The notes beneath the pieces were generated by a model. It worked only from the letters and a program-made list of their open reading frames with translations, was not told where the DNA came from and made no database searches. Shown here one piece after another: positions 1 through 64,000 of a stretch of 64,000 nucleotides of DNA. How positions within the stretch are numbered: position 1 is the first letter of the stretch; each line of letters starts with the position of its first letter. The stretch spans positions 17,808 to 81,807 of IMG/VR virus record IMGVR_UViG_3300025889_000092, one strand, 5' to 3'. Origin of the DNA: a virus. The position numbers were made by a program, and so were the translations under genes.

Positions 1-240
1 CTCCCTTACGCAAGTGGTTTCGGCTGGGAACCCGCTACAGGTCGTGTTGATTTTCCCTCTTGTAGAGCAATCTTTATCGAAGCAAAATCTACTTCAGGTA
101 AAGACACCTTATCGGTCGAGCTTTCCGATGCTCCGGGCCAAGTCTCCACGGCTATTAACCTAGAAGGTAATACTCTTGTTCCTATTTCCTGTACTGCTCT
201 CATTAGCGGCACCGTTCAGGGTGTTTTTGTCTTGTTCTAA
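1..240 (+). CDS. C-terminal part of an unidentified virion-like protein (partial)
   Basis: An open frame enters from the left edge in frame 1 and ends with TAA at 238-240; it has no start in the window. The 79 visible residues are rich in Gly, Ser, Thr and Val with alternating hydrophobics, ending in GVFVLF, as in beta-rich head or tail proteins. The stop overlaps the next start as TAATG, so the two are translated in series. No family recognised. Role as a structural protein is inferred from texture and from the portal and capsid genes downstream. Confidence 0.6.
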   Translation, partial: LPYASGFGWEPATGRVDFPSCRAIFIEAKSTSGKDTLSVELSDAPGQVSTAINLEGNTLVPISCTALISGTVQGVFVLF

Positions 241-464
241 TGGCTGACATCGCTAAGAAAAAAGATCCCGAGAAGTGGGCTAGAGCGAAAGCTAAAGCCC
301 GTAAAAAACTTGGGGGTCATAGTGCGCGAGCTATGCAGCTTGCGACTAAGTACTACAAGGAAATGGGAGGTAAATATGAAGGTAAAAAATCAAGTGATAA
401 CAGACTCTCTAAATGGTCTAAAGAAGATTGGCAAACTAGAGAGGAGTATGAAAAGGACAAATGA
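240..464 (+). CDS. Small basic DUF5872-like protein
   Basis: 74 residues, very rich in Lys and Arg. The pattern DPEKWARAKAKARKK, then HSARAMQLATKYYKEMGG, then LSKWSKEDW resembles the DUF5872 family found in phages and large viruses; the function of that family is not known. It starts inside the stop of the preceding gene (TAATG) and its stop overlaps the next start (ATGA), so it is part of a tightly coupled operon of tiny genes ahead of the portal. A nucleic-acid-binding or virion role is only a guess from its charge. Confidence 0.7.
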   Translation: MADIAKKKDPEKWARAKAKARKKLGGHSARAMQLATKYYKEMGGKYEGKKSSDNRLSKWSKEDWQTREEYEKDK

Positions 465-571
465 ACGAGGATGATTTAGAAGAACTTAATGAGCGAGTCA
501 AGGAGATGAAGATCTCGGTTCTCTTTGAAGAACCTTGCCCCCTTTACGAAGAAGACGAGTCGGATGGCTGA
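461..571 (+). CDS. 36-residue acidic hypothetical protein
   Basis: ATG at 461 overlaps the previous TGA by four bases (ATGA), and its own TGA at 569-571 overlaps the ATG at 564 of the next gene. The peptide begins MNEDDLEELNERVKEMK, highly acidic and probably helical, and contrasts with the basic proteins on both sides. No family recognised. The start-stop overlaps on both sides are the main evidence that it is translated. Confidence 0.5.
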   Translation: MNEDDLEELNERVKEMKISVLFEEPCPLYEEDESDG

Positions 572-779
572 TTTAGCACGCGAAAAAGGTAGGACTGAGC
601 GCTACCTACCCAAAGCAGCGTGGGCAGCACTCTCAAAAGAGGAGCGTCGCGCAACGGACGATAAGAAAAAAGAGGCTACACAAGGCGACAAACCTGTAAA
701 TACCCGTGTGCCCAACACGGAGAAAGCAAAAGCAGCACGTCGACGTGCAAGCAAGTATCTTAGTAATAAGGAAAAATAA
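564..779 (+). CDS. Small basic phage protein (LPKAAWAALS type)
   Basis: 71 residues from ATG 564, chosen over an in-frame ATG at 525 because 564 overlaps the preceding stop by eight bases. The core LPKAAWAALSKEERRATDDKK followed by a Lys/Arg-rich tail resembles small phage proteins commonly found near structural genes; their function is not established. Highly charged with no membrane segment. Confidence 0.6.
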   Translation: MADLAREKGRTERYLPKAAWAALSKEERRATDDKKKEATQGDKPVNTRVPNTEKAKAARRRASKYLSNKEK

Positions 780-783
780 CCCT

Positions 784-1104
784 ATGGATTATTTCGCTAG
801 AAATTCAAATTATTTCACTAACGCTCTCAACGCACAGGAGCGAGCTGCTCGCGCACAGACGATGGCGCAGCAGTCTGATATGGCTTCGGATCAATATAGT
901 TCGCAGTTCGACCAACTGGCGTCTCAAGGTCCGGTCCCTCCTCAATACGGCTTTTACGGGGTGGAGGATGACGGCGAGAACCACACTGGAACCATCCCTT
1001 TGGATATCAAAGAGGACCTGCTAAATCGAGCTAAAGCTAAAAAACGAGAAAGTAACGGCTCTTTAAGGCTGCTTGCCGGTGGCGGTATCTTCCAGGGGAG
1101 TTAG
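784..1104 (+). CDS. Hypothetical protein, probably virion-associated
   Basis: 106 residues from ATG 784, with an A/G-rich ribosome-binding stretch (aaggaaaa) just upstream. The N-terminal half is Gln/Ala rich (NALNAQERAARAQTMAQQ) and helical; the C-terminal half has PVPPQYGFYGVEDDGE and a Gly-rich end. No family recognised. Its place between small basic proteins and the portal suggests a minor head or connector component. Confidence 0.55.
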   Translation: MDYFARNSNYFTNALNAQERAARAQTMAQQSDMASDQYSSQFDQLASQGPVPPQYGFYGVEDDGENHTGTIPLDIKEDLLNRAKAKKRESNGSLRLLAGGGIFQGS

Positions 1105-1106
1105 TA

Positions 1107-1133
1107 TGCTGTCAGCTTCATAGGCTGACATGC
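1107..1133 (+). promoter_or_regulatory. Hairpin over the start of the glycosyltransferase gene
   Basis: TGTCAGC (1110-1116) pairs with GCTGACA (1124-1130) around a 7-base loop, followed by tgcttttt. The start codon ATG (1130-1132) lies at the 3' base of the stem. It could be a weak terminator for the upstream operon or could limit access to the start codon. Only the inverted repeat is directly seen. Confidence 0.3.
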
Positions 1134-1975
1134 TTTTTGATTGTTTTATGTATTTCGACGAAGCGGAGCTTTTAGAGCTTCGAGTCGAGATGCTTAAGGA
1201 TGTTGTAGACGGTTTCATAATCACTGACGCAGACAGGACGTTTAAGGGTGATAAGAAGTCGTTTTCCTGCGTGGAGACGATTAGAAAATTAGGTCTGCCT
1301 GAGGACCGAATTCAGGTTCTTCACTGTGAGCTGCCCACCCCGGAAACTCACCCAAATCCATGGGTTCGGGAATACGCCCAGCGTGACGCCCTTGGGGTTG
1401 GTATGCGTATGTGTCCTCCTGATTCAGTGTTTTTCTTTAGTGATGTAGATGAGATCCCTAAACCTTCGGCTCTGCTTGAAGCAATTGAGCTAGCCGAAGA
1501 TAACCCGGATCGGTGCGTCCGCCTCTCGATGCCTATGTTTTACGGGCGAGGGGATCTCCGCGTGATGGATCCGAACGGCGATCCAAGTAAGCCCCCGACA
1601 AATTGGACGTGCGGAACGGTCGTTTTATTCGAGCACCTCGTCGAAACACCGTCCCAGATTCGCATGAAGGACAATGGTCTCGTTCACGGAGACTGTGATG
1701 CCGGGTGGCACTTTTCCTGGATGGGTGATGCTGCTCGAATGAAGCGCAAGCTGACTTCCTTCTCCCATTGTTACGACGTTATTCCTAACGCACACGCTCC
1801 CGCTGATAGCCAGGAAATGCTTGATTTCCTGGATTCTTATAAGGCGTCCGCTGGGGGTACTGATCCTTTAGGTCGTTGTGACCACATTTTGACCGCGTAC
1901 CCTCATGACCTATTACCCGAAGAGGTGTTTAAACTAGAGAGAGTAAAGAAGTACCTCCTTCCTAACCATGTCTGA
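1130..1975 (+). CDS. Glycosyltransferase, GT17-like
   Basis: 281 residues. The opening MLFDCFMYFDEAELLELR, the following FIITDADRTFKG, and an acidic DxD-type motif SDVDEIP near residues 103-109 match glycosyltransferase family 17 (beta-1,4-N-acetylglucosaminyltransferase-like). GT17 enzymes move a sugar from a nucleotide sugar to an acceptor; DxD binds the metal and nucleotide. A later segment (HGDCDAGWHFSWMG, about 185-200) also fits the family. No signal peptide. In a phage this could glycosylate a virion protein or alter the host envelope; the acceptor cannot be told from sequence. The last bases overlap the next small gene. Confidence 0.75.
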   Translation: MLFDCFMYFDEAELLELRVEMLKDVVDGFIITDADRTFKGDKKSFSCVETIRKLGLPEDRIQVLHCELPTPETHPNPWVREYAQRDALGVGMRMCPPDSVFFFSDVDEIPKPSALLEAIELAEDNPDRCVRLSMPMFYGRGDLRVMDPNGDPSKPPTNWTCGTVVLFEHLVETPSQIRMKDNGLVHGDCDAGWHFSWMGDAARMKRKLTSFSHCYDVIPNAHAPADSQEMLDFLDSYKASAGGTDPLGRCDHILTAYPHDLLPEEVFKLERVKKYLLPNHV

Positions 1976-2123
1976 CAAAATGCCTGAGGCTCTTCGTAAG
2001 CATTTTGAAAAGAAGGGTGAGAGCGGAGAGGAGGGAGGTAAAATGAAGAAACGGGGTGAAGCTCTCCGCAAAGCTAAGAAGGCAAAGTCCAAGCGTGAAG
2101 CTGAAAAAGAAGCTAAGCGCTGA
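1968..2123 (+). CDS. 51-residue highly charged protein
   Basis: ATG 1968 lies eight bases inside the glycosyltransferase end, in another frame. The peptide is almost entirely Lys, Arg, Glu and Ala (KKRGEALRKAKKAKSKREAE), predicted helical or disordered. No family recognised. It directly precedes the portal gene. A DNA-binding or head-packaged role is only suggested by its charge. Confidence 0.5.
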   Translation: MSDKMPEALRKHFEKKGESGEEGGKMKKRGEALRKAKKAKSKREAEKEAKR

Positions 2124-2148
2124 TTCTTTTTAATAAATTGGGGTACTA

Positions 2149-4395
2149 ATGGCGGACACACTCGGCGTTAAGCAACGCTTCAATGAAATCGTAGAGGCCG
2201 CCCGGAACCAGACCAAAGGGAAACAGGCGGCCACGATGGTCGTTTTGAGTCATCTTCAGCAAATGACGCTGTTGATGATCAAGAAAGGACTGTTTTTTTA
2301 CTGTGAGCAGGATACTTTCCGTTCCCGAGCCAAGTTTATAAACAGTCTTTTAGAACTAAATAAAATCGACATCCGATTTCCGTCGATTATTAGGAACTTT
2401 TTAGTTGACGGATGCGGTCTTTTTTACTTCCGCCCCGACCCCAAGCTTAAATATCAGATTTATTTCTTCCCGAAGGATCAATACCGTGTTTTTCATGACG
2501 TAAATGGGAATATAAATGAAGTCGTAATCATTTACAGCTACAACGTACGTAACTCGACGCTAGGCCTGCCGTCCGATTCGTACGGTTTAAACAAAAGATA
2601 CGTTCGAATCTCTATTACTGAAGACACAATCTCTGAATATGAGGCGAATACAGAGCTCAGCTTCGAGTTAGAGCCCGGAGCGATCATTTCTCCGAAGAGT
2701 GCTAAGCCAAACACGCTTGGTTTTATACCTGCAGTTGAGGTTTTAAATAAACCCAATGCCAGTGGCACCGAAGGGGAGGGTGAATTCGACCCCTTCATGG
2801 AGCAAATTGTGCTTCATGACGAAATGATGCGTAATATCGCCAAAAATATTGAATTTTTTGGCAATCCGACGCTTATCAGCTCTCGTCCCCGGTCTGATCT
2901 GGTCGAAGCAGCAGATGCTGATCGGACTTTCCGCCCCACGATCAGCAGTCAAAGCGGTTTTGGCGGTCGAGACACTCCTTCAACCCGTGTTTCGGAGCCT
3001 TTTGGCGCAAATTCGTCTCTTGGCGGTCTCCGAGTCCCTCGTGTAATCGCAAACGTCGAACCGAGCGACCGTGTGGGCTACATGTCTCCCGACCCGATCA
3101 ACGGGGACATGAATCGTTACGCATTGTTACTGCGTGAGGAGATTCGGACTGCTTTAGGCGGTGTTGATGAACTTTCTGTCTCGGCAGGTGCCACCGCGAC
3201 GGAAATTAAGAGCTTGATGGGTCGCGCACAAGCGACTGCACTCCGTAAGAACAAGAGTTTCCTCACTTACGGCTTCTGTAAGTTGCTCGAGATGATTATT
3301 TATCATCAAGAGCAGGTCTTCCGAGAGAGTTTTGTTGCCGTCACTGGTTTAAAAGCTCCTAAATCACCTGAAGAGAAGACACTCGAAACTGAGAAAGAGT
3401 ATTCGCAAGCTCTTAACAAGTTCGAGTCGACTGTCGATCTCGCCATTCAAGATGCACTGAACAGCAACCAGCTGCCACCGGGTGTCTTTGGCCTTCCGCC
3501 TGACGGAGCTCGCGAAGTTTCTTATCGCTTCCAGGGTGATGTTTATGAGGATACGGCGTATGACATTAACCAGAAATCTATCGTCGTTCGTAACCTGCAA
3601 GAGCTAGGCGTGGACAGCGTTGAGGCTCTTAAATATCTTTTCCCTGATAAGACAGACGCAGAACGTTCTGAGATGTTGAAGGGGTTCCCTTTCCGAATGG
3701 TTCAACAAACACAGAGCGCATTCTCACAATTTTTAGTATTATTAACTCAGATGTTGCAAACGCCACATCCTTTATCACCGGATCAGCCTCTCGGGGCAGA
3801 CCCGCGTCTAAACCTAACGCCCCTGTTATACAGGACGTTTGACCACCTTGCGCAAGAACTGACTTACTCGGGCAGCTATGAGCCAGCAGATCCCAGCTTC
3901 GACCCCGAGCCCGGTCTCCCCGGCGGTAGCGGCCCCTCAGGCGGCGCCCTCGGACCAGGGCTCAACCGCCTACCCGCAGTGGGTGGCCTCTACCCAGGGG
4001 GTGCCTTCGGCAACTACAGCCCAAGCGCCGTCGCCGGTAACACCCCCTTCGGCCCCTTCTACCAGCAGCCAGTCCAACCAGTATCCGTCAACGTCCTCCC
4101 CGTCGAACCCGTGGGAAGCGGCGATGAGCAGCTTGGAGCGGGTGGTCTCCCGTATCTCTCCGTCCCCCAGCCAGGCAGCACAGTATCCGCAGTACCAAAC
4201 GGCGGCGCTGGATACTCAACAGCTCAGTCAGAATTTACAGGCCCAGCCTTGGCAAACCCAGGCCGCCTCGGATCCGCTGACCTTATCCAACAACGGATAT
4301 ACAACCCAGACTTCTTATCCGACTTCTACGGCGCAACAACCGCAAGCCCAAAACCAAACTCCGGTTCTAAGCGAGGCAAGCGCAGCCGTAGTTAA
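2149..4395 (+). CDS. Portal protein (head-tail connector)
   Basis: 748 residues. Portal proteins form the dodecameric ring through which DNA enters and leaves the capsid. The call rests on position (large protein directly ahead of scaffold-like and capsid genes), on alpha/beta stretches such as RFPSIIRNFLVDGCGLFYF, FDPFMEQIVLHDEMMRNIAK, and on a long helical region ALLLREEIRTALGGVDELS as in podovirus-type portals. It is longer than the usual 500-600 residues because of a Gly/Pro/Ser-rich tail from about residue 577 that ends KRGKRSRS. That tail is encoded by DNA that is also open in a second frame carrying the next gene. Start ATG has aattggggt upstream. Confidence 0.7.
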   Translation: MADTLGVKQRFNEIVEAARNQTKGKQAATMVVLSHLQQMTLLMIKKGLFFYCEQDTFRSRAKFINSLLELNKIDIRFPSIIRNFLVDGCGLFYFRPDPKLKYQIYFFPKDQYRVFHDVNGNINEVVIIYSYNVRNSTLGLPSDSYGLNKRYVRISITEDTISEYEANTELSFELEPGAIISPKSAKPNTLGFIPAVEVLNKPNASGTEGEGEFDPFMEQIVLHDEMMRNIAKNIEFFGNPTLISSRPRSDLVEAADADRTFRPTISSQSGFGGRDTPSTRVSEPFGANSSLGGLRVPRVIANVEPSDRVGYMSPDPINGDMNRYALLLREEIRTALGGVDELSVSAGATATEIKSLMGRAQATALRKNKSFLTYGFCKLLEMIIYHQEQVFRESFVAVTGLKAPKSPEEKTLETEKEYSQALNKFESTVDLAIQDALNSNQLPPGVFGLPPDGAREVSYRFQGDVYEDTAYDINQKSIVVRNLQELGVDSVEALKYLFPDKTDAERSEMLKGFPFRMVQQTQSAFSQFLVLLTQMLQTPHPLSPDQPLGADPRLNLTPLLYRTFDHLAQELTYSGSYEPADPSFDPEPGLPGGSGPSGGALGPGLNRLPAVGGLYPGGAFGNYSPSAVAGNTPFGPFYQQPVQPVSVNVLPVEPVGSGDEQLGAGGLPYLSVPQPGSTVSAVPNGGAGYSTAQSEFTGPALANPGRLGSADLIQQRIYNPDFLSDFYGATTASPKPNSGSKRGKRSRS

Positions 4396-4810
4396 CCACT
4401 TCGGTATCGAAGCTCCTGCGGTTCTCAATCAGTACGCCACCACGCTGGAAGATGCTCTGATCCAGCAGGATCAAGCTCTGAACGCAATCGGTGCCCGTTC
4501 TCAGGCCATGGAAACGATCCTTACGGATCCCGATCACCTGGCTGATTACACCAACCGCTTCTTCACCGAAGTCTACCCCGTGGACATCGAAGCTCCTTCC
4601 CAGCCTCCCACGCAGTATCAGCCTCAGTACGATCAGATGCCTGCTGTCCCCGCAGCTTCTAGCTCTGCTTCTCGTCCCGCTGATCCTGACACCCAGTGGC
4701 AAGGCTTCAGCCAGACCATGAATCAGTCTCCTGATCAGGCTTGGCGTTATCTGTCTCAGATGTCTCCTGAAGCAATCCGTAGCAAGCTTCTCTTTATGGA
4801 TGCTGGCTGA
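3878..4810 (+). CDS. Scaffold-like protein overlapping the portal gene
   Basis: 310 residues from ATG 3878, in the +1 frame relative to the portal. The first 170 residues are Pro/Ser/Gln/Ala-rich low complexity; after the portal stop the frame continues as a folded-looking segment (VLNQYATTLEDALIQQDQALNAIG) and ends YLSQMSPEAIRSKLLFMDAG. A Gln/Pro-rich acidic protein between portal and major capsid fits the assembly scaffold position of podovirus-type phages. No Shine-Dalgarno is visible before 3878; an in-frame ATG at 4124 has GGAAG six bases upstream and may be the real or a second start. Either way at least 272 bases are shared with the portal gene. A rho-independent terminator follows. 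Confidence 0.7.
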   Translation: MSQQIPASTPSPVSPAVAAPQAAPSDQGSTAYPQWVASTQGVPSATTAQAPSPVTPPSAPSTSSQSNQYPSTSSPSNPWEAAMSSLERVVSRISPSPSQAAQYPQYQTAALDTQQLSQNLQAQPWQTQAASDPLTLSNNGYTTQTSYPTSTAQQPQAQNQTPVLSEASAAVVNHFGIEAPAVLNQYATTLEDALIQQDQALNAIGARSQAMETILTDPDHLADYTNRFFTEVYPVDIEAPSQPPTQYQPQYDQMPAVPAASSSASRPADPDTQWQGFSQTMNQSPDQAWRYLSQMSPEAIRSKLLFMDAG

Positions 4811-4838
4811 TCTGCCGAGACTACCATTGTGCAAGTTG

Positions 4839-4862
4839 AACCCTCCTTCGGGAGGGTTTTTT
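4839..4862 (+). terminator. Rho-independent terminator after portal/scaffold
   Basis: CCCTCC-TTCG-GGAGGG stem-loop (4841-4856) followed by six T residues. It lies 31 bases after the scaffold-like stop and separates this unit from the capsid unit. Confidence 0.85.
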
Positions 4863-4863
4863 A

Positions 4864-4873
4864 TTTAAACTAA
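4864..4873 (+). promoter_or_regulatory. TTTAAACTAA motif, candidate phage promoter
   Basis: TTTAAACTAA occurs directly after a terminator and 20 bases before the next ATG. Near-identical motifs occur at 16374 and 37718, each 20-24 bases before a gene start, so it may be a -10-like element of a phage promoter class. No clear -35 is seen. Confidence 0.4.
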
Positions 4874-4893
4874 AAACTAAAGAGACTCTTGCT

Positions 4894-5064
4894 ATGCCTT
4901 TTAGCAGCGAAGCTCAGCGTCGTAAGTTTTACGCGATGGCAGAGCGCGGTGAAATCTCTGAGGATAAAGTTCGTGAGTACGAAAAAGAAACTCACGGTAA
5001 TCTTCCTGAGAGGGTGAAAGCGAAAAAGAAGGCTAAGAAGTACACTGAATCTAAGAGCTCTTAA
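4894..5064 (+). CDS. 56-residue basic protein (SEAQRRKFYAMA)
   Basis: ATG 4894 to TAA 5062. The peptide opens MPFSSEAQRRKFYAMAERGE and ends in a Lys-rich stretch. Small proteins with a similar S-x-A-Q-R-x-x-[FY] opening are frequent in phage structural regions; function unknown. It is the first gene after the terminator and the TTTAAACTAA motif, ahead of the capsid genes. Confidence 0.55.
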   Translation: MPFSSEAQRRKFYAMAERGEISEDKVREYEKETHGNLPERVKAKKKAKKYTESKSS

Positions 5065-5068
5065 TTCA

Positions 5069-5245
5069 ATGCCTAATCCAATTGGTCGTAAGCGTATTCC
5101 CTCTGCTTCTTCAGAGGTGGATACCCTGAAAAAGGAGCTGGAAGCACTCAAAGCTATGTACGTTCAAGACATGGCCAACATCAGTGCTGACATTCAAACC
5201 CTGGGTAACCAATCGCAGCCTGCTGATTCCCAACCAGCAAGCTGA
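5069..5245 (+). CDS. 58-residue hypothetical protein with coiled coil
   Basis: ATG 5069, four bases after the preceding stop. Residues 16-35 (SEVDTLKKELEALKAMYVQD) form a short amphipathic heptad-like helix, followed by a Gln/Ser/Pro-rich tail. No family recognised. Possibly a minor assembly factor of the head. Confidence 0.5.
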   Translation: MPNPIGRKRIPSASSEVDTLKKELEALKAMYVQDMANISADIQTLGNQSQPADSQPAS

Positions 5246-5287
5246 GAATTTTTAAAAACTTATAATGGGTATAGCTGATCCACAAAT

Positions 5288-6037
5288 GTGGTCTATACCC
5301 CTCTTTCTAATTACAGATACGATTCGGGACCACATCGGATACAGAGCGGTCCTAATAGGGAAGCGTATCAAGTTGTAAGCTCTGGAATTGTAGATCTCGG
5401 GGCGGATTACGGTGTAGTTGTTCCTGGCCCCCCTAATAGTGGTATATACAGCACCGACGCGTGGCGGGCAGTACCAGCCGCTGTTTCTGGTTATTGGACT
5501 GATTACCAACACGTTGACTATCAACCAAGCGGTACTTTTTTAAGTGCTTACGAAGGTTATAGACCTCTTGGGTTCAGCACGATAGCCAATGCAAAAGTTC
5601 AGACTTCTTACGGACCCGAGTGGGGTGTAAGAGGCACGGGCAAGTACACGTATTTTGGTGGAACTGCGCCGGACAACCAGGCTTACAACCCATATAACAC
5701 TCCGGAAGGAAATACAGCCGCTCAAGGGCACACGGGAGGTCAGTCTCTACAGCAGCGTTATGCCACGACGCTTTTAACAAATCCAACGAACGACACTTCC
5801 GGAAGCAGAGCCTCGTGGGTTTACCATCCTCCTGTTTACTGTCAAACATTTACGGAGGTTTCAAGAAGTGAAACTCCTGGTCTGATGTCTACTGATTTGA
5901 GGTACGTGTATAGAGGTAGAGCAGGTAATTACGTCTCTAACTTTGCTTCTATCTACCATCAACTTCCGGAGGGTGTTCGTTCAATTGTGCGTACCTACAG
6001 TCCTACAGTTAACTCAAGTAATCAAAAAACTAATTAA
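5288..6037 (+). CDS. Hypothetical virion protein, Tyr/Gly/Ser-rich
   Basis: 249 residues from GTG 5288; an in-frame stop at 5276 excludes an earlier start, and the ATG at 5265 is in another frame, so the start is not settled. The protein is rich in Tyr, Gly, Ser, Pro and Thr with little Lys (for example GADYGVVVPGPPNSGIYSTD), a texture typical of beta-rich structural proteins. It sits immediately before the major capsid gene. No family recognised. Confidence 0.55.
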   Translation: MVYTPLSNYRYDSGPHRIQSGPNREAYQVVSSGIVDLGADYGVVVPGPPNSGIYSTDAWRAVPAAVSGYWTDYQHVDYQPSGTFLSAYEGYRPLGFSTIANAKVQTSYGPEWGVRGTGKYTYFGGTAPDNQAYNPYNTPEGNTAAQGHTGGQSLQQRYATTLLTNPTNDTSGSRASWVYHPPVYCQTFTEVSRSETPGLMSTDLRYVYRGRAGNYVSNFASIYHQLPEGVRSIVRTYSPTVNSSNQKTN

Positions 6038-6083
6038 CGCTAAAAACGCGACAGTCACTGTGTTGTCAGGCTTTCAAGTAGTT

Positions 6084-6095
6084 ATATTTAGTAAG
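6084..6095 (+). promoter_or_regulatory. ATATTTAGTAAG motif upstream of the capsid gene
   Basis: The 12-mer ATATTTAGTAAG lies 22 bases before the capsid start and recurs exactly at 22569-22580 before the first tail-fibre gene. Candidate late promoter element; function inferred only from recurrence and position. Confidence 0.35.
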
Positions 6096-6117
6096 TAGTT
6101 CTTCGGGAGTTGACGCT

Positions 6118-7233
6118 TTGTTCGTCGACAATGATTTTCCGAAGCTGCTCGGTGCGGAATTATACCGTCCCCATCCTGCGTACGTCGTAGAGATGGCCGC
6201 TGAGCCGGTCGTTGTTCACGATTTCTCGAAACAACCCGGTCAGACCGTTCAGCTCGATCGTTACCGTTTCTGGGGCAATCCCGGCTCGAAAGAGTCTCGG
6301 GAGCGCACCGCTGAGCAGACCATTGGTACTGCTAATAGCCGGAACATCGTCAAGGACAAAGTGCTCGTGACTCTTCGCGAGTACACCGGTCCTGCCGATC
6401 CGAGTGACCCCACTCAGCCCAGCACCTTCAAGATTGCTCGCGAGACACTGATCACCGCGCAGCGTCTTCTGCTGGACACCGGCAACCTGACTGCTTTCCA
6501 CCAGTCCATCGGTTCTCTGACCCTGCTCGACGACTATCGTCGTTGGCGCGATCGGGTGTTCATCAACGAACTCCTGAAAGCTGTCTCTAAAGGTCAAGCC
6601 TCCGATAGCCAAGGTGGTTACTACTACCCCGGCGATCTCGCCGTCGGTAGTCTGACCTACGCGAACGCTGAACAAGCTAAGTTCGACGTTAAGGACGACC
6701 TGCTGCGCGTGGTCAAGAGCCTGCGCAAGCGTAACGTTCCTACCTACCAGGACGGTTTCTATCGCTGCGTTTGCGATCCGACCTTCCTGATGCACCTGCG
6801 TCAGAACAGCGACTTCCGTGAAGTTGCTCGTTATCCCGGCAACGGTCAGATCAACCCCCTCATGTCCGCGATGCAGCCCAACGCTGCCATCTACATGGGT
6901 CAGGGCTTTGGTCAAGCCACCTTCGTGGCTGGCGAGCCGATCATGCCGACCGGTTTCGTGTTCGAGGGCGTTCGCTTCTTCGAATCCACGAACATGCCTT
7001 CTCAAAATGCGTCCGCGACCATCGGTGGTTCCGCGTCTTCTTACGAGACCGCCATCGGTATGTTCTTCGGACCCCAGTCTGTTGGTGTGGGTATTGGCGG
7101 TAACAACGCCCAAGTCCTGCTCAACAACAATGACGACTTCAGCCGTTTCATCATGATGATTTGGAGCCTGTACGCAGGTTTCGAACTCCTGAATGCTGAT
7201 TTCGCCACCATCGCTTACTCCTTTAACGCCTGA
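6118..7233 (+). CDS. Major capsid protein (HK97 fold, N4-gp56-like)
   Basis: 371 residues. Forms the icosahedral shell. Features resembling the N4 gp56-like capsid family include a long spine-like helix region (FKIARETLITAQRLLLDTGN), the FYRCVCDPTFLMHLRQNSDF segment and a C-terminal beta/P-domain-like stretch. Codon use is strongly biased to C-ending codons compared with flanking genes, as expected of the most abundant virion protein. The start is a TTG (MFVDNDF) with GGGAG about 9 bases upstream; no in-frame ATG occurs until residue 26. The second head gene follows after 14 bases. Capsid identity is from context and pattern, not from a search. Confidence 0.75.
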   Translation: MFVDNDFPKLLGAELYRPHPAYVVEMAAEPVVVHDFSKQPGQTVQLDRYRFWGNPGSKESRERTAEQTIGTANSRNIVKDKVLVTLREYTGPADPSDPTQPSTFKIARETLITAQRLLLDTGNLTAFHQSIGSLTLLDDYRRWRDRVFINELLKAVSKGQASDSQGGYYYPGDLAVGSLTYANAEQAKFDVKDDLLRVVKSLRKRNVPTYQDGFYRCVCDPTFLMHLRQNSDFREVARYPGNGQINPLMSAMQPNAAIYMGQGFGQATFVAGEPIMPTGFVFEGVRFFESTNMPSQNASATIGGSASSYETAIGMFFGPQSVGVGIGGNNAQVLLNNNDDFSRFIMMIWSLYAGFELLNADFATIAYSFNA

Positions 7234-7247
7234 GGAGGTAACTAACG

Positions 7248-8120
7248 ATGGCTATTAATCCTAACCAGCTCTCAGTTGCCAAGATCTATCCTGGTAACTA
7301 CACGAATGTTCTTCGTTACTGGCACGAAGAAAAGTCCGTTACTTATCTGAATGAGAACGGCACCAGCGAGACTCTCGCCAACCAACCTGTTGGCGGTCCC
7401 GTTGGCGTGGTCTTCCGTCCCGGTTGGATCGCTCAACAAGCCGTTGGCTACGTTGACCTGTCCTACCAGGCCGCTGGCACCACCAACCAGCTCGACTACT
7501 ACGCTCAAGCGTATTCGTCTGGTCTGAATGGCGCTAACGCCGCTTTCGTTAACGGCAGCGTCATTATTCCTTCTCCCGACTACCACAAGGATGTTCGGGC
7601 AGACATCACCAACGGTATCACTGTGCCTTCCGGCGCTTATGTGTACCGCGCTTCTATCCGTCTGGACGGTGGCGATGTGGTGTCGAGCGGTGTGGGCGGC
7701 GCTTCCGCAACTCCCACCCTGGGTCTTGGCCCCGCCCTGGGCGTTGGTCTGACCTCTGCTCCTACCCCCAGTGGCTTCTTCGCCACCGTGGTTGGTTCGA
7801 ACAGCCGCATTGAGAACGGTTCGTTCAGCTCCAGCAACGCCTGGAACTCTGCGAACATGCACGCCGTTAAGGCAGACACCACTTACAAACTGTGGACTGT
7901 CGGCAACCTCGGCGGTGTTGCTGCTTCCGGTCTGGCTCAAGCCTCCGGTGTGTACGACGCTCGTGCCACCAACGGCAAGCTCAACGGCAAGGACAAAGCC
8001 CTCGCTATCTGCGAAGTGTGCTGGTTGGTTCCCGATCAGCCCCCCGAGCGTAGCGACCTGGCTCTGCAGCCCGGCGGTGTGGTTGAGTCCAGCATCTACA
8101 CCAGCACTGTCCCTCAGTGA
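7248..8120 (+). CDS. Abundant head protein (second capsid or decoration protein)
   Basis: 290 residues from ATG 7248 behind a strong ribosome-binding site (gaggaggt, 7 bases away). Rich in Gly, Ala, Ser and Val with almost no charged clusters (for example GVGGASATPTLGLGPALGVG), and the same C-ending codon bias as the major capsid gene, so it is probably made in similar amount. It shares the operon and terminator of the capsid gene. A decoration or minor capsid role is the simplest reading; no family recognised. Confidence 0.65.
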   Translation: MAINPNQLSVAKIYPGNYTNVLRYWHEEKSVTYLNENGTSETLANQPVGGPVGVVFRPGWIAQQAVGYVDLSYQAAGTTNQLDYYAQAYSSGLNGANAAFVNGSVIIPSPDYHKDVRADITNGITVPSGAYVYRASIRLDGGDVVSSGVGGASATPTLGLGPALGVGLTSAPTPSGFFATVVGSNSRIENGSFSSSNAWNSANMHAVKADTTYKLWTVGNLGGVAASGLAQASGVYDARATNGKLNGKDKALAICEVCWLVPDQPPERSDLALQPGGVVESSIYTSTVPQ

Positions 8121-8146
8121 TACACTGACACAGCGAAACCACGGCG

Positions 8147-8171
8147 ACCCCCTCTTCGGAGGGGGTTTTTT
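8147..8171 (+). terminator. Rho-independent terminator of the capsid operon
   Basis: Eight-pair stem ACCCCCTC / GGAGGGGGT type around a TTCG loop followed by six T residues. It is 26 bases after the second head gene and lies between convergent genes. Confidence 0.88.
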
Positions 8172-8181
8172 CTTGGAAGAA

Positions 8182-8349
8182 CTACTCGGTTTCGATCTCT
8201 GTAAAGGGGTCAGTTTCTATATAGGTTTCAGTCTCTATATAGGTTTTCAGTGTTTCGAGAGCTTGCTGAAGAAGCTGTTCCTCTTCGGGAGTCAGTTCAG
8301 AAACTTCTGAATCGTTTTCGGAAGGCTCGGAAGAGGCGAAAGAAACCAT
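8182..8349 (-). CDS. 55-residue acidic protein with YIETE repeat
   Basis: ATG at 8349 reading down to TAG at 8182-8184. Very acidic (Glu, Asp, Ser, Thr), and residues 39-50 contain a direct repeat TYIETE-TYIETD encoded by a 17-18 base DNA repeat (ctatataggtttcag). The start lies two bases after the stop of the upstream minus-strand gene. No family recognised. Confidence 0.55.
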   Translation of the reverse strand: MVSFASSEPSENDSEVSELTPEEEQLLQQALETLKTYIETETYIETDPFTEIETE

Positions 8350-8351
8350 AG

Positions 8352-8870
8352 TTATTGTTGACCCAACCGCTGGCGCAGCTGCTCAAACCTTTTGTTTACG
8401 TCCAAAGAGTAACTCGTGTCACTGGTCTGTGGGTCAACGCGATCGACAATTGAGCGTGCGTGAGCTTCGCTATTGATGTAGTCCGCCACTCGGGCTGCAG
8501 CTTCGAGTGCTGCCGGATCTTGCCAGAACTGCCCCATTGCAATAGACGGAGCCATCCCGCTTAAGACTCTTGGGTCGGTGCCTCGTGTGATTGGAGCTCC
8601 CCAAGTTTTGCTGGGTTTGTTCTCGGGGTTGACTTTGCGTTCCCTCGCTGCTATCGCTCGGAGAACTTCAGGCCCTACGTTGGTTACTCCGAAGGGATCC
8701 ACGACGTTGGTGACCATTCCTGTAACACCGACAGGAATAGAACGAGCTAAAGCTTTAGGAGCACTAAAGCCAGCTTCTCGTTGGTCGCGATACTCTAAAG
8801 ATGTGTTGTAGATATCACCTAGGAAAGGCAGCGCTCGAAGGATCTGACCAGCGAACCTAGGAATCGGCAT
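8352..8870 (-). CDS. Hypothetical protein, 172 residues
   Basis: Opens MPIPRFAGQILRALPFLGDI with an amphipathic or weakly hydrophobic N-terminal segment; later regions are Ala/Arg/Asp rich (DPAALEAAARVADYIN). It is on the minus strand inside the + strand structural region, forming a two-gene unit with the acidic protein downstream and diverging from the HhH gene at 8927. No family recognised; possibly an internal virion protein, given its similar texture to the 10081 gene product. Confidence 0.5.
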   Translation of the reverse strand: MPIPRFAGQILRALPFLGDIYNTSLEYRDQREAGFSAPKALARSIPVGVTGMVTNVVDPFGVTNVGPEVLRAIAARERKVNPENKPSKTWGAPITRGTDPRVLSGMAPSIAMGQFWQDPAALEAAARVADYINSEAHARSIVDRVDPQTSDTSYSLDVNKRFEQLRQRLGQQ

Positions 8871-8926
8871 TTTAATAACGTGCTCTATTGACAGTTTAAT
8901 GTAAACTTATCCCAGATTCTGTTCAC

Positions 8927-9364
8927 ATGATGACGGTCACCCAGTCGAAAGAATTTACTTACACTCCTAATGGAGTCAAAATCGAAATTCTTAGCGAGCA
9001 CGACGAGGGTGAGTACAAAATGGTTCGGTCCCTGACTACAGGGAAAGTCTTTTTTGCTCACAAGAATCAAATCGCTGAGATCCTTAAAGAGGAAGATGAG
9101 GGGGAAAAACCCGTTAAGCAGCGCCGTGGGCGTCAGATTGTTAAGCCAGAGGTACCTGCTTACAACCGAGTCAACATCAACTCGGCAACTCCCCAGCTGC
9201 TGACTCAGGTTCTGAAAGGCGTTGGACTTAAAACTGCCACTGAGATCAAGGAACTTCAGCAGTCGATGCCCGGCGAGCGCTTCACCAAACTGGATCAGCT
9301 GCGGTCCATCACCCGTGTGGATTGGGATTCTGTTTTGGAAGGCGACACTGTTTATGTCGAGTGA
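8927..9364 (+). CDS. Helix-hairpin-helix (ComEA-like) protein
   Basis: 145 residues. The C-terminal half contains RVNINSATPQLLTQVLKGVG then KTATEIKELQQ and FTKLDQLRSI, the helix-hairpin-helix pattern of the ComEA family, which binds DNA backbone without base specificity. The N-terminal half (about 60 residues) is beta-like, followed by a Lys/Arg linker KQRRGR. In the structural region this could contact packaged DNA near the portal; that placement is inference. Two tandem ATGs (8927, 8930) are possible starts. Confidence 0.7.
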   Translation: MMTVTQSKEFTYTPNGVKIEILSEHDEGEYKMVRSLTTGKVFFAHKNQIAEILKEEDEGEKPVKQRRGRQIVKPEVPAYNRVNINSATPQLLTQVLKGVGLKTATEIKELQQSMPGERFTKLDQLRSITRVDWDSVLEGDTVYVE

Positions 9365-9423
9365 GACGAATTTTTAACGATTAAATAAAGCGATAGAATA
9401 CGTTTATCGCTTGTAGTTAGATC

Positions 9424-10044
9424 GTGGCGCAGTTATCTCCACAAGAACTTGAGCAGATTCAAAGTTATCTGGCTCAACAGGGAGTTGTATTCCAACCGGA
9501 TACTACTGACGCCACTAAACGTGAGGTTGTATATGCTGCGATAAATCAGTTATCCAGAAACCCTGCGCAGGTTTTTGGTTACAGATTAGATGATTTTAAC
9601 TTCAGTCGCGTAGCATATCACCTCGGCTATAACATCGCTACAGTTCCTGCGGGCGATTATGCCCGTTTGATGGAAGCTTGCAACAGCGTCCCCAGCGAGT
9701 TTTACTACGACAAAATCGTTCAGCAAATTGAGCGTTGTGAAGAAGCTGAGCGTTTAACTGAACTTGCAACCGGTCGCGCCACGAGTCGTCAGGAGCTGAT
9801 TCAAGGTGACGTGAGTCGCTCCATCAACATTCAAGACAAACGCGAGACCGCGAAAATCTGGCGGGAGAACTACTTATATGAGTGCGATCGTCTTGCCCAC
9901 ATGCTTTATATTCCTAACTATCGAGACCCCGTGGCAGCTCGGTACCGCTTTGAAAGGAGCGGCGGAGAGTTTATCCAAGCTATACCTGGACCTCCTGATA
10001 CTTCCAGGGCAGATAGGTTATGGTTTAACGCAAATTGGCGATAA
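9424..10044 (+). CDS. Hypothetical protein, possible neck/connector
   Basis: 206 residues from GTG 9424. Predominantly helical N-terminus (LSPQELEQIQSYLAQQG) and a middle AARY/AERL-rich region; ends RADRLWFNANWR. No family recognised. Its place between the HhH protein and a large internal protein suggests a head-tail joining or neck role, with no motif to confirm it. Confidence 0.5.
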   Translation: MAQLSPQELEQIQSYLAQQGVVFQPDTTDATKREVVYAAINQLSRNPAQVFGYRLDDFNFSRVAYHLGYNIATVPAGDYARLMEACNSVPSEFYYDKIVQQIERCEEAERLTELATGRATSRQELIQGDVSRSINIQDKRETAKIWRENYLYECDRLAHMLYIPNYRDPVAARYRFERSGGEFIQAIPGPPDTSRADRLWFNANWR

Positions 10045-10080
10045 AAGCTATAGTAGTTCTAGGAACTAGATCCATTTGTA

Positions 10081-11682
10081 ATGGCTGGGAAGCAAGGGTT
10101 TTTTAAGGACCTTGAGTCTATTCGTCAGGCTGTAACTACTTACGGTCCTCAGTTTTTAATGGGTCTGGGTGATGCAGGCGAAGCCATAATTCGAAGAGTT
10201 GGCCAGCAAGGTGGTCTCACTCAACCCGCAGCTCGGCAAGTCAGGCCTCCCGCCGCAAGACCGATCCCTACTCGAGCTGTCGAGTCCACTCAACTCCGTC
10301 TTCCCTTAACATCTCGAGAGAGCGGCAGATTTGTCTCTCCCTACGGGCCAAAAATTGACCCTGCGGATATCGATGCTCGGTTGGCGGTGCAGAATCGTCC
10401 AAGCATCATGGACGTTCCTGCCGTCCCACGTCGCTCTGTGCCTGTCCAAGGGCAGACGCAAATGAGCGTCTTCAGCGCTCCTGAGCCTGCGTTCAAGACA
10501 ACCCCTATGCAGGGACCCGTTTCGCGAACTGCCCAGGATCTGTACGCTAATGATCCTGGCACTTATCGCGCAATCGATGAGTTAGCACAACGTGCTTCGA
10601 CCTATTACGGCAAGCCCGTAACTGTTGACGATCTTGTCTCAGAGCGCGGCACCTTGATTCTTCAAGATCTGCAACGAGGTCAGGCTTTAGCTCCTCGTAC
10701 TCCCGGAGGCATGATCCCTCGTGGTCCTGGAGGAGCTGTCATGGAAGGCACCCCCGGCGGACGCATCACCCAATATCAGAGGGGTGCCATGACAAAGGAT
10801 ATGGGTGATGCTGGACGAGCATACCAAGGCGAACCCATCATCGATGTCGACGTTCGTGAGATCCAGAACGCTGCAGGCGGTCTCCGTACTCTTGACCTCA
10901 AAAAAATCGCTGCGCTGAGCGCGTTGGCAGGTCTGGGCGGGGTAGGCCTCGCTTCTCGACAGGGTCAACCCGATTTTGTTCCTGCCGATCGACGGAGCGC
11001 TATTGAAGGAGCTTTTGATCGGGAGCCTGATGTCGACGCAGATCGTTCCGGTCGCTATGTCGGAGAAAACTTCCCCGGCCCTGGGGCGGCTGCTGGACTG
11101 AATCAAGGAGCCGTCACGATTGGAGCTGGTTCGATCCCGATTGTCACTTCTCGAGGTCGTGCTCGTGACGAAGCCCTCAACGAAGCGATGCAGAATATTC
11201 AGCGACCCTCCGGTTTGACCAAACAACAAGCTGATTTGGCTCGTTATTACCAGCAACGCGAGGCGTACGCTCAGCACCCCACCACTAAGGCTCAGATTCT
11301 TGCAGATTTTGCAGCCCTTGGGGAGCGCTACGCTCAAGCTGATATGGCAGCGTGGGCTAGTAAAAACCCTGAGTTGGCTTACGAACTGACTCAGAAAATG
11401 AAGGGCAAACTGCCTAGCCAGCAAATGCCTCAAGCTCAGCAGATTGGCGCACCCACCGCTGAGATCGGTTCAGACGCTGGCCGGACTCTTGCAGGCAATG
11501 TCGATATGGCTGGGCAGGTCGCAGTAACGGACGCTATGGCTAATGCTGGTGCCCGAGACCTTCAACAAGCAACTACTCCCCGCATGCCTGTTCAGATCGG
11601 TAACCCCGGTCCTTATCCAGTTGGGACCGGCAACCCCGGCTACAACATGTACGGGTACCCCTTAATTAATCCCTACAACTGA
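10081..11682 (+). CDS. Large internal virion-type protein
   Basis: 533 residues. N-terminal amphipathic stretch (GFFKDLESIRQAV), a Pro/Arg-rich linker (about 45-110), a hydrophobic Gly/Ala segment near 270-285 (IAALSALAGLGGVGLAS) that could insert in a membrane, and a Gln-rich helical region followed by a Gly/Pro/Asn/Tyr tail. This architecture fits ejected or internal proteins of short-tailed phages, but no motif is specific. It overlaps the next ORF by one base (TGATG). Confidence 0.5.
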   Translation: MAGKQGFFKDLESIRQAVTTYGPQFLMGLGDAGEAIIRRVGQQGGLTQPAARQVRPPAARPIPTRAVESTQLRLPLTSRESGRFVSPYGPKIDPADIDARLAVQNRPSIMDVPAVPRRSVPVQGQTQMSVFSAPEPAFKTTPMQGPVSRTAQDLYANDPGTYRAIDELAQRASTYYGKPVTVDDLVSERGTLILQDLQRGQALAPRTPGGMIPRGPGGAVMEGTPGGRITQYQRGAMTKDMGDAGRAYQGEPIIDVDVREIQNAAGGLRTLDLKKIAALSALAGLGGVGLASRQGQPDFVPADRRSAIEGAFDREPDVDADRSGRYVGENFPGPGAAAGLNQGAVTIGAGSIPIVTSRGRARDEALNEAMQNIQRPSGLTKQQADLARYYQQREAYAQHPTTKAQILADFAALGERYAQADMAAWASKNPELAYELTQKMKGKLPSQQMPQAQQIGAPTAEIGSDAGRTLAGNVDMAGQVAVTDAMANAGARDLQQATTPRMPVQIGNPGPYPVGTGNPGYNMYGYPLINPYN

Positions 11683-12089
11683 TGCCTTACCAAGATATCC
11701 CAGGGTACGACCAGTATCCTTCTAGCGTTTCTCCGAAGGTTGTTCCCGACTCTTCGTATTGGGGTGGGGACCCCACTTTCACTAACCCCTCCTGGGGAAA
11801 TCCAACACCATACAACTTTAAAAGTAACTTCCAGCAACCTTCTATCTGGGACGCTCTGAAACAAGGCCTGTATGAAGGATTAACTCGAGGCATATCTGGA
11901 GGCCTCGGTACCGATCCTTATGGTCGAAATCCTTTCTCCGGGTATGTTCCGGAAGCTGGCCGCATGGCCGGAGACAACCAACGGGCTATTGGCGCTCTTC
12001 CTGATATCCTTAAATACGATGTCCAGCGTTTGCTAAACCCGAAACTGCAGGTACGTCCTACCTCGATTTATTCTGGTTTCCTTCGCTAA
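11682..12089 (+). CDS. Hypothetical protein, Pro/Tyr-rich
   Basis: 135 residues, starting at the TGATG overlap with the previous stop, so likely translated in series. The first 50 residues are rich in Pro, Tyr, Ser and Gly; then an amphipathic part IWDALKQGLYEGLTRGISGG. No family recognised. Likely virion-associated from operon context. Confidence 0.5.
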   Translation: MPYQDIPGYDQYPSSVSPKVVPDSSYWGGDPTFTNPSWGNPTPYNFKSNFQQPSIWDALKQGLYEGLTRGISGGLGTDPYGRNPFSGYVPEAGRMAGDNQRAIGALPDILKYDVQRLLNPKLQVRPTSIYSGFLR

Positions 12090-12146
12090 TACTCTTAGCG
12101 AAATTTACGGTAACATACAGTAAGACCGGTCAATTAAGAGAAAACT

Positions 12147-12701
12147 GTGGCGTCTACTTCGACTAATAAGCAGCCCTGTCTGATTGACCGCCCATTCCTT
12201 CGCGGCGCACGGATCACCAGTTCCACTGGTACCTGTGATCCCACGAACCCTAATCTGACTGACTTAATCCAGCTAGTCCGAGTCGGTGATCTTCCTTCTG
12301 AAGACGCCGCTCTTGTTGAAGATATTACGATCGTCAGCAACGAAGATTATCCCGACAACTCTGGTATTCGGACCTGTGATATTGGTCTGTATGTGTATGC
12401 CCCCAACCAGTCTGCTCCCTCCACCTCAGCTGGTCTGATGGTCGGTCGGGTCGAGGTTGGTTTAAGTGGTGCAACTTTCGGTTACCCTCAGCAGATTCAA
12501 CTCTTCGCTGTTAACGCCCCCGTCCCCGCTGTGGGTGACACTGCCCTTCTGACCCCTATTCAGATTGGTAAAGGCGAAGGTCTTTACCTTGAAAAAGGTT
12601 ATATCTTGTGTGCGGGTTACATTGGTAATGGCCCGACCTCTGTTAGCGGTGGCCTTAGTCCTTCCGGCATCACGATCTGGGCGCAGGGCGGCTTCTATTA
12701 A
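12147..12701 (+). CDS. Beta-rich structural protein
   Basis: 184 residues from GTG 12147. Alternating hydrophobic and small polar residues through the whole length (GLYVYAP, RVEVGLSGATFGY, GEGLYLEKGYILCAGYIG), low in Lys and Arg: typical of tail or head beta-sandwich proteins. The next gene starts three bases after its stop. No family recognised. Confidence 0.55.
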   Translation: MASTSTNKQPCLIDRPFLRGARITSSTGTCDPTNPNLTDLIQLVRVGDLPSEDAALVEDITIVSNEDYPDNSGIRTCDIGLYVYAPNQSAPSTSAGLMVGRVEVGLSGATFGYPQQIQLFAVNAPVPAVGDTALLTPIQIGKGEGLYLEKGYILCAGYIGNGPTSVSGGLSPSGITIWAQGGFY

Positions 12702-12703
12702 TC

Positions 12704-14239
12704 GTGGGACGGACAAAGAGACCAGACGATTTTGGTTTCAAGTCTTTTAACAAAACTGATAGTTTCAAAGCCCCAAAAACCATAAGGGGCTCTGACAACC
12801 CTAAGGAGCTTCTTGAAGTCTTACCCTTCAAGAGGCGCTTCCGACCGCCGACGCAATCGAAGGAAAGATTTCTTCAAAGTGATTACGATTATGCGTCGCT
12901 CTGGTGCCGCTGGAGGCGTGGTTACGAGCTTGCGATGTACTCGCAGCAAGCTTATGACGGACTGAATTATTCATTCAAGTACTACCCAGTCGGAACTCCA
13001 GGGGTGGGAGTTTTCCTTCCTGGGGCTTGTTTTATGTACCCCACGACCCGCTCCGACATGCGGATGTGGATGGTTGGAGTTCGTCCTAGAGACTCATTTA
13101 ACTTCTTGAGTTTCGGTTACGCAATTGAGTCCGTAACCGCTTATAACTCCACCACCTACGCAGTCAAACTGAACACCCGTTTCGGAGCGCCCATATCCTT
13201 CTTCACGGGAGAAGTTGTCTCTAACAGGTTTAATTCAGATGGTTCTGAAAAAGCTTACGGGTACAACAATTACACAGTCACCGCCGTGGGATTCGATGGC
13301 GTCCCACTTCCGCCAGCTTACGCGCCAATTTTTAATACCCTTTTTATCTCGGTAGCTCAGGCAAATAGCTGGTCAGTTGTTGACCGAAATACTTTGGCTG
13401 CTCCAGCCAGTGGTCCGCCAGCTGTAGGCGAATACTTTGCCACTGAGATGAGAGCTCAGTGTACGTGCCCCGACTTCTTGAATCGTGAAGGGTACAACCT
13501 TTGGAATTCAAACCTTAAAAACCGCTATCCCACTTCAAGCATCTGGAACGTTGATCCTGCAACGTATGACGCCGGTCCAGACGCTTCTGTACGTCCTTTA
13601 CCAAGCCCCGATGATCCTGGCTACACACGAACGTTTGGCTTTATTTATCTGAATCAGATTTACAACATCCCTGAGTACCAGTACAACAACACTTACTCAG
13701 ACCCAAATCTTTACTACTACCAACCCAAGTGGTGTAAGCACATCTACGCCGCTATGTGGGATATGTACCTGAAGTATGGGCAGCAAGAATCAACGTCTCA
13801 GTGGATTCTTCATCAGCCGAACGACGAGCCGATGAATGAGTACTACCGGGAACGATTCGAAATCGATTTGAAAAAACAAACTGACTTCCTAAAGAGGGAA
13901 AAAGACCTCGTTTGGTGGCAGCGTTACAGCCCCCAGATTAATGGAATGCCTAACCGCATGATGCAGCCGGATATGTACAACATGATGGGTAAGACCCTGA
14001 ACTCTGGCGATCTGGATTCGTTAAATACGCTTGTAGCTACATCATTCGAAATGTTTACGTTTGATGAATATAATCCGTTTGATCCTGTTGAGCTTCAAAA
14101 TCTTGATGTATACGATGGGGGAACGTATGCTTATGGCTCACCCGTCCTTTCCCCTGTCAACATCCTTGACGGCTCCGTGTACGCCAATGGAACTCAGGGA
14201 CCTGTAACCTCCTATGCCCTTAACGGGGGTATTTACTAA
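12704..14239 (+). CDS. Virion protein with a SWIM-like zinc site
   Basis: 511 residues from GTG 12704. Tyr/Asn/Pro-rich, with a Cys-x-Cys pair at residues 253 and 255 (AQCTCPDFLNREG) and a Cys-Lys-His at 344-346 (PKWCKHIYAAMW). CxC...CxH is the SWIM zinc-binding signature, here split by an 88-residue insertion. SWIM domains bind DNA or protein in cellular enzymes; their presence in a structural operon is unusual. The protein is flanked by structural genes and overlaps the next (TAATG). A tail or adhesin role is likely from context; zinc binding is inferred from the residues. Confidence 0.6.
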   Translation: MGRTKRPDDFGFKSFNKTDSFKAPKTIRGSDNPKELLEVLPFKRRFRPPTQSKERFLQSDYDYASLWCRWRRGYELAMYSQQAYDGLNYSFKYYPVGTPGVGVFLPGACFMYPTTRSDMRMWMVGVRPRDSFNFLSFGYAIESVTAYNSTTYAVKLNTRFGAPISFFTGEVVSNRFNSDGSEKAYGYNNYTVTAVGFDGVPLPPAYAPIFNTLFISVAQANSWSVVDRNTLAAPASGPPAVGEYFATEMRAQCTCPDFLNREGYNLWNSNLKNRYPTSSIWNVDPATYDAGPDASVRPLPSPDDPGYTRTFGFIYLNQIYNIPEYQYNNTYSDPNLYYYQPKWCKHIYAAMWDMYLKYGQQESTSQWILHQPNDEPMNEYYRERFEIDLKKQTDFLKREKDLVWWQRYSPQINGMPNRMMQPDMYNMMGKTLNSGDLDSLNTLVATSFEMFTFDEYNPFDPVELQNLDVYDGGTYAYGSPVLSPVNILDGSVYANGTQGPVTSYALNGGIY

Positions 14240-14853
14240 TGACATCAACACCTGTTGTCTTTCTTTTAAAGCGTTCGGGTATTTCTTCCGACCGTCCCAG
14301 CGGTACGATCCTGCAAGCAGGTGAACCTGCTATGTGTTTTGGCGGGGCAGATCCCGGCCTTTATTTTGAAGATTCGGCTGGAGATGTCCGTAAGATCGGG
14401 CCTTCGGCTTATGGTACGACTGCGCCTAACTCAACTCCCGCAGGTCTCGCTGGCAACTCCGTAGGGGAACTTTGGACGGATAGCAGCGGACCGAATTATT
14501 ACTTAAAAGTTTGGACTGGAGGAGCGTGGCAGAAGGTTGGTGCTGGTTTTGCTGACAGCAGTACCACGGCGGGTTCTGCCACAACTGCGAATACAGCTAA
14601 TTTTGCTTCCGCTTCTGCGATTGCGTCTGGAGCAATAGTCGCGTCCGGGGCAATAGTCGCATCCGGAGCAATCGTTGCGTCTGGAGCAATTTTGGCTTCA
14701 GGAGCTGTTCAGACCTGTGCGATTGTCATCAGCGGTTTACCCGCTGTAGCCACAAGCCTCTCCGGCTCCCTTGTTTACCAAATCCAAAGCTCTGGTACAA
14801 CGCCCAGCGGTCTGTTTGTTCGGGTACTAGACGGTTGGGCGTTTACTAACTAA
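14239..14853 (+). CDS. Tail-fibre-like protein with ASGAIV repeats
   Basis: 204 residues. Residues about 125-155 are five tandem copies of an ASGAIV-type hexapeptide, encoded by an imperfect 18-base DNA repeat (14625-14705), suggesting a trimeric beta-helical or collagen-like shaft. The N-terminal part resembles the phage fibre motif in which a GELWTDSSG-type turn precedes YLKVWTGGAWQKV. The same texture recurs in the tail genes at 22-31 kb. It converges on the minus-strand Dps-like gene with a four-base overlap. Confidence 0.6.
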   Translation: MTSTPVVFLLKRSGISSDRPSGTILQAGEPAMCFGGADPGLYFEDSAGDVRKIGPSAYGTTAPNSTPAGLAGNSVGELWTDSSGPNYYLKVWTGGAWQKVGAGFADSSTTAGSATTANTANFASASAIASGAIVASGAIVASGAIVASGAILASGAVQTCAIVISGLPAVATSLSGSLVYQIQSSGTTPSGLFVRVLDGWAFTN

Positions 14854-15386
14854 CCCCGAAGCGTGGCTTTTAGGAACCAAGCCGCTTTGAACGACGCTCC
14901 GACATATTCGGCTAGGTAGTTCTCGATGTCAGGAGCGTCTACTTCTTTTGCGACTTTTTGCATATCCTTAGCCATCATTCCAGCTTTCTCGAGGTTGTTC
15001 AGGTAGGTCGTCAGCATGTCCCGCATTTCGTAGGACTTGACGTGCTTAAAGGATTTGTACGCCTGCTGCAGACCGCGAGCACACATCGGCATAAAAAAGT
15101 CTAAGGTCCGCACGAACTCCGACAGAGCGTCGAACTGCTCGATGTGGAGTTCGTACTGACCCTTTAAGTACTCGTGGATAGGCAGGAAAATAGGACCTTC
15201 AATGTTTAAGTGGATTAAATGTGATTGGGTGTACAACTGGTTTGTATACGAAGCAAGGCCCACGAGCTGAGAAGAAAGCTCCTCAACCGTAGGCCTAGCC
15301 ACCATCTCGGGAACTTCGGTGACGATTGTCTCTACCTGTTCGACTACAGGAATCGGACGATCAGCAAAAGTTTCCGAGTAAGTCAT
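14850..15386 (-). CDS. Dps-like ferritin-fold protein
   Basis: 178 residues. Dps proteins form 12-mers that oxidise and store iron and shield DNA from oxidative damage. The segment HLIHLNIEGPIFLPIHEYL then FDALSEFVR aligns with the Dps ferroxidase region: H59, H71, D86 and E90 match the usual ligands, but the Asp normally four residues after the second His is K75. Two further helices follow. A 35-residue N-terminal extension is Val/Glu/Pro rich. It lies two bases downstream of a small HTH gene on the minus strand, inserted among + strand structural genes. Fold call is good; full ferroxidase activity is doubtful. Confidence 0.7.
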   Translation of the reverse strand: MTYSETFADRPIPVVEQVETIVTEVPEMVARPTVEELSSQLVGLASYTNQLYTQSHLIHLNIEGPIFLPIHEYLKGQYELHIEQFDALSEFVRTLDFFMPMCARGLQQAYKSFKHVKSYEMRDMLTTYLNNLEKAGMMAKDMQKVAKEVDAPDIENYLAEYVGASFKAAWFLKATLRG

Positions 15387-15387
15387 A

Positions 15388-15657
15388 TCAGAAAGGGCAA
15401 GCTGCGGTGCTCAGCTGTTGAACTTCCTCTTCCACTTTAACTGTAGAAGAACTACGAAGATACTCTTCAAGAGCGTTACGGTTTACGCGATAAAGAGACT
15501 TTGCGCCGTTGGGCTGAAGATTCACGTACACGGACTTAGGCCAGCCACCGGGTTGGTTAGCTTCAGACAAAGCGATGCGCTTCCGCACAAAACCAGAACT
15601 GCAGTTCAGAAGTTCAGCCGTTTCCGCGATAGTAAGAAGAGTCTTACTTTCCGACAT
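15388..15657 (-). CDS. Small HTH DNA-binding protein (excisionase/MerR-like)
   Basis: 89 residues. The N-terminus LLTIAETAELLNCSSGFVRKRI is a winged HTH of the excisionase/HTH_17 type, followed by a wing-like YVNLQPNGAKSLYRVNRNALEEYL. Such proteins bind DNA as transcription regulators or recombination factors; no integrase is visible so a regulator is more likely. It is the first gene of a two-gene unit with the Dps-like gene. An inverted repeat lies 45 bases upstream. Confidence 0.7.
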   Translation of the reverse strand: MSESKTLLTIAETAELLNCSSGFVRKRIALSEANQPGGWPKSVYVNLQPNGAKSLYRVNRNALEEYLRSSSTVKVEEEVQQLSTAACPF

Positions 15658-15701
15658 TGTATATGCGGGAAATGAGTTACGGCTCTATGTTACATACGTT
15701 T

Positions 15702-15720
15702 CTTGTGTGCGCAACACAAG
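15702..15720. promoter_or_regulatory. Inverted repeat, candidate operator
   Basis: CTTGTGT and ACACAAG flank a 5-base spacer, giving a 7+7 inverted repeat in the divergent gap between the HTH gene (starts 15657, minus) and the gene at 15777 (plus). The position suits an operator for the HTH protein. Confidence 0.4.
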
Positions 15721-15776
15721 CTTCTTCTACCTCACAACTTCTTTATTATTCGGATGCTACTATTAAGGTGAGACTC

Positions 15777-16031
15777 GTGACCAACATGATTCGACTTGCC
15801 GGAGAAGTCTTTAAGTCATACAACAAACCAAAAAGAGACATCCAGGGAGGTAAACAGTTCGCTGTGGCCGCTAAAGAAGATGGTGAAGTTCGGTTAGTTC
15901 GTTTTGGAGATGCGAATATGGAAAACAAAAGTGACGACCCCGAACGCCGCAAGAACTTTAGAGCACGTCATAATTGTGATGAGCCCAAGAGTAAATTAAC
16001 AGCTGGATATTGGAGCTGTAAGGCTTGGTAA
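15777..16031 (+). CDS. DUF6321-like small protein
   Basis: 84 residues from GTG 15777, preferred to ATG 15786 because AAGGTGA lies five bases before it. The pattern FKSYNKPKR, then FAVAAKEDGEVRLVRFGDAN, then RRKNFRARHNCD and KLTAGYWSCKAW resembles DUF6321, a family seen in phages and associated with virion genes; function unknown. Confidence 0.6.
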   Translation: MTNMIRLAGEVFKSYNKPKRDIQGGKQFAVAAKEDGEVRLVRFGDANMENKSDDPERRKNFRARHNCDEPKSKLTAGYWSCKAW

Positions 16032-16116
16032 ACCGATTACTTAATAAAAGCTGTAAGTCATAAGCCCAACGAAAATTTCCGCTAGAGGTAGACTTTAAAT
16101 ATGCAGCTCTCTAACT

Positions 16117-16368
16117 ATGGGCTCCCGGAAGTCCGATGACGCTCAGAACGTCTCGTGCGGCTTAACTTTAGAAGACGAATTCGTTTTAACACGAATACGA
16201 GTCAAAGCTCACTCACTCAAGAATAAAGAAAGAGATCAGTATCTTTGGGAGACCGTTTTTAAGTTAGTTTGTCGCGAAAGAGCTTATAAGACGGTAATGA
16301 ATGAAGTAGGAATCGCTGTGGACACTAACATGGATCTTTTTGATGATGTTCTTGAAGACCAAGATTAA
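16117..16368 (+). CDS. nblA: NblA-like phycobilisome degradation protein
   Basis: 83 residues. Positions 16-66 (LTLEDEFVLTRIRVKAHSL ... LWETVFKLVCRERAYKTV ... EVGI) follow the NblA/Ycf18 pattern: L-[ST]-L-E-x-E-F-x-L, a helical linker, then L-V-x-R-E-x-x-Y-K and a final G. NblA dimers link phycobiliproteins to the Clp protease and cause breakdown of the light-harvesting antenna. Some freshwater and marine cyanophages carry it. Ours has extra residues at both ends (usual length about 55-65). It would act in the host cytoplasm on phycobilisomes, freeing amino acids and lowering light capture. It implies a phycobilisome-bearing host, not Prochlorococcus. Confidence 0.65.
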   Translation: MGSRKSDDAQNVSCGLTLEDEFVLTRIRVKAHSLKNKERDQYLWETVFKLVCRERAYKTVMNEVGIAVDTNMDLFDDVLEDQD

Positions 16369-16373
16369 TTGAG

Positions 16374-16386
16374 TTTAAACTATAAG
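16374..16386 (+). promoter_or_regulatory. TTTAAACTATAAG motif, candidate phage promoter
   Basis: Second occurrence of the TTTAAACTA element, 24 bases before the virion lysin start and 5 bases after the NblA-like stop. See also 4864 and 37718. Confidence 0.4.
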
Positions 16387-16410
16387 TAAGTAACCGAAGT
16401 ACGCGTAGCA

Positions 16411-17538
16411 ATGAGCGAACGGCAGATACTCGAGCAGTTTCGTTCGACTCCTGAAGGCCAACGTCTGCTTCAGGCTATCCGTTTTGCTGAGGGGACCTCT
16501 GGACCTCAGGGGTACCGCACCATGTTTGGTGGCGGCACATTTTCAGATCTAAGTAGGCACCCAGATCGAGTTATATCCGCTGGCGGTTACAACAGTGCAG
16601 CTGCTGGCGCATACCAATTTATGCCTGGGACATGGAATCAACAGGCATCGAAGCTTGGGCTGTCGAGTTTTGGTCCTTACGAGCAAGATATAGCCGCTCT
16701 TGGTTTAGCTAGAGATCGGTTGATGCCTCTTGGAGGTTTATCAGTCTTAAAGACGGAGGGTTTAAGTCCGCGTGTATCAGCCGCACTTGCTCCTGAATGG
16801 GCGTCCTTCCCGACTCTTTCAGGTAAAAGCTATTACGGTCAGCCTGTAAAATCTCTTCAACAGATTCAAAGTGTGTATGGCGGTGAGGTTCGGAACGCCG
16901 CAGCTCCTGGTTCTCCAGCTGCAGCACCGGCTCAAAGAGACTTCAAGTCTGAAATGGCCGGTATTCTGTTCAAATATTTAGGTAATCGCAATCAAGCTTC
17001 TGATCCCTACTCCACTTTGATAAGTTCAAACGCAACTGCAGACTTATTAGAGCAAGAAGGGACTCTCGAAGCTCTTGAGAAAGCTGACGAACTACGCTCA
17101 GCGGGACTTATGAAGGCTTTTGAAAGTTCCTCTACTTCAGACGATTACTCAAAACTAGCTTCAGATTTACTTTCGGTTGTCCAGCAACGAGAGCTTGGTC
17201 AAGCAACGGCTAGCTCCACATCGCCTGGTTCACTTAGTGTAGTTCAATACATCACAGGTGATCCTCAACATCCAAACTTTGTGTCCGACCACGGTGGTTC
17301 TAATTATCACGACCATTTGGAATTTCCTACGGTCGAGCAAGCAAGAGTTGCTGCCGCAAAGTTAAACCAGGCTGGAATTAAAACCACGGAACTTAAAGGT
17401 ATCAACCCCGTGGGACAACACACAGCCGGGTCGGCCCACTATCGCGGCGTGGCCTTTGACGTTCCTGGGGCACAAGTTCCAGTTGGCCAGGAAAGGCAGC
17501 TTTCTTCTCGGGTCAGGAACGTTCTTGGTTTCGGGTAA
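16411..17538 (+). CDS. Virion muralytic enzyme, lambda R-like (GH104) plus C-terminal domain
   Basis: 375 residues. Residues 20-155 match the lambda R / GH104 lytic transglycosylase pattern: AEGTSG with the likely catalytic E27, then FGGGTFSDLSRHPDR, AAGAYQFMPGTWN and PEWASFP. The enzyme cleaves the glycan strand of peptidoglycan. The middle is helical; the C-terminal 100 residues carry YHDHLEFPT and AHYRGVAFDVPG, resembling the S-x-H-Y-x-G-x-A-x-D-V pattern of M15/VanY-like peptidases, which would add peptide cleavage (uncertain). Position in the structural block, far from the lysis genes, suggests a tail lysin used at entry. Confidence 0.7.
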   Translation: MSERQILEQFRSTPEGQRLLQAIRFAEGTSGPQGYRTMFGGGTFSDLSRHPDRVISAGGYNSAAAGAYQFMPGTWNQQASKLGLSSFGPYEQDIAALGLARDRLMPLGGLSVLKTEGLSPRVSAALAPEWASFPTLSGKSYYGQPVKSLQQIQSVYGGEVRNAAAPGSPAAAPAQRDFKSEMAGILFKYLGNRNQASDPYSTLISSNATADLLEQEGTLEALEKADELRSAGLMKAFESSSTSDDYSKLASDLLSVVQQRELGQATASSTSPGSLSVVQYITGDPQHPNFVSDHGGSNYHDHLEFPTVEQARVAAAKLNQAGIKTTELKGINPVGQHTAGSAHYRGVAFDVPGAQVPVGQERQLSSRVRNVLGFG

Positions 17539-17608
17539 TTTCTTAGATGAGTTCGATTGATGTCTAAAACATCTACTAAACTAGAATGAAGAAAGATTAG
17601 AGCTAAAA

Positions 17609-18250
17609 ATGTCCGTTCCGCCAATTGACTGGGGCAAAGTTTTAACACCCGCCGCGACCAGTCTTGGCACAGGGCTTGGCGGATTTCTCGGAGGCAAACT
17701 TGGACAGGCTGTTGGCCTGACTCCTACCAGCTATCAAAGTGGGGTCACCCAAACAGCGATCAACGATCAAATAGAAAATATCAAAAAGTTAACCGAAGAA
17801 ATCCAAGCTCGCGCTGAGTACTATCGCGGTTTGGGTGAGCAGGCAACCGCAGACCTCGGAAAGATTTCAGGGATTTCAATTCCTGAGTACCGCACATCGG
17901 CGCTTGATCAATTTAATCAAGGTGTGGCCGCTGAACGAGCCCTGGGTCAAAGCACCCTGCAAAATTACGACCCCAATCTCTTACGTTCTGCAGCCGGTGG
18001 ACGTTTTCGGTCTGCGCTCTCCTCTTCGGCTGATGACTACCGAAGGGCTATCGGATCTTTAAGTAGCGAAGGATCCCAACGCTTTTTAACCGCAGCAACC
18101 GCTGTTCCCGTAGCAGCATTCAAGTCGATAGCCGACGATCGAGATTTCAATAATCTCCTCAATCCGGAATTCATGTCTCAAGCCACGAACCCCATGACCG
18201 TTAGTATGGATCTAACTAAATACAAGCCCTACATGACATATAATGTCTGA
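17609..18250 (+). CDS. Hypothetical internal virion protein
   Basis: 213 residues. N-terminal Gly-rich, weakly hydrophobic segment (LGTGLGGFLGGKLGQAVGL) like the glycine-zipper regions of ejected proteins, followed by a helical coiled-coil-prone middle (NDQIENIKKLTEEIQARAEY). No family recognised. Position after the virion lysin fits an internal or tail-tip protein. Confidence 0.5.
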   Translation: MSVPPIDWGKVLTPAATSLGTGLGGFLGGKLGQAVGLTPTSYQSGVTQTAINDQIENIKKLTEEIQARAEYYRGLGEQATADLGKISGISIPEYRTSALDQFNQGVAAERALGQSTLQNYDPNLLRSAAGGRFRSALSSSADDYRRAIGSLSSEGSQRFLTAATAVPVAAFKSIADDRDFNNLLNPEFMSQATNPMTVSMDLTKYKPYMTYNV

Positions 18251-18548
18251 TCAGATTAGGGAACTTCCTCACGAAAGGAAACTTAGGTTTCATGGTGAGG
18301 CAGGTTTTGCTAAACATACTTATAGATTTCGCTCTAGACCCGACATCCGGTTTGCTGGAAAAGTTTGGTCTGAGAGTGAATTAGATAGGAGTCGTCGTCT
18401 AGCTCGCACACGCGACACTCGAAAGATGACGGAAACCCCCGTGGGACCAGGGTTTGGTACTAGAGATAATGTCGAGCCGGATAACACACCTGCATCGGTT
18501 GAGTTTCTCAACAAAAAACTCGACCAAATGAGCTATAAAGATCGATAA
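18243..18548 (+). CDS. Basic hypothetical protein
   Basis: 101 residues, Arg-rich (RLARTRDTRK), starting eight bases before the preceding stop. The 3' end overlaps the convergent adenine-methyltransferase-like gene by 41 bases. No family recognised; likely the last gene of the first structural block. Confidence 0.5.
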   Translation: MSDQIRELPHERKLRFHGEAGFAKHTYRFRSRPDIRFAGKVWSESELDRSRRLARTRDTRKMTETPVGPGFGTRDNVEPDNTPASVEFLNKKLDQMSYKDR

Positions 18549-19086
18549 AATCTCCGATCCTCTTGTCTGTATTTAAGGAAGATGGAAAGTAATACACAAA
18601 ACCAAAACATCTTGTTCTACCAAGTTTTGGTAAACCTGGAGCATCTATAAACAGCTCAGGTCTTTCTTTTGCGATACACAAAGGAAGGTCTAAACCTATT
18701 TTCTGAGTAGTCAAAAGAGCTACTTCGGAAGAAGTTAAAAATACGATTGCTTCGTCAAACTCGTTTTTTCTATATTTGGACAGGCAAGTTTCTAACCAAA
18801 CTCGCTGAGCAGATCTATGAAATCTTTTTCTCTTTTTAAATATGTAAGGATCTTTTGGTTGTTCGTCATTATTTAGAAAATCGCGTGGGGGATAGAGGTA
18901 AACAGACTTACCTTTCCAATTCTGTCTAAGTCCGTCTGTTTCTCGGGTAAAAAATCTATTGGCATTTATAAGCGTATTTGCTCGTTCACTTGATGCGGGA
19001 TCGAGATCGATTTCACCTCCGAAAAAGGAAGTCGTCAAACCTATGAGTTCCGGAGGTGAAACAAAATCAATCTGAGCTAGCGGCAT
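18508..19086 (-). CDS. Phage-type N6-adenine methyltransferase homologue with altered catalytic motif
   Basis: 192 residues. The opening FVSPPELIGLTTSFFGGEIDLDPASS and the RFFTRETDGLRQNWKGKSVYL stretch match the phage Dam-like family (DNA_N6-adenine MTase), where IDLDPAS is the SAM-binding part. The catalytic motif expected next, [DN]-P-P-[YF], reads Y-P-P-R here (LYPPRDF, about residues 64-70; codons tat ccc cca cgc). The later WLETCLSKYRKN and EAIVFLTSS segments are retained. This suggests a protein that keeps the fold but may not methylate, perhaps acting as a DNA-binding or decoy protein. Convergent overlap with the + gene end. Confidence 0.65.
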   Translation of the reverse strand: MPLAQIDFVSPPELIGLTTSFFGGEIDLDPASSERANTLINANRFFTRETDGLRQNWKGKSVYLYPPRDFLNNDEQPKDPYIFKKRKRFHRSAQRVWLETCLSKYRKNEFDEAIVFLTSSEVALLTTQKIGLDLPLCIAKERPELFIDAPGLPKLGRTRCFGFVYYFPSSLNTDKRIGDFIDLYSSFGRVFC

Positions 19087-19489
19087 CAGAGGTTTTATTC
19101 AAAAGTTCGTCAGCGGCATCGAGATCAATTAGGTGGACACTCATGCCTTTCTGATCGACCATAACAACGATAGGTTTATTGTTATCGCCTTCCTTGTCGA
19201 CTACTGAAAGAAGTTTACGTAAAAATGCTGCGAGATCTTCATCCATTATCTCCTCAGCCAGTGCGATATCCGTTTGGATATCAGTGACGCTCATGTATTG
19301 ACTGTAGTCAGGGTTAGAAGGATTAAAAAATAAGGCTCCTTTACCCTCAGCTTTTTTAAACTCATCGTAGAGCGTAACAATATCACCGATAATCATTTTC
19401 ACGGTGTTGAGCGCGATTCGATTTTGAACCTCGCTCTTACCAAACAATTTCTTGGCTAAGCCAGAAGCAGTGTTCTTGAAACTACCCAT
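19067..19489 (-). CDS. Hypothetical protein, 140 residues
   Basis: Largely helical (VQNRIALNTVKMIIGDIVTL), with an acidic C-terminal half and a short beta part PIVVMVDQKGMSVHLIDLD. The end overlaps the methyltransferase-like gene start by 20 bases, so the two are coupled. No family recognised. Confidence 0.55.
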   Translation of the reverse strand: MGSFKNTASGLAKKLFGKSEVQNRIALNTVKMIIGDIVTLYDEFKKAEGKGALFFNPSNPDYSQYMSVTDIQTDIALAEEIMDEDLAAFLRKLLSVVDKEGDNNKPIVVMVDQKGMSVHLIDLDAADELLNKTSDAASSD

Positions 19490-19799
19490 TGCAATACCCT
19501 GAGAAAGAATTCCATGCGTCGCTTAGCACTTTAGCTGAATCAAAAAGAAAATTTGAGATGTTGGTTTCCGCCGGGTCTAATTTGCAGTAATGCCTACCCT
19601 CAACCAGACCGGACTCCCCTTTTGATGTAATACCTTGGTAAACGAGTTTATCTATGACAACAGGTTGCACACCAAGACGCGCAGCTACTGTTTTTTTGTT
19701 TACGAACGCTGTGGTGACCCCGCCAGACGAAGAGTTGGCAATGATCATCAAACTTGCGTCAATGTTCCTCAAAATTTGAAGTAAATCTTTGGTCAACAT
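19482..19799 (-). CDS. Small HTH-type regulator
   Basis: 105 residues from ATG 19799 (an upstream in-frame ATG at 19868 is possible but would read through the palindrome). The centre TTAFVNKKTVAARLGVQPVVIDKLVYQG resembles a MerR/excisionase-type HTH in which VAARLGV is the turn. Ends in Asn/Ser/Tyr-rich sequence. Its stop overlaps the next gene by 8 bases. Two inverted repeats directly upstream may be its operators. Confidence 0.55.
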   Translation of the reverse strand: MLTKDLLQILRNIDASLMIIANSSSGGVTTAFVNKKTVAARLGVQPVVIDKLVYQGITSKGESGLVEGRHYCKLDPAETNISNFLFDSAKVLSDAWNSFSGYCNG

Positions 19800-19836
19800 G
19801 TTTAAGATTGTTAAAAAATGAGGGGCTGCCCCGGCA

Positions 19837-19895
19837 CCTGATATCAGGCACAGGGGTTCAGTTACCACGATCAGGAAATGGCGAAAACTGATCGT
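19837..19895. promoter_or_regulatory. Paired inverted repeats, candidate operator region
   Basis: A 12-bp perfect palindrome CCTGATATCAGG (19837-19848) and, 18 bases on, an inverted repeat ACGATCAG / CTGATCGT (19867-19874 and 19888-19895; 13-base spacer). Both share the half-site CTGAT. They lie between two minus-strand regulatory genes, just upstream of the HTH gene. Confidence 0.45.
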
Positions 19896-19948
19896 ACCCC
19901 GGAGGTTACTGGCACAGGGCCATTCTTACAAGTACCAGCGATGTAATT

Positions 19949-20371
19949 TTAGGGTTGTTTAAGCCAATCTGAGTCAGATAAGTCGCTGAGTTTAGTGTTT
20001 TTTCGATTAAAACCAGAGCGAACGGTCTTTGAAATAGCCGGTTGCTCGAATCTTGACCTTAGATGTGCTGGATTTACGCAGCCGATAGTTCCGCATATCC
20101 TTTTTACGCAGAAATTACCGATATCTGCTTTATAAAACCCATAAAAAATGTTTTCTATATTTATTTTTTTACCTTGTATTGTTATCGTTTTATACTCTGT
20201 CTTCCAGCACTTACACATATCCCTGTTTTGAAGGGTTAATTGTGTAAAAAGTGCCCTGAGGTCAGGAGAAATTTGATTCAGATCGGGTTCTGAAGCTCCC
20301 TCGTTTATTGACTCGAGGCACTGTTGGCAGACTGTATCGGTGTTTAAGTGATCTTTGTTCCTTAAACACAT
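19949..20371 (-). CDS. CVNPxH zinc-knuckle protein (His-Me nuclease-like zinc motif)
   Basis: 140 residues. Carries CQQCLES near residue 15, CKCW near 54 and RICGTIGCVNPAHL near 93-107. The C-x-x-x-x-C-V-N-P-x-H motif is the zinc knuckle of His-Me finger homing endonucleases and recurs in the products of the genes at 21015 and 48352. No complete catalytic His-Me site is evident. Likely a DNA-binding protein derived from such nucleases. The last residues are Ser/Asp/Lys rich. Confidence 0.5.
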   Translation of the reverse strand: MCLRNKDHLNTDTVCQQCLESINEGASEPDLNQISPDLRALFTQLTLQNRDMCKCWKTEYKTITIQGKKINIENIFYGFYKADIGNFCVKRICGTIGCVNPAHLRSRFEQPAISKTVRSGFNRKNTKLSDLSDSDWLKQP

Positions 20372-20374
20372 GAC

Positions 20375-20800
20375 TCAAAGATCATTGAGTATGCACTCAA
20401 GTTTAGGAACGAAATCACTAGGTTCCTCAACCAGAAGCTCGACAAGATCTTTAAGTTTTCCCTTCAAATCAGGGCTTTCCTTAGGGTCGTTCAAGATCCC
20501 CCAGTACTTGTAGGCGTTGAGCAGATAAAGGTGCGTTTGCTTAGCTCGGAGAGCCTGGGTTTTCCATTTTTCAAAGTCAAAACTGCTTTGATGTCGGCTA
20601 CTACCGGTCTTAAGTTCAAGCTCTCGAATTTCAATTTGAAGCTCAATGTCCCGAATCGTGTATTCGATAGAAGAGATCTTGGCTTTGCACTCAGCGATGT
20701 TGTTGGGTTCCTCGGAATCGGAATAAATCCAGGGAGGAAGATTGTCGATGATGTACTTCTTATCCCAGAGACAGGGTTTTTGTTCCGGCGTGGAAATCAT
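20375..20800 (-). CDS. Hypothetical coiled-coil protein
   Basis: 141 residues. Residues 35-65 (AECKAKISSIEYTIRDIELQ) are a strong heptad-like helix; the C-terminus is Leu/Glu/Lys rich. Its start overlaps the stop of the winged-helix gene by four bases. No family recognised; probably co-regulated with its DNA-binding neighbours. Confidence 0.55.
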   Translation of the reverse strand: MISTPEQKPCLWDKKYIIDNLPPWIYSDSEEPNNIAECKAKISSIEYTIRDIELQIEIRELELKTGSSRHQSSFDFEKWKTQALRAKQTHLYLLNAYKYWGILNDPKESPDLKGKLKDLVELLVEEPSDFVPKLECILNDL

Positions 20801-21129
20801 GAGCTCAAAATGGAGTGAATTAATGCGTTGTAATTGCCGTCGATCACATAAAGAACATGTGACTCAAAGCTTACCCTAACGATCAGCTTGTACTTTCTTA
20901 GCTGTTTTAAGTCCCGTAAGAGTTTTTGTTTTGACAGTCCTAACTCATCGAGGATTTCTTTAAGGGATAACGGCTGCCGACATAGTAACAGATAAATTAA
21001 ATTCGAGTGATGGCTCACACAAGCACTGATTTTTTTAAATTCGTAATTGTTCGTAGAGAAAGCTGACAATTGTACTTCGCTTCGAGGAGCAGTTGAATCG
21101 TCTTGTTTGAAAACTTCTTGGTAAGCCAT
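20797..21129 (-). CDS. Winged-helix DNA-binding protein
   Basis: 110 residues from ATG 21129, which has AAGGAGGA ten bases upstream. The C-terminal half LIYLLLCRQPLSLKEILDEL then GLSKQKLLRDLKQLRKYKLI and a wing (VSFESHVLYVID) is a winged HTH similar to MarR/ArsR-type regulators. The first 37 codons overlap the end of the upstream gene by 115 bases in another frame. A GTG at 21018 that forms GTGA with the upstream stop is an alternative start giving a 73-residue protein, but it lacks a ribosome-binding site. Confidence 0.6.
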   Translation of the reverse strand: MAYQEVFKQDDSTAPRSEVQLSAFSTNNYEFKKISACVSHHSNLIYLLLCRQPLSLKEILDELGLSKQKLLRDLKQLRKYKLIVRVSFESHVLYVIDGNYNALIHSILSS

Positions 21130-21719
21130 AGACGAACATCCTCCTTCATTTGAGGGGTAACTTTGGTTGCGGGACTCAGGGTCCGCATCATGTGATACGG
21201 ATTGACACAGTCTTCACATCCGCAGGTTGGCAGCACCTTGTCCCTGGTCGCCAACTCAATGTCATAAAACTTTGAGAAAACGAATCTTCTCGGGCGCATG
21301 ATCGTCCCATCCCTGTCGACAAGACGTTGAAACTGCTTAGGAAGAAACAAGTGGTCCTGAGCGTTTACGCGAATCCTGTTTTGGGCCAGCCAAGCGGAAA
21401 CCTGATCGGAGGGGCTTCTGGCGTCTCGGTCTTCTTGGATGCAGGTCGGGCATGCGAAGCGCCCGGAAACCCTGTGGGAACGCGCCAGGTCTTCAGTGGC
21501 TACCCATTCAGGGTCTGAGCGACCGCACGAGCAAGTCAGCCGGGCATACGAACCGAAGTCTTCAACGGTGTAAGCGTCGAGCTTGTACGTGTTTTCTGGG
21601 TCTCCGTCGGGTTTTTGGGCTGTTAAAGGCGTCTGAACGACAAGTCCAAAGACGGAAACCAACACAGGGTTGGTCACGATGTGATCTGGATTGACATGTT
21701 GATCACAGAAGGATAGCAC
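21015..21719 (-). CDS. CVNPxH zinc-knuckle protein with C-terminal HTH
   Basis: 234 residues from GTG 21719. It has two knuckle-like motifs: CDQHVNPDHIV at residues 5-15 and TCGCEDCVNPYHMMR near 160-175, plus CSCG and CPTC pairs between them. After the second knuckle a helical region (MKEDVRLWLTKKFSNKTIQ ... LSLRTITNLKK) looks like an HTH. The zinc motif is that of His-Me finger nucleases; the HTH suggests a transcription regulator. First gene of the minus-strand regulatory block, transcribed from the AT-rich gap upstream. Confidence 0.55.
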   Translation of the reverse strand: MLSFCDQHVNPDHIVTNPVLVSVFGLVVQTPLTAQKPDGDPENTYKLDAYTVEDFGSYARLTCSCGRSDPEWVATEDLARSHRVSGRFACPTCIQEDRDARSPSDQVSAWLAQNRIRVNAQDHLFLPKQFQRLVDRDGTIMRPRRFVFSKFYDIELATRDKVLPTCGCEDCVNPYHMMRTLSPATKVTPQMKEDVRLWLTKKFSNKTIQLLLEAKYNCQLSLRTITNLKKSVLV

Positions 21720-22040
21720 GGTCCGCTTTGCCCTTGGACTTAGTTTTTCTATTCAATGGTTTTCTTAACGAAATTTGCGTGTCGCTTGTGTCTCACTCGG
21801 TCTGAGCCCCATAGCTACCGCAAAAAGACGGAACTTTTGTTTTTGCTCATAGTATTATATAAATTAATTTTAAATACGTTTACAGAATCCAATTCTAAGG
21901 AACTTCTCGTTAAGCCCCGGTTCCACAGAACTTTTTTTGCTGCGAAGGGTAAGCGAGGGAAGCACCGTGGTAACACGATCTACAGATTTTCTTTGGCAAA
22001 CAGGTATTATGGAATCATTAAGCACTCTGGCTGAGCCCCA
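21720..22040. other. AT-rich divergent intergenic region with short repeats
   Basis: 321 bases between the minus regulatory block and the + tail block. Contains an AT-rich stretch (21846-21885, tattatataaattaattt core) and short repeats: CTGAGCCCCA at about 21801 and 22031, and GAACTTCTCGT at about 21900 with a second copy near 22214. No convincing protein: the longest + frame looks non-coding. Likely divergent promoters or an origin-like segment. Confidence 0.4.
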
Positions 22041-22196
22041 ATGGTTACCGTGCATCCTGCAACCTCGGAGTCTCCTGAAGTCGAGTATTGGCAAGAGTGT
22101 CGGCGACGTGCTCAAGAGCTGAACATCCCCGCCTGGCAGCTTGCGGAGTCTGAGTGGCATCACGAGCTACTAGACAACTCCAAGCGCAATCAATAA
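22041..22196 (+). CDS. 51-residue hypothetical protein
   Basis: ATG 22041 to TAA 22194. Composition is protein-like (EVEYWQECRRRAQELNIPAW) with Trp and Glu/Arg helices. It is the first + strand gene after the AT-rich gap, 28 bases before the sigma-like HTH gene. No family recognised. Confidence 0.4.
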   Translation: MVTVHPATSESPEVEYWQECRRRAQELNIPAWQLAESEWHHELLDNSKRNQ

Positions 22197-22224
22197 CATC
22201 TAGGGGATTTCACATGAACTTCTC

Positions 22225-22569
22225 GTGAAGACCGAGCACTCTGAAGAATTGTTTCAAGATCGTTTTGTTCAGATGTACGAGATGTACCTCGATGGGGACT
22301 CGTACGAAAAGATCGGGAAGCGTTTCAAGCTCAGTAGAGAGCGTGTTCGTCAGATACTTAAAAACCGGAGCTCAGAGGACGAATACGAACAAATAAGAAA
22401 AAGAATCTTGAGCAAACGTGTAAACACTTGGCAAGTTAAAGAAATAGCTAACCTCATTAAAACGGGTCATTCCTGTCGTCAGATCGCTGAAGTTTTAGGT
22501 TGCAGCGTTGACTGTGTTAAACGGATTTCGTCGAAGTACAAATTTCAAGAGTTACGAAAAGTAAGCTAA
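22225..22569 (+). CDS. Sigma region 4-like HTH protein
   Basis: 114 residues from GTG 22225. Residues 22-46 (GDSYEKIGKRFKLSRERVRQ then ILKN) match the region 4 HTH of sigma-70 factors, which contacts the -35 element; a second HTH-like unit follows (EVLGCSVDCVKRIS). No regions 2 or 3, so it is not a full sigma factor. It could redirect host RNA polymerase to the adjacent tail-fibre genes, whose first gene starts 41 bases later. Function inferred from the motif and position. Confidence 0.65.
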   Translation: MKTEHSEELFQDRFVQMYEMYLDGDSYEKIGKRFKLSRERVRQILKNRSSEDEYEQIRKRILSKRVNTWQVKEIANLIKTGHSCRQIAEVLGCSVDCVKRISSKYKFQELRKVS

Positions 22570-22580
22570 TATTTAGTAAG
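22569..22580 (+). promoter_or_regulatory. ATATTTAGTAAG motif before the tail-fibre operon
   Basis: Exact second copy of the 12-mer at 6084-6095. It begins on the last base of the sigma-like gene stop and is followed by a strong ggagg; the fibre gene starts 30 bases downstream. Candidate promoter element. Confidence 0.35.
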
Positions 22581-22609
22581 GAGGGCCGTATTTACAAAGA
22601 GCATAATAG

Positions 22610-23443
22610 ATGCCCGCGTGCCCGCATTATCCCAGTCGACACAGTTTACACACTCCTAATTTTGGAGGCGCTATTGCAGCGCTTGTAGAATGTATCAATA
22701 CGATTAGCGGCGTGGGAACTACATCCTTTACGATTGACCCCTCGGGTTACGCCGCGAATTTCGAGGGTTTAGTTCAGGTTATTGAGGATTTGAACTTCAC
22801 CATGAGCGGTATTACCGCTGGAGGTGGAGGAGGCTCTTATAACGCAGGTTCTGGTTTATATCTAACAGGTGGCGACACCTTTAACGTTAACTTTGAAACT
22901 GTTTACCAGGAAGTTGTTTCTGGTCACTTCTTTGCTGAAGCTGATCTCGCTGTAACTTTCAGCGGTAACAATGTCGTTTATAGCGGCAGCCAAGGCGGCG
23001 GCGGTGGCGGCGGAGGAGGAGGCGCAACTGTCGGAACCAGTCCTGGTGTTGGCTTTACCGACGGTTCGCTTTGGTTTGATACTAATGAAGGCCGTCTCTT
23101 CGTTTACGCGTCTGGCGCTTCGGTCTCCGACCCAGATTGGTACCAAACTAACGCTGAAGCTCTTGCCTACAAGTCTGAAGAACCACCTTCCGGCGCTGGT
23201 TACAACGCGCCGCCGCGTGATGGCTCACTGTGGTTTAACACTTTAATAGGTAACCTGTTTGTATACGATGCCGTTTCGAGTGGGTGGTATGAAGCTGGTC
23301 CTTCTCGATCTTTCGCTTACGGTGCTGCTGCTCCCGCTCCCACTGTTGAAGGAGCAGGTTGGTTGGATTCGACTGTTAATCGTTTGAAGATCTGGAACGG
23401 AACCTCTTGGGCAGATATTGATATTGACGGAGGTGTCGTTTAA
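22610..23443 (+). CDS. Tail-fibre protein
   Basis: 277 residues. Gly/Ser/Thr/Asn-rich with a long Gly run near 132-140, and three copies of a DGSLWFDT / NRLKIWNGTSWADI type unit common in cyanophage fibre proteins (a Trp-rich beta turn after a GSLWF motif). Probably forms a trimeric shaft. It overlaps the next gene by one base (TAATG). Start ATG 22610 is not supported by a close ribosome-binding site (ggagg is 25 bases away). Confidence 0.6.
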   Translation: MPACPHYPSRHSLHTPNFGGAIAALVECINTISGVGTTSFTIDPSGYAANFEGLVQVIEDLNFTMSGITAGGGGGSYNAGSGLYLTGGDTFNVNFETVYQEVVSGHFFAEADLAVTFSGNNVVYSGSQGGGGGGGGGGATVGTSPGVGFTDGSLWFDTNEGRLFVYASGASVSDPDWYQTNAEALAYKSEEPPSGAGYNAPPRDGSLWFNTLIGNLFVYDAVSSGWYEAGPSRSFAYGAAAPAPTVEGAGWLDSTVNRLKIWNGTSWADIDIDGGVV

Positions 23444-24147
23444 TGGCTAATTATCAACGTTTAAAGCGGACTACTTCTACTGTCCAAACAGGCGATCCTG
23501 CTGTTGGAGAGCTGATTGTTAATACTCCCTCCGGTTATGTATATACGACTAGGGATGATGGTGCTCTTGTTTTACTAAATAACGGCATTCCTGGTCCGAT
23601 TGGCCCGAGCGGCGTGGTCGGGCCGTCCGGTGCAGTCGGTCCTAGCGGCGTTATAGGTCCAAGTGGAGCCATCGGACCTGCAGGTAGTGGACTCATACCG
23701 TATTACGGCTCTTTTTACAGCAATGCAAACCAGACAAACGCATCTGGTACTGCTGTAAATCATATGACGTACAACAATACAGCTGAGGTTAACGGAGTTT
23801 CCGTTGCTTCTGGCTATATTGTCCAGGTAGCTAATTCGGGTGTTTATAACGTCAAATTCACCGCTCAGATCCAGAAGTCGAATGCCAGTTCCGAAGATAT
23901 ACAGATTTGGATTGCGAAAAATAACGTCAATGTTGCTGACTCCAACACGAGTTTGACGATACAGGGGTCAAACAACCGAATCGTTGCAGCGTGGGGTTGG
24001 TTTATTGCTTTAGATCGTAACGAACATGTGGACCTCCGTTGGCATTCAACAGATACTTCAATGTTCTTATTAGCTTCTGGCGCTAATAATTTACCTACAA
24101 GACCCGCTATTCCTTCTGTTAGTTTAACAGTTAATAGAGTTGGTTGA
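23443..24147 (+). CDS. Collagen-like tail fibre with C1q/TNF-like head
   Basis: 234 residues. After an N-terminal anchor (residues 1-45), residues 48-82 are Gly-Pro-[SI]-Gly type collagen triplets (IGPSGVVGPSGAVGPSG...), then a jelly-roll-like domain (YGSFYSNANQTNASG ... VNGVSVASGYIVQVANSGVY ... SVSLTVNRVG) typical of C1q/TNF-like trimeric heads used for receptor binding. Homotrimer expected. TAATG coupling to the previous gene. Confidence 0.7.
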   Translation: MANYQRLKRTTSTVQTGDPAVGELIVNTPSGYVYTTRDDGALVLLNNGIPGPIGPSGVVGPSGAVGPSGVIGPSGAIGPAGSGLIPYYGSFYSNANQTNASGTAVNHMTYNNTAEVNGVSVASGYIVQVANSGVYNVKFTAQIQKSNASSEDIQIWIAKNNVNVADSNTSLTIQGSNNRIVAAWGWFIALDRNEHVDLRWHSTDTSMFLLASGANNLPTRPAIPSVSLTVNRVG

Positions 24148-24191
24148 CACGCACGGTTTGACCCGTATACTTGGTCCGCTTCACCCTCCTT

Positions 24192-24314
24192 ATGGCCAAA
24201 CCCAAGTCCACTCTTAACAAAATTGAGTCCAAGCCTAAGAAGACCCGTCAAGGAGACGGTCAGCACTCAAAGGCTTCTCATGGAAGGAAAAAATATCGCG
24301 GACAGGGAAAATAA
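24192..24314 (+). CDS. 40-residue basic protein of the cyanophage KKTRQG type
   Basis: ATG 24192 with tcctt upstream. The sequence MAKPKSTLNKIESKPKKTRQ followed by a basic tail ending KKYRGQGK resembles a tiny Lys/Arg/Gly protein that I associate with cyanophages. Function unknown; possibly a nucleic-acid or virion-binding peptide. Confidence 0.55.
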   Translation: MAKPKSTLNKIESKPKKTRQGDGQHSKASHGRKKYRGQGK

Positions 24315-24345
24315 AAGTAGAATTAAAATAGTAAATACCCCGTAA

Positions 24346-24831
24346 ATGTCTTTTGCCACATTTTTGGCGGGGGAGACTTTAAGCCCCGGCGATCCCGTTG
24401 CTCTCACAAGTGGTGGAGTCGTTTATAAGTGCTGTGCTGTCGACCCCAACACCCACTTTTTAGCTGGTGTTTGTTTAGAAAGCGGCACAGCTAACGGTCA
24501 AGTCCGCGTGGGAACGGATAACGCCGGGAGCATTTATTCTGGTTTGACTCCAGGTTATCCCTATTATGTTGGTTTAGCTTCGGGTACTTTAGTTAATAGT
24601 TACGATCAATTTATTACCGATTTGGGTAACACTGGATATGGAAGTGCAGTACTTAATTACGTTGGTCGAGCTATTACTAGTTCGCGCATTTCTGTTGAGC
24701 GTTCCAATCCAATTACTATTACAAATCCGACAGCGGGAAGTTTCTTACTAGAGTCTTCTGTCAGTATTGTGACCCCATTTTTCATTCTTCAAGAAGATGG
24801 GTCTAAAATTACCTTAGAAGGTGCTTCCTAA
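24346..24831 (+). CDS. Beta-rich virion protein (DUF2190-like pattern)
   Basis: 161 residues. The pattern GETLSPGDPVALTSGGVVYK, then FLAGVCLESGTANGQVRV, then GLTPGYPYYVGLASGTLV is that of small beta-barrel phage proteins often labelled DUF2190-like; the 29686 gene product shares it. Virion decoration or fibre base role is likely. Overlaps the next gene as TAATG. Confidence 0.55.
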   Translation: MSFATFLAGETLSPGDPVALTSGGVVYKCCAVDPNTHFLAGVCLESGTANGQVRVGTDNAGSIYSGLTPGYPYYVGLASGTLVNSYDQFITDLGNTGYGSAVLNYVGRAITSSRISVERSNPITITNPTAGSFLLESSVSIVTPFFILQEDGSKITLEGAS

Positions 24832-25583
24832 TGGCTAACGAGAAGATTTCGCAATTTACACCACTAACTACGTTAGCCAGTGGTGACTATTTACCTATTA
24901 TCGACATTTCTGAACCCGCTGCTGCGGATCAGAACAAACGAGTTGGCATTGATATTCTTGACGGTCGGTATTATGCCGCAGCTAGTGGGGATGCCGCACT
25001 AACCTTAGCTGTTTCCGCTCAAGCTTCAGGTAACGCCGCACTTGTTGATGCAGCAGTTGCGTCTGTTGCTCTCGCTTCCGGTAACGCCGCACTTGTTGAT
25101 GCAGCAGTTGCGTCTGTTGCTCTCGCTTCCGGTAACGCTGCTCTTGTAGATGCTGCTACCGCTCAAGCTTCAGGTAACGCAGCTTTAACTGACCTTAGCG
25201 GCAAGTACGACAAGACCGGTGGTCCTATCTCGGGTCCCGTAACCGTTCAGTCTCAGTCGATCGGTACGATCTCGACCTCGACTGTCTCTGGTGTCATATT
25301 CCTCGATTTCGGCAGCGGTAATAATTTTGATATCACCCTTAACGACGCTAACAACACTCTGGCGGCTCCTACCAGCGCCAGTGGCGGTCAGACTGGTCAG
25401 ATCGTTATCCGCCAAGACGGCGGGGGGAGTCGATTACTAAGTTACAGCGGCGGTTGGCAGTTTACCGGCGGTTCAGCACCTACCCTTTCGACTGCTGCTG
25501 GGTCTACCGATGCACTTACTTATTACTGCGCATCTTCTTCGGGCTTCTTAGCTATTCTTACCGCAAACTTCCAGGGAGTTTGA
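24831..25583 (+). CDS. Tail-fibre shaft protein with exact internal repeats
   Basis: 250 residues. Residues about 65-120 are tandem copies of a 17-residue unit (SGNAALVDAAVASVALA), two of them encoded by exact 51-base repeats. The rest is beta-rich, ending YYCASSSGFLAILTANFQGV. The repeat unit SGNAALVDA recurs in the product of the 30879 gene. Probably a trimeric fibre with repeat-length variation. Confidence 0.65.
   Translation: MANEKISQFTPLTTLASGDYLPIIDISEPAAADQNKRVGIDILDGRYYAAASGDAALTLAVSAQASGNAALVDAAVASVALASGNAALVDAAVASVALASGNAALVDAATAQASGNAALTDLSGKYDKTGGPISGPVTVQSQSIGTISTSTVSGVIFLDFGSGNNFDITLNDANNTLAAPTSASGGQTGQIVIRQDGGGSRLLSYSGGWQFTGGSAPTLSTAAGSTDALTYYCASSSGFLAILTANFQGV
25029..25130 (+). 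repeat. Exact tandem repeat, two 51-base units
   Basis: Units 25029-25079 and 25080-25130 are identical at every base; a partial third copy begins at 25131. The absence of synonymous differences implies recent duplication by slippage or recombination, and keeps the frame. Confidence 0.9.
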
Positions 25584-25586
25584 TAG

Positions 25587-28049
25587 ATGGCTTTAGGTTC
25601 TAAGCTCGCTCCCTTTTTTGGCGCTGCTGGAGCTGCCGGAGCTGGTGGCTACGAGATCGAACGTTCGCTGCGGTTCAACTCATCGGATAGCGCATCGCTT
25701 ACGAAAACTTTTAACGCAACTGGCAGTCAAACTACCTATGCATTTTCTTTTTGGCTAAAGAAGACCAACAACAGTAGTATTTACCAAAACATCCTTATTG
25801 ACAACGATTCAAGCAGCTCTCAGATAAGAATAAACGATACTACTGGTGGATTTGAGTTGCGCTTTGCTGCTGCAGGAGCCAGTGCCGCTTTAACAACAAA
25901 TAGAAAGTTTAGAGACCCTTCTGCGTGGTATCACATTGTCTGCGTCTACGACTCCACCAATGCAACGTCTAGCAACAGGATGCGAATCTATGTCAATGGC
26001 GTGCGTGAGACTAGCTTTTTAGGCGAGACACAACCGACACAAAACTTAGCTAGCGCGTTCATAACTAATGGGCACACATACACACTAGGTTATTTTGCCG
26101 CAAACACGGCTATCGACGGGTATTTAGCTGAGGTCAACTACCTGGATGGTCTCACCCCCGGCACTGCTACAGACGATGCCAACGGTTCTGTCACGGGTAT
26201 TCCCAACGCCCAGTACCTGACGGACTTCGGGGAGTTTGACGCCACCACTGGCGTGTGGAACCCCATCGAATATACCGGCAGCTATGGCACCAACGGCTTC
26301 CACCTGGATTTTGCGGATAACTCTTCTGCCGCTGCACTGGGCTACGACGCCGCTGGTTCTAATGATTGGACCGTCAACAATCTGAGTGTGACGGCTGGTG
26401 CAGGTAACGACTCCCTGCGCGACTCGCCCACGAACGGCGACCCGGCGAATGACACCGGACTTGGCGGAGAAGTGCCGGGGAACTATTGCACTTGGAATCC
26501 TATTGCATCTAACTCTATTTATTTTGCTACACTTTCCAACGGCAATTTAGATGCTGCAGCTAGCGGTAATGCGCGAATAGCATTTGGAACTATTGCTATT
26601 CCTTCATCCGGAAAGTGGTATTTTGAGGTTACAACCACTGGAAGCCCAAGCTATCCATATATCGGTGTTGCAAGTTATGGCGATACAAGCACCGCCTACC
26701 CCCAGGACAACATTTTTCCAAGTGTCACCTATTACGGCACGGACGGCACAAAAGATGTAGACGGAACTTATAGTGCTTATGGCGCTACATACAGCAACGC
26801 AACCATTGGCGTAGCCGTCAATGTTGACTCGTCTCAAGTCACTTTCTATAAAGACGGCGTTTCTCAAGGAGCAATCTCCAAAGCGGTTGTTGGAGCGTTT
26901 CCTTTTGTAAGCACTGCGGGCGGCAGCGGAACGTTTATAGCAAACTTCGGCCAACGCGCCTTCGCCTACAGCGCCCCCAGCGGCTTCAAGGCGCTATGCA
27001 CAGCCAACCTTCCGACGCCGACCATTGCAGACGGCAGCACCGCGATGGATGTGGCGCTTTATACGGGTAATGGAACGTCTGTCACGGTCGCGGATCTAGC
27101 TTTTAGTCCTGATTTTGTTTGGTTGAAAGGTCGTTCAGACCCGGACAGACATGGTTTGTATGACACTGTGCGTGGAGCTACCAAGCGCCTTCAGTCTTCG
27201 GAGACCAATGCAGAGGATACGCAAAACGGGGTAACTGCTTTTAATTCTGATGGTTTTGTTGTCGGAAATTACGCCGAAACGAATGGAAGTGGTAGGACGT
27301 ATGTCGGCTGGACCTGGGACGCCGGCACGAGCAACGCAACCAACACCAGCGGCACAATAACCAGCACCGTCCGCGCTAACATCTCGGCGGGATTCTCGAT
27401 TGTTACCCTAAGTTATTCGGAATTATCAGGTGCTGTAACCGTTGGGCATGGGTTAGGCGTGGCGCCAAAGATGATCATTGTCAAACGCAGAAATACCACC
27501 GGGAATTGGTATGTCGCTCATACTGGGCTTACGAATATGAGTGGCTACTACCTACTTCTAGAGTCCACAGCGGCTCAAGGTGCTGCAAGCTGGGGAAGCG
27601 CGCCAACTTCCACTGTTTTTGGGATGAGTGACAACATATTTGGAACTGGAGATTACGTCGCCTACTGCTTCGCCCCAGTCGCGGGCTACAGCGCCTTCGG
27701 CAGCTACACCGGCAACGGCAGCGCAACTGACGGTCCGTTTGTTTATACCGGGTTTAGACCAAGGTGGGTGATGATTAAGGGTTATGTTGGCGGTCAAGGT
27801 AGTTCCTCTCAGTGGTTAATTATTGACACTTCAAGAGATACCTATAATGTTGCTGGCAATAAGCTTGCAGCTAATTTATCTGATCTAGAAAACTCCGCAA
27901 ACGTTGGTACAGTTACGCAGAATACTTTAGACATATTAAGTAACGGGTTTAAGCCAAGAACTTCAAACGGAAGCAGTAACGACGGTACCACTTCGTATGT
28001 GTGGGCAGCTTTCGCCGAAAACCCCTTCAAGTACACCCGTGCGCGATAG
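25587..28049 (+). CDS. Large adhesin: LamG-like, SPRY-like and fibre modules
   Basis: 820 residues, the largest fibre gene. Residues 25-200 look like a laminin-G/concanavalin lectin fold (SLRFNSSDSASLTKTFNATG, WYHIVCVYD, RIYVNGVRETSF, YTLGYF). Residues about 300-450 (YFATLSNG, KWYFEVTTTGS, YIGVAS, VTFYKDGVSQGAI) look like a SPRY domain. The C-terminal 350 residues hold two repeats of a TGNGT...FSPDFVWLKGR...D...R type module common in cyanophage fibres. Such proteins bind host surface carbohydrate or protein. Codon use varies between modules, which suggests mosaic assembly. Confidence 0.7.
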   Translation: MALGSKLAPFFGAAGAAGAGGYEIERSLRFNSSDSASLTKTFNATGSQTTYAFSFWLKKTNNSSIYQNILIDNDSSSSQIRINDTTGGFELRFAAAGASAALTTNRKFRDPSAWYHIVCVYDSTNATSSNRMRIYVNGVRETSFLGETQPTQNLASAFITNGHTYTLGYFAANTAIDGYLAEVNYLDGLTPGTATDDANGSVTGIPNAQYLTDFGEFDATTGVWNPIEYTGSYGTNGFHLDFADNSSAAALGYDAAGSNDWTVNNLSVTAGAGNDSLRDSPTNGDPANDTGLGGEVPGNYCTWNPIASNSIYFATLSNGNLDAAASGNARIAFGTIAIPSSGKWYFEVTTTGSPSYPYIGVASYGDTSTAYPQDNIFPSVTYYGTDGTKDVDGTYSAYGATYSNATIGVAVNVDSSQVTFYKDGVSQGAISKAVVGAFPFVSTAGGSGTFIANFGQRAFAYSAPSGFKALCTANLPTPTIADGSTAMDVALYTGNGTSVTVADLAFSPDFVWLKGRSDPDRHGLYDTVRGATKRLQSSETNAEDTQNGVTAFNSDGFVVGNYAETNGSGRTYVGWTWDAGTSNATNTSGTITSTVRANISAGFSIVTLSYSELSGAVTVGHGLGVAPKMIIVKRRNTTGNWYVAHTGLTNMSGYYLLLESTAAQGAASWGSAPTSTVFGMSDNIFGTGDYVAYCFAPVAGYSAFGSYTGNGSATDGPFVYTGFRPRWVMIKGYVGGQGSSSQWLIIDTSRDTYNVAGNKLAANLSDLENSANVGTVTQNTLDILSNGFKPRTSNGSSNDGTTSYVWAAFAENPFKYTRAR

Positions 28050-28120
28050 AGAAACTAATAAAGTCGGCATTTGCTCTACCGTCGACTTAACGGTTAGAAT
28101 TTAAAAAAATCCTCGCGTCG

Positions 28121-28696
28121 ATGTTTGTCTTAAACGGAAAACCGTTAGCCCTCGATAGGCCGTTTGAGGCAAACGGTACCCTTTATCCTGCTAATTGGCT
28201 GAGGTTATCTTCAACCGCAGCTCGTGAAGCCATTGGTATTACTTGGGTTCCGGACCCTCCTTCTTACGACCAACGTTTTTACTGGGGATATACAGCTAGC
28301 GGTACGTTGATCCCTAAAGATCATGACCAACTGGTCACCCAGTGGACCGACACGACGCGTCAGGCGGCAAATAGCTACCTCACTCCGACTGACTGGATGG
28401 TCATTCGTGAGGCTGACAACGGCACCGTGGTACCCAGTGGCCTTAAGGCTTGGCGTCAGGATATCCGCTACGCCTGCGAAGGCAAGGTGACTATGCTGTC
28501 ATTGACCACCGATACTTTCGGACTGGCTGAGTACGTCACTTACGTAAGTCCCTCTGGCGGTGCTCCTTCTGATTACAACTATTGGCCCCGTGATCCCAGT
28601 TCTACTCCTATTTTTATTAGCGACTCTGCTTCTGACGGGCTGGAGCCTCTTATCGATGTCGAAACTGCAGGACCAATTAGCGGAGAAGCAGTTTGA
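28121..28696 (+). CDS. Tail-fibre assembly-type protein
   Basis: 191 residues. The central motif VTQWTDTTRQAANSYLTPTD then WMVIREADNGTVVPSGLKAW and RQDIRYAC is the pattern of tail-fibre chaperones (YLTPTDWMVIR...W R..IR), here extended by a C-terminal region. Chaperones of this kind help fibre trimers fold. Directly follows the large adhesin, the usual place. Confidence 0.6.
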   Translation: MFVLNGKPLALDRPFEANGTLYPANWLRLSSTAAREAIGITWVPDPPSYDQRFYWGYTASGTLIPKDHDQLVTQWTDTTRQAANSYLTPTDWMVIREADNGTVVPSGLKAWRQDIRYACEGKVTMLSLTTDTFGLAEYVTYVSPSGGAPSDYNYWPRDPSSTPIFISDSASDGLEPLIDVETAGPISGEAV

Positions 28697-28705
28697 TAGT
28701 TTGCG

Positions 28706-29584
28706 TTAAATTCGCGTTATCAAGGTTCTGAACTTAGAGCGCCAGTCCTGTTTCCATTGGTTCCAGAACGAGATGCACTTTTCCTGCATCTCCGAGGAAC
28801 CTTCTTTTTTTATACGCTTTACAACATCTGCCCAGTCGTTTTCAATAACAAACGGTATTTTTTCGGTACCAAAAAACACTGCGTGCCAGTAAGAGGGTTC
28901 CACTTTTATTTGCTCTGTGTGTTTTAGAGTAATAGGTATCGCGCCTGCTTCTAGTGCCTCGTATATACGGAAGCTGTCCATACTATCCTGACCCTGGGGG
29001 CACAAGGCAAACTTAGAGTTATTAAGTAGTTCTCTGTACTCTTCAGTACTCAAACCATCCGCAGCGTTAAAGCCGCTGCAAAAATGTGTCTTGAAGTTTG
29101 TGCTGTAACTTTTTAATTGTTCGACGGCGCTTCTACGCATGTCGTCATGCAAACTACCGGCAAAGCACCAGTCGTATTTTCGATCCTCGAACTTTTTAAT
29201 TTCAGTACTGCACTCACTAAAACCCTTCTTGTAGCCAAGACCGAACACAGTCAGTTTTGGATGCCTGTGGTAGAACGGATGGAAATAGTTACGCGCAACG
29301 AAAGCACAGTTGGGATCATGGAGGTACTCCATTGGCTCTCTCAGATTTTCATCAGATAGCAGTATCACTCCGTAGCGTTTCCCGTTTTGTCGTAAAGCGT
29401 CTAAATAAGCTCGATAGTTTACGGCGTGATTACATACAACAACACAGTCTTCTAAAGGAGGTAGGTTATCAAACGTGTTAGTGACGATTACCTCAACTTC
29501 TGCATCTTTAAATAGCTCTGAGAGCCAGTCGTACTCCCATTTATCCAGGTTGACATCAAACCAAATGACTTTTGTTCTTGTCAT
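28706..29584 (-). CDS. Exostosin-like glycosyltransferase
   Basis: 292 residues on the minus strand, convergent with the fibre operon. FCSGFNAADGLSTEEYRELL then NNSKFALCPQGQDSMDSFRI and YEALEAGAIPITLKHTEQ match the exostosin/GT47-type C-terminal donor-binding region (S-K-F-x-L-C-P-x-G ... R-x-Y-E-A-L-x-A-G-x-I-P). Transfers sugars to a polysaccharide or protein. Together with the GT17-like enzyme, this is a second transferase that could modify fibres or host surface sugars. Substrate not predictable. Confidence 0.7.
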   Translation of the reverse strand: MTRTKVIWFDVNLDKWEYDWLSELFKDAEVEVIVTNTFDNLPPLEDCVVVCNHAVNYRAYLDALRQNGKRYGVILLSDENLREPMEYLHDPNCAFVARNYFHPFYHRHPKLTVFGLGYKKGFSECSTEIKKFEDRKYDWCFAGSLHDDMRRSAVEQLKSYSTNFKTHFCSGFNAADGLSTEEYRELLNNSKFALCPQGQDSMDSFRIYEALEAGAIPITLKHTEQIKVEPSYWHAVFFGTEKIPFVIENDWADVVKRIKKEGSSEMQEKCISFWNQWKQDWRSKFRTLITRI

Positions 29585-29685
29585 ACGTCGATTTTAATGC
29601 TTGGCTAGTTTAAACCAAAGTCCGTAGCCGCCAACAAAAAACTTAGGTGGTAGACTTAAAAATATAACCCTGCCGACAGGGATAA

Positions 29686-30195
29686 ATGACAGACCGGGCG
29701 ATTTTTAATCGGAAGTACACTTCCTTTACTTCTGGCAGTACGTCTGTCTTTCTCGTTAACGGAGCTGGGGTTACCACCCAGTTGTCTCCTACCGAGGACT
29801 TTACTGCTGGTGAAGATTTACTTCAAGGCGATTTTGTTTACGTAAGCGGCGTTTCTGTCTTTAAAGCAAGCGCCCTCAGCGGTCTTGCAGCTACTAACTA
29901 CGCTGCAATTGGCGCAACTGCGGCAGCGGCTTCTATTGGTGGCACCGTTTCCGTTAATTTAGACAGCATTGTTGTCCTGGGTGATGCCAACATTACGGCT
30001 GATTCCGCGCTTATTCCTGGTGAGTACTATTATCTTTCTAAGTATTCAGGGCAAGTTACAAGGTTCTCCACGGCGTCGGGTACTATTTCAAACTCCGGTA
30101 CCCTCCAGTATCAGGTCGTCGCCCCCGTGGGACAAGCCTTAAGCACTTCGGAGCTCGAGGTTGAGATTCAGCCCGTTACCATCATTTTTGATTAA
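29686..30195 (+). CDS. Beta-rich virion protein (DUF2190-like pattern)
   Basis: 169 residues, similar in layout to the 24346 product: FTAGEDLLQGDFVYVSGVSV, then LSGLAATNYAAIGATA, then LIPGEYYYLSKYSGQVTRF. Fibre or decoration role inferred. A small hairpin (CCCTG-ccga-CAGGG) lies over the ribosome-binding region just before ATG 29686. Confidence 0.55.
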   Translation: MTDRAIFNRKYTSFTSGSTSVFLVNGAGVTTQLSPTEDFTAGEDLLQGDFVYVSGVSVFKASALSGLAATNYAAIGATAAAASIGGTVSVNLDSIVVLGDANITADSALIPGEYYYLSKYSGQVTRFSTASGTISNSGTLQYQVVAPVGQALSTSELEVEIQPVTIIFD

Positions 30196-30827
30196 TAGTT
30201 CTCACTTAGTGTTTTTATAAGAGTGTTCAGAAGCATTCGGGAGTCATTGTCTTCTCCCGTAGCCGTGTTTTTATCGAACTCAAGTTCTTGATTAAACGTG
30301 TAGTGAAGAAAAATTTGCTTGACCCACTTTTGCTGGCATTTTTCTCGCCAGTGTGGCAGCTCCATACCCATGTAGATGATTCCGTCACCTATTTCAGGTT
30401 TACCTGAATACGTGACTTCCTGCTGTTTGTTCTCGAAAAATATCTCCCAGGGTTGACTCTTATCGTGCATATCCAAGCATATAGAGATACTTAACTCACA
30501 TTCAGGTCTGTCTATATGTTTTTTTAAGTCTTGAAATTTATAGTATTTTCTGTAAAACCCGTATGTGCTGTAAATACTTTCTAATTCTAGTTTATTTTTA
30601 AGTTTTTCGAGAACTATACTGTTTGCTATTTTTGTTCCTACTGAGTTGTAGACTTCTCTGGAACCTTCAACTTGATTAGAGTTTGTTTTTACTGCTTTTA
30701 GTATATCTAACTCAGTTTGTATGCTGAGGTACTTACAAAGATCATAATCAAGAATGTTTTTTACTAGACAGCACCTGTTACTAGAGAAGTCTTTGATATT
30801 TTCAGATATTTGTGTGATGCCTGCCAT
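30192..30827 (-). CDS. 2-oxoglutarate/Fe(II)-dependent dioxygenase-like protein
   Basis: 211 residues. KHIDRPECELSISICLDM gives the metal pair H104-x-D106, and MELPHWREK gives the distal H159; a basic residue that could bind 2-oxoglutarate follows (K170 in KQIFLHY). This is the prolyl-hydroxylase-type double-stranded beta-helix. Substrate unknown. Inserted on the minus strand between fibre genes and convergent with 29686, overlapping its last four bases. Confidence 0.6.
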   Translation of the reverse strand: MAGITQISENIKDFSSNRCCLVKNILDYDLCKYLSIQTELDILKAVKTNSNQVEGSREVYNSVGTKIANSIVLEKLKNKLELESIYSTYGFYRKYYKFQDLKKHIDRPECELSISICLDMHDKSQPWEIFFENKQQEVTYSGKPEIGDGIIYMGMELPHWREKCQQKWVKQIFLHYTFNQELEFDKNTATGEDNDSRMLLNTLIKTLSENY

Positions 30828-30878
30828 AATCTTTTTAAGTAGATTTATAATGTAGCTACACAGGAGATTAGCGGCAAA

Positions 30879-31277
30879 GTGACGTTAAGAAAACCCCTCG
30901 TCATTATTAGTGGTTTATCTTCTCAGTTGCCTCCTGGCGACACCATCGAAGGGGCCGCTGTTTCAAGCACTGCAACAGCAGGCAGCGGCCTTTCTGGAGG
31001 GGGCGCGGTCGGAAGCGACTTTAGATATGACGTAGTTCTAGCGGCGAGTGCAAGCGGACTGATCTTTACTCCTGGCGCAAGCGGCCTAGGTATTGACGGT
31101 TCGGCAATTGCGTCCGGCAATGCTGCGCTTAGCCTCGGCAATACCGCTTTATCCTCAGGTAACGCAGCCCTTGTGGACGCTTCGACCGCCCAAGCATCGG
31201 GTAATGCCGCATTGGCTGCGGTAGCAACTAAACCGACGACCGCTTCTGTCGTTGGTTTGATTATTGCTCTCGGCTAA
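30879..31277 (+). CDS. Tail-fibre shaft protein with SGNAAL repeats
   Basis: 132 residues from GTG 30879. Residues 75-120 repeat the unit SGNAALxxx (SGNAALSLGNTALSSGNAAL, VDASTAQASGNAAL), nearly the same words as in the 24831 product. N-terminal part Ser/Gly/Ala-rich. A TTTATAATG element lies 30 bases upstream. Probable trimeric shaft fragment. Confidence 0.55.
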   Translation: MTLRKPLVIISGLSSQLPPGDTIEGAAVSSTATAGSGLSGGGAVGSDFRYDVVLAASASGLIFTPGASGLGIDGSAIASGNAALSLGNTALSSGNAALVDASTAQASGNAALAAVATKPTTASVVGLIIALG

Positions 31278-31318
31278 TTGTTCTGAAGCTGCTATAATTT
31301 TTGTAAGGAGGCCACATC

Positions 31319-31642
31319 ATGTCAGCTTTTGTCGCTTCGGGTGTTGACTTACCTGGAACGGAGCCTTTAACCGTCTTAAGGAACGCCAACTACGATCAAG
31401 TAGTTCTTAGTATTCTTGGGGCAAATACTGGCGCTAGTCCCGTTAACTTAGATCTTACTGTTTCCGGTTCTACTACCGGTTACAAATATCTTTTTAAGAA
31501 TAATCAGGTCGCTGCCGGTAACTCGACAGATTACGTCGCAAATAAATATATACTTCCCTCGGGCTGTGAGCTTCAAAGTCGTGCTTCTGCAAGCGGCACA
31601 GTTACTATGTTTACGAGCTCGTATTTGGTCGATTACCCCTAA
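31319..31642 (+). CDS. Small beta-rich virion protein
   Basis: 107 residues behind taaggagg. Regular alternation as in VVLSILGANTGASPVNLDLTV and TVTMFTSSYLVDYP, low charge. A TATAAT sequence (about 31292) and ribosome site precede it. Overlaps the collar protein gene as TAATG. Probably a fibre-associated or baseplate component. Confidence 0.55.
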   Translation: MSAFVASGVDLPGTEPLTVLRNANYDQVVLSILGANTGASPVNLDLTVSGSTTGYKYLFKNNQVAAGNSTDYVANKYILPSGCELQSRASASGTVTMFTSSYLVDYP

Positions 31643-32733
31643 TGTCTAACCGTTGGGAACGCGGTCAATCACCGCCGTATACGCTTTCTCGGCTTACGAC
31701 CGGGGGCACTGTAATTGCGAGTAGCACCGCTCTCGAGAGTTCCCAAACGGGTAATTCTCAACTTTCTATTGCCGGTCAAATTGTTCCTTATTTCAACTCT
31801 GTTTTCCATCAAGGTGACGGTGAAGCGGCTGTCTCTGGTTATGTTACCCCTAGTGGCCAAACTTTAAGCCGCACTAATTACGCAGCGCTATACGGACGCA
31901 TTTCGACTACTTGGGGAGTAGGGGACGGAGTCAATACCTTTAATGTTCCCAAAGTTGATGGCGGCGTAAGTTTGCAATGCGCTACAGCTCCTTCAGTTCC
32001 TAAACCTGTCGGTACTGTTTCTTCTGGCACCTTCCCGGTTCATACTCATAACATTCTTATAGCGCCTAGTCCTGCATACAATTGCCCCTATATACCTAAT
32101 TTTGGCGGCCCTAATGGGTTCGATCCGACTGGAAACAACGAAATTTACCCCTCGACTAGAACCGTTAATCCTATTCCCGTCAGCAACCCGAACCCACTAT
32201 CAATAAATGCAAACTCCCGCATGATCGGGACCCTTTCGGCTACCGCACTGGCTGTTCAGGATTCTAATGTTCTTCCGATAGGAACGATCATTGGTTACAT
32301 AGGTACGTCTACTAACTGGGATAATACTGTTTACCCTTGGCTTCTTTGCGACGGTTCCGCGTATCAACGCGCTGATTATCCAGCTCTTTATGCACTGTGG
32401 GGAACTACGTTCGGCTCCTCTTCATCTACAAATTTTTTAGTTCCTAATTTACAAGGAAGATTTATATACCACGGTAACCAGTACACTGGTCAGTATGAAA
32501 GTTTGTCAATTAATCCATCTACGATATTTCAAAATATTGGCGAGATGATGCCCCAGCATATTCACGCTCTCAGTAGCCCTCGTAGTATTGCAGCTAACGA
32601 TACTCGACAGAAAAACCCAGCTAGCACTGGTTCTGACGGTGCCCCTGTGCTTGTTAGTACCGTAAGCACTGGACCGGGAACCCAGTCTGTACCCGGTAAT
32701 GCTTCTGTTCTTTGGCTGGTGAAGGCGTCATGA
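31642..32733 (+). CDS. Tail collar-domain fibre protein (two collar domains)
   Basis: 363 residues. Two phage tail collar-like (PF07484-type) units: residues about 50-115 (SGYVTPSGQTLSRTNYAALY ... WGVGDGVNTFNVPKV) and about 213-280 (LPIGTIIGYIGTSTNW ... LLCDGSAYQRADYPALYALW ... FLVPNLQGRFIYHG). Collar domains occur at fibre ends and knobs. Overlaps the next start as ATGA. Confidence 0.75.
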   Translation: MSNRWERGQSPPYTLSRLTTGGTVIASSTALESSQTGNSQLSIAGQIVPYFNSVFHQGDGEAAVSGYVTPSGQTLSRTNYAALYGRISTTWGVGDGVNTFNVPKVDGGVSLQCATAPSVPKPVGTVSSGTFPVHTHNILIAPSPAYNCPYIPNFGGPNGFDPTGNNEIYPSTRTVNPIPVSNPNPLSINANSRMIGTLSATALAVQDSNVLPIGTIIGYIGTSTNWDNTVYPWLLCDGSAYQRADYPALYALWGTTFGSSSSTNFLVPNLQGRFIYHGNQYTGQYESLSINPSTIFQNIGEMMPQHIHALSSPRSIAANDTRQKNPASTGSDGAPVLVSTVSTGPGTQSVPGNASVLWLVKAS

Positions 32734-33269
32734 TTATTGGAGCCCTTATTACAGTTGCCTGGGACACAGGCGGCAACATTTTTACCGATGCTTTGGGTCG
32801 ATTGTGGAAACGACCTGACGGGTCTTCTCTTTTAATTGCGGATTATCCTGATCTCTATGCCGTTATTGGAACTCGTTATGGTAGCGCTACAGCTTTAGAT
32901 TTTAAGCTCCCTAATTTCACCACACGTTTTGTACGTGGCTGGGATCCAGCAGCATCAATTGATGTTGATGCCGCATCAAGGACGATTCCTGGCCCAGGAG
33001 CCACAAGTGCGGACGCTGGTACTGTACAACCTGAGATCGTACGGACACACTCTCACTATGGTTTTGATGCGGGTCGGTTTGTTAGGACTGACATTCCCGG
33101 CACCTGGGCCGACCCAGGAGCCGTTAATGTATATGGTTCAGGACCCAATTTTCCGAGTCCTACAACCGCTACAACTATTAGCGGGTATACAACCAACCGT
33201 GTGAATTACACCCCTGACGGCTTCAAGCCTTATCATATGGTTGTAGACTTCTTAATCAGAATAAAGTAA
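32730..33269 (+). CDS. Tail collar-domain fibre protein
   Basis: 179 residues from ATG 32730, which overlaps the preceding TGA. Third collar-like unit: GRLWKRPDGSSLLIADYPDL ... YAVIGTRYGSATALDFKLPN ... FTTRFVRGWDP. C-terminus PDGFKPYHMVVDFLIRIK resembles the end of other phage collar proteins. Likely a tip or accessory fibre. Overlaps the next gene as TAATG. Confidence 0.7.
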   Translation: MIIGALITVAWDTGGNIFTDALGRLWKRPDGSSLLIADYPDLYAVIGTRYGSATALDFKLPNFTTRFVRGWDPAASIDVDAASRTIPGPGATSADAGTVQPEIVRTHSHYGFDAGRFVRTDIPGTWADPGAVNVYGSGPNFPSPTTATTISGYTTNRVNYTPDGFKPYHMVVDFLIRIK

Positions 33270-33796
33270 TGACTACTTTTTTCCGCAAAGGAGAGCAACC
33301 GAGTCCTCTTCCGGATGTCTATACCGATGATTCCGGCACAAGCTATACCAACCTCTATAGCTTATCCGAGGCACAGCTTAATTTATTAGGTTTTTATAAG
33401 GGCGCTGATGCACCTATTTTGAGTGATTTATTCCACTCTTTTGCCGAGTGGAGTTTACAAGATGAACAGTGGGAAATTCGTGATCGTATTTATGACGATC
33501 GTTTGAATATTTTTACCGGCATGATTAACGATCACGTTAATCAGTGGCGTAAAATTATGCGTACATTTGAACTTCAAGTACTTACAGGGGATTATGAAAC
33601 CGAAGCAGATCTCCAAAAGCTTAAAGATTCTATTACCTGGGTTAAACAAAAAATAGTTTCTTTAGAAAACATAACGTACAGGAACTGGCAGGAACCCAGC
33701 GTGGCTGGCTTTGCTTCTGACCAGGACTATAATCCAGAAGCATTCAACTTCATGGATAATGAGCCTGAACCCTCCTTCAGTAGAGTTGGAAGCTGA
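33269..33796 (+). CDS. Hypothetical tail-associated protein
   Basis: 175 residues. Alpha-helical with aromatic-rich stretches (FHSFAEWSLQDEQWEIRDRI, ITWVKQKIVSLENITYRNWQ). No family recognised. The operon position after three collar units suggests a fibre chaperone or attachment protein. Its end overlaps the next gene by 38 bases. Confidence 0.5.
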   Translation: MTTFFRKGEQPSPLPDVYTDDSGTSYTNLYSLSEAQLNLLGFYKGADAPILSDLFHSFAEWSLQDEQWEIRDRIYDDRLNIFTGMINDHVNQWRKIMRTFELQVLTGDYETEADLQKLKDSITWVKQKIVSLENITYRNWQEPSVAGFASDQDYNPEAFNFMDNEPEPSFSRVGS

Positions 33797-34385
33797 GCTT
33801 GAGGAGCTTTACGAAGCATTTATAAATTCTTATTTTTTTTCTGACGGTAAAGACAATTTCTTAGGTTATAGGAGTATGGATGTGGCTCCGTTTGTCTTGG
33901 AGCCACGTTCTTCTTTTTTACTTGAAATTCCTATAAAGTGCCCGATTTTATCTAATTTTTTGCAGGTCTATAAAAACCGCTATATGTGGTTTCAAGGGTC
34001 GTCTTGCGAACGTATTACTGCTGAGGACAGAAAGAGCTCGAAGTATAAACCTTTTTGGACAATTCTTGATAATTTTTTTGAAGATTCGGCTAGGCAGTAT
34101 CAACGTTTTTATAATTTACCTGATTTATACGGGATGTTTGAAACCTTTGACGTTTGTTCCACAGCTCAATCTCTAAATTTTACCTTTAATGGCATAATTG
34201 ATAACTATAAAATTGCCTGTTTAGTTAATTTCGGGAGTAGTGATCTATCTAACGTATTTATTAATTATCCCGACGTACAAATTAAGTCCAATTTTTTATA
34301 CTTATTTCCTTCTTCTTTTACACACAGTTTAAGCTCTAGTTTTTGTGCTGAAGAGATTTTTACATTATTAGGAGGGTTCGCATGA
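33759..34385 (+). CDS. Hypothetical protein, possible degenerate beta-helix oxygenase fold
   Basis: 208 residues from ATG 33759, chosen because the longer frame start at 33711 has no ribosome site. The end region IACLVNFGSSDLSNVFINYP then FLYLFPSSFTHSLSSS resembles the distal half of a 2-oxoglutarate dioxygenase (LFPS..FTHS), but no HxD motif is seen. It overlaps the true dioxygenase gene by ATGA. Perhaps an inactive paralogue; weak call. Confidence 0.4.
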   Translation: MSLNPPSVELEAELEELYEAFINSYFFSDGKDNFLGYRSMDVAPFVLEPRSSFLLEIPIKCPILSNFLQVYKNRYMWFQGSSCERITAEDRKSSKYKPFWTILDNFFEDSARQYQRFYNLPDLYGMFETFDVCSTAQSLNFTFNGIIDNYKIACLVNFGSSDLSNVFINYPDVQIKSNFLYLFPSSFTHSLSSSFCAEEIFTLLGGFA

Positions 34386-34996
34386 AAAGTTTAAATTTGA
34401 CTCGATTAAAACAAGCCCCTAATTTAAAATCCTACATTCGCTATTCTGAAAACTTTTGTTCGCTACATTTTTGTGAAAAATTAATTAAAGAAAGTAAGCA
34501 CAGACGAGATAATCACTCTGTCGTGGGAGGGAATGTAAAAAACACAAATATTCGTGATGCATGCGACATTAGTTTTTCCTTTGAAGATCCTCTACGGAAT
34601 GAACTTGAACAGTACTTTACTGAACAGATGCTGGCTTATGTAGAAGCTTATGAGTTTACGGCTTTGAACACCGATCAACTTTTTCCAGAAATTTGTATTG
34701 TATCGTATAACAATCAGAGGGGCTACATACCTCATGTAGACGCTAATAGACCTTTTAACGAAAAAAAACAAACTCGTTTTATAAGTATTGTTGCGTACTT
34801 TAATGATGACTACACAGGAGGCGATGTTTATTTTCCAAATATCGGTGTTTCTTTTAAACCTAAACAGGGTTCTTGTTTAATTTTTCCGAGTGACGACCTC
34901 TTTGTTCACGGAGTGAAACCTGTGAGGGGGTTTAAACTTATATCACCTTGTTGGTTTCACAGTAAAGTTACTGGTATCAATCCATTCGGCTTTTGA
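34382..34996 (+). CDS. 2-oxoglutarate/Fe(II)-dependent dioxygenase
   Basis: 204 residues. Full ligand set: H118-x-D120 in YIPHVDANRPF, distal H176 in LFVHGVKP, and R182 in VRGFKLISPCWF for 2-oxoglutarate. Between them AYFNDDYTGGDVYFPNIGVS and KPKQGSCLIFP are the classic beta-helix strands. Prolyl/lysyl hydroxylase-like; cyanophages often carry such genes but substrates are mostly unknown. Overlaps the previous gene as ATGA and the convergent minus gene by 54 bases. Confidence 0.75.
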   Translation: MKSLNLTRLKQAPNLKSYIRYSENFCSLHFCEKLIKESKHRRDNHSVVGGNVKNTNIRDACDISFSFEDPLRNELEQYFTEQMLAYVEAYEFTALNTDQLFPEICIVSYNNQRGYIPHVDANRPFNEKKQTRFISIVAYFNDDYTGGDVYFPNIGVSFKPKQGSCLIFPSDDLFVHGVKPVRGFKLISPCWFHSKVTGINPFGF

Positions 34997-35461
34997 GCAG
35001 AACTTAAGTTCAAACATAAGTATATTTTGCGGCGTATCAGGCTTTAATTTTAAACCTTTTTTACATAAGATTAAGTCTCCTGCAGAGTACTGTATTGCTG
35101 CGTCGTCTTCAAGATTATTATCTATTACTATAGTTGCTTTACTTGTTTCGCATTTAGTTCTGGTTCTTAGAATTACAAATCCGGTGTAATCGTATTCTGC
35201 CTCCAATACTGCAGCTTTACAGTGCGTAAGTTTATTGATTTTTACAGTAGTTTCTGTTAAAGAATATATATTCATAGACGCAATGTTTGACACTATATTT
35301 TTCTCTTCTTCTGTTAGGTCTAAGTCGTCTTTTCTAAGAGATATAAATTGACACAATTGCCTATCTAGTAGACGGTTGTACGTAATATAAGGTTCGGATT
35401 CGAGCTTATCGAATTCGAGCTCCGAGCTTACAAACGGAATACAAGCTCCCGACCAGGGCAT
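34943..35461 (-). CDS. Hypothetical protein, beta-helix-like
   Basis: 172 residues on the minus strand. The C-terminal half LEAEYDYTGFVILRTRTKCE ... DLILCKKGLKLKPDTPQNIL is beta-rich and laid out like a cupin/dioxygenase barrel, but the metal ligands are absent. The last 54 coding bases run antisense to the dioxygenase gene. No confident family. Confidence 0.45.
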   Translation of the reverse strand: MPWSGACIPFVSSELEFDKLESEPYITYNRLLDRQLCQFISLRKDDLDLTEEEKNIVSNIASMNIYSLTETTVKINKLTHCKAAVLEAEYDYTGFVILRTRTKCETSKATIVIDNNLEDDAAIQYSAGDLILCKKGLKLKPDTPQNILMFELKFCSKAEWIDTSNFTVKPTR

Positions 35462-35478
35462 CTGTTCTTAGTTGCACT

Positions 35479-36024
35479 ATGGAAATTCTAACCTTAGGTA
35501 CTCAAAAAATAGGACATCAAAATTTAACTATTGAGGAGAGCGACGCTCTTTTGAGCTTGTGCTTAAATGACGAGGACCAGTGGGACAACAGCCCTTTTCT
35601 TGCGGGGGTAGTTACTTCGCAAATAGCCCTTAGTGATTGTGACGCTATTTTGTCTCTCCTGAAGAATAAGATAAGCGTTTATGCGCGTTCCCAAGGAATG
35701 CCTTTAACTTTTTCTTTAAAAAAATGCTGGTATAACGTTATGAGACCAGGGGATTTTAATCCCCTGCACGATCACTCGGGTGATCTCTCTTTTATAGTTA
35801 CTTTTGAAGCTTCACAGGAGCTCCGTGAAGAGCAAAAACAAAACGATCACCCAGGACAGCTGTGGTTTTACGCACCTTCTTTTTATGGCACGATTGTAGG
35901 GCTAAAAGCTTCGACTGAAGGATCAAATTTTTACATATTTAACTCGACATTGGATCATGCTGTATACCCCTTTAGAAGCGAGACCTTACGTTATTCTTTA
36001 GCAGGTAATTTAGTCTTTAATTAG
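35479..36024 (+). CDS. Putative 2-oxoglutarate/Fe(II) oxygenase (2OG-FeII_Oxy_5-like)
   Basis: 181 residues. MRPGDFNPLHDHSGDLSFIV gives H97 and H99, STLDHAVYPFRSETLRYSLA gives H160 and R171; the [N]-x-H-x-H-[S] ... P-S-x-x-H/D-H-x-V pattern and final SLAGN resemble the 2OG-FeII_Oxy_5 family often found in cyanophages. Starts 18 bases after the divergent minus gene. Substrate unknown. Confidence 0.65.
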   Translation: MEILTLGTQKIGHQNLTIEESDALLSLCLNDEDQWDNSPFLAGVVTSQIALSDCDAILSLLKNKISVYARSQGMPLTFSLKKCWYNVMRPGDFNPLHDHSGDLSFIVTFEASQELREEQKQNDHPGQLWFYAPSFYGTIVGLKASTEGSNFYIFNSTLDHAVYPFRSETLRYSLAGNLVFN

Positions 36025-36082
36025 CGTTTTTCTCATTTAAATTTTCGCGACTAAACTTAATTGGATTTTATGACTTACCTCG

Positions 36083-36424
36083 TTGGACCTCAAGCACTTT
36101 ACTTTAGATCTTATTGGTGCTGATAAAACCTTGTTAGATGATGAGGACTATATACGTTCAATCTTAAAAAAAGCAATCGGAAAAGCCAACGCTTCACTTA
36201 TACAGTTACGAAGCCATAAATTCGATCCTCAAGGTCTCACTGCTTTTGCGATTCTTGCAGAATCTCACGTATCTATACACACATGGCCCGAAATTAATTT
36301 TGCCGCCGTGGACTTTTTTACTTGCGGAGAGCACACCAAACCAGAGGAAGCGTGTGAGTATATTTCATCAGCATTGAAAGCTAAGTCGCACAGTATATTC
36401 TTTGTCGAAAGATTTTCTCCATAA
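36083..36424 (+). CDS. speD: S-adenosylmethionine decarboxylase proenzyme
   Basis: 113 residues, the small bacterial SpeD form. FAILAESHVSIHTWPE is the signature: self-cleavage between E60 and S61 makes the pyruvoyl cofactor; H66 and C81 (FFTCG) are the processing and catalytic residues, all present. Produces decarboxylated SAM for spermidine synthesis in the host cytoplasm; frequent in cyanophages. The start is a TTG (MDLKHFTLDLI) because a stop lies in frame upstream and no ATG is available. Confidence 0.9.
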   Translation: MDLKHFTLDLIGADKTLLDDEDYIRSILKKAIGKANASLIQLRSHKFDPQGLTAFAILAESHVSIHTWPEINFAAVDFFTCGEHTKPEEACEYISSALKAKSHSIFFVERFSP

Positions 36425-36482
36425 TTCCTTCTTATTTACGTATTGCATCTGACTAAAATAAAATAAACTTGCGCACAGATTT

Positions 36483-36914
36483 GTGAGCGAGTCTGATTTA
36501 GTCTTTAACCTTCAGTGTCTCCAGAGACGTACTGCAAGGAAACGTTTCCGTAAAGATATTCTCGACGCTTGGAATAATTTTTGCGCCTATTGCGGTTCAG
36601 ATCGCGCTTACACCCTCGATCATATAGTACCAAGGGCCAAGGGCGGTTCGACCAAGCGAGGTAATCTGCTTGCATGCTGCCCTACCTGTAACCTTCAAAA
36701 GTCCGACACCGAGTGGCTCCTCTGGTTTAGATCGCAGACTTTTTGGGATCACGAACGTGAGCTCACTATCTGGAACTGGCTGAGCTACAACCACGAAAGT
36801 AATATTGCTGCTCGCGAATACGAAGAAGCGTGCCGAGAGCCCTTAAAACTCCCGGCACACGACGAGATTGAAGAGGAATCAACGCTTAGCGAGCTTGGAG
36901 ATGATGCCAGCTAA
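36483..36914 (+). CDS. HNH endonuclease
   Basis: 143 residues from GTG 36483. CAYCGSDRAYTLDHIVPRAK then GGSTKRGNLLACCPTCNLQK is a complete HNH site with the two zinc-binding CxxC pairs and DHIVP. The C-terminus is acidic and helical. Could be a free-standing homing endonuclease or a packaging-associated nuclease. It converges on the holin-like gene and overlaps its end by 36 bases. Confidence 0.85.
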   Translation: MSESDLVFNLQCLQRRTARKRFRKDILDAWNNFCAYCGSDRAYTLDHIVPRAKGGSTKRGNLLACCPTCNLQKSDTEWLLWFRSQTFWDHERELTIWNWLSYNHESNIAAREYEEACREPLKLPAHDEIEEESTLSELGDDAS

Positions 36915-37067
36915 CATCTCGATGATTCGATAGTACTTAGCGACAGCCTCGTCGTCCTTGGGGGTAGGAGTCAAGTTCACGATGGTGAGTGCGAGTGCAT
37001 GCACCGCAAACATGATCGCGAGGATTTGTTGAGCGTGGGCAATAAATTGATCCATGGTGTCTAACAC
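36879..37067 (-). CDS. Small membrane protein, holin-like
   Basis: 62 residues with one clear membrane span (ILAIMFAVHALALTIVNL, about 15-32) and a C-terminal amphipathic helix with basic end (ISKLAKR). The PTPKDDEAVAKYYRIIEMLA segment resembles small phage holins of cyanophages. It lies in the lysis region ahead of the endolysin, though on the opposite strand. Confidence 0.55.
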   Translation of the reverse strand: MLDTMDQFIAHAQQILAIMFAVHALALTIVNLTPTPKDDEAVAKYYRIIEMLAGIISKLAKR

Positions 37068-37076
37068 CTTCTGGAT

Positions 37077-37400
37077 TTAGTTTAAAGGATCCCGTTTGAA
37101 ATTACTTTTTATTTCTATCGCTCCACCTAGAAGTTCTTGTGCCTTGGATCCGTCTGGCTCGTGCTCGACTACTAAGAATTTGGGAAGCTCTTGTCCCTCC
37201 CAGTACTTTTTTAGCTGTTCTGCTTCTCTATCTACATCTTTTAAAGTAAGCTCGACCTTCCAAAGTATCCAGTCGTGCCTACAGTAGTTTAAAACCATCC
37301 TTACAATTTTATTGTTTTTTATGCTCTTAAATTTATTTCTTAAAGTATATAAAACTTCGTACAATAAAGCGAACCAGATGTTGTACTCAGAATTTTCCAT
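37077..37400 (-). CDS. Hypothetical protein of the lysis region
   Basis: 107 residues. Trp/Lys-rich (RHDWILWKVELTLKDVDREA, YWEGQELPKFLVVEHEPDGS). No family recognised. It shares an operon with two membrane proteins: the upstream gene overlaps it by 14 bases and the holin-like gene follows after 9 bases. Might be a lysis accessory. Confidence 0.45.
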   Translation of the reverse strand: MENSEYNIWFALLYEVLYTLRNKFKSIKNNKIVRMVLNYCRHDWILWKVELTLKDVDREAEQLKKYWEGQELPKFLVVEHEPDGSKAQELLGGAIEIKSNFKRDPLN

Positions 37401-37656
37401 TTACTTTACTCATTATTAGTTGATCTAGTTTGTCATCAATATGATTTAATCGATCTTTGATTTCACTTAATCCTGTATTTAAGTCGTTCTTAGAAGCGTA
37501 AGTTAAGGGGATTGCGTTTATATCCTGTTCAATACAGTCTATTCTTCTATTTATGTTTTTAAATCTGTCGTTTAGAACGCCCTGACGCTGTTGGTGAGAC
37601 CACGTCATAAGCCCAATAGCCGTTGCCAGAATAGCTACTACAGCTTCAGCACCCAC
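37387..37656 (-). CDS. Membrane-anchored coiled-coil protein (spanin/holin accessory?)
   Basis: 89 residues: an N-terminal hydrophobic anchor (AVVAILATAIGLMTWS) followed by a continuous heptad-like coiled coil (NRRIDCIEQDINAIP, LSEIKDRLNHIDDKLDQLI). This N-in membrane plus coiled-coil shape is typical of XhlA-like haemolysins and inner spanins. It is the first gene of the minus-strand lysis unit. Confidence 0.5.
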   Translation of the reverse strand: MGAEAVVAILATAIGLMTWSHQQRQGVLNDRFKNINRRIDCIEQDINAIPLTYASKNDLNTGLSEIKDRLNHIDDKLDQLIMSKVNGKF

Positions 37657-37717
37657 AGTCGTTTTGTCTCTCTTGTAATTTTAATAGAGCCCATAACTAA
37701 TCAGTAGGAATTTTTCG

Positions 37718-37729
37718 TTTAAACTAAAG
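37718..37729 (+). promoter_or_regulatory. TTTAAACTAAAG motif, candidate phage promoter
   Basis: Third copy of the TTTAAACTA element, 20 bases before the start at 37750 and in the divergent gap between the minus lysis genes and the + unit leading to the endolysin. Confidence 0.4.
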
Positions 37730-37749
37730 ATATCTAACAGCCGCACATC

Positions 37750-38148
37750 ATGGCACAAACTACTTTTAACCGTGAATTAGGTGCTGCGCCTGCGGGTATA
37801 AGTCGGTTTGGGCAGGTTCGCACTGAGGATGGTTTGAACGTAACTGTTGATAGCTACCGAGCTTTTGCTGGTGATGGTAAATATCCCCTCTCGGATGTTT
37901 ACACCATCACTTACGGCGCAACTGGAACTGCCACTTTCCTCTTGGACGCGGAAGCTTTCGGTGTGACGGGCTTTACCATCGTGGGCTCTGATGGCGTTTC
38001 TGACGGTTCATATACCGCTCCGAAAACCAGCCGTCGCCAAAGTGGCGGGGTGGGCATCTCGGCTTCTTCCGGCGATACAGCAACTCTTTATGTGCATCGC
38101 TCCGACCGTAGTGCATCTGAGTATCGCATGACCATGTTGGTCGCTTAA
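37750..38148 (+). CDS. Hypothetical beta-rich protein
   Basis: 132 residues, Gly/Ser/Thr/Ala-rich with Ala/Val strands (VYTITYGATGTATFLLDAEA, GVGISASSGDTATLYVHR). First gene after the TTTAAACTAAAG motif, ahead of the endolysin. Looks like a virion component. No family recognised. Confidence 0.5.
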   Translation: MAQTTFNRELGAAPAGISRFGQVRTEDGLNVTVDSYRAFAGDGKYPLSDVYTITYGATGTATFLLDAEAFGVTGFTIVGSDGVSDGSYTAPKTSRRQSGGVGISASSGDTATLYVHRSDRSASEYRMTMLVA

Positions 38149-38212
38149 TTTATAAAGTTTTCACCCATTTTTGATCGGTTTTTGCCAAAGTAATTGAGGT
38201 TAAAGCCGATCA

Positions 38213-39445
38213 ATGGGGCTCTCGCAGCGCGGACTTGATTTAATAAAACACTTCGAAGGTTTGCGCCTTACTGCTTATAAATGCAGTGCGGGTGTCGACA
38301 CGATCGGTTACGGACACACTGGTCCTGACGTTAAACCGGGCTTACGGATTACGCAGGAAGAAGCAGAAAAATTGCTGTGGAAGGACACCGAGAGCGCACA
38401 GCAAGCTGTAAATAGTTTCGTAAATATTAGATTAAATCAGAATGAGTACGATGCTTTAGTTTCCTTCGTTTTCAACGTAGGCCCTAGTGCGTTTGTAAGC
38501 AGCACACTCCTCAGACTTTTAAATTCGGGTGCGGAGCGTAATATCGTTGCGGGCGAGTTTGCGCGATGGGTTAAAGCCGGTGGCGATAAAGCAGTTCCAG
38601 GACTGGTTAGGAGACGCCAGAAAGAAAAGGAGCTATTTTTGGAACAAATTAAACACCCTCTCTTGGGCAAGTCCATCCTGGCCAATAGGGACACTTGGTT
38701 GAAACGCCAACCGATTGACTCTGGCAAGCTTCCGGCTGAGCAAAAACTCTTTGTGCCGAAAGGTGCTGCCTGGCAGTGGACTGAGATTCGTATGTACGCT
38801 GGTGAGGCTCATCAAAGAGTCTTCCTGCAACAGCAACCAGATAAAGAATGGTGGTTTTATCCTGATCACTGGAAAATAATTAATGATGCGTCTACGGAAA
38901 CAGAGGTAACAGCCCCCTCTAAAGATATAAAACTTGATGTTCCCTATTACTCTCAGCGAGATAATTACAGAGATGCCAACCGCACCTGTTTTTCCAGCAG
39001 TTGTGCGATGTTGCTTAGCGGGCTGGACAAAAATGCCATCCGTAATGACGACGACTACATACGTGAAGTTTTTAAATTAGGGGACACTACAGATGCTTCA
39101 GTACAAATAGAAACCTTAGCTCATTTTGGAGTCGAGGCTAAATTCCTTACCTCAGGCAATTGGTCTAGCGTCGAGGATCAGCTCAAAAAAGGCGTACCTG
39201 TTCCTATTGGCATTCTTCATCACGGTTCCGTCAGTAACCCCAGCGGCGGAGGGCACTGGATCTGCGTGGTCGGCATCACTGCCGATCGCTCAAAATTATT
39301 AGTTCACGATCCTTGGGGTGAGCTTGACCTTGTTTCAGGGTCCTATGTGAGCCAGAACGGCAAATACAAGCTCTATTCGAAGAAAAATCTCGGTCCTCGA
39401 TGGATGGTCGAGGGAGAGGGGTCGGGTTGGCTCATAAAAGCTTGA
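38213..39445 (+). CDS. Two-domain endolysin: GH24 lysozyme plus C39-like peptidase
   Basis: 410 residues. Residues 1-145 are a T4-lysozyme type GH24 domain: HFEGLRLTAYKCSAGVDTIG gives the catalytic Glu and the TIGYGH motif, with ALVSFVFNVG and VPGLVRRRQKE further on. Residues about 240-410 resemble a C39-like peptidase: LDVPYYSQRDNY, Cys in RTCFSSSCAMLLSG, His in GGGHWICVVGI and Asp in LLVHDPWGE. Together they would cut glycan and peptide parts of peptidoglycan during lysis. No signal peptide, so a holin is needed; candidates lie just upstream on the other strand. Confidence 0.85.
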   Translation: MGLSQRGLDLIKHFEGLRLTAYKCSAGVDTIGYGHTGPDVKPGLRITQEEAEKLLWKDTESAQQAVNSFVNIRLNQNEYDALVSFVFNVGPSAFVSSTLLRLLNSGAERNIVAGEFARWVKAGGDKAVPGLVRRRQKEKELFLEQIKHPLLGKSILANRDTWLKRQPIDSGKLPAEQKLFVPKGAAWQWTEIRMYAGEAHQRVFLQQQPDKEWWFYPDHWKIINDASTETEVTAPSKDIKLDVPYYSQRDNYRDANRTCFSSSCAMLLSGLDKNAIRNDDDYIREVFKLGDTTDASVQIETLAHFGVEAKFLTSGNWSSVEDQLKKGVPVPIGILHHGSVSNPSGGGHWICVVGITADRSKLLVHDPWGELDLVSGSYVSQNGKYKLYSKKNLGPRWMVEGEGSGWLIKA

Positions 39446-39480
39446 ATCTGCCTTAAAATCATTTTCCCAGCCTTGCTCCG

Positions 39481-39717
39481 ATGGCGTTCAATTTAGAGGA
39501 CATCCTTCTCACATGGGACACCCAGTGGGAACAAGACAAAGCTGATTTCTTAGAGGAACTTTATGAGTTTTATTCCCCCGCAGACCACTGCTATACAGGG
39601 CTGTTTCAAAAATACCAGAAAGACCTTTGTCTATTTATACGGGATTGGCATCGGCTGCCTCCCGAAGATCTGCGATTTGGTAAGCCGTGGCTATTCCCTG
39701 TACCTACAATTATTTAA
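39481..39717 (+). CDS. Hypothetical protein, aromatic-rich
   Basis: 78 residues, rich in Trp, Tyr, Phe and Asp (TWDTQWEQDKADFLEELYEF, LFIRDWHRLPPEDLRF). It follows the endolysin by 35 bases and precedes the HNH gene in the same operon. No family recognised. Confidence 0.5.
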   Translation: MAFNLEDILLTWDTQWEQDKADFLEELYEFYSPADHCYTGLFQKYQKDLCLFIRDWHRLPPEDLRFGKPWLFPVPTII

Positions 39718-39731
39718 GAAGAAGTAACGCA

Positions 39732-39956
39732 ATGTCTGCTCGGGATTACAGAAAGGAATACGATGATTATCAAGGTAAACCTGAGCAGATAAAGCGTCGC
39801 TCGGCTCGCAACAAAGCTCGACGCCACCTAGAAAAACAAGGTCGTGTCAGTAAGGGGGACGGAAAGGAAGTAGATCACAAAGATCACAATCCCCTAAATA
39901 ATAGTGCTGCTAATATAAGAGTAAGATCCCGTTCTGCTAACCGGAGCGATCAATAG
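39732..39956 (+). CDS. HNH nuclease, short cyanophage form
   Basis: 74 residues from ATG 39732 with agaagaag upstream. SARDYRKEYDDYQGKPEQIK then RRSARNKARRHLEKQG and VDHKDHNPLNNSAANIRVRS match the small HNH-type protein often seen beside terminase or late genes in cyanophages; the DHKxHNPLxN is the active-site motif. May take part in DNA cleavage during packaging. Its stop is joined to the next start (TAGTG). Confidence 0.8.
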   Translation: MSARDYRKEYDDYQGKPEQIKRRSARNKARRHLEKQGRVSKGDGKEVDHKDHNPLNNSAANIRVRSRSANRSDQ

Positions 39957-40459
39957 TGGCAATTATCCCTGGTTCTGACGCTTCCGGTAAGACACCAGAA
40001 GGTCTTACTCAAGGTCTTCAGTTCCCTCCTGGTCTGGGTGGGTACAACCGTCAGCCCGGTCTCGGCATCCGGCGAGCAATGATGCTCGATAACGGTAACC
40101 GGATTGCCTCTCAGCTCGAACACGATCGAGGAGTTTACGTTCGCCCTCCCGTTGGCCCCGTGGAGTATGCGGAGGGAAACATTAAAAAAAGCACTGAGCT
40201 GACTGGTGTTGCGGGGTATAACCAGCGGGCAATCCCTTTAAAGGACAGTGCTGATGACATGAGTCAGATGGAGTATCTCAGTGCTCTTCGTCAAGCTGAT
40301 CCCGCTCAGCGCCTCCGCATGCAGCAGGGTCTTTTAATGTCTAAGCAGAATTTCCTGAACACTCCGACTGTTCAGGCTGAGTATCCGTCCATGAGCAGCA
40401 ACATGGTCGATAACCTCATGATGCTGGCCAAAGCCAAACTCTCCGCGAAAAAATCGTGA
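39956..40459 (+). CDS. Hypothetical protein, 167 residues
   Basis: GTG 39956 overlaps the preceding TAG by one base. Pro/Gly/Arg/Gln-rich N-terminus (GKTPEGLTQGLQFPPGLGGY), then a helical Gln/Met-rich end (DPAQRLRMQQGLLMSKQNFL). Structural or packaging role is possible from its neighbours; no family recognised. Confidence 0.5.
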   Translation: MAIIPGSDASGKTPEGLTQGLQFPPGLGGYNRQPGLGIRRAMMLDNGNRIASQLEHDRGVYVRPPVGPVEYAEGNIKKSTELTGVAGYNQRAIPLKDSADDMSQMEYLSALRQADPAQRLRMQQGLLMSKQNFLNTPTVQAEYPSMSSNMVDNLMMLAKAKLSAKKS

Positions 40460-40587
40460 CCGACAACGACTTCCCTATCCGGATGGCTGGGCAGCGTTTA
40501 GGACTTGAAGCCTATAAGCTCTCTGGTCTGACCCCCACTGAAATTACCCGTAGACTGCGGTACCAAGAAGCATTCCCCAGAACCTGA
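40456..40587 (+). CDS. 43-residue hypothetical protein
   Basis: GTG 40456 overlaps the previous TGA (GTGA), and the TGA at 40585-40587 is two bases before the thyX GTG. The peptide contains RMAGQRLGLEAYKLSGLTPT then EITRRLRYQE, helical and charged. Translational coupling on both sides is the main support. Confidence 0.45.
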   Translation: MTDNDFPIRMAGQRLGLEAYKLSGLTPTEITRRLRYQEAFPRT

Positions 40588-40589
40588 GC

Positions 40590-41306
40590 GTGGCTTTATC
40601 TGATCAGCACAAGGTACAGCTCGATTGGATCACACCCGAACCTGAGAGGGTTCTTGCTAAACATGCTCGGGTATCAACCAAGAACCCTGAGCGTGAAGAG
40701 TACTTAAAGCTTCTTCAGTACTGTTTAAAGCACGGCCACGTAAGTGTCTTTGAACAGGTTTGCGCTTCATTTGAGATTATTACGACTCGTAGTATCTCTC
40801 CGCAGATACTCAGGCACCGTTCCTTCTGCTTCCAAGAGGCGAGTCAACGGTACTGCAATCCATTAGAGGTTCTCGAAGAAGAGACCTCCCATATAGATGC
40901 TTTTGAACTACGCGGTCAGGACATTAAAAACAGGCAAAACAGCATCGTCTATACGGACGGGGACATCGAGGAGAAGTTCAGGGGTCGTATCCAGGACGTT
41001 GTATCTGAAATCAATAGTCTTTACCGGGACCTCGTTGCTGCTGGGGTGGCACGGGAATGCGCTCGAAACATTCTTCCTCTCGGCACTCCTACAAAACTCC
41101 ATATGCAAGGCAACCTCAGGAATTGGTTGTTTTATGTCGGTCTGAGGAGCGCTCCAGGTACTCAGAAGGAACATAAATTCATCTCCAGCTTGATCGGACG
41201 GGAACTACAGCTACAGATGCCGGACCTGATCCAAGCGGTAATTGAAGCTGCAGAAGGTGACGAGAGCCTTGGCTTGCGTGGGTGGAAATTTATCCATAAC
41301 ACATAA
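40590..41306 (+). CDS. thyX: Flavin-dependent thymidylate synthase
   Basis: 238 residues from GTG 40590. The ThyX signature RHR-x7-S is present as R75-H76-R77 ... S85 in ILRHRSFCFQEASQRY; the FAD/dUMP-binding part NILPLGTPTKLHMQGNLRNW is also intact, as is the N-terminal HARVST. Converts dUMP to dTMP with methylene-tetrahydrofolate and reduced FAD, which supports phage DNA synthesis. Last gene of its + strand unit, ended by a bidirectional terminator. Confidence 0.92.
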   Translation: MALSDQHKVQLDWITPEPERVLAKHARVSTKNPEREEYLKLLQYCLKHGHVSVFEQVCASFEIITTRSISPQILRHRSFCFQEASQRYCNPLEVLEEETSHIDAFELRGQDIKNRQNSIVYTDGDIEEKFRGRIQDVVSEINSLYRDLVAAGVARECARNILPLGTPTKLHMQGNLRNWLFYVGLRSAPGTQKEHKFISSLIGRELQLQMPDLIQAVIEAAEGDESLGLRGWKFIHNT

Positions 41307-41307
41307 A

Positions 41308-41345
41308 GCGAAACCGGGGCTTGAATTAGGCCCCGGTCTTTTCGC
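41308..41345. terminator. Bidirectional terminator between thyX and the replication block
   Basis: Eight-pair stem ACCGGGGC / GCCCCGGT (41313-41320 and 41330-41337) with flanking aaagcgaa and cttttcgc that extend the pairing. It serves convergent thyX (+) and the gene ending at 41362 (-). Confidence 0.85.
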
Positions 41346-41361
41346 CTCACGCGTTTCTTAA

Positions 41362-41985
41362 CTATAAGAGATTTCCCCAAGGGTTTTCAGTTGTTTTATC
41401 TTTTCTTAAGGATGTCTGTGCGTTGCTCGTAGCTTGGTCTTTACCTGAGTTTGCTCCTACCTGAGTTTGCATTCTTATCATGTTTTGAAACGCCACAACA
41501 GTTTGCTTCAACTTTGCGTTTTCCCTTAAGGCCTCATCCGTTTGCTGATCAGCCCATTGCGCTGCACGCATTGTCAACGTATCAATTACGTTTTGAGGGT
41601 GAGGGAAAGAAAAAACATCCCCGTTCTCGTTCGGGATTTGCTTACCCCCTTGCTGCGCGGCAAGGGCAACAAGGAAGTTAGTTGCTTTTTCAAGAGTTAT
41701 ATCAGCGTGGTAACCCAGCTGAACGGGAGATACTATCCCTTTATTGCTCTCGTATAAAACCGTAAAGACCTTACCAACTTTGAAGGCTTCTTCAGTTTTT
41801 TTGTTTTTGGCAATCCTTCGTTCCAGTGCCAGATGAGCACCCACCATCACACCCCCTGTAGCCGCTAGCGCAGGCGCGTAAAACTTTGGGGCAATCGCGG
41901 CGGCAGCTGCTGCTCCCGCAACTCCCAGAGCCATCAGAGGGGCGACATACGCTGTCCATGGTTCAATCGCTGGATTTCGGGTCAT
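41362..41985 (-). CDS. Membrane-associated hypothetical protein
   Basis: 207 residues from ATG 41985 (overlapping the helicase end by 23 bases; the longer frame from 42069 has more overlap). Residues 10-60 hold two hydrophobic Ala/Gly spans (YVAPLMALGVAGAAAAAAIA and APALAATGGVMVGAHLAL). The rest is helical and Gln/Asn-rich (LKQTVVAFQNMIRMQTQVGA). No family recognised. Last gene of the replication unit. Confidence 0.5.
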   Translation of the reverse strand: MTRNPAIEPWTAYVAPLMALGVAGAAAAAAIAPKFYAPALAATGGVMVGAHLALERRIAKNKKTEEAFKVGKVFTVLYESNKGIVSPVQLGYHADITLEKATNFLVALAAQQGGKQIPNENGDVFSFPHPQNVIDTLTMRAAQWADQQTDEALRENAKLKQTVVAFQNMIRMQTQVGANSGKDQATSNAQTSLRKDKTTENPWGNLL

Positions 41986-44749
41986 GTTCTTCGAAGGCTT
42001 TTTGCCAGTGAGGGTCTGCTGGGTTTGATGCCCACTCAACAGGGCTGGGCAGCCGGTTAGTTCCGGCACAAGCTCTGTCAGTGGAGGGGTCGAACGGCTT
42101 CAATTTTAGGCCTGTGAATACCGCTTTACCATCAATGAAGCGGGGCTCAACTCCGGAGACTTTAAGGACATTCCTTATCGTTTCTTTTAAACGATCGACA
42201 AAGCGTGGTTTGGCCGAGTGTTTGTAACCGTTCGACTTACAGAAGTTGACGTAAGAGGAGTAGAGCTCCGAGTATGCGTTTTTAACAAATAAACCTCGTT
42301 CCGACTCGTCGGTGCTGGGACGAAAAGCACCCATACCAATAACGCTTTGACTGTTGGGTGCGTACATAGTGCATTCAGCAAGCCACGCAACATAAGGGTT
42401 ATTGAAGATCAACGCCTCGAGGTTAGTCGAGTTCAACGTAGGCACATGCTTAACTGGATTCGCAAGCACGTCACGCATCACGTCAAAAGGTAGCGAGAGT
42501 GCCCAGCTGACTACGCCCGATAGCTCCGGCGCCAGTTCCCCATCCACCCGATCAGCGTGGACATTCAAGAGGTCACGCCGTTTTGAGGCAGGCACTACCT
42601 TGTCCATAATTATCGTCAGTCGACGACGCTCGAGACCGCTGCTGATATCGCTACTGCTGATGTGCTCGTTCGAAGCGATGCAGACTAGAACTTCGGGTTT
42701 GAAGTTGATTACCTCTTTCCCGTATTTCCGTTCTGCGCGAAGAGTGTCTGATGCGGAGGTGATCTTCTTAAGGACATCGAGACGCTTGTTGAAGTTAGCC
42801 TCGTCAGTGAGCAGGAGGAGGCGTTTTCCTATGAGGTTATGACACTCAAATTTGTTCGTCTCAATGATCTCGAGGTTGCTTGTGTGCGTTCCAGAAAAGC
42901 CAGCGAGGGCAATAAGCATCTGCTGCAGCGTGGACTTACCTGTACCGCCAGGACCGACAAGGTGTAGAAAGCGTTCGCCCGTTGTATAACCTGTAAGAAG
43001 AGCTCTGCAGAAAGCTTGAATAATTATTACTTTGTCCTTTCCGACTGAGGATTCAAGCCAGCTTAAAAAGTTGGGACACTTGGCTTTGTCGTTGTAGTCA
43101 AAGGAAAGCTTCGTTCTGAGGTACAGAGTTTTATCGTTGCCTGGAGTGAACTCAAGGTTCTGAGATTTAAGAACACCGTTTTTGAAGGGGATGAATTCCC
43201 TGTTCTTACTCCAGATGGAGACTCGTCCACCGCTGACAGATTTAAGGAGCTTGGCTTTTAGGATGTGAAATACTGAGCCTACAGTCGCAGAGTTGTAACG
43301 CTGCAGAACACCAGCAGCAACAAAGGTATCGAGTGTCTTAACGATGCGCCTCTTAATGTGTTGTTCGTCTTGTATGTACCACACGCCTTCTTCTTTATCG
43401 TATGTAAAGAACTCGTCTAAAGAGGAATCAAATAAAAAATCCTCTCCATAGTTGTTTACAATAATATCCGCAACATCATTTTCAGAGAAGTTTTTCGTAT
43501 CTTTCTGCAGTTTTATCAGCTGCGTGGGGCTCTTGGGAGTAGAGTCCATGGTTTCCGGGTCCTCTGGTGTTGTTTTTGTTGTTTTTGTGTGTTGGGGTTT
43601 TTGACCCCTTTCAAACTCAAGCGTCAGGATCGAGCTGACAGGCTTTGGTTTCTGCTTACTAAGCTCGCTCTTCAACTCCTCAGGACATTTGTCGTCGAAG
43701 ATTTTCTTGTTGAAGTACTTGAGTTTTTTCCATACGGCGGTCTCACCGTCCTCTGATGCGATGACCAGAGCAGGTTTCAGCTCACCGCTGTCGGAGACGC
43801 TGTTCAGGATCCGATCAAACTTTCCATCGAGTAGAGGGCTGTAGTCGTATATATTCTCGAATACAAGCTGTGCGGTTGTCAAGGGGTCGATAAGTACCGC
43901 AATATCCCTCTCGTTTAGCCAGTTGCACCAACCGATGATCTCCTTAAAAGCCATGGCCATGGCAAAGGAGCGGTCCTCTACGGAAGATCCGTTAAGGATT
44001 TCTCTGACTGAATTACTTAAAAGTTTTTCTAGATTTATACCTTCTTCTGAGATTGTCGCTTTTAGATAATCAAAACCGGAGCCCTTGCTCGTTTGCTCCT
44101 TAGGAAGCTTTAAAAAATATCTATATGCCTCGTTAATTTTTTCGGAGGGAATGTAGTTTTCACTTACGTAAAAAAGTTCTTCGTTTGGGGCGTCACCTTT
44201 TGTCCCGTAAAAAAGGTTCGGCACCGTCGTGGCCCTGATGTCTGACCCCGGAATTTGCCCTGAGAGATGGCGAGTAAACCATTGGTAAAAATCGGTATCG
44301 ATAATTGGTGTTTCAAGCCCGAAGACTAAACGGAATCGGGGCCAATCTTGTGAGTAGCTTGGTGACCTATATGCAAAGGAGCAGTACTTTTTAACTATTT
44401 CAAGTTCAAGTGACTCAGCTTCTGAAAGTTCTTGCTTTTGTATTTTGTTTCCGTCTTTATCCTTACCGTCATCTTGGTTATCAATATCGATAATAATCAA
44501 GCCCGCTTTTATACATTCTGTCGCGTCTTTCGAGCGTCTTCCATTAAGAAGGTGCCACGCGCAAAGACCCTGTCCCTCCGCAACATAGTCAGCGATATCT
44601 TTTATAGCTTTATTTTCACTAATCCAGTTTTCGTTAAATGCCTTAAAGTTTCCACCCGGCATGATCTTGCCGGTTTTCTTGCTCACATGCTTTTTTACCT
44701 CTTCGTTCCGGCTGTAAAAAAACTGCATCGGTCCCCTCAGTCCTGCCAT
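41963..44749 (-). CDS. Primase-helicase (PrimPol-like plus SF3/D5 helicase)
   Basis: 928 residues. The N-terminal 250 residues contain the archaeo-eukaryotic primase (PrimPol) metal motif D88-x-D90 in GLIIIDIDNQ. Residues 400-480 contain a D5-type linker. The helicase core has Walker A GPGGTGKST near residue 600, the LIGKRLLLLTDEANF strand (Walker B) and an arginine-finger stretch GLERRRLTI, typical of P4/D5 superfamily 3 helicases. Makes primers and unwinds DNA at the fork. It is the distal gene of the long minus-strand replication unit. T7-like primase-helicase motifs are absent. Confidence 0.85.
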   Translation of the reverse strand: MAGLRGPMQFFYSRNEEVKKHVSKKTGKIMPGGNFKAFNENWISENKAIKDIADYVAEGQGLCAWHLLNGRRSKDATECIKAGLIIIDIDNQDDGKDKDGNKIQKQELSEAESLELEIVKKYCSFAYRSPSYSQDWPRFRLVFGLETPIIDTDFYQWFTRHLSGQIPGSDIRATTVPNLFYGTKGDAPNEELFYVSENYIPSEKINEAYRYFLKLPKEQTSKGSGFDYLKATISEEGINLEKLLSNSVREILNGSSVEDRSFAMAMAFKEIIGWCNWLNERDIAVLIDPLTTAQLVFENIYDYSPLLDGKFDRILNSVSDSGELKPALVIASEDGETAVWKKLKYFNKKIFDDKCPEELKSELSKQKPKPVSSILTLEFERGQKPQHTKTTKTTPEDPETMDSTPKSPTQLIKLQKDTKNFSENDVADIIVNNYGEDFLFDSSLDEFFTYDKEEGVWYIQDEQHIKRRIVKTLDTFVAAGVLQRYNSATVGSVFHILKAKLLKSVSGGRVSIWSKNREFIPFKNGVLKSQNLEFTPGNDKTLYLRTKLSFDYNDKAKCPNFLSWLESSVGKDKVIIIQAFCRALLTGYTTGERFLHLVGPGGTGKSTLQQMLIALAGFSGTHTSNLEIIETNKFECHNLIGKRLLLLTDEANFNKRLDVLKKITSASDTLRAERKYGKEVINFKPEVLVCIASNEHISSSDISSGLERRRLTIIMDKVVPASKRRDLLNVHADRVDGELAPELSGVVSWALSLPFDVMRDVLANPVKHVPTLNSTNLEALIFNNPYVAWLAECTMYAPNSQSVIGMGAFRPSTDESERGLFVKNAYSELYSSYVNFCKSNGYKHSAKPRFVDRLKETIRNVLKVSGVEPRFIDGKAVFTGLKLKPFDPSTDRACAGTNRLPSPVEWASNPADPHWQKAFEEHDPKSSD

Positions 44750-44788
44750 TTTGGCACGACTCCAGCACCGTGGCTACGGAAAGCAAGC

Positions 44789-45568
44789 TTAAGTCGCCTT
44801 AAGGTCTTCGTAAAATTTTCGTACGATCTGGAGCCACTGCTCTTCATTCTTTTCTACTTCCTTCTGCCCGAATGTGAATACTTGAACTGAGTAACCAGGG
44901 ACGGCAGTAGAAACAATAATTTGGGTTTTATTGATCTTTATGCCTAAGCAACTCTCTGCAGCAATTTTATAAGCAGCGAGTTGCAATTGTGTCTTTTTAA
45001 GTTTAAATACTCCTGAGATGAGTGCTTTTTTAGTTTTTTCGTCTATTCCCGCATTTGCTTTGGGGAACCTGGCACTGTAAGGTCCGTTCGACGTTTTGAA
45101 GTCGCCTAGGATTATCTCACCGTTTGTGTCCTTATAAATTATATCGCAGCATCCTGCCCATCCTTCTTTAGTCTTTTCATCGAAATAGTGAATTCTGCCT
45201 ACACCATCCTCACCTACGTAGCGCGACCACTGAGGTTGGTTGTAGGGTTTTTCGCTCCACAGTACTTTTCCTCCTTCGAGAAGGTCATCGAGTCTTTCTG
45301 GCATGTCTACCCAGTACGGCTCGTACTCTCTGGGCGGACGAACGTCAAAACCACGAATGTAATTCTCAACAGCGTTGTGGATCCACGTCCCACGCTCTGC
45401 CGCCTTATCGGCAGCTCCGGGGTTTAACAGATTCCAATGGGCCAACTTTTTACGCGTTTCCTCTGTCTGTGTGGCAGAGAGAATACTTGTTACGGAAGCT
45501 AGCGGAACAGGAACTCCGGAGCAGTTGTAGTGCCTTAAGCCGTTAAGGGTTAATCGTGTTTGGGACAC
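44789..45568 (-). CDS. PD-(D/E)XK nuclease (RecB/Cas4-like)
   Basis: 259 residues. GTWIHNAVENY (H64), CCDIIYKDTNGEIILGDFKT (D142, D156, K158) and the following QLQLAAYKIAAE (Q and Y) form the full RecB-type nuclease signature H...D...D-x-K...QxxxY. Such enzymes process DNA ends in recombination and replication. Adjacent to the primase-helicase, separated by 39 bases. Confidence 0.8.
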   Translation of the reverse strand: MSQTRLTLNGLRHYNCSGVPVPLASVTSILSATQTEETRKKLAHWNLLNPGAADKAAERGTWIHNAVENYIRGFDVRPPREYEPYWVDMPERLDDLLEGGKVLWSEKPYNQPQWSRYVGEDGVGRIHYFDEKTKEGWAGCCDIIYKDTNGEIILGDFKTSNGPYSARFPKANAGIDEKTKKALISGVFKLKKTQLQLAAYKIAAESCLGIKINKTQIIVSTAVPGYSVQVFTFGQKEVEKNEEQWLQIVRKFYEDLKAT

Positions 45569-45606
45569 AAACCTGTGTCAAATTAACCCAAGTTTAGTGT
45601 CTTTAT

Positions 45607-45969
45607 TCAGAATTTCATAGACACTGACCTCCGAGTATCGGGTTCGTCGTCATCATCATTTTCGTCTATATCATCTGAATATTCTTCATCTTCCTCTGTT
45701 TCAATAAAGAATTCAGATTTTTGATACTCAAACTCTTTTGATCGAGCATTGAGCTCCTCCGACAGACACATACCTGCGCAGTAGCTTTCGTTGACAATGT
45801 CGGCACATTCTTCGGCAGTACGTGTCTGCCCTTCGGGGGACACACATTCCTGAAGGAGCTGAGTCGACACGAGGAGAGCGCAGACCTTGTCGAGTTTTTC
45901 GTTGACCGCATGAAGTTGCTCTACCACAGAGCGCTGGAAGTCTTCAAACTTCTGAGATTTAGATTTCAT
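45607..45969 (-). CDS. Acidic hypothetical protein
   Basis: 120 residues. N-terminal helical region (FEDFQRSVVEQLHAVNEKLD), Cys-rich middle (CVSPEGQTRTAEECADIVNE), and a strongly acidic tail with a DENDDDD run. No family recognised. Its start overlaps the preceding gene end as ATGA. The acidic tail could mimic DNA or bind SSB-type partners; inference only. Confidence 0.5.
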   Translation of the reverse strand: MKSKSQKFEDFQRSVVEQLHAVNEKLDKVCALLVSTQLLQECVSPEGQTRTAEECADIVNESYCAGMCLSEELNARSKEFEYQKSEFFIETEEDEEYSDDIDENDDDDEPDTRRSVSMKF

Positions 45970-46508
45970 AGGGGTAAGGAAGGAAGCTGATCAACGCGGT
46001 CCCAATTTAATCCGAAAGAGATCTGTGTGTTATCCCGCCATTTATCGGGGTGCTGGAAGAGGAACCAGCAACTTGTAACGGAGTCTTTAGTTGATCCAAT
46101 AGCACGAAATTTAGGCCGTGGGCTCAAAACAACCATATTGGACATCCTATGCTTCAGGAGAAAGTTCCTGCGTTTAGCGACAGGTTCGATAAAAGATAAT
46201 CTATCTAAAACCGCTATACCCTCTAGAGCAATCTGCATTCCGTATTCAAGTATATACTCACTCAAGTCACTTAAACCCATTGTAGACGCTACTACCCAGT
46301 CGTAGTTTTTCTGCTTTTCGGATACCCACCACACAGGATCGGTTAGGTTCTCAACATCTTCGTTTCTTGTAACCTTGAAGTTGTGACTTCTTAATTGATC
46401 AGACAAGACGCCCAGAGGATCGTAAGGAACCAAGATGGAGCCAGTCATGTAGGTGTGCTTGACAAGTGCATGAGTCACCCCTTTGGGGATGCTGTAAAAA
46501 TCGTCCAC
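45966..46508 (-). CDS. Methyltransferase-fold protein without the catalytic motif
   Basis: 180 residues from GTG 46508. SILVPYDPLGVLSDQLRSHN and FKVTRNEDVENL resemble the SAM-binding region of phage adenine methyltransferases (I-L-x-P-x-x-x-x-G-x-L...); YDWVVASTMG stands where D-x-I-x-x-N-P-P-[FY] should be. The C-terminal part RNFLLKHRMSNMVVLSPRPK and STKDSVTSCWFLFQHP keeps the family texture (target-recognition side). Probably a non-catalytic relative that binds DNA or protein. Weak but repeated match across the whole length. Confidence 0.5.
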   Translation of the reverse strand: MDDFYSIPKGVTHALVKHTYMTGSILVPYDPLGVLSDQLRSHNFKVTRNEDVENLTDPVWWVSEKQKNYDWVVASTMGLSDLSEYILEYGMQIALEGIAVLDRLSFIEPVAKRRNFLLKHRMSNMVVLSPRPKFRAIGSTKDSVTSCWFLFQHPDKWRDNTQISFGLNWDRVDQLPSLPL

Positions 46509-46656
46509 TAATGATCATGGCGAGATCGAACAGAGCTTAGCGGTTTTCTTTAGGTTGTCGATGTGTCCTGCACCTAAAGTGGTGTTGTTGCATCTGAAGA
46601 TTATGTTAAATCTTGGATGGCTTGGGACCGAACAGAGCTTTTTACATCAACGCGTA

Positions 46657-46857
46657 ATGCTTGATGCGAAGAAGCTTGACAAGGAGCAACTACTTGAAGT
46701 CTTCGAAGCCACCCATCAGCAGTACCTTTTACGGAGCAAGCTCTTCACTAATTTAATTTCTTGGTGCGCTCGTAATGGTGTGCTCCTTCCTCCTCTGACG
46801 GATCTTTTTGAAGACCGTCCTGTTGATCACCCTTTGGAGAGTGAAAGGGAAGCTTGA
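46657..46857 (+). CDS. Small helical protein (LDAKKLDKEQLLEVFE)
   Basis: 66 residues from ATG 46657, the only + strand gene in the replication block. Opens MLDAKKLDKEQLLEVFEATH then QQYLLRSKLFTNLISWCARN, helical, with a PP turn and acidic end. I recall similar tiny proteins in cyanophages but cannot name a function. An upstream in-frame TTG (46555) would lengthen it. Confidence 0.5.
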   Translation: MLDAKKLDKEQLLEVFEATHQQYLLRSKLFTNLISWCARNGVLLPPLTDLFEDRPVDHPLESEREA

Positions 46858-46858
46858 G

Positions 46859-46886
46859 ATAAAAAAAAACGGCCCTTTCGGGCCGC
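46859..46886 (-). terminator. Rho-independent terminator for the minus-strand SSB unit
   Basis: CGGCCC-TTTC-GGGCCG stem-loop (46870-46885) with an A run on its left in + orientation, i.e. a T run in the minus direction, 22 bases after the stop of the gene ending at 46908. Confidence 0.8.
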
Positions 46887-46907
46887 GTGTGTCCCTTCGA
46901 CAGGACG

Positions 46908-47726
46908 TTAGAAGTCTATACCAAGAGCTTTTGCTTGCTCCTCGCTTAGTTGTACCGTCTTCTTAGGTTCGGGTACGGGAGGTGCCTCTTCCGTCTTGGG
47001 TTCCTCCACAGAAGCAGACTTAAGAGTCTTAGGAGCAGGAGCTGAGGCCAATGAAGCCTGTGGTCCGGATGGATGCGAGTCTGCGAAACGCGCTTTGATC
47101 TCTGCATGATCTGAGCCAAGAGGGAGTTCGACGAGATCTGATCCCGGAATATGTGACTTGAGCGCCGAAGCGACAAGATTTGTTCCTGCGTCAGTGATCC
47201 AGTCATTTACATCTTGAATGAGTTTTTTCTCTTCGTCAGAAGCAGCAGGTCTATCGGAGAACTCGAGAGCGTTGAAATTAATTTTCGCCCCGTCAGCACC
47301 CGTCACAGGGTCCCGTTCGTTAAAACTACGAGTCACAAACTTTGTGCTAGTAACAACAGAAGCACAGTTAATTCTGTTGTTATATAACGTTTGAAAGTAT
47401 GCGATGAAGTTTTTCTGAGAAGACTTACCCGAAATCATCGAGGTTGTCACACAGCGAGGAGGTAGAAGCCTGTGGTTTGGGCTTACTCCGATGTAAGCAA
47501 TTCGGAGAAACTCTTCTTGATTCCTCATTCCCAGGTTCCCGAAAAAGGGCGAGAACCCAAGAAGAACGAACTCAATAGGAATTCCGTTCTCGTTTTTGTC
47601 GACAATTGCGCTTTCAGGATCAACGTCAGATTTCCATCGACGTGCCTGGAGGTCTATTCGAAGAGTATGCGGAGGGACATTACAGAGAATTTCGTCTTCC
47701 GAAAATTGGCCAGCGATAAATACCAT
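46908..47726 (-). CDS. Hypothetical replication-block protein with acidic C-tail
   Basis: 272 residues. Central folded part (VLLGFSPFFGNLGMRNQEEF ... RIAYIGVSPNHRLLPPRCVT), then a Pro/Ala/Ser/Glu linker and a last segment SEEQAKALGIDF. Ending in an acidic-hydrophobic tip echoes SSB-type tails, as the neighbouring SSB ends in SIDFSL. Probably a ssDNA-binding or recombination factor; no family recognised. Sixteen bases separate it from ssb. Confidence 0.5.
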   Translation of the reverse strand: MVFIAGQFSEDEILCNVPPHTLRIDLQARRWKSDVDPESAIVDKNENGIPIEFVLLGFSPFFGNLGMRNQEEFLRIAYIGVSPNHRLLPPRCVTTSMISGKSSQKNFIAYFQTLYNNRINCASVVTSTKFVTRSFNERDPVTGADGAKINFNALEFSDRPAASDEEKKLIQDVNDWITDAGTNLVASALKSHIPGSDLVELPLGSDHAEIKARFADSHPSGPQASLASAPAPKTLKSASVEEPKTEEAPPVPEPKKTVQLSEEQAKALGIDF

Positions 47727-47741
47727 GAGTCAGCTCCTAAA

Positions 47742-48386
47742 TCAAAGAGAAAAATCGATCGAACCGAGAGCGGCAGCAGCAACCTTGCCTTTTTCAGGAT
47801 CGGCAGCTTTTTTGGGGGCAGCTTTAGAGGTCTTAGGTAGGTAAAGGACTTTGTCGACGACGTAGTTGAGGTAGCTCTTGTCGTCTTTCTCACTGGTTGA
47901 AACTTTCCCTACAGCGATTGTTGGAGTTCCGGGAGAAAGCTCGGCAAGTTGTGCCGATAATTCAGCCCAAGCAGTGAGCTTGAACCAAGCGGTTTCTTTC
48001 TCTTCTGTTTGCCAGGCCAGCGAACGGTTGGTAACCGTCGTGTCGCCGAGCTCGACCTCCTCGCTTTTGGGACCAAGACCCCCCGTGGCAATAAACAAAT
48101 TTATTGCAAGTAGGTCTTCGAAATTTTCTTTTGTCACAGCCAGCATCGGCTGCATCTGAAGAACTCCGTCAGGAGTAGCTCGAGTCGGACCGATTGCGAG
48201 AACTGTGTCGTTTTTTTTCAGCCCCAACAAGAGTTTACCCACATAGTGGGACTTATTTTGGAGGAGTTGGACTTTGGTTGGGACTCGTTTGTCGTTCGAC
48301 GGGAGACTCTCCGTTAGGACGTTGAGAACATCGTCGGTTTCGAGTGCTTCGTCAGTCACCCTCAATCCGAGAAGAAAGACGTTCAT
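47742..48386 (-). CDS. ssb: Single-stranded DNA-binding protein
   Basis: 214 residues. The stretch TVTNRSLAWQTEEKETAWFK then LTAWAELSAQLAELSPGTPT and IAVGKVSTSEKDDKSYLNYV is an OB-fold SSB core (W-F-K-L-T-A-W-A-E-x-x-A ... G-x-x-x-x-V-x-G-x-V). The N-terminal 110 residues form a second OB-like part. The tip SIDFSL replaces the usual DDDIPF but is still acidic-hydrophobic. Protects ssDNA and recruits polymerase partners. Its start overlaps the zinc-HTH gene by 35 bases. Confidence 0.7.
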   Translation of the reverse strand: MNVFLLGLRVTDEALETDDVLNVLTESLPSNDKRVPTKVQLLQNKSHYVGKLLLGLKKNDTVLAIGPTRATPDGVLQMQPMLAVTKENFEDLLAINLFIATGGLGPKSEEVELGDTTVTNRSLAWQTEEKETAWFKLTAWAELSAQLAELSPGTPTIAVGKVSTSEKDDKSYLNYVVDKVLYLPKTSKAAPKKAADPEKGKVAAAALGSIDFSL

Positions 48387-48927
48387 AATTAAGGTGTCTG
48401 TAAATGGTTGAGCGATGGACCTTTAGTGCCTCGGCTATTTGCCCCACTGGAGCGCCTTGGCCACGGTACGCTAGGAGCAGTTTCCTGTCGCCGCAAGAAA
48501 GTTTGGCATTTTTTCCATTTACATAGGTGAAATGATATGGGTTGACGCATTTGGCACATTTACAAGTGCTCTTGGTTGTCAGATCATCTTTGGGTATATC
48601 TAAATACTTCAACTGGAGCGTCCGGACATATATCCTTGTTCCAAACAAGTACACACACGGAGATTCATTTGCTGACGGACCGTCCCATAAAAAACACTCC
48701 TTCGGGCTGAAATCGTTAAAAGCTAATCGTTTGAAAAGTTCGGAAATGTAACAACTCTTTTTTTCCTTATAACTAAGACTGAAACTTTCCCCTCCCAAAG
48801 CCCGACAAATATCCGCAGCCTGAGCTTGCGCGTGGTTTGAGTCGAGGGAAGAAACTGAAAGCTCGACCTTTCTTCCTTTTCGGGTTACCGCGAGGCAGTG
48901 TTCTTCAATAGATGTCGTTTGGCTCAA
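48352..48927 (-). CDS. CVNPxH zinc-knuckle protein with C-terminal HTH
   Basis: 191 residues. KSTCKCAKCVNPYHFTYVNG (near 118-140) has the same C-x-C-x-x-C-V-N-P-x-H knuckle as the 19949 and 21015 products. It is followed by KLLLAYRGQGAPVGQIAEAL and KVHRSTIYRHLNY, a clear HTH of the Hin/Tn3 resolvase-recognition type. No nuclease catalytic residues are obvious. Likely a transcription regulator located in front of the ssb gene, with which it is coupled. Confidence 0.6.
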   Translation of the reverse strand: MSQTTSIEEHCLAVTRKGRKVELSVSSLDSNHAQAQAADICRALGGESFSLSYKEKKSCYISELFKRLAFNDFSPKECFLWDGPSANESPCVYLFGTRIYVRTLQLKYLDIPKDDLTTKSTCKCAKCVNPYHFTYVNGKNAKLSCGDRKLLLAYRGQGAPVGQIAEALKVHRSTIYRHLNYERLSSRIEGD

Positions 48928-49054
48928 ATTCTTCCGCCGCTTCTAGTAGGAGAAAGCGTAGGTTATTTTTGCCTGTAACGGCTTTAGACAGCCTTAAAAG
49001 TTTTGTGCCGATTTTAAGCCTGAGTCTATCGACCTGAAGTGCTAGAACTTTCAT
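48905..49054 (-). CDS. 49-residue hypothetical protein
   Basis: ATG at 49054 reading to TGA 48905-48907. The peptide MKVLALQVDRLRLKIGTKLL then RLSKAVTGKN is basic and amphipathic. It overlaps both neighbours (29 bases upstream, 23 downstream), consistent with the tight packing of this operon. No family recognised. Confidence 0.4.
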   Translation of the reverse strand: MKVLALQVDRLRLKIGTKLLRLSKAVTGKNNLRFLLLEAAEEFEPNDIY

Positions 49055-49247
49055 CGGTCTTCTCAGCTTGTTGCTGTACCGCCTTAAGTGTACTGAGATA
49101 TTGCTCTTGGAACGATTTTTGTTTCGGCGTGAACATCGTACGTAGATCTGCGAATCGGCGTTTTAATTCCGACTCTCCAAGATATTCGCGTTGCTCCTCA
49201 GAAACTAAAGGGCGATAAAAGATATCGCCCGCATAGCGTGCTGCCAT
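49026..49247 (-). CDS. Small hypothetical protein (MAARYAGD)
   Basis: 73 residues. Opens MAARYAGDIFYRPLVSEEQR and continues helical, Gln/Lys/Glu-rich. The start MA-x-R-[FY]-AG is also that of the upstream protein (MAFRFAGELPLTGYV), so the two may share a targeting or binding N-terminus. Start overlaps the upstream stop by one base (TAATG). Confidence 0.5.
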   Translation of the reverse strand: MAARYAGDIFYRPLVSEEQREYLGESELKRRFADLRTMFTPKQKSFQEQYLSTLKAVQQQAEKTDESSSTSGR

Positions 49248-50107
49248 TACATACCTTTCAGGTAAGATTCGTAGTAAGCGCGGAAGGGATCGCTCTTGTT
49301 AACGAAGCTTGCAGCTCGGTAACCGCCACCGTACTCAGGCGTTTGTTTGCCGTAGAACTGACCACGACCACCCGCGATTTCGTTCGCGACCTGACCGATT
49401 GCGGTCAGATTGGTAGCTTCGCCGCCGGGACGATAGAAAGCTTTAGCTTCGATGATGCGACGACCAAAGTCAGCCGGATCATAGAAAGCTTCGCCGAACT
49501 TCTGGTTCACAAAAGCCGAGTAATCCGCGACGTTATCTGCTCCTTTTTTGATATCAGTCCCGGTGGTGGCGTAGGGTTCGAAACCTGCTCCTCGAGCCGC
49601 AGTGTAGAAGCGCTCGATATCTTTACCGTAGTCGTTTCCGGTTTGCAGATCCTGATACAGGGGCTCAAAAAGCTTGTTATAGGTTGTTTGATCTTTGACT
49701 TGCACGTCGCCAATAGCCCGTGCCAGGAGCTGGTTAGCCTTACCGACTGCTTCCTGTGAGGTCAGGTTTGCAAACGGATCTTCCTGGTAAGTGACTTTAT
49801 GAGGGACGTAACTAGCACGAGGAGTCAGTGTGGGCTCAGTCGGTGTGGTCGGTTCGGGGGTAGTGGTTTCTCCGCCAGTCGTCGCGCCGACGCCGCCGAT
49901 GTTGCCCATAGTGCCGGTGTTAGCAACTGCACCGGTTACGGTCTGGATGGGGTTGTTTTCAATATTCACATAGTTACCCATACCGTATCCGCCGCCATAC
50001 ACTTCTTCTCCCATCTCGGACTCTCTGCCTAAGCGACCCCCTCGAGAACCCTTTGCGCTACGCACATATCCCGTCAAGGGGAGTTCACCAGCAAAACGAA
50101 AAGCCAC
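49247..50107 (-). CDS. Hypothetical protein, Gly/Thr-rich, virion-like
   Basis: 286 residues. N-terminal MAFRFAGELPLTGYV, then a Gly/Thr/Pro-rich disordered part (GETTTPEPTTPTEPTLTPRA) and a helical C-terminal domain with many Tyr (PFANLTSQEAVGKANQLLAR). C-biased codons and low Lys suggest an abundant protein. Although placed in the replication block it has the texture of structural proteins; no family recognised. Confidence 0.5.
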   Translation of the reverse strand: MAFRFAGELPLTGYVRSAKGSRGGRLGRESEMGEEVYGGGYGMGNYVNIENNPIQTVTGAVANTGTMGNIGGVGATTGGETTTPEPTTPTEPTLTPRASYVPHKVTYQEDPFANLTSQEAVGKANQLLARAIGDVQVKDQTTYNKLFEPLYQDLQTGNDYGKDIERFYTAARGAGFEPYATTGTDIKKGADNVADYSAFVNQKFGEAFYDPADFGRRIIEAKAFYRPGGEATNLTAIGQVANEIAGGRGQFYGKQTPEYGGGYRAASFVNKSDPFRAYYESYLKGM

Positions 50108-50144
50108 GGGATTGGATCTAAGTCTGTTCTTATTTTATAGCAGT

Positions 50145-50654
50145 TTATTTATTGAACGCATTAGCTTCTACAAAAAATCTTTGAAGCGAATGACCGCGTT
50201 TTATGACCATGTCCAGGGTCTTTAAACGCAGGTTTGCCTCTTCGTACGAAGGATAAATTTTTGCTTGCTCTCTTTGTTTTACGTAGTCTGTAATGCTACC
50301 AGGGCTTTTTGCGTCTGCGACAAAACACCCCGTGGGACTGATGATAACCCACGCTTCTCGAAACCTTAAGTTGGTTATCGAGGCCATTTCGGCTTCGGTG
50401 TACAAACGGACATTTCGAACTATTTTAAATGGTTTATTGTTTTTCTCACGCTTTTCGGATTTCTTAATGTACGCTTCGATTTTATGTTTTTTCTTGAGCG
50501 CTCGTGCGCTATTACTGGCTTTTAAAGGGGATTCAAAGCTTTCAGAGGTCAGATAAATCTCATTCTCACCTGTTACGGCACCGTGATAGGTCCCGTTTAT
50601 TCGGATAGCAAAGACCTCTTTGTCCGGATCTTTCAGAATGCTTACAAAGTCCAT
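50145..50654 (-). CDS. Hypothetical protein, 169 residues
   Basis: Lys-rich. SFESPLKASNSARALKKKHK, IEAYIKKSEKREKNN, and a beta part ISPTGCFVADAKSPGS. Ends LQRFFVEANAFNK. Four bases separate it from the polymerase stop, so it is translated with polA. No family recognised. Confidence 0.5.
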   Translation of the reverse strand: MDFVSILKDPDKEVFAIRINGTYHGAVTGENEIYLTSESFESPLKASNSARALKKKHKIEAYIKKSEKREKNNKPFKIVRNVRLYTEAEMASITNLRFREAWVIISPTGCFVADAKSPGSITDYVKQREQAKIYPSYEEANLRLKTLDMVIKRGHSLQRFFVEANAFNK

Positions 50655-50657
50655 TAG

Positions 50658-52553
50658 TTACTTAGACGCCCATGAACTACCTACGCTTGCATCAGCTGAT
50701 GCTGGGACAGACTTTAACACGACTTCAGCAGCACTGATCATTGCGTCCTCGAGAATTTTTTTATAGTCTTCTGCGAGATCTTCACGGACCTCAAGGACGA
50801 TCTCATCATGCACACAAGCTACTAAATGAACATCTTCTTTAAGGTGTTCGTTTAAACGCGCTATCGCGATTTTAAGGATATCTGCGCCTGATCCTTGAAT
50901 AAGAGTGTTTGCGCTGCACATCATGGTTGCGTCGTCGTAACTAAGAAGTCTTCTTCGCCCGCAAGCCGTGCGCGTGTATGCCCAACCGTCGTTTACAAGG
51001 GCAGCTCGTTCCTGGTGCCACCCACGCAGTCTCGGATAGGCACTGTGGAAAGCAGCGTGGGCAACCTTAGCTTCTGAGAGAGTCAGCATCTTGCCGCTCT
51101 GGGCAGCGTACGTCTTGTATTTCCTAAACCCCATTCCGTACAGCAACGCAAAGTTCAGAGTCTTTCCGTCTTGACGTTCCTCTTTCGTGACTTCGGACAA
51201 ATCTTTTTTGTAAATCAAACTCGCTGTCATTGTGTGTAAGTCGATGCCGTTTATAAACGCCTGTTTCATTTGAGGTATGTTAATTAGCTCTGCACCAAGC
51301 CTTAGCTCAATCTGCGCCCAGTCGCAGATAACTAACTTGTAGCCTTCGGCAGCAACAAAGCACTCCCTAAAATCTTTTGAACGAGGAATCTGTTGGATGT
51401 TGACTGCAAAAACTGTTTTTTGCTTCGTCTTGCCTGTCTTAGGGGCACCACTGCTCGTGAAGCGACCTGAGTTCGCACCAAACTGGTTGTATCCCGAGTG
51501 GATACGGCAGGTTACTGGGTTGATGTTGTCGATGAGTTTCGTAACATGCTCTAAACGAGTCTCGATCTTTGCTCGCTCTCGATAAAGACGTAGGGTCTCA
51601 TCGTCGCTATCGAACTCGGATAGAGCAATTTGATTCAGCGTGGATTTCCCGGTGTTCGGATCTTCTGGGAGCGCAACGCCTATGGCGGTGAAGGCACTAA
51701 CCACTTGGGTTGGGGAGCCAGGGTTGAAATCCTTTTTAGGTCTTTTGCCTACAGAGATTGCACCGTTTGGATCACGAGGAAGTTTTTGTTCCTCGGGCAA
51801 CCTCGAATCCAACTGACTTACAAACTGGTGGGTTTTGCTGTTGAGGTTCTCTTGGATAGCATTTTTCAACGCTTTGAGTTTCTCGATGTCTACCCCGAAA
51901 CCTCTGTAGCACATTCGTGCTACTGGCCTAACGCATTGAGATTCAATACTGTAAAGCTCTAAAAGACTTTCTTCTTTCAGCTCAGCCAGTTGTGCTGCGG
52001 CGATTCGAGGAAGAATGTCAACGTCGATTGCTGCATACTCGATTTGCTCTTCCGTGAGATCCTCTATGCTCCAGTCTGTAAGGCGCTGCTCCTTACTAAG
52101 ATCTACATCTAACCACCGCTTTACAGCAGCCTGAAGCGAGCAGGAAACGTCTGCAAAGTAAATCTTTTTTGCCTGTGGAGATACACGCTTCTCCTTGAAT
52201 CCAGCGCGTAGGACACGTTCTGCTATGTAGGTGTCGAAGATTTTCCCTTTGAAATCAATGTCCAGATAGAGCAGGAACTGCAGGTCGAAGTTAAGATTAT
52301 GCCCCACGATCATTTCGCGGGTTTCTATCAACTCTTTAAGTTTGATTTTTTCGTTGTACTTAAATAAATCGAAAACATAAACTGTTCGATCTTCGACAGT
52401 GGGGTCCGCTGTGCAGAGCTGAAGCAGCCTTGGCTTGGCGATCCCGGCTTGAAGCCCAGTGGTTTCGAAGTCTAGACAGACTTTTGGGAACTCCTGAAGT
52501 TCTTTAACAGCGCCTCTGAACTCGGTCTCGTTCTTGATGTAGAAGATATTCAT
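50658..52553 (-). CDS. polA: DNA polymerase, family A, with 3'-5' exonuclease
   Basis: 631 residues. The exonuclease domain has D28-x-E30 in CLDFETTGL and VGHNLNFDLQFLL. Polymerase motifs: A = ICDWAQIELRLGA near 410, B = RQDGKTLNFALLYGMG near 470, C = HLVACVHDEIVLEV near 580. In motif B the residue four after the catalytic Lys is Phe (the E. coli F762 position), the standard form linked to strong ddNTP discrimination. No 5'-3' exonuclease domain. Acts with the PrimPol-helicase and SSB as replicative polymerase. A terminator-like hairpin lies immediately before its start. Confidence 0.92.
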   Translation of the reverse strand: MNIFYIKNETEFRGAVKELQEFPKVCLDFETTGLQAGIAKPRLLQLCTADPTVEDRTVYVFDLFKYNEKIKLKELIETREMIVGHNLNFDLQFLLYLDIDFKGKIFDTYIAERVLRAGFKEKRVSPQAKKIYFADVSCSLQAAVKRWLDVDLSKEQRLTDWSIEDLTEEQIEYAAIDVDILPRIAAAQLAELKEESLLELYSIESQCVRPVARMCYRGFGVDIEKLKALKNAIQENLNSKTHQFVSQLDSRLPEEQKLPRDPNGAISVGKRPKKDFNPGSPTQVVSAFTAIGVALPEDPNTGKSTLNQIALSEFDSDDETLRLYRERAKIETRLEHVTKLIDNINPVTCRIHSGYNQFGANSGRFTSSGAPKTGKTKQKTVFAVNIQQIPRSKDFRECFVAAEGYKLVICDWAQIELRLGAELINIPQMKQAFINGIDLHTMTASLIYKKDLSEVTKEERQDGKTLNFALLYGMGFRKYKTYAAQSGKMLTLSEAKVAHAAFHSAYPRLRGWHQERAALVNDGWAYTRTACGRRRLLSYDDATMMCSANTLIQGSGADILKIAIARLNEHLKEDVHLVACVHDEIVLEVREDLAEDYKKILEDAMISAAEVVLKSVPASADASVGSSWASK

Positions 52554-52555
52554 GG

Positions 52556-52583
52556 AAAAAAAAGGCCTTCCTTTCGGAAGGCT
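52556..52583 (-). terminator. Terminator directly in front of polA
   Basis: In the minus direction GCCTTCC-GAAA-GGAAGGC is followed by eight T residues that run right up to the polA ATG (52553), only two bases away. A purine-rich GGAAGG that could serve as ribosome site lies inside the stem. Confidence 0.7.
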
Positions 52584-52612
52584 GGATCATCCGTGGAGGT
52601 AGTGTAACAGCG

Positions 52613-53398
52613 TTACGCTGCGCGTCGACTGCGATAGAACGTTTCGATGTAGTTGGGCAGGTCAGCCCACAACGAAACAACCGCCGTGGCATTCTCAGTA
52701 GCCCGAATGCGGTAGAAGATCCGGCTCATAGTACCTTTATTACTGTTTTCGTTCGTCGGGCTCACGGATACCAGACTTTTTTGTTCGATCAAGTTGTTCT
52801 GTACACACCAAATCAGACCCTGACGGAGTCCTATGTACAGAGGCGAAACGTGGAAAGTATCTTTCCGTTCAACATCTTTTGAATTGTCTACAGGTTCCAG
52901 ACCCTCGCGAGTTCGAATAAAGCCCTTGAATACCACCGAGTCTTTAGGAATTGCTTTCTGTTTGTCGAGCTCGTTTACTAACCGTACGGCAAGCTCTCGC
53001 ATTGTTGTCCACTCGTGTTCACTTGTTTCCATAAGCAGAGCAGCAGCTCCTACAGCCCAGTACGAGGAGCTCTTGTTCAGAGTCTCGATAATGTCCTCAG
53101 CCTCGAGAACTTTTACTGGCTTCTGTGTTTTGTAGCCCCTCTTAATTTTCCGAGAGTTGTCTACACTCGATTTTTTGGGAGTCGGGTTGGAGATTTTGAA
53201 AGCCAGGGAAGCCAAATCGGGGATTCGCTTTTCGACGGCCAGTTCAAACAGCGTTCGTCCGTCAAGGACCTTAAGGTCGATGACCTTCTCGAGGTCAATT
53301 GGGAAGCACTCTTTGTCGGAACCTTTGGTTGCTTTCAGAAGAGCGGCAGCTTCTTCCTTCTCAATGGGTGTTCCTTGGAGTAAAAATTGGAAGTTCAT
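52613..53398 (-). CDS. Hypothetical protein, 261 residues
   Basis: From ATG 53398 (MNFQFLLQGTPIEKEEAAAL). N-terminal helical region with ankyrin-like texture (VLDGRTLFELAVEKRIPDLA), a Lys-rich linker, and a C-terminal part TFHVSPLYIGLRQGLIWCVQ that looks like a winged-helix or related DNA-binding fold. No family recognised. It lies upstream of polA in the same direction but is separated by the terminator. Confidence 0.5.
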   Translation of the reverse strand: MNFQFLLQGTPIEKEEAAALLKATKGSDKECFPIDLEKVIDLKVLDGRTLFELAVEKRIPDLASLAFKISNPTPKKSSVDNSRKIKRGYKTQKPVKVLEAEDIIETLNKSSSYWAVGAAALLMETSEHEWTTMRELAVRLVNELDKQKAIPKDSVVFKGFIRTREGLEPVDNSKDVERKDTFHVSPLYIGLRQGLIWCVQNNLIEQKSLVSVSPTNENSNKGTMSRIFYRIRATENATAVVSLWADLPNYIETFYRSRRAA

Positions 53399-53505
53399 CT
53401 TTAAAAGATGTGTGCATGTCAAGGGTACCGAGACCTCATTGAGAAGCAATACGCGTATATTTTTATTTAAGGTTTCTGTCCCCTCTGCTCTCTACCTCGG
53501 TTCAA

Positions 53506-53925
53506 TCATCGAACAACGAGGTGGACATTGCTGCACCACTCAGAGATGTCGTAGCTTATCTCCTGGCAAAGGTCATAAATATCAGTGTCAGAGAAGAACA
53601 GCTCTTTTTGTAAAGATGCCACAGGGGTATCACCGAAGTTGTGCTTGAGATAAGCGGATACCCATAGCCCAACTTCGTAAAATTCTGTCTCCATAAACAA
53701 ATCCTTACTGTTGTGCTTAGCTTTGATTACGGAGAAGACCATAGTTTTTGGTATGTATAAGATGCGCGACCCGTAAAAAGTGTAAGTATCTTTTACTCTT
53801 GCGCTTACATGATTATCCAGAGATTTCTTTAAACACCTAAATACCCATCCCGCAAGGCGTTCAAAATCAGTATCGTCTTCGCAATACTCCTTTAAAAGTT
53901 CTTGCAGGACTGTATCTACACCCAT
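53506..53925 (-). CDS. Hypothetical protein, 139 residues
   Basis: From ATG 53925, one base after the upstream TAA. Helical, with aromatic-rich end (FFSDTDIYDLCQEISYDISE). No family recognised. It follows the 75-residue gene and the MoxR/VWA operon. Confidence 0.5.
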   Translation of the reverse strand: MGVDTVLQELLKEYCEDDTDFERLAGWVFRCLKKSLDNHVSARVKDTYTFYGSRILYIPKTMVFSVIKAKHNSKDLFMETEFYEVGLWVSAYLKHNFGDTPVASLQKELFFSDTDIYDLCQEISYDISEWCSNVHLVVR

Positions 53926-53926
53926 T

Positions 53927-54154
53927 TTATACCCACACCCCCTGTGGGCTAACTCGGGTCCACTTGGCTTCTCCGTTAATTCTGCCGTTGCATACAAACA
54001 TTTCGTTTGTGTCCGGGCTCATCCAGATTGAACCTATAAGACTGTCTTTAGGTAAATGGCTTAGGTCTTCAGTTGGACTTTGCCGTTGTTCGTATTCGTT
54101 TTGAATACGTCTAATTTCGTCGCCGGGGTCAGCGGGTTTCTCGTTGTTAATCAT
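53927..54154 (-). CDS. Small hypothetical protein, 75 residues
   Basis: Overlaps the VWA stop as ATGA, so coupled to it. Acidic, with a small beta part DSLIGSIWMSPDTNEMFVCN then GRINGEAKWTRVSPQGVWV. The last strand pattern resembles fibre-type domains but is too short to call. No family recognised. Confidence 0.5.
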   Translation of the reverse strand: MINNEKPADPGDEIRRIQNEYEQRQSPTEDLSHLPKDSLIGSIWMSPDTNEMFVCNGRINGEAKWTRVSPQGVWV

Positions 54155-55695
54155 CTGATGCTCTTCTGAACAGCCTCTACGGTAGCTTCGGGGTTTGAGA
54201 GATTCACAGAAAAAACTTCATCGCTAATTTTTGTACATACAAGGGGGACCGCAGAGTTAATGCAGATCGTCGACCATTGTAAACCGTGCTCACGTTTGTA
54301 GACGTTCAACCGCTTTACAAAGTTATCGTGTATTTCGGCATTACCGTCTGTTATTAAAAGGACATCGGCGTTGGGTTCGATTCGAGCGTGATCGAGCGCG
54401 TGGGCGATGACTGCATTAAAACTTGTGCCTCCCCCCAACGTCCAGCATGCGACGAAGTCAAGTAACTCGGAGTTGTTTTTACGACTTTTGTCGAGACTTA
54501 CAGACATGTCGATCTTGGTGTCGAACAGATGAATCTCAATATCTCTGTTCTCTTTCATAGCATGTTCAGCAACTACAAAGGTAATCGCTTTACTCCAGAG
54601 CTCGCTCTCCCCTCCCATAGAACCTGAAGCGTCGACATAGAGGATTATCGGACCTTTACCTACGTCCTTTCTGTGTGCTTTAAAGTCCTTTGTTAATAGA
54701 GACTTCTGAGTGTACTTTAGGGCGAAAAGAGCTTTTCCTTCTTCCGATCCAGCTAAAGCTAACTCTGCGGGAAAAGTCTTTGTGACATCATCGCTGAAAA
54801 TTGCTCCACTAATACTCTCGTAATTAGATCTTATTTTCCGGGCTTTCTTACGTTCCTCCCATATTCTGCGAAGAGCCCCGAGTTTCTTTACGAGACTTTT
54901 TAAGCTCTTGTTGCTTTCAAGTTTTTTAGCGAGAGTTTTCTTTTGTTCTAAATCAAGTTTCTTCTCTTTTGTTCCTGGGGTGGAGCCCCACAGTGAGGAG
55001 ATAGCATCCTGAATAGAGTCGCTCTGCTTCACCGTGGAGTCCACGATCCTGTGAGAATGTACTTGAAGGTTTTCCTTGGCGTTCTTTATCGCTTCGTTAA
55101 TCGCGTTTACTAGCTCTTTGCCCTTCCTTCTGGCTTCGGTAGCCGCCGATGAGTCACCATTAGCCTGAGCTTTCTTGTATTCCTCTCGGAGTGCTTGGAG
55201 AGCTTGGGCTGAATTAGTCAAAAGCTCAACATCAAAACTTTCATCAAGAATCGAATCCTCGATGACTTTAGATAATTCGTTGAGGATATTTACTGCATTG
55301 TTGCCTGCATTGAACTGATCACCGACGCTTCTTTTTAGAAGCTCGAACCAAGCTGCTGACTGCGTCAGATCGTTCATGATCGAATACCATATTCCGTTCT
55401 CGGGTTTGTACCCTTCAGGAATAGCCGTGGTATCTCCGTCACATATTTTCCTGAAGTAATCTTCATAGGCTTCTTCTGATACTAACCATTTAACGTTGTC
55501 TGCATTGTATAGACGATCAAAGAGTTCCTTGCCAAAGCGAGAAAGCTGTCTGATGTTATACGCATCTACTAAATATTTAACGGTTGGCTTAGCGTCCCGG
55601 ATGAAGTCGTCCCACAAAAAATCAGCAAGGGCTGAACAAGCCAAGGTCAAAGGTTGGTTGTCGAGAATGCGGACAAAGTCAACTTCGGTGTTCAT
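54151..55695 (-). CDS. VWA-domain protein, CoxE/ViaA-like partner of the MoxR ATPase
   Basis: 514 residues from ATG 55695, one base after the MoxR stop. The C-terminal VWA domain has a complete metal site: DASGSMGG (near 352), GGGTSF (near 421) and ITDGNAE (near 446). The N-terminal 350 residues are helical and charged, as in CoxE/CobT/ViaA proteins. VWA proteins of this class work as substrate adaptors or effectors for MoxR AAA+ ATPases. The phage-borne pair therefore likely forms a chaperone-like remodelling complex. Confidence 0.75.
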   Translation of the reverse strand: MNTEVDFVRILDNQPLTLACSALADFLWDDFIRDAKPTVKYLVDAYNIRQLSRFGKELFDRLYNADNVKWLVSEEAYEDYFRKICDGDTTAIPEGYKPENGIWYSIMNDLTQSAAWFELLKRSVGDQFNAGNNAVNILNELSKVIEDSILDESFDVELLTNSAQALQALREEYKKAQANGDSSAATEARRKGKELVNAINEAIKNAKENLQVHSHRIVDSTVKQSDSIQDAISSLWGSTPGTKEKKLDLEQKKTLAKKLESNKSLKSLVKKLGALRRIWEERKKARKIRSNYESISGAIFSDDVTKTFPAELALAGSEEGKALFALKYTQKSLLTKDFKAHRKDVGKGPIILYVDASGSMGGESELWSKAITFVVAEHAMKENRDIEIHLFDTKIDMSVSLDKSRKNNSELLDFVACWTLGGGTSFNAVIAHALDHARIEPNADVLLITDGNAEIHDNFVKRLNVYKREHGLQWSTICINSAVPLVCTKISDEVFSVNLSNPEATVEAVQKSIR

Positions 55696-55696
55696 T

Positions 55697-56884
55697 TCAG
55701 TTACTAATTTCGTTGATTGCCTGAGCAAGGCTTTCGCATTGCTGTTGAATGTTCTGCACTATTTTTACGCCGTTTGCTCTTGTTGTAGCGGAAATTTTAT
55801 ATTGACCTCCGTCCAAAACCTCGGTCGCTTTGTCTCGCACAGTAGAAATATCTCTGTGCCACTTCCTGAGTTGAATGACGTATTCATTCAGGTCGCTGAG
55901 GCCACCCGAGCGGTGCCTGTGGGTAAAAGAGTTTGCTTCCGCCATGATCCCTGCTGCAGCACGCTTGGCATCGCTCAGAGTCTTTTCAGCCGTAGGGACA
56001 ATTTGTTCGAGAACTTCCCGAATCGCTTCTTGATCTTCCCTTTCCTGATACACAATGTGAATCAAGCTCCCGTGCATGTGGGATGGGTGCAGTTCATCAT
56101 CACCTTGAACGAGTGCCCAGGCCCTCAAAAATTTAAGTATTTGTGACCTTCTCCGATCGCTTACGGTGATGTTTCTGCTGCTCAGCATGTCCCAGACTGA
56201 ACCGTAATCATCGAGGAAGCTCTCCGCTACCTTGACTTTATTTACAGCCTCTTGTAGATCCTCAAGATCCTTTAGCGTCAAGTGCTCACCAACCTTTGGT
56301 CGTTCCTCGATCCCCAGGGACCACTGATCGAGTACTCTCTTAGACACGGGCTTGCGGAGCAGCTCAACCGTGGGCCTGAAGAGAAAGCGATCCGCAAAAG
56401 CCTGAAGGGACTCCTCCTCCGGCCAACTGTTTGTCGCGGCAATAATTGATTGGATTGGTGTTTGTATATTCTCCTTACCGTTGTTGAAAGTCCGCTCATT
56501 GAGCAGCGTAAGAAGGGAGTTGAGAATTGCCGAACTTCCCCGGAACAGTTCGTCAAGAAATCCGATGTGAGCAGATGGAAGATACCCCGAGATATCTCGT
56601 GTGTATTCGTCCTTAAGAAGTTTTGTCACTGCGACCGGGCCGAATACTTCGGACGGATCGGTAGTGGGAGTCAGGAGATAACCAAAATAGTTCGCGTTTT
56701 TAATTCCACCACACAAGTTTCGAACTAGATCCGACTTACCTGTACCTGGAACGCCAAGAAGAAAGGCATTCTGCTTACTGAGAAGGGTCGCTAAGAGCCC
56801 ATCAATCACACTTTCCCTTTCCAGCGTGGCAGAGTTTAGAGAGCTTCGGAAGCCTTGAAGCTTTTGAAACAGTTGATCGTTCAT
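55697..56884 (-). CDS. MoxR/RavA-like AAA+ ATPase
   Basis: 395 residues. Walker A GVPGTGKS (44-51), Walker B GFLDEL with F109-E112, sensor-1 stretch IIAATNSWPEEE, and an ADRFLFR arginine region. The order and spacing are those of the MoxR/RavA class of AAA+ ATPases, which form hexamers and partner with VWA proteins. C-terminal 150 residues are helical and mediate partner contacts in relatives. It is followed by the VWA gene with one base between stop and start and preceded, after 47 bases, by the coiled-coil protein gene. Confidence 0.8.
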   Translation of the reverse strand: MNDQLFQKLQGFRSSLNSATLERESVIDGLLATLLSKQNAFLLGVPGTGKSDLVRNLCGGIKNANYFGYLLTPTTDPSEVFGPVAVTKLLKDEYTRDISGYLPSAHIGFLDELFRGSSAILNSLLTLLNERTFNNGKENIQTPIQSIIAATNSWPEEESLQAFADRFLFRPTVELLRKPVSKRVLDQWSLGIEERPKVGEHLTLKDLEDLQEAVNKVKVAESFLDDYGSVWDMLSSRNITVSDRRRSQILKFLRAWALVQGDDELHPSHMHGSLIHIVYQEREDQEAIREVLEQIVPTAEKTLSDAKRAAAGIMAEANSFTHRHRSGGLSDLNEYVIQLRKWHRDISTVRDKATEVLDGGQYKISATTRANGVKIVQNIQQQCESLAQAINEISN

Positions 56885-56931
56885 GGTTTCGAAACGGTGG
56901 TTGGGAAACTTTTGTTCTGTTTGGAGGAAGT

Positions 56932-58137
56932 TTAAAAGTCGGCTTCAAGACTTTCGTCAGCCGAGCCTCCTTGTTTAACTTCTGAAATTAAACCATCGAG
57001 GTTTGCACGACCGATGGTGATGAGTTCCGTTCGTTGGTTGATTAATTTTGTAAGATGTTTCGATCGCATCGCATAAATATCCTTTTCGAGATCGACTTCT
57101 TTGATCAAAAGATCGAGAGAAGATTGATCTTCGACCGTCTTAACTCGTTCGCACAGAGTTTTATATTTGCTTGAGAGAGCTAGGGACTCCTGCAATTTCT
57201 TCAGTCCAGCTGATTCATTTCTGGTGTTGCATATGTTTTCTAGTTCCTCCTTTATCTCTTCTTGGACTTCAAAGAACATCTTTGATGCGCTTTGTCTTAC
57301 CTGACGTGCAGGAGATTGCATATCGTTAGCGGTCTCTAGCAACTTTTCGGCGAGCTGAGACAGGTTTTCAAACCCCGCGACACTGTCGCTTATTAGTTTG
57401 AGTTTGTTAGCTGTTATTTGCCAGGAACCTCTCTTCTTATCGCTACCGGTCTGTTGCTTTCCAATCTTGGTGACGCTTCGACAGTCGAGGTCATCGAGAA
57501 GCTCAGCCGACATTAAAAGAGCTCTGTCAGCCGCATTGTTTCGTGCGGCACTCAGAATTTGTTCCGTGTTGATTTGGTTCTCATAAGCAATAATCGAATC
57601 AAGGTCGTCCTCAATCGGTTTGTCGACCTTATAAAGGGATACTGGGAGAGGACCAAGAACATGCACTCTGATAGGTGCGCTGTATGCTTGTTTAGTGGGG
57701 AAAAATTTCATATAAGCGTCAAGTGCTAGCTTATACTCCATATCATCAGTAAAGAGAGGACGGAGTATATTCTCGGCAGTATTTTGCCAAGAGATAAACT
57801 CGCTTTCCCAGACTTCTTTTAGACGTTCGTTGGCTTCTTGCGCCGTGGATTTAATCCTGCTGATAAGTTCTTTCGCTTCTGCAAAATAAGACTTGGTTAC
57901 AAAATGTGTTTCTCCAAAGTGAATGCAGTAGTTGTCGTACAGTTCTCTTTGCATAACTCTTAAAGCATCAAGTTCTGCTTTCAGAGCGTTCGAAAGATTT
58001 GGTCTGATGCCGACTGTGTTGTTTTGTTCGAGAGTGTCTATGACACTTTGAGGCAGTTTTAGATCATCAAACTTGATCTGGACTGACTGCCGAACATCTG
58101 CAGAAATCGAGCAAGCCAGAAGATAGTGTTCCGTCAT
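56932..58137 (-). CDS. Third protein of the MoxR-VWA operon, coiled-coil
   Basis: 401 residues. Long helices (VRVH-type beta only near 160-180), for example ELISRIKSTAQEANERLKEV and FFEVQEEIKEELENICNTR, with an acidic C-terminus ADESLEADF. In several phages a MoxR or CobS-like ATPase and a VWA protein are accompanied by a DUF3150-type protein; this one has a similar position and N-terminal texture, but I cannot confirm the family. Likely the substrate or partner of the ATPase complex. Confidence 0.5.
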   Translation of the reverse strand: MTEHYLLACSISADVRQSVQIKFDDLKLPQSVIDTLEQNNTVGIRPNLSNALKAELDALRVMQRELYDNYCIHFGETHFVTKSYFAEAKELISRIKSTAQEANERLKEVWESEFISWQNTAENILRPLFTDDMEYKLALDAYMKFFPTKQAYSAPIRVHVLGPLPVSLYKVDKPIEDDLDSIIAYENQINTEQILSAARNNAADRALLMSAELLDDLDCRSVTKIGKQQTGSDKKRGSWQITANKLKLISDSVAGFENLSQLAEKLLETANDMQSPARQVRQSASKMFFEVQEEIKEELENICNTRNESAGLKKLQESLALSSKYKTLCERVKTVEDQSSLDLLIKEVDLEKDIYAMRSKHLTKLINQRTELITIGRANLDGLISEVKQGGSADESLEADF

Positions 58138-58175
58138 TTGGGTTAGTTACAGAGGCTGTTGTGTTACACAGAATG

Positions 58176-58206
58176 AAAAAACCCTCTTTCTCACAAGAGG
58201 GTTTTG
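58176..58206. terminator. Bidirectional terminator-like hairpin
   Basis: ACCCTCTT (58181-58188) pairs with AAGAGGGT (58195-58202), six-base loop, flanked by A and T runs on both sides. It separates the small membrane protein gene (58248) from the MoxR-VWA operon in the minus direction. Confidence 0.75.
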
Positions 58207-58247
58207 TGTCGTCCCCCGACGCTGAGGGTTTTAAACCCCGATCAAGG

Positions 58248-58418
58248 TTAACGCCTTTCGCAAGGAACGCTCGGTACTTTATGATCTTTACTGATTTCCT
58301 CAGTGTCCCATGATACGAATGGATCGATACCAAGAGCACCAAAGACTGCCACGGTAGCGATGGCTGATCCCAAAAGAAAGGTTGTCAGCCCTGTCGCCAA
58401 GGTTTTTAGGTCTCTCAT
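58248..58418 (-). CDS. 56-residue membrane protein
   Basis: ATG at 58418 overlaps the TGA of the upstream gene (ATGA). The peptide MRDLKTLATGLTTFLLGSAI then ATVAVFGAL forms one membrane span (about 8-30), followed by a charged tail ending PCERR. No family recognised. Possibly a small membrane effector. Confidence 0.55.
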   Translation of the reverse strand: MRDLKTLATGLTTFLLGSAIATVAVFGALGIDPFVSWDTEEISKDHKVPSVPCERR

Positions 58419-58837
58419 TTGATGCGACCGAAAGCGAGGACAACTTTATCCGTCACGTTATCGCACTCACCCGAGTGGATCAGCTGCTCCGCTTCGTGCT
58501 TTAGTTTCAGCTTCAGTGCTTTTAGCTCATGTTCTAGCTTCTCGATACGCTGTGCGATCTTTTCCAGCTTTGTATGCGGCGTGGGCTTTCGGTGTATGCG
58601 TACGACAATGTTGGTGTTGTACTGTTTGAATTTAAACCGGCTGTGCTCTCCGGAAAACACTGAAAGATCCAAACCTTCGTGCTCAGCGAGTTTTACGTCA
58701 CGCAAAAGGTTGTCTCTTGCACATTCGTAAGGCTTCCCAAAACTCTCGTCGAGTTCTCCGAGTGCTACATCGCATTCATCCCATGCTTGGGCTGCGATCT
58801 CACCGAGGTCTACCAGATCAGAAGTTTTCATGTTCAT
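58415..58837 (-). CDS. Hypothetical protein with C-terminal coiled coil
   Basis: 140 residues. Residues 90-118 (LEKIAQRIEKLEHELKALKL) are a clear heptad coiled coil. The N-terminal part is acidic with a beta patch FKQYNTNIVVRIHRKP. No family recognised. Its upstream leader (58838-58994) is structured. Confidence 0.55.
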   Translation of the reverse strand: MNMKTSDLVDLGEIAAQAWDECDVALGELDESFGKPYECARDNLLRDVKLAEHEGLDLSVFSGEHSRFKFKQYNTNIVVRIHRKPTPHTKLEKIAQRIEKLEHELKALKLKLKHEAEQLIHSGECDNVTDKVVLAFGRIK

Positions 58838-58926
58838 GATGGAAGTTAGTGTAACCGCGCCACGTTTGGTCAGGGCGGTGCCCCCTGTGAGCTACAGAGT
58901 ACCGTAGCTAAATGTGGATGTCAATA
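58838..58926 (-). promoter_or_regulatory. Structured leader of the 58837 gene
   Basis: Minus-strand leader of 89 bases with two inverted repeats: AGCTAC/GTAGCT (loop 8) and AGGGGGCACCGCCCT. It follows the tRNA-like element directly, so the transcript would carry three hairpins before the start codon. Regulatory role inferred only. Confidence 0.35.
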
Positions 58927-58994
58927 TCGGAACCGAGGGAATCGAACCCTACCCGTACCGCACGAGACATTTGCGGTAGTCTCCAGACGTTCCG
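58927..58994 (-). ncRNA. tRNA-like element, degenerate
   Basis: 68 bases starting CGGAACG and ending GGTTCCGA. Six pairs CGGAAC/GTTCCG close it; a TTCGATT loop with an AGGG/CCCT stem mimics the T-arm; a 7-pair stem TACCGCA/TGCGGTA with a 9-base loop stands where the anticodon arm would be (a GTC could be read). The D-arm region is too short, position 7:66 mismatches and no CCA is encoded, so it is not a normal tRNA. It starts six bases after a stop codon. Could be a tRNA relic, a tRNA mimic or an old attachment site. Confidence 0.4.
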
Positions 58995-59000
58995 TTACCC

Positions 59001-59180
59001 TTAGCGACGAGGGTAGACAGAAACCCTCTGCGGGTTCGTTATCCCCAGTTCCCTCATCCCTTTCATTTTAGCCTCTTGCGCCGAGCAAGCTTCTACAACA
59101 CAGTCGAACTTCCAGCCTTCTTTGCCTTTCTTAGCAAAAACGTCAAACTTTTTCACTGCCTGTGCCGCGTGGACGATCAC
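59001..59180 (-). CDS. 59-residue hypothetical protein
   Basis: GTG at 59180 to TAA at 59001-59003. Contains KKFDVFAKKGKEGWKFDCVV then EACSAQEAKMKGMRELGI, a small alpha/beta layout that resembles the product of the 59376 gene (W..x.V EA ... EA ... ELG). Upstream -10/-35-like sequences support transcription. Confidence 0.5.
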   Translation of the reverse strand: MIVHAAQAVKKFDVFAKKGKEGWKFDCVVEACSAQEAKMKGMRELGITNPQRVSVYPRR

Positions 59181-59211
59181 CTTATTAAAGGGTTGAGAGT
59201 TGTGAGTTTAA

Positions 59212-59241
59212 ATCATACTCGTTGAGGCTTCACGAGTACAA
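59212..59241 (-). promoter_or_regulatory. Sigma-70-like promoter, minus strand
   Basis: TATGAT (59217-59212) with TTGTAC (59241-59236) 18 bases upstream, 31 bases before the GTG start at 59180. An inverted repeat ACTCGT/ACGAGT lies between the boxes and could be an operator. Confidence 0.45.
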
Positions 59242-59375
59242 CAATTCTTTTATGCTTAGGTTTTAGCTTACAGTTTTATCTGTATGTGTTTAAAGCGACA
59301 GCTCAGTCGACTAAACACTTATTTAAAACTTTTTTAATAAGCTCACAACTTAACGAAATTTTCGCTCTTTATGTA

Positions 59376-59624
59376 TTACATACTCTTTGTGAGTTTGTTG
59401 TCAGTTTCTCTCTGAATTACGGCGACGACATCTCCTCCTCGAGGCTTCAACTGCACCTTGTCTCCACAGACCTTACGGTCGCACCTAACTCCATTCCAGC
59501 CAAGCTCACGCTTGACCCTACGCATTACGTTGGCTTCGGTAGCCTCTACGCAGTATTTCTCAGTCCAGCTGTAATTCGCCTTGCCGTTGATCGTGTCGGT
59601 GACTTCGATGAAGTAGTAAGCCAT
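59376..59624 (-). CDS. Small alpha/beta phage protein
   Basis: 82 residues. AYYFIEVTDTINGKANYSWT then EKYCVEATEANVMRRVKREL resembles small proteins I associate with cyanophages (V-E-V-T-D-T ... N-Y-S-W). Function unknown. The long + strand frame over the same DNA (59286-59633) is a shadow. Confidence 0.55.
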   Translation of the reverse strand: MAYYFIEVTDTINGKANYSWTEKYCVEATEANVMRRVKRELGWNGVRCDRKVCGDKVQLKPRGGDVVAVIQRETDNKLTKSM

Positions 59625-59659
59625 GTCAATTAGAATTCCTTAAAGGTGAATAGTTTCAA

Positions 59660-59968
59660 GTGGACCCCACACTGAGTGAGTTCTCAATGCGTCTTGCTGG
59701 CGAAGCTGAGCTTCCCGGCGAACTCAATGTGCTGAAGAATTTGCTCCTACGTGGCCAGATTGTTGACGAAGAAGGTAACTCAGTGACCGTTACTCCAAGA
59801 GGTGAAGTGGAGTTCAGAGGATCTGAGTCACCATTCACGTTTAGAGGTTCCTTTGGGCAGGATCCCTCTTTCGCCGTTAACTACCAGTCGAGGAGACCGG
59901 AGTTTGCAGGACGTTCTCCCCAAGCTGCACTTGATGAGGCTCTGCTGAGATTCTCACAAGCATACTGA
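59660..59968 (+). CDS. Hypothetical protein, 102 residues
   Basis: GTG 59660. Contains GQIVDEEGNSVTVTPRGEVE then FRGSESPFTFRGSFGQDPSF, beta-hairpin-like, and a helical end. The only + strand gene of this end of the window; its 3' part overlaps the small minus gene at 59881. No family recognised. Confidence 0.5.
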   Translation: MDPTLSEFSMRLAGEAELPGELNVLKNLLLRGQIVDEEGNSVTVTPRGEVEFRGSESPFTFRGSFGQDPSFAVNYQSRRPEFAGRSPQAALDEALLRFSQAY

Positions 59969-60099
59969 GTAGACGACCGGCTACAGTAGACCACACCAGA
60001 CGCAGTATCAGTTAGGTATGCGTTCGCTGTGTTGATGTAACTGGCGCTGACTCCTGTAAACATCTGCACACAAGTTATGGTCGAGCAGAGGAAGTTCAT
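59881..60099 (-). CDS. Small possibly secreted protein
   Basis: 72 residues from ATG 60099, one base after the RlpA-like stop. N-terminal MNFLCSTITCVQMFTGVSA is signal-peptide-like. Its last 88 bases overlap the + strand gene at 59660, so it may be truncated or not translated. No family recognised. Confidence 0.35.
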   Translation of the reverse strand: MNFLCSTITCVQMFTGVSASYINTANAYLTDTASGVVYCSRSSTQYACENLSRASSSAAWGERPANSGLLDW

Positions 60100-60100
60100 T

Positions 60101-60418
60101 TCAATAGTGGATAGAGACCCGAGCGATACCGTCAATCGGCACACCTAATTTGTAGGCCGCACCAGCCGACAGATCTATCGAATTGCAGTCGCACCGGTCA
60201 GTTATCGGCACAACTAAAGATCTACCAGCGTGGCTAACAGTAACTTTTGTGCCACAGGGTAACCATGGATGAGCAGCTGAGATACCCCAATGTTGGTAGG
60301 TTTGACCGCAGTAAGTGACACGGGAGTGATACCACTCGTGATAAACAGTGGCTGTAACCGGGCGAGCCGTTACAGGGTTAGTGAACATCAAAGGCAGCAG
60401 AAGAAGTAGGCGTTTCAT
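60101..60418 (-). CDS. RlpA-like secreted double-psi beta-barrel protein
   Basis: 105 residues: signal peptide (MKRLLLLLPLMFTNPVTA, 1-18), then the RlpA-type barrel: HWGISAAHPWLPCGTKVTVS, then LVVPITDRCDCNSIDLSAGA and AAYKLGVPIDGIARVSI. RlpA-like proteins act as lytic transglycosylases on naked glycan or bind it. The usual Gly-rich RlpA opening is missing, so enzymatic activity is uncertain. A third cell-wall-directed protein besides the two lysins; unusual in a phage early-type region. Confidence 0.7.
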   Translation of the reverse strand: MKRLLLLLPLMFTNPVTARPVTATVYHEWYHSRVTYCGQTYQHWGISAAHPWLPCGTKVTVSHAGRSLVVPITDRCDCNSIDLSAGAAYKLGVPIDGIARVSIHY

Positions 60419-60460
60419 GTGATGTTGATGTGATTGTGTGATTTGGCCCCGCGTTAGCGG

Positions 60461-60634
60461 CTACGACTCACCTTTTCGCCAGAGTTTGCACGCCCTTCTC
60501 ACCACATAGTGATGCGCCGTGGGAAACTCGGCGTTGTATTTAGCCACAGCCTTAAAGGCTTCTCTCGAGTCGTTGTACTCAGCGATTGTTTCTATAGGCT
60601 TACCTATGGTTCGCCGCTGAATAAAGTAAGGCAT
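60461..60634 (-). CDS. 57-residue hypothetical protein
   Basis: ATG at 60634 overlaps the upstream TGA by one base. The peptide MPYFIQRRTIGKPIETIAEY then NDSREAFKAVAKYN has an alpha/beta pattern like other tiny phage proteins that read as small transcript-level factors. Stop TAG at 60461-60463. No family recognised. Confidence 0.5.
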   Translation of the reverse strand: MPYFIQRRTIGKPIETIAEYNDSREAFKAVAKYNAEFPTAHHYVVRRACKLWRKGES

Positions 60635-60840
60635 CAAACTTTTGAGAGCTGAATTAGTTTTTGCAATTTGTCGATCCTTTCGTCGATCTGCATGGCGCTA
60701 AACCAATGGCTGGCGTTTTTCCTAGCAGCTTTAAGCTCAGCTAAAGTCTGTTCGGCGTCCGCCACTGTAAGGAACGTGTCAATTGCGTACAGGTTCCCGT
60801 ACTCATCAACCGACTGCAGCTCGATCATGGCTGTGCTCAC
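60634..60840 (-). CDS. Small hypothetical protein
   Basis: 68 residues (or 64 from the ATG at 60828). EYGNLYAIDTFLTVADAEQT then LAELKAARKN, alpha/beta with a helical end. Coupled to the next gene (TGATG). No family recognised. Confidence 0.5.
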   Translation of the reverse strand: MSTAMIELQSVDEYGNLYAIDTFLTVADAEQTLAELKAARKNASHWFSAMQIDERIDKLQKLIQLSKV

Positions 60841-60888
60841 AGTGTTGTCCTTGATACTATGTGCGTTTGTTGAGTTGGCAACGGATCC

Positions 60889-61107
60889 TTACAAACCGTC
60901 ATGCCATTTGGTTCCGAACGACGCGAGCATGTCGGAATCGGAGGGCTCCCATCCCTCGATGTAGTCAAGAGCGGGAAGGATTTCATCCTCAATTTTCTCC
61001 GCAATGTCTGCAGGCATCTCGGGGTGGCTCCTTACCAGCTGCCGGAAACGAGCAGCAGCGTGATAGGACAGAGCGTGCTCTGAGAGTTCGTAGATGTTGT
61101 AGCTCAT
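60889..61107 (-). CDS. Small helical hypothetical protein
   Basis: 72 residues: MSYNIYELSEHALSYHAAAR then FRQLVRSHPEMPADIAEKIE, helical and His-rich, acidic end. Ribosome-binding region tgatga upstream. No family recognised. Confidence 0.45.
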   Translation of the reverse strand: MSYNIYELSEHALSYHAAARFRQLVRSHPEMPADIAEKIEDEILPALDYIEGWEPSDSDMLASFGTKWHDGL

Positions 61108-61132
61108 GATGATGTCTGAGTAATTGTGTGAT

Positions 61133-61681
61133 TCAGGAAGCGGCGGTTGTCCTTATGCAGCCGTCTGGTAGTTCTCCCTGCTTTAGGAGTTCGAAGTCCT
61201 CCGGGAGCATAATGCCAAGACCGGGATCCACCATGCGTTTGCAGACGCTTAGATCTTCTGGGATCATGTTGTGTCTTAAAGAGAGACACTCGCGCAGATC
61301 ATCCCACACCCACAGAGGTAGATCCTCAGCTGAATCGTAATCGTCACTGCCTAGTGGGCGATAATGCCAAGCTGTCCGTGTTCCGCTGCTATCAACCTCC
61401 ACAAGTTCATAGCCATGCTCATAGAGAATGTGCTCGTTGAACTTGTCGATGAAACTCCAGAAGCTACGGTCAAAGATCAAAGCGATAACCGGTCGATCTT
61501 TCTTAGGCAGCGTGGGCTTCTCCAGCAGATATTCGCATTTATCTGCCCATTTGCCACAGTCAGCGCACTGGCTCGCTGTCCAAGCGAAGTGAAAGACCCG
61601 ATGCTGAGAACCACAGTGCGGACAATAGATAAACTTTCCCTTGGTCCTTGAAGCTCTAGTCTTGTTAGTTACTTTAGTCAT
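61133..61681 (-). CDS. Zinc-ribbon hypothetical protein
   Basis: 182 residues from ATG 61681, overlapping the upstream stop by 8 bases. N-terminal zinc ribbon: YCPHCGSQHR ... QCADCGKW (two CxxC pairs). The rest is alpha/beta with IALIFDRSFWSFIDKFN and a helical end. The ribbon suggests nucleic-acid or protein binding. No family recognised beyond the ribbon. Confidence 0.5.
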   Translation of the reverse strand: MTKVTNKTRASRTKGKFIYCPHCGSQHRVFHFAWTASQCADCGKWADKCEYLLEKPTLPKKDRPVIALIFDRSFWSFIDKFNEHILYEHGYELVEVDSSGTRTAWHYRPLGSDDYDSAEDLPLWVWDDLRECLSLRHNMIPEDLSVCKRMVDPGLGIMLPEDFELLKQGELPDGCIRTTAAS

Positions 61682-62384
61682 GATTGTTTGCTGTGACATA
61701 CTTAGCGCCTGTACCGTGAGCCTCTACAAAGATGTCAGCCTTAGCGCCGTCGCACAGCTTGCAGGTTGCACAGGTAGCCTGTGAGTTTGCTGCTGTTGCA
61801 GGGCACAGCTTACCACTGTATGCCTGAGCTCCTTTAGGGATAACGGCAAAGGTTTTCCAGCCATGCGCCGTGGCGTCCATGTAGTCAGCCATGCCATCGC
61901 AGGATGCTTGAAACACACCCTTGCACCATTGTGCAAACGGTTGACGCCACTGATGTGTGTAGCCAGTGTGCGCAGCTGCGTGCTCATTGATGGTTGCGAA
62001 CAGCACTGGGGAGATGATCGATGGATCGCCATAGGCACCCCATCGGATCTTGCGGCCCTGAAGCATCTCAGGAGTAAGGTCGCTCAACTTACCGTAGCTG
62101 TTACGCTTGTATGCCTTCCAGATACTATTAGGCGCTTGACCTACATTGACGTAGCAAGAACGTGAGCCGTCAGCTTGCTTACGATGGGGACAATCGCCGC
62201 AGATGGAATAGTCATCCCCCGTGGCAATAGCCTCCACAGGATTAACATCTTCGCGGAGAATCCAGACCTGAAGCATGTTGCCGGTCTTGCGATTGCTAGT
62301 GTTCATAGTCATGATGACTACGAAAGGTTTGCCATCAATGGGAGACAAACCGCGCTGAAGAACGTAGCCGTTGTAGTTAGTCAT
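61674..62384 (-). CDS. DUF7227-like phage protein
   Basis: 236 residues. Features: YSICGDCPHRKQADGSRSCY, VNVGQAPNSIWKAYKRNSYG, RKIRWGAYGDPS, HTGYTHQWRQPF and a C-terminal Cys-rich end CATCKLCDGAK. I associate this pattern with a widespread phage family (DUF7227-like) of unknown function; the Cys pairs suggest zinc or iron-sulfur binding. Fairly sure of the family, not of the role. Confidence 0.6.
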   Translation of the reverse strand: MTNYNGYVLQRGLSPIDGKPFVVIMTMNTSNRKTGNMLQVWILREDVNPVEAIATGDDYSICGDCPHRKQADGSRSCYVNVGQAPNSIWKAYKRNSYGKLSDLTPEMLQGRKIRWGAYGDPSIISPVLFATINEHAAAHTGYTHQWRQPFAQWCKGVFQASCDGMADYMDATAHGWKTFAVIPKGAQAYSGKLCPATAANSQATCATCKLCDGAKADIFVEAHGTGAKYVTANNHD

Positions 62385-62391
62385 GAGAGAA

Positions 62392-62613
62392 TCAGTTGGT
62401 GTGGTTGATTACTTTGGCGACAAGATCGTTAGCAGTTTCCTCGTCATACATCTCAGCAATCTCTGCGATTAACTGTTCCTGATCCACATGCATCAGCTCG
62501 TTAGCTATCTGGACTGCACAAGATTCCATAAGATCACGTACATCCATGTCGTCAACAATCTTCCATGCGTAAGAGTCACGCAGGAGATCAACTTGTTCTT
62601 TGGTTAGTGTCAT
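62392..62613 (-). CDS. Micro-gene array member 1
   Basis: 73 residues, acidic helical (MDVRDLMESCAVQIANELMH). Last gene of the array; its ATG (62613-62611) is preceded by the previous TGA and the spacer TC (TGATCATG). No family recognised. Confidence 0.55.
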   Translation of the reverse strand: MTLTKEQVDLLRDSYAWKIVDDMDVRDLMESCAVQIANELMHVDQEQLIAEIAEMYDEETANDLVAKVINHTN

Positions 62614-62615
62614 GA

Positions 62616-62804
62616 TCAGAACTCGATGTGTTGTAGGAATGGATCGAAACTCATCTCCCTGATGTCTTCACAAAGCATCAGATCTTTTGCAGCCCAGTCA
62701 CCACCAGGATGCTCCGGCGTGGTGTTAATTAACTGGATCAAATCTTGTTCATAAGCACGAACGAGACGACGAACAAATTCTCTGGATAGTTTCATGGTTG
62801 GCAT
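62616..62804 (-). CDS. Micro-gene array member 2
   Basis: 62 residues: MPTMKLSREFVRRLVRAYEQ then DLIQLINTTPEHPGG, helical with acidic end. TGATCATG junctions on both sides. Function unknown. Confidence 0.55.
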   Translation of the reverse strand: MPTMKLSREFVRRLVRAYEQDLIQLINTTPEHPGGDWAAKDLMLCEDIREMSFDPFLQHIEF

Positions 62805-62806
62805 GA

Positions 62807-63043
62807 TCAGTGCATGAATGAGTTACGTTGTGAAGCAGTTAGGCATTCATCGCCCCAACTGTTGTCATCTTCGTTGTACATCTCCTGCTCTACCTGAGAG
62901 CACCACGTCTCAAGTTCTTCCTCCAAAAGATCAAGCATGGTGATGAACCTCTGTGGGGAATCAAGATCAGCGAGAGACTCACGCACCCTGCATAGTTCTT
63001 GCACGGCAGAGCATGCATCGTTGAAGCGGTCTGTAGTGTTCAT
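62807..63043 (-). CDS. Micro-gene array member 3
   Basis: 78 residues: DRFNDACSAVQELCRVRESL then EEELETWCSQVEQEMYNEDD, helical, acidic, with four Cys. TGATCATG junctions on both sides. No family recognised. Confidence 0.55.
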   Translation of the reverse strand: MNTTDRFNDACSAVQELCRVRESLADLDSPQRFITMLDLLEEELETWCSQVEQEMYNEDDNSWGDECLTASQRNSFMH

Positions 63044-63045
63044 GA

Positions 63046-63237
63046 TCAGATAACTTTGTGAAGGTCAATGTGATTGTGAACGTTAAAGTTACGAGCGACC
63101 CGTACAGCTAAGTTGTACAAGTAACGGCTCTCATCTTCAGTTAGTTCTTCACCAAGAATCTCGTCGCCGTAGTGATAAAGATCGAAGATACGATCTACAA
63201 CTGTCCAGCGAAGTTCTTGTGCTCGTTTGTGTTGCAT
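63046..63237 (-). CDS. Micro-gene array member 4
   Basis: 63 residues: MQHKRAQELRWTVVDRIFDL then DEILGEELTEDESRYLYNLA, small helical protein. TGATCATG junctions on both sides. No family recognised. Confidence 0.55.
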   Translation of the reverse strand: MQHKRAQELRWTVVDRIFDLYHYGDEILGEELTEDESRYLYNLAVRVARNFNVHNHIDLHKVI

Positions 63238-63239
63238 GA

Positions 63240-63596
63240 TCAGTAAAGTTGAGCGACGTTGTTGTCATCAACCCAGACATCTATCGGGCTGTAATCTTTA
63301 CAGAGAGCGGTTAGTTTCTCACCCCAAGGTTCGTGCCATCGACCATCCCAGAAACCAGTACCGTGACCGTTGCGGGTGAGGATAAAGTCATGGGCTGCAT
63401 AGTCCCACTCATCACCCTCTGCTGAGTTAATCATCGTGGCGCGGTGCTCGTAAGCATCGAAGCCTAGTTCCTCTGCTCTCTCCCTGAAGTCTTCCCACTC
63501 TTCAGTTATACGTTCGACCAGTTCTTCACTGGGTTCAAAGTCATCGAAGTTGCTTGACCAAAGGAGAGCGTCGATGGCATGCTGTGCAGAAGTCAT
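63240..63596 (-). CDS. Micro-gene array member 5 (GHGTGFWD type)
   Basis: 118 residues from ATG 63596 (an upstream in-frame ATG at 63602 would overlap the previous stop). The core YAAHDFILTRNGHGTGFWDG then RWHEPWGEKLT is a recurrent motif of small phage proteins (H-D-F-x-L-T-R-N-G-H-G-x-G-F-W-D) whose function is unknown. The helical N-terminus is acidic. Confidence 0.65.
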   Translation of the reverse strand: MTSAQHAIDALLWSSNFDDFEPSEELVERITEEWEDFRERAEELGFDAYEHRATMINSAEGDEWDYAAHDFILTRNGHGTGFWDGRWHEPWGEKLTALCKDYSPIDVWVDDNNVAQLY

Positions 63597-63598
63597 GA

Positions 63599-63748
63599 TC
63601 ATTCTGTGATGAGATTGTGCTGTTTAAGTAGAATCATGTGATCTAATACATCACCAAGTGTTGACCTGATGTACTCATCTTTGAGTGCAGCTTGTTCATA
63701 AGCTTCGTAAACAGTTGTATAAAGATTGTCGAAGTCAGTTTTAGTCAT
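63599..63748 (-). CDS. Micro-gene array member 6
   Basis: 49 residues: MTKTDFDNLYTTVYEAYEQA then ALKDEYIRSTLGDVLDHM, helical. Start preceded and stop followed by TGATCATG. No family recognised. Confidence 0.5.
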   Translation of the reverse strand: MTKTDFDNLYTTVYEAYEQAALKDEYIRSTLGDVLDHMILLKQHNLITE

Positions 63749-63750
63749 GA

Positions 63751-64000
63751 TCAGGCAAAGGTAAGTTCTTCGTAGGGGCGGAAGTAACGATCCTGCAGAT
63801 ACTCAATCTCTGCGTGAGTTAGTGACTTCGATGCACTGTGAAATACGTTCACACAACGCTTGCAGTGTAAGCACGTGTCGCTGTATTCTTGCGGCCACTG
63901 TTCAGAGTTAGCTTGAACGTGAACTTCAGTGCAGTTAGTTAAGCGAGCGACGTGGACATTGATGCACCTACCTGACGGCAGTTGTACATACTCTGTACAT
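63751..64000 (-). CDS. Micro-gene array member 7 (partial, runs off the window)
   Basis: Open frame from the right edge to TGA at 63751-63753; the start lies outside. 82 visible residues. It contains a CxxCxxC cluster (DTCLHCKRCVNVFHSASKSL) that looks like a zinc knuckle, preceded by beta strands (YVQLPSGRCINVHVARLTN). Stop joined to the next ATG by TGATCATG. Confidence 0.5.
   Translation of the reverse strand, partial: CTEYVQLPSGRCINVHVARLTNCTEVHVQANSEQWPQEYSDTCLHCKRCVNVFHSASKSLTHAEIEYLQDRYFRPYEELTFA

Follow-up and report, generated by a model that had tools for sequence, protein, structure and literature searches.

A phage genome related to Synechococcus phage S-EIV1 appears to encode two strongly diverged proteolysis adaptors of the NblA type, one in its late block (gene A) and one in its replication block (gene B), a reading to which we give a probability of roughly 0.6. 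Both genes lie in a window of 64,000 nucleotides, i.e., positions 17,808 to 81,807 of IMG/VR record IMGVR_UViG_3300025889_000092, in which all positions are counted from the first letter of the window unless stated otherwise (Table 1). The reading is favored by NblA as the sole Pfam match of gene A, by profile-profile scores, by the top ranks of both genes among the open reading frames (ORFs) of the window, and by the predicted helical hairpins. It is further favored by the placement of the virus in a Synechococcus-infecting lineage, by an NblA homologue in S-EIV1 itself, and by the phycobilin loss caused by the phage NblAs tested so far (PMC9602691).

Gene A and its locus

Gene A is a real gene under strong purifying selection. 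A chance ORF is ruled out by its relatives on 59 IMG/VR contigs (57–100% identity), by 22 invariant columns in the alignment of 29 family members, and by an excess of synonymous over non-synonymous differences (0.66–0.94 versus 0.01–0.20 per site in ten pairwise comparisons, with synonymous sites close to saturation). Both motifs by which the gene was originally recognized are present in the product (LTLEDEFVL, residues 16–24; LVCRERAYK, residues 50–58), and the LTLEDEF end is attributed, as a putative role, to docking of ClpC. The extensions that had been described at both ends of the protein fared differently: the C-terminal one (GI-V-TN...FDD) is conserved, whereas the N-terminal one is real but not conserved, being missing in the L040/L042/L046–L051 group of the family.

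No match to gene A was obtained in PHROG, no relatives were found in INPHARED phages or GTDB contigs, and an Rfam scan of the region gave no match. Hsp104 and rhodanese, suggested by weak matches to solved structures (E 0.2–0.7), were rejected as short and without Pfam backing across the family. A recent origin of gene A from a host was also rejected, as 386 cyanobacterial genomes held no close relative and the three weak matches among them were unlike nblA genes.

The placement of gene A among late genes stands, with an endolysin-like ORF adjacent to it and the portal and major capsid genes upstream. All 29 relatives examined share the same locus order of a late protein, a ferritin/Dps-like protein (minus strand), an HTH protein (minus strand), and gene A (plus strand), and in 18 of the 29 loci a protein related to the endolysin-like product of the window was matched just 3′ of gene A. 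A DNA-binding ferritin-like protein is annotated in S-EIV1 as well. Elsewhere in the window (38213–39445, plus strand) there is another endolysin-like gene (phrog_10051, phrog_7). For the 81-aa ORF upstream of gene A, the start in the listed version (15657–16031) is too early.

Two short sequences flank the gene. The leader CTAGACTTTAA on its 5′ side showed no enrichment in the window when searched as a window-wide motif. On the 3′ side, the motif TTTAAACTATAAG that had been noted beside gene A does occur there as an exact copy, but its enrichment in the window is weak (five occurrences with at most two mismatches versus 2.0 expected, with five reached in 2 of 100 shuffles).

Table 1. Features of the gene A and gene B regions and of the NblA-like gene of S-EIV1
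Feature	Position	Strand	Remarks
Ferritin/Dps-like protein (PF00210)	14850-15386	-	Late block; kept in 29/29 relatives
Conserved 81-aa ORF (phrog_7595)	15786..16031	+	Directly upstream of gene A; C-terminal end YWSCKAW
Leader GAG(C/G)TAGACTTTAA	16084-16100	+	17-33 bases 5′ of gene A start; kept in many relatives
Gene A, probable divergent NblA homologue (83 aa)	16117..16368	+	ATG at 16117 to TAA ending at 16368; late block
LTLEDEF motif of gene A	16162..16182	+	Aligns with N-terminal LSLEQQF of NblA; invariant in 29 gene A members
TTTAAACTATAAG, possible regulatory element	16374..16386	+	Exact single copy between gene A stop codon and endolysin start
Endolysin-like gene (phrog_90)	16411..17538	+	E 2e-29; directly downstream of gene A
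Gene B, probable second NblA homologue (84 aa)	46603..46857	+	PF04485, 16.8 bits; replication block
Terminator-like hairpin with T run	46869..46886	-	Would serve the minus-strand gene facing gene B
AHV82245.1 gene of S-EIV1	L195:34903-35223 = KJ410740.1 73902-74222		Directly after lysozyme gene

Homology of gene A to NblA

The only Pfam family matched by gene A is NblA (PF04485), which is also matched by 23 of its 29 relatives. The original prediction had named a significant match to this family as its test, and such a match was not obtained, since the score of 16.8 bits falls below the curated Pfam cut-off of 25 bits. Because the PF04485 score by itself is weak, wider NblA profiles were built from cyanobacterial and podoviral NblAs together with the S-EIV1 gene described below and its family, excluding genes A and B. 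In profile-profile comparison gene A scored 75–77% against cyanobacterial NblA over 50 ungapped columns that span the hairpin, against at most 4.7% for 200 column-shuffled controls and 0.05% for the reversed alignment, and it scored 93% against the wider set without A and B. When the wider profile was run on the 747 ORFs of the window, genes B (E 5e-5) and A (E 8e-5) took the top two places, the next ORF having an E of 3.4. When either gene was shuffled 3000 times, no copy attained the real score. Homology of gene A to NblA was thus supported once profiles had been built, though not by the curated cut-off, and the comparisons support a divergent NblA homologue that by the Pfam threshold is not a member of the family.

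AlphaFold2 predicts for gene A a helical hairpin (helices 18–33 and 37–64) at modest confidence (mean pLDDT 63), with its turn where the NblA alignment would place it; a Foldseek search of the PDB with this model did not return NblA. Leu51 and Lys53 (Anabaena NblA numbering) are the residues that we take to bind phycobiliproteins. The position aligned with Leu51 is always aliphatic in gene A and is aliphatic also in gene B and the S-EIV1 family. At the position aligned with Lys53, Lys occurs in 3 of 29 gene A members and Lys or Arg in 6 of 33 gene B members, and the S-EIV1 family always has Ala, so that the residue pair expected for phycobiliprotein contact at the C-terminal end appears to be incomplete, the Lys53-aligned position being mostly non-basic. 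A C-terminal tail that by eye seemed common to A, B, and the S-EIV1 family (GIAVDTNMDLFDD / GVLLPPLTDLFED) failed a shuffle test and was discarded.

A second NblA-like gene

A PF04485 search of the whole record hit two places with equal score, namely gene A and gene B, the latter of which had been missed by the earlier reading of the letters. Relatives of gene B are encoded on 119 IMG/VR stretches; all 14 family members that were scanned matched PF04485, and one orthologue (record G114, genome search) exceeded the cut-off with 25.4 bits. In profile-profile comparison gene B scored 79–86% against cyanobacterial NblA (shuffled controls at most 9%) and 90% against the wider NblA set without A and B, and its best match in the 386 cyanobacterial genomes is an nblA gene that was also found by PF04485. 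The predicted structure is again a hairpin (helices 9–23 and 27–58, pLDDT 79) with the turn as in the NblA alignment, and Foldseek searches of the PDB and BFVD with this model did not return NblA. From the N-terminal L-x-L-E-x-x-F motif, gene B retains EQxF only. At all 30 loci it stands alone on the plus strand, with a replication-block gene of the minus strand on either side.

Gene B is present in 12 of 26 checked records that bear gene A, including all eight of at least 75 kb, and its absence from shorter records does not count as loss. The two genes are always on the same strand, with B about 21–34 kb downstream of A (records G107 and G125 read as circular for these distances). Profile comparison could not align A and B with each other, which rules out that they are recent duplicates.

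Phage lineage and host

Among 50,697 phage records, relatives of the capsid protein (68% over 99%) and the portal protein (44% over 95%) were found only in Synechococcus phage S-EIV1, and by these common major capsid and portal genes the virus can be placed with the S-EIV1-like phages. The same relatives lend indirect support to the earlier claim that the host carries phycobilisomes. The S-EIV1 genome contained neither A nor B, and its product AHV82245.1, annotated as hypothetical, was matched as an NblA homologue at 95% in profile-profile comparison. The family of AHV82245.1 comprises 31 IMG/VR relatives, and its profile matches cyanobacterial nblA genes with E-values down to about 2e-5.

For environmental genomes of the S-EIV1 group, the published list includes hli and ptoX, and nblA is absent from it (PMC5332604). 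We found no match to psbA in the 14 records searched and none to hli in those of them that carry gene A. The window further encodes a ThyX thymidylate synthase (PF02511; 40590–41306, plus strand), and the annotation of S-EIV1 likewise includes an FAD-dependent thymidylate synthase. An AAA-type ATPase (phrog_19600) is located beside a protein that resembles VWA proteins on inspection by eye (DASGSM motif; 54151–56884, minus strand), and the two may form a phage-encoded MoxR-VWA chaperone pair.

Proposed function and alternative explanations

If A and B are NblA-type adaptors, their helical hairpins would pair into a four-helix dimer that attaches to ClpC, a chaperone of the host, through the conserved L-x-L-E-x-x-F motif near the N terminus and binds phycobiliprotein with its C-terminal end. 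The Clp protease would then dismantle the phycobilisome with loss of the antenna, which would free amino acids for virion synthesis and lower the light load. Several observations count against this function: both genes score below the Pfam cut-off, the Lys53-aligned position is mostly non-basic, Foldseek returned NblA for neither model, the mean pLDDT of model A is only 63, and gene A beside an endolysin gene comes late for a gene that feeds replication.

Gene A, and perhaps gene B, could instead be an NblA-derived ClpC adaptor that keeps the docking end but, through its altered C-terminal end, brings some other protein of the host or the phage to the Clp protease, an explanation that we consider unlikely, if the best placed of the alternatives. 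An invariant N-terminal motif next to a freely varying Lys53-aligned position would fit such a protein, as would the conserved C-terminal extension of A, which canonical NblA does not have, and two dissimilar NblA-type proteins in one genome suggest two tasks. However, no candidate cargo emerged, all three families (A, B, and that of S-EIV1) still have an aliphatic residue at the Leu51-aligned position, and the phycobiliproteins of picocyanobacteria may simply require a different contact surface.

The retained docking motif of gene A, combined with the lack of a basic residue at the Lys53-aligned position and a late location adjoining the endolysin gene, would also be compatible with a dominant-negative NblA acting as an anti-adaptor, which would keep the antenna intact until lysis by occupying ClpC or by pairing with the NblA of the host. 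We give this little credence, as pigment loss is what the phage NblAs tested to date bring about (PMC9602691) and nblA is reportedly missing from at least one picocyanobacterium (PMC6337551). Equally improbable is that gene A encodes an unrelated small helical-hairpin protein, e.g., lysis-associated or of the virion, that resembles NblA by convergence: the sub-threshold Pfam score, the missing structural match, and the late context beside the endolysin gene would allow it, but the ungapped profile-profile match far exceeds the shuffled controls, gene A is in the top two of all window ORFs, and the NblA homologue of S-EIV1 also directly follows a lysozyme gene.

Among these explanations we favor phycobilisome-degrading NblA-type adaptors. 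More speculative, and in our view rather doubtful, is the extension that in this picocyanobacterial phage lineage the two deeply diverged Clp adaptors of the NblA type, from the replication block and from beside the endolysin gene in the late block, work as an obligate pair or act on different cargoes, with one or both of these perhaps distinct from the phycobilisome.

Comparison with known NblA systems

Phages that carry an NblA gene are already known, as are divergent phage nblA forms that are detected by profile methods only (PMC9602691). What is new here are the families of A and B, the joint presence of both in a single phage lineage, and an NblA homologue that had gone unannotated in the isolate S-EIV1; as far as our searches could tell, the diverged pair appears to be undescribed in S-EIV1-like phages. 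If true, phage control of the antenna would extend to a lineage without a listed nblA (PMC5332604), and the idea is testable because a Synechococcus host of the isolate from this lineage is in culture. Two dissimilar adaptors per genome also raise the question of whether phages use NblA beyond bleaching, and the scores show that cyanophage nblA genes are under-counted by curated Pfam thresholds.

Cyanobacterial NblA is a small ClpC adaptor that hands phycobiliproteins to degradation and forms four-helix bundles of dimers in crystals (PMC7966870), with ClpC bound through a conserved motif near the N terminus and phycobiliproteins through one near the C terminus (PMC4103541). Gene A resembles these proteins (PF04485; PDB 1OJH, 2Q8V, 3CS5) in its small size, the L-x-L-E-x-x-F motif near the N terminus, and an alignment without gaps over the whole hairpin, a helix-turn-helix being predicted at modest confidence, and it differs from them in its sub-cut-off Pfam score, its N- and C-terminal extensions, and the mostly non-basic Lys53-aligned position. 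Two NblA-type proteins in one system recall Synechocystis, for which a heterodimer of NblA1 and NblA2 is reportedly required (Baier et al. 2014, title cited in PMC13197396), whereas a distance of 30 kb lies between A and B, which belong to different modules and encode proteins that are not mutually alignable.

In the freshwater cyanophages Ma-LMM01, MaMV-DC, and PaV-LD, phage NblA is associated with pigment loss during infection or on expression (PMC9602691). All highly conserved residues are present in the Ma-LMM01 protein, which shares 35% identity with the copy of its host (PMC4103541), whereas A and B lack a close relative in hosts. AHV82245.1 of S-EIV1, the nearest isolate, is like gene A an NblA homologue, and its gene directly follows a lysozyme gene, though its family is separate and by profile comparison not alignable with A or B. 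Diverged phage NblAs are also known from cyanopodoviruses and cyanomyoviruses (KBS-P-1A, S-TIP37, and S-SRP01; S-TIM5 and S-SCSM1; Nadel et al. 2019, as cited in PMC9602691), which like A and B score around or under the Pfam cut-off (23.9–31.3 bits against PF04485 for four podoviral NblAs) and are recovered by profile methods. In those phages one NblA gene per phage has been reported, beside an exonuclease gene in the podoviruses examined, whereas the phage described here carries two dissimilar NblA-like genes, one next to an endolysin gene and the other within the replication block.
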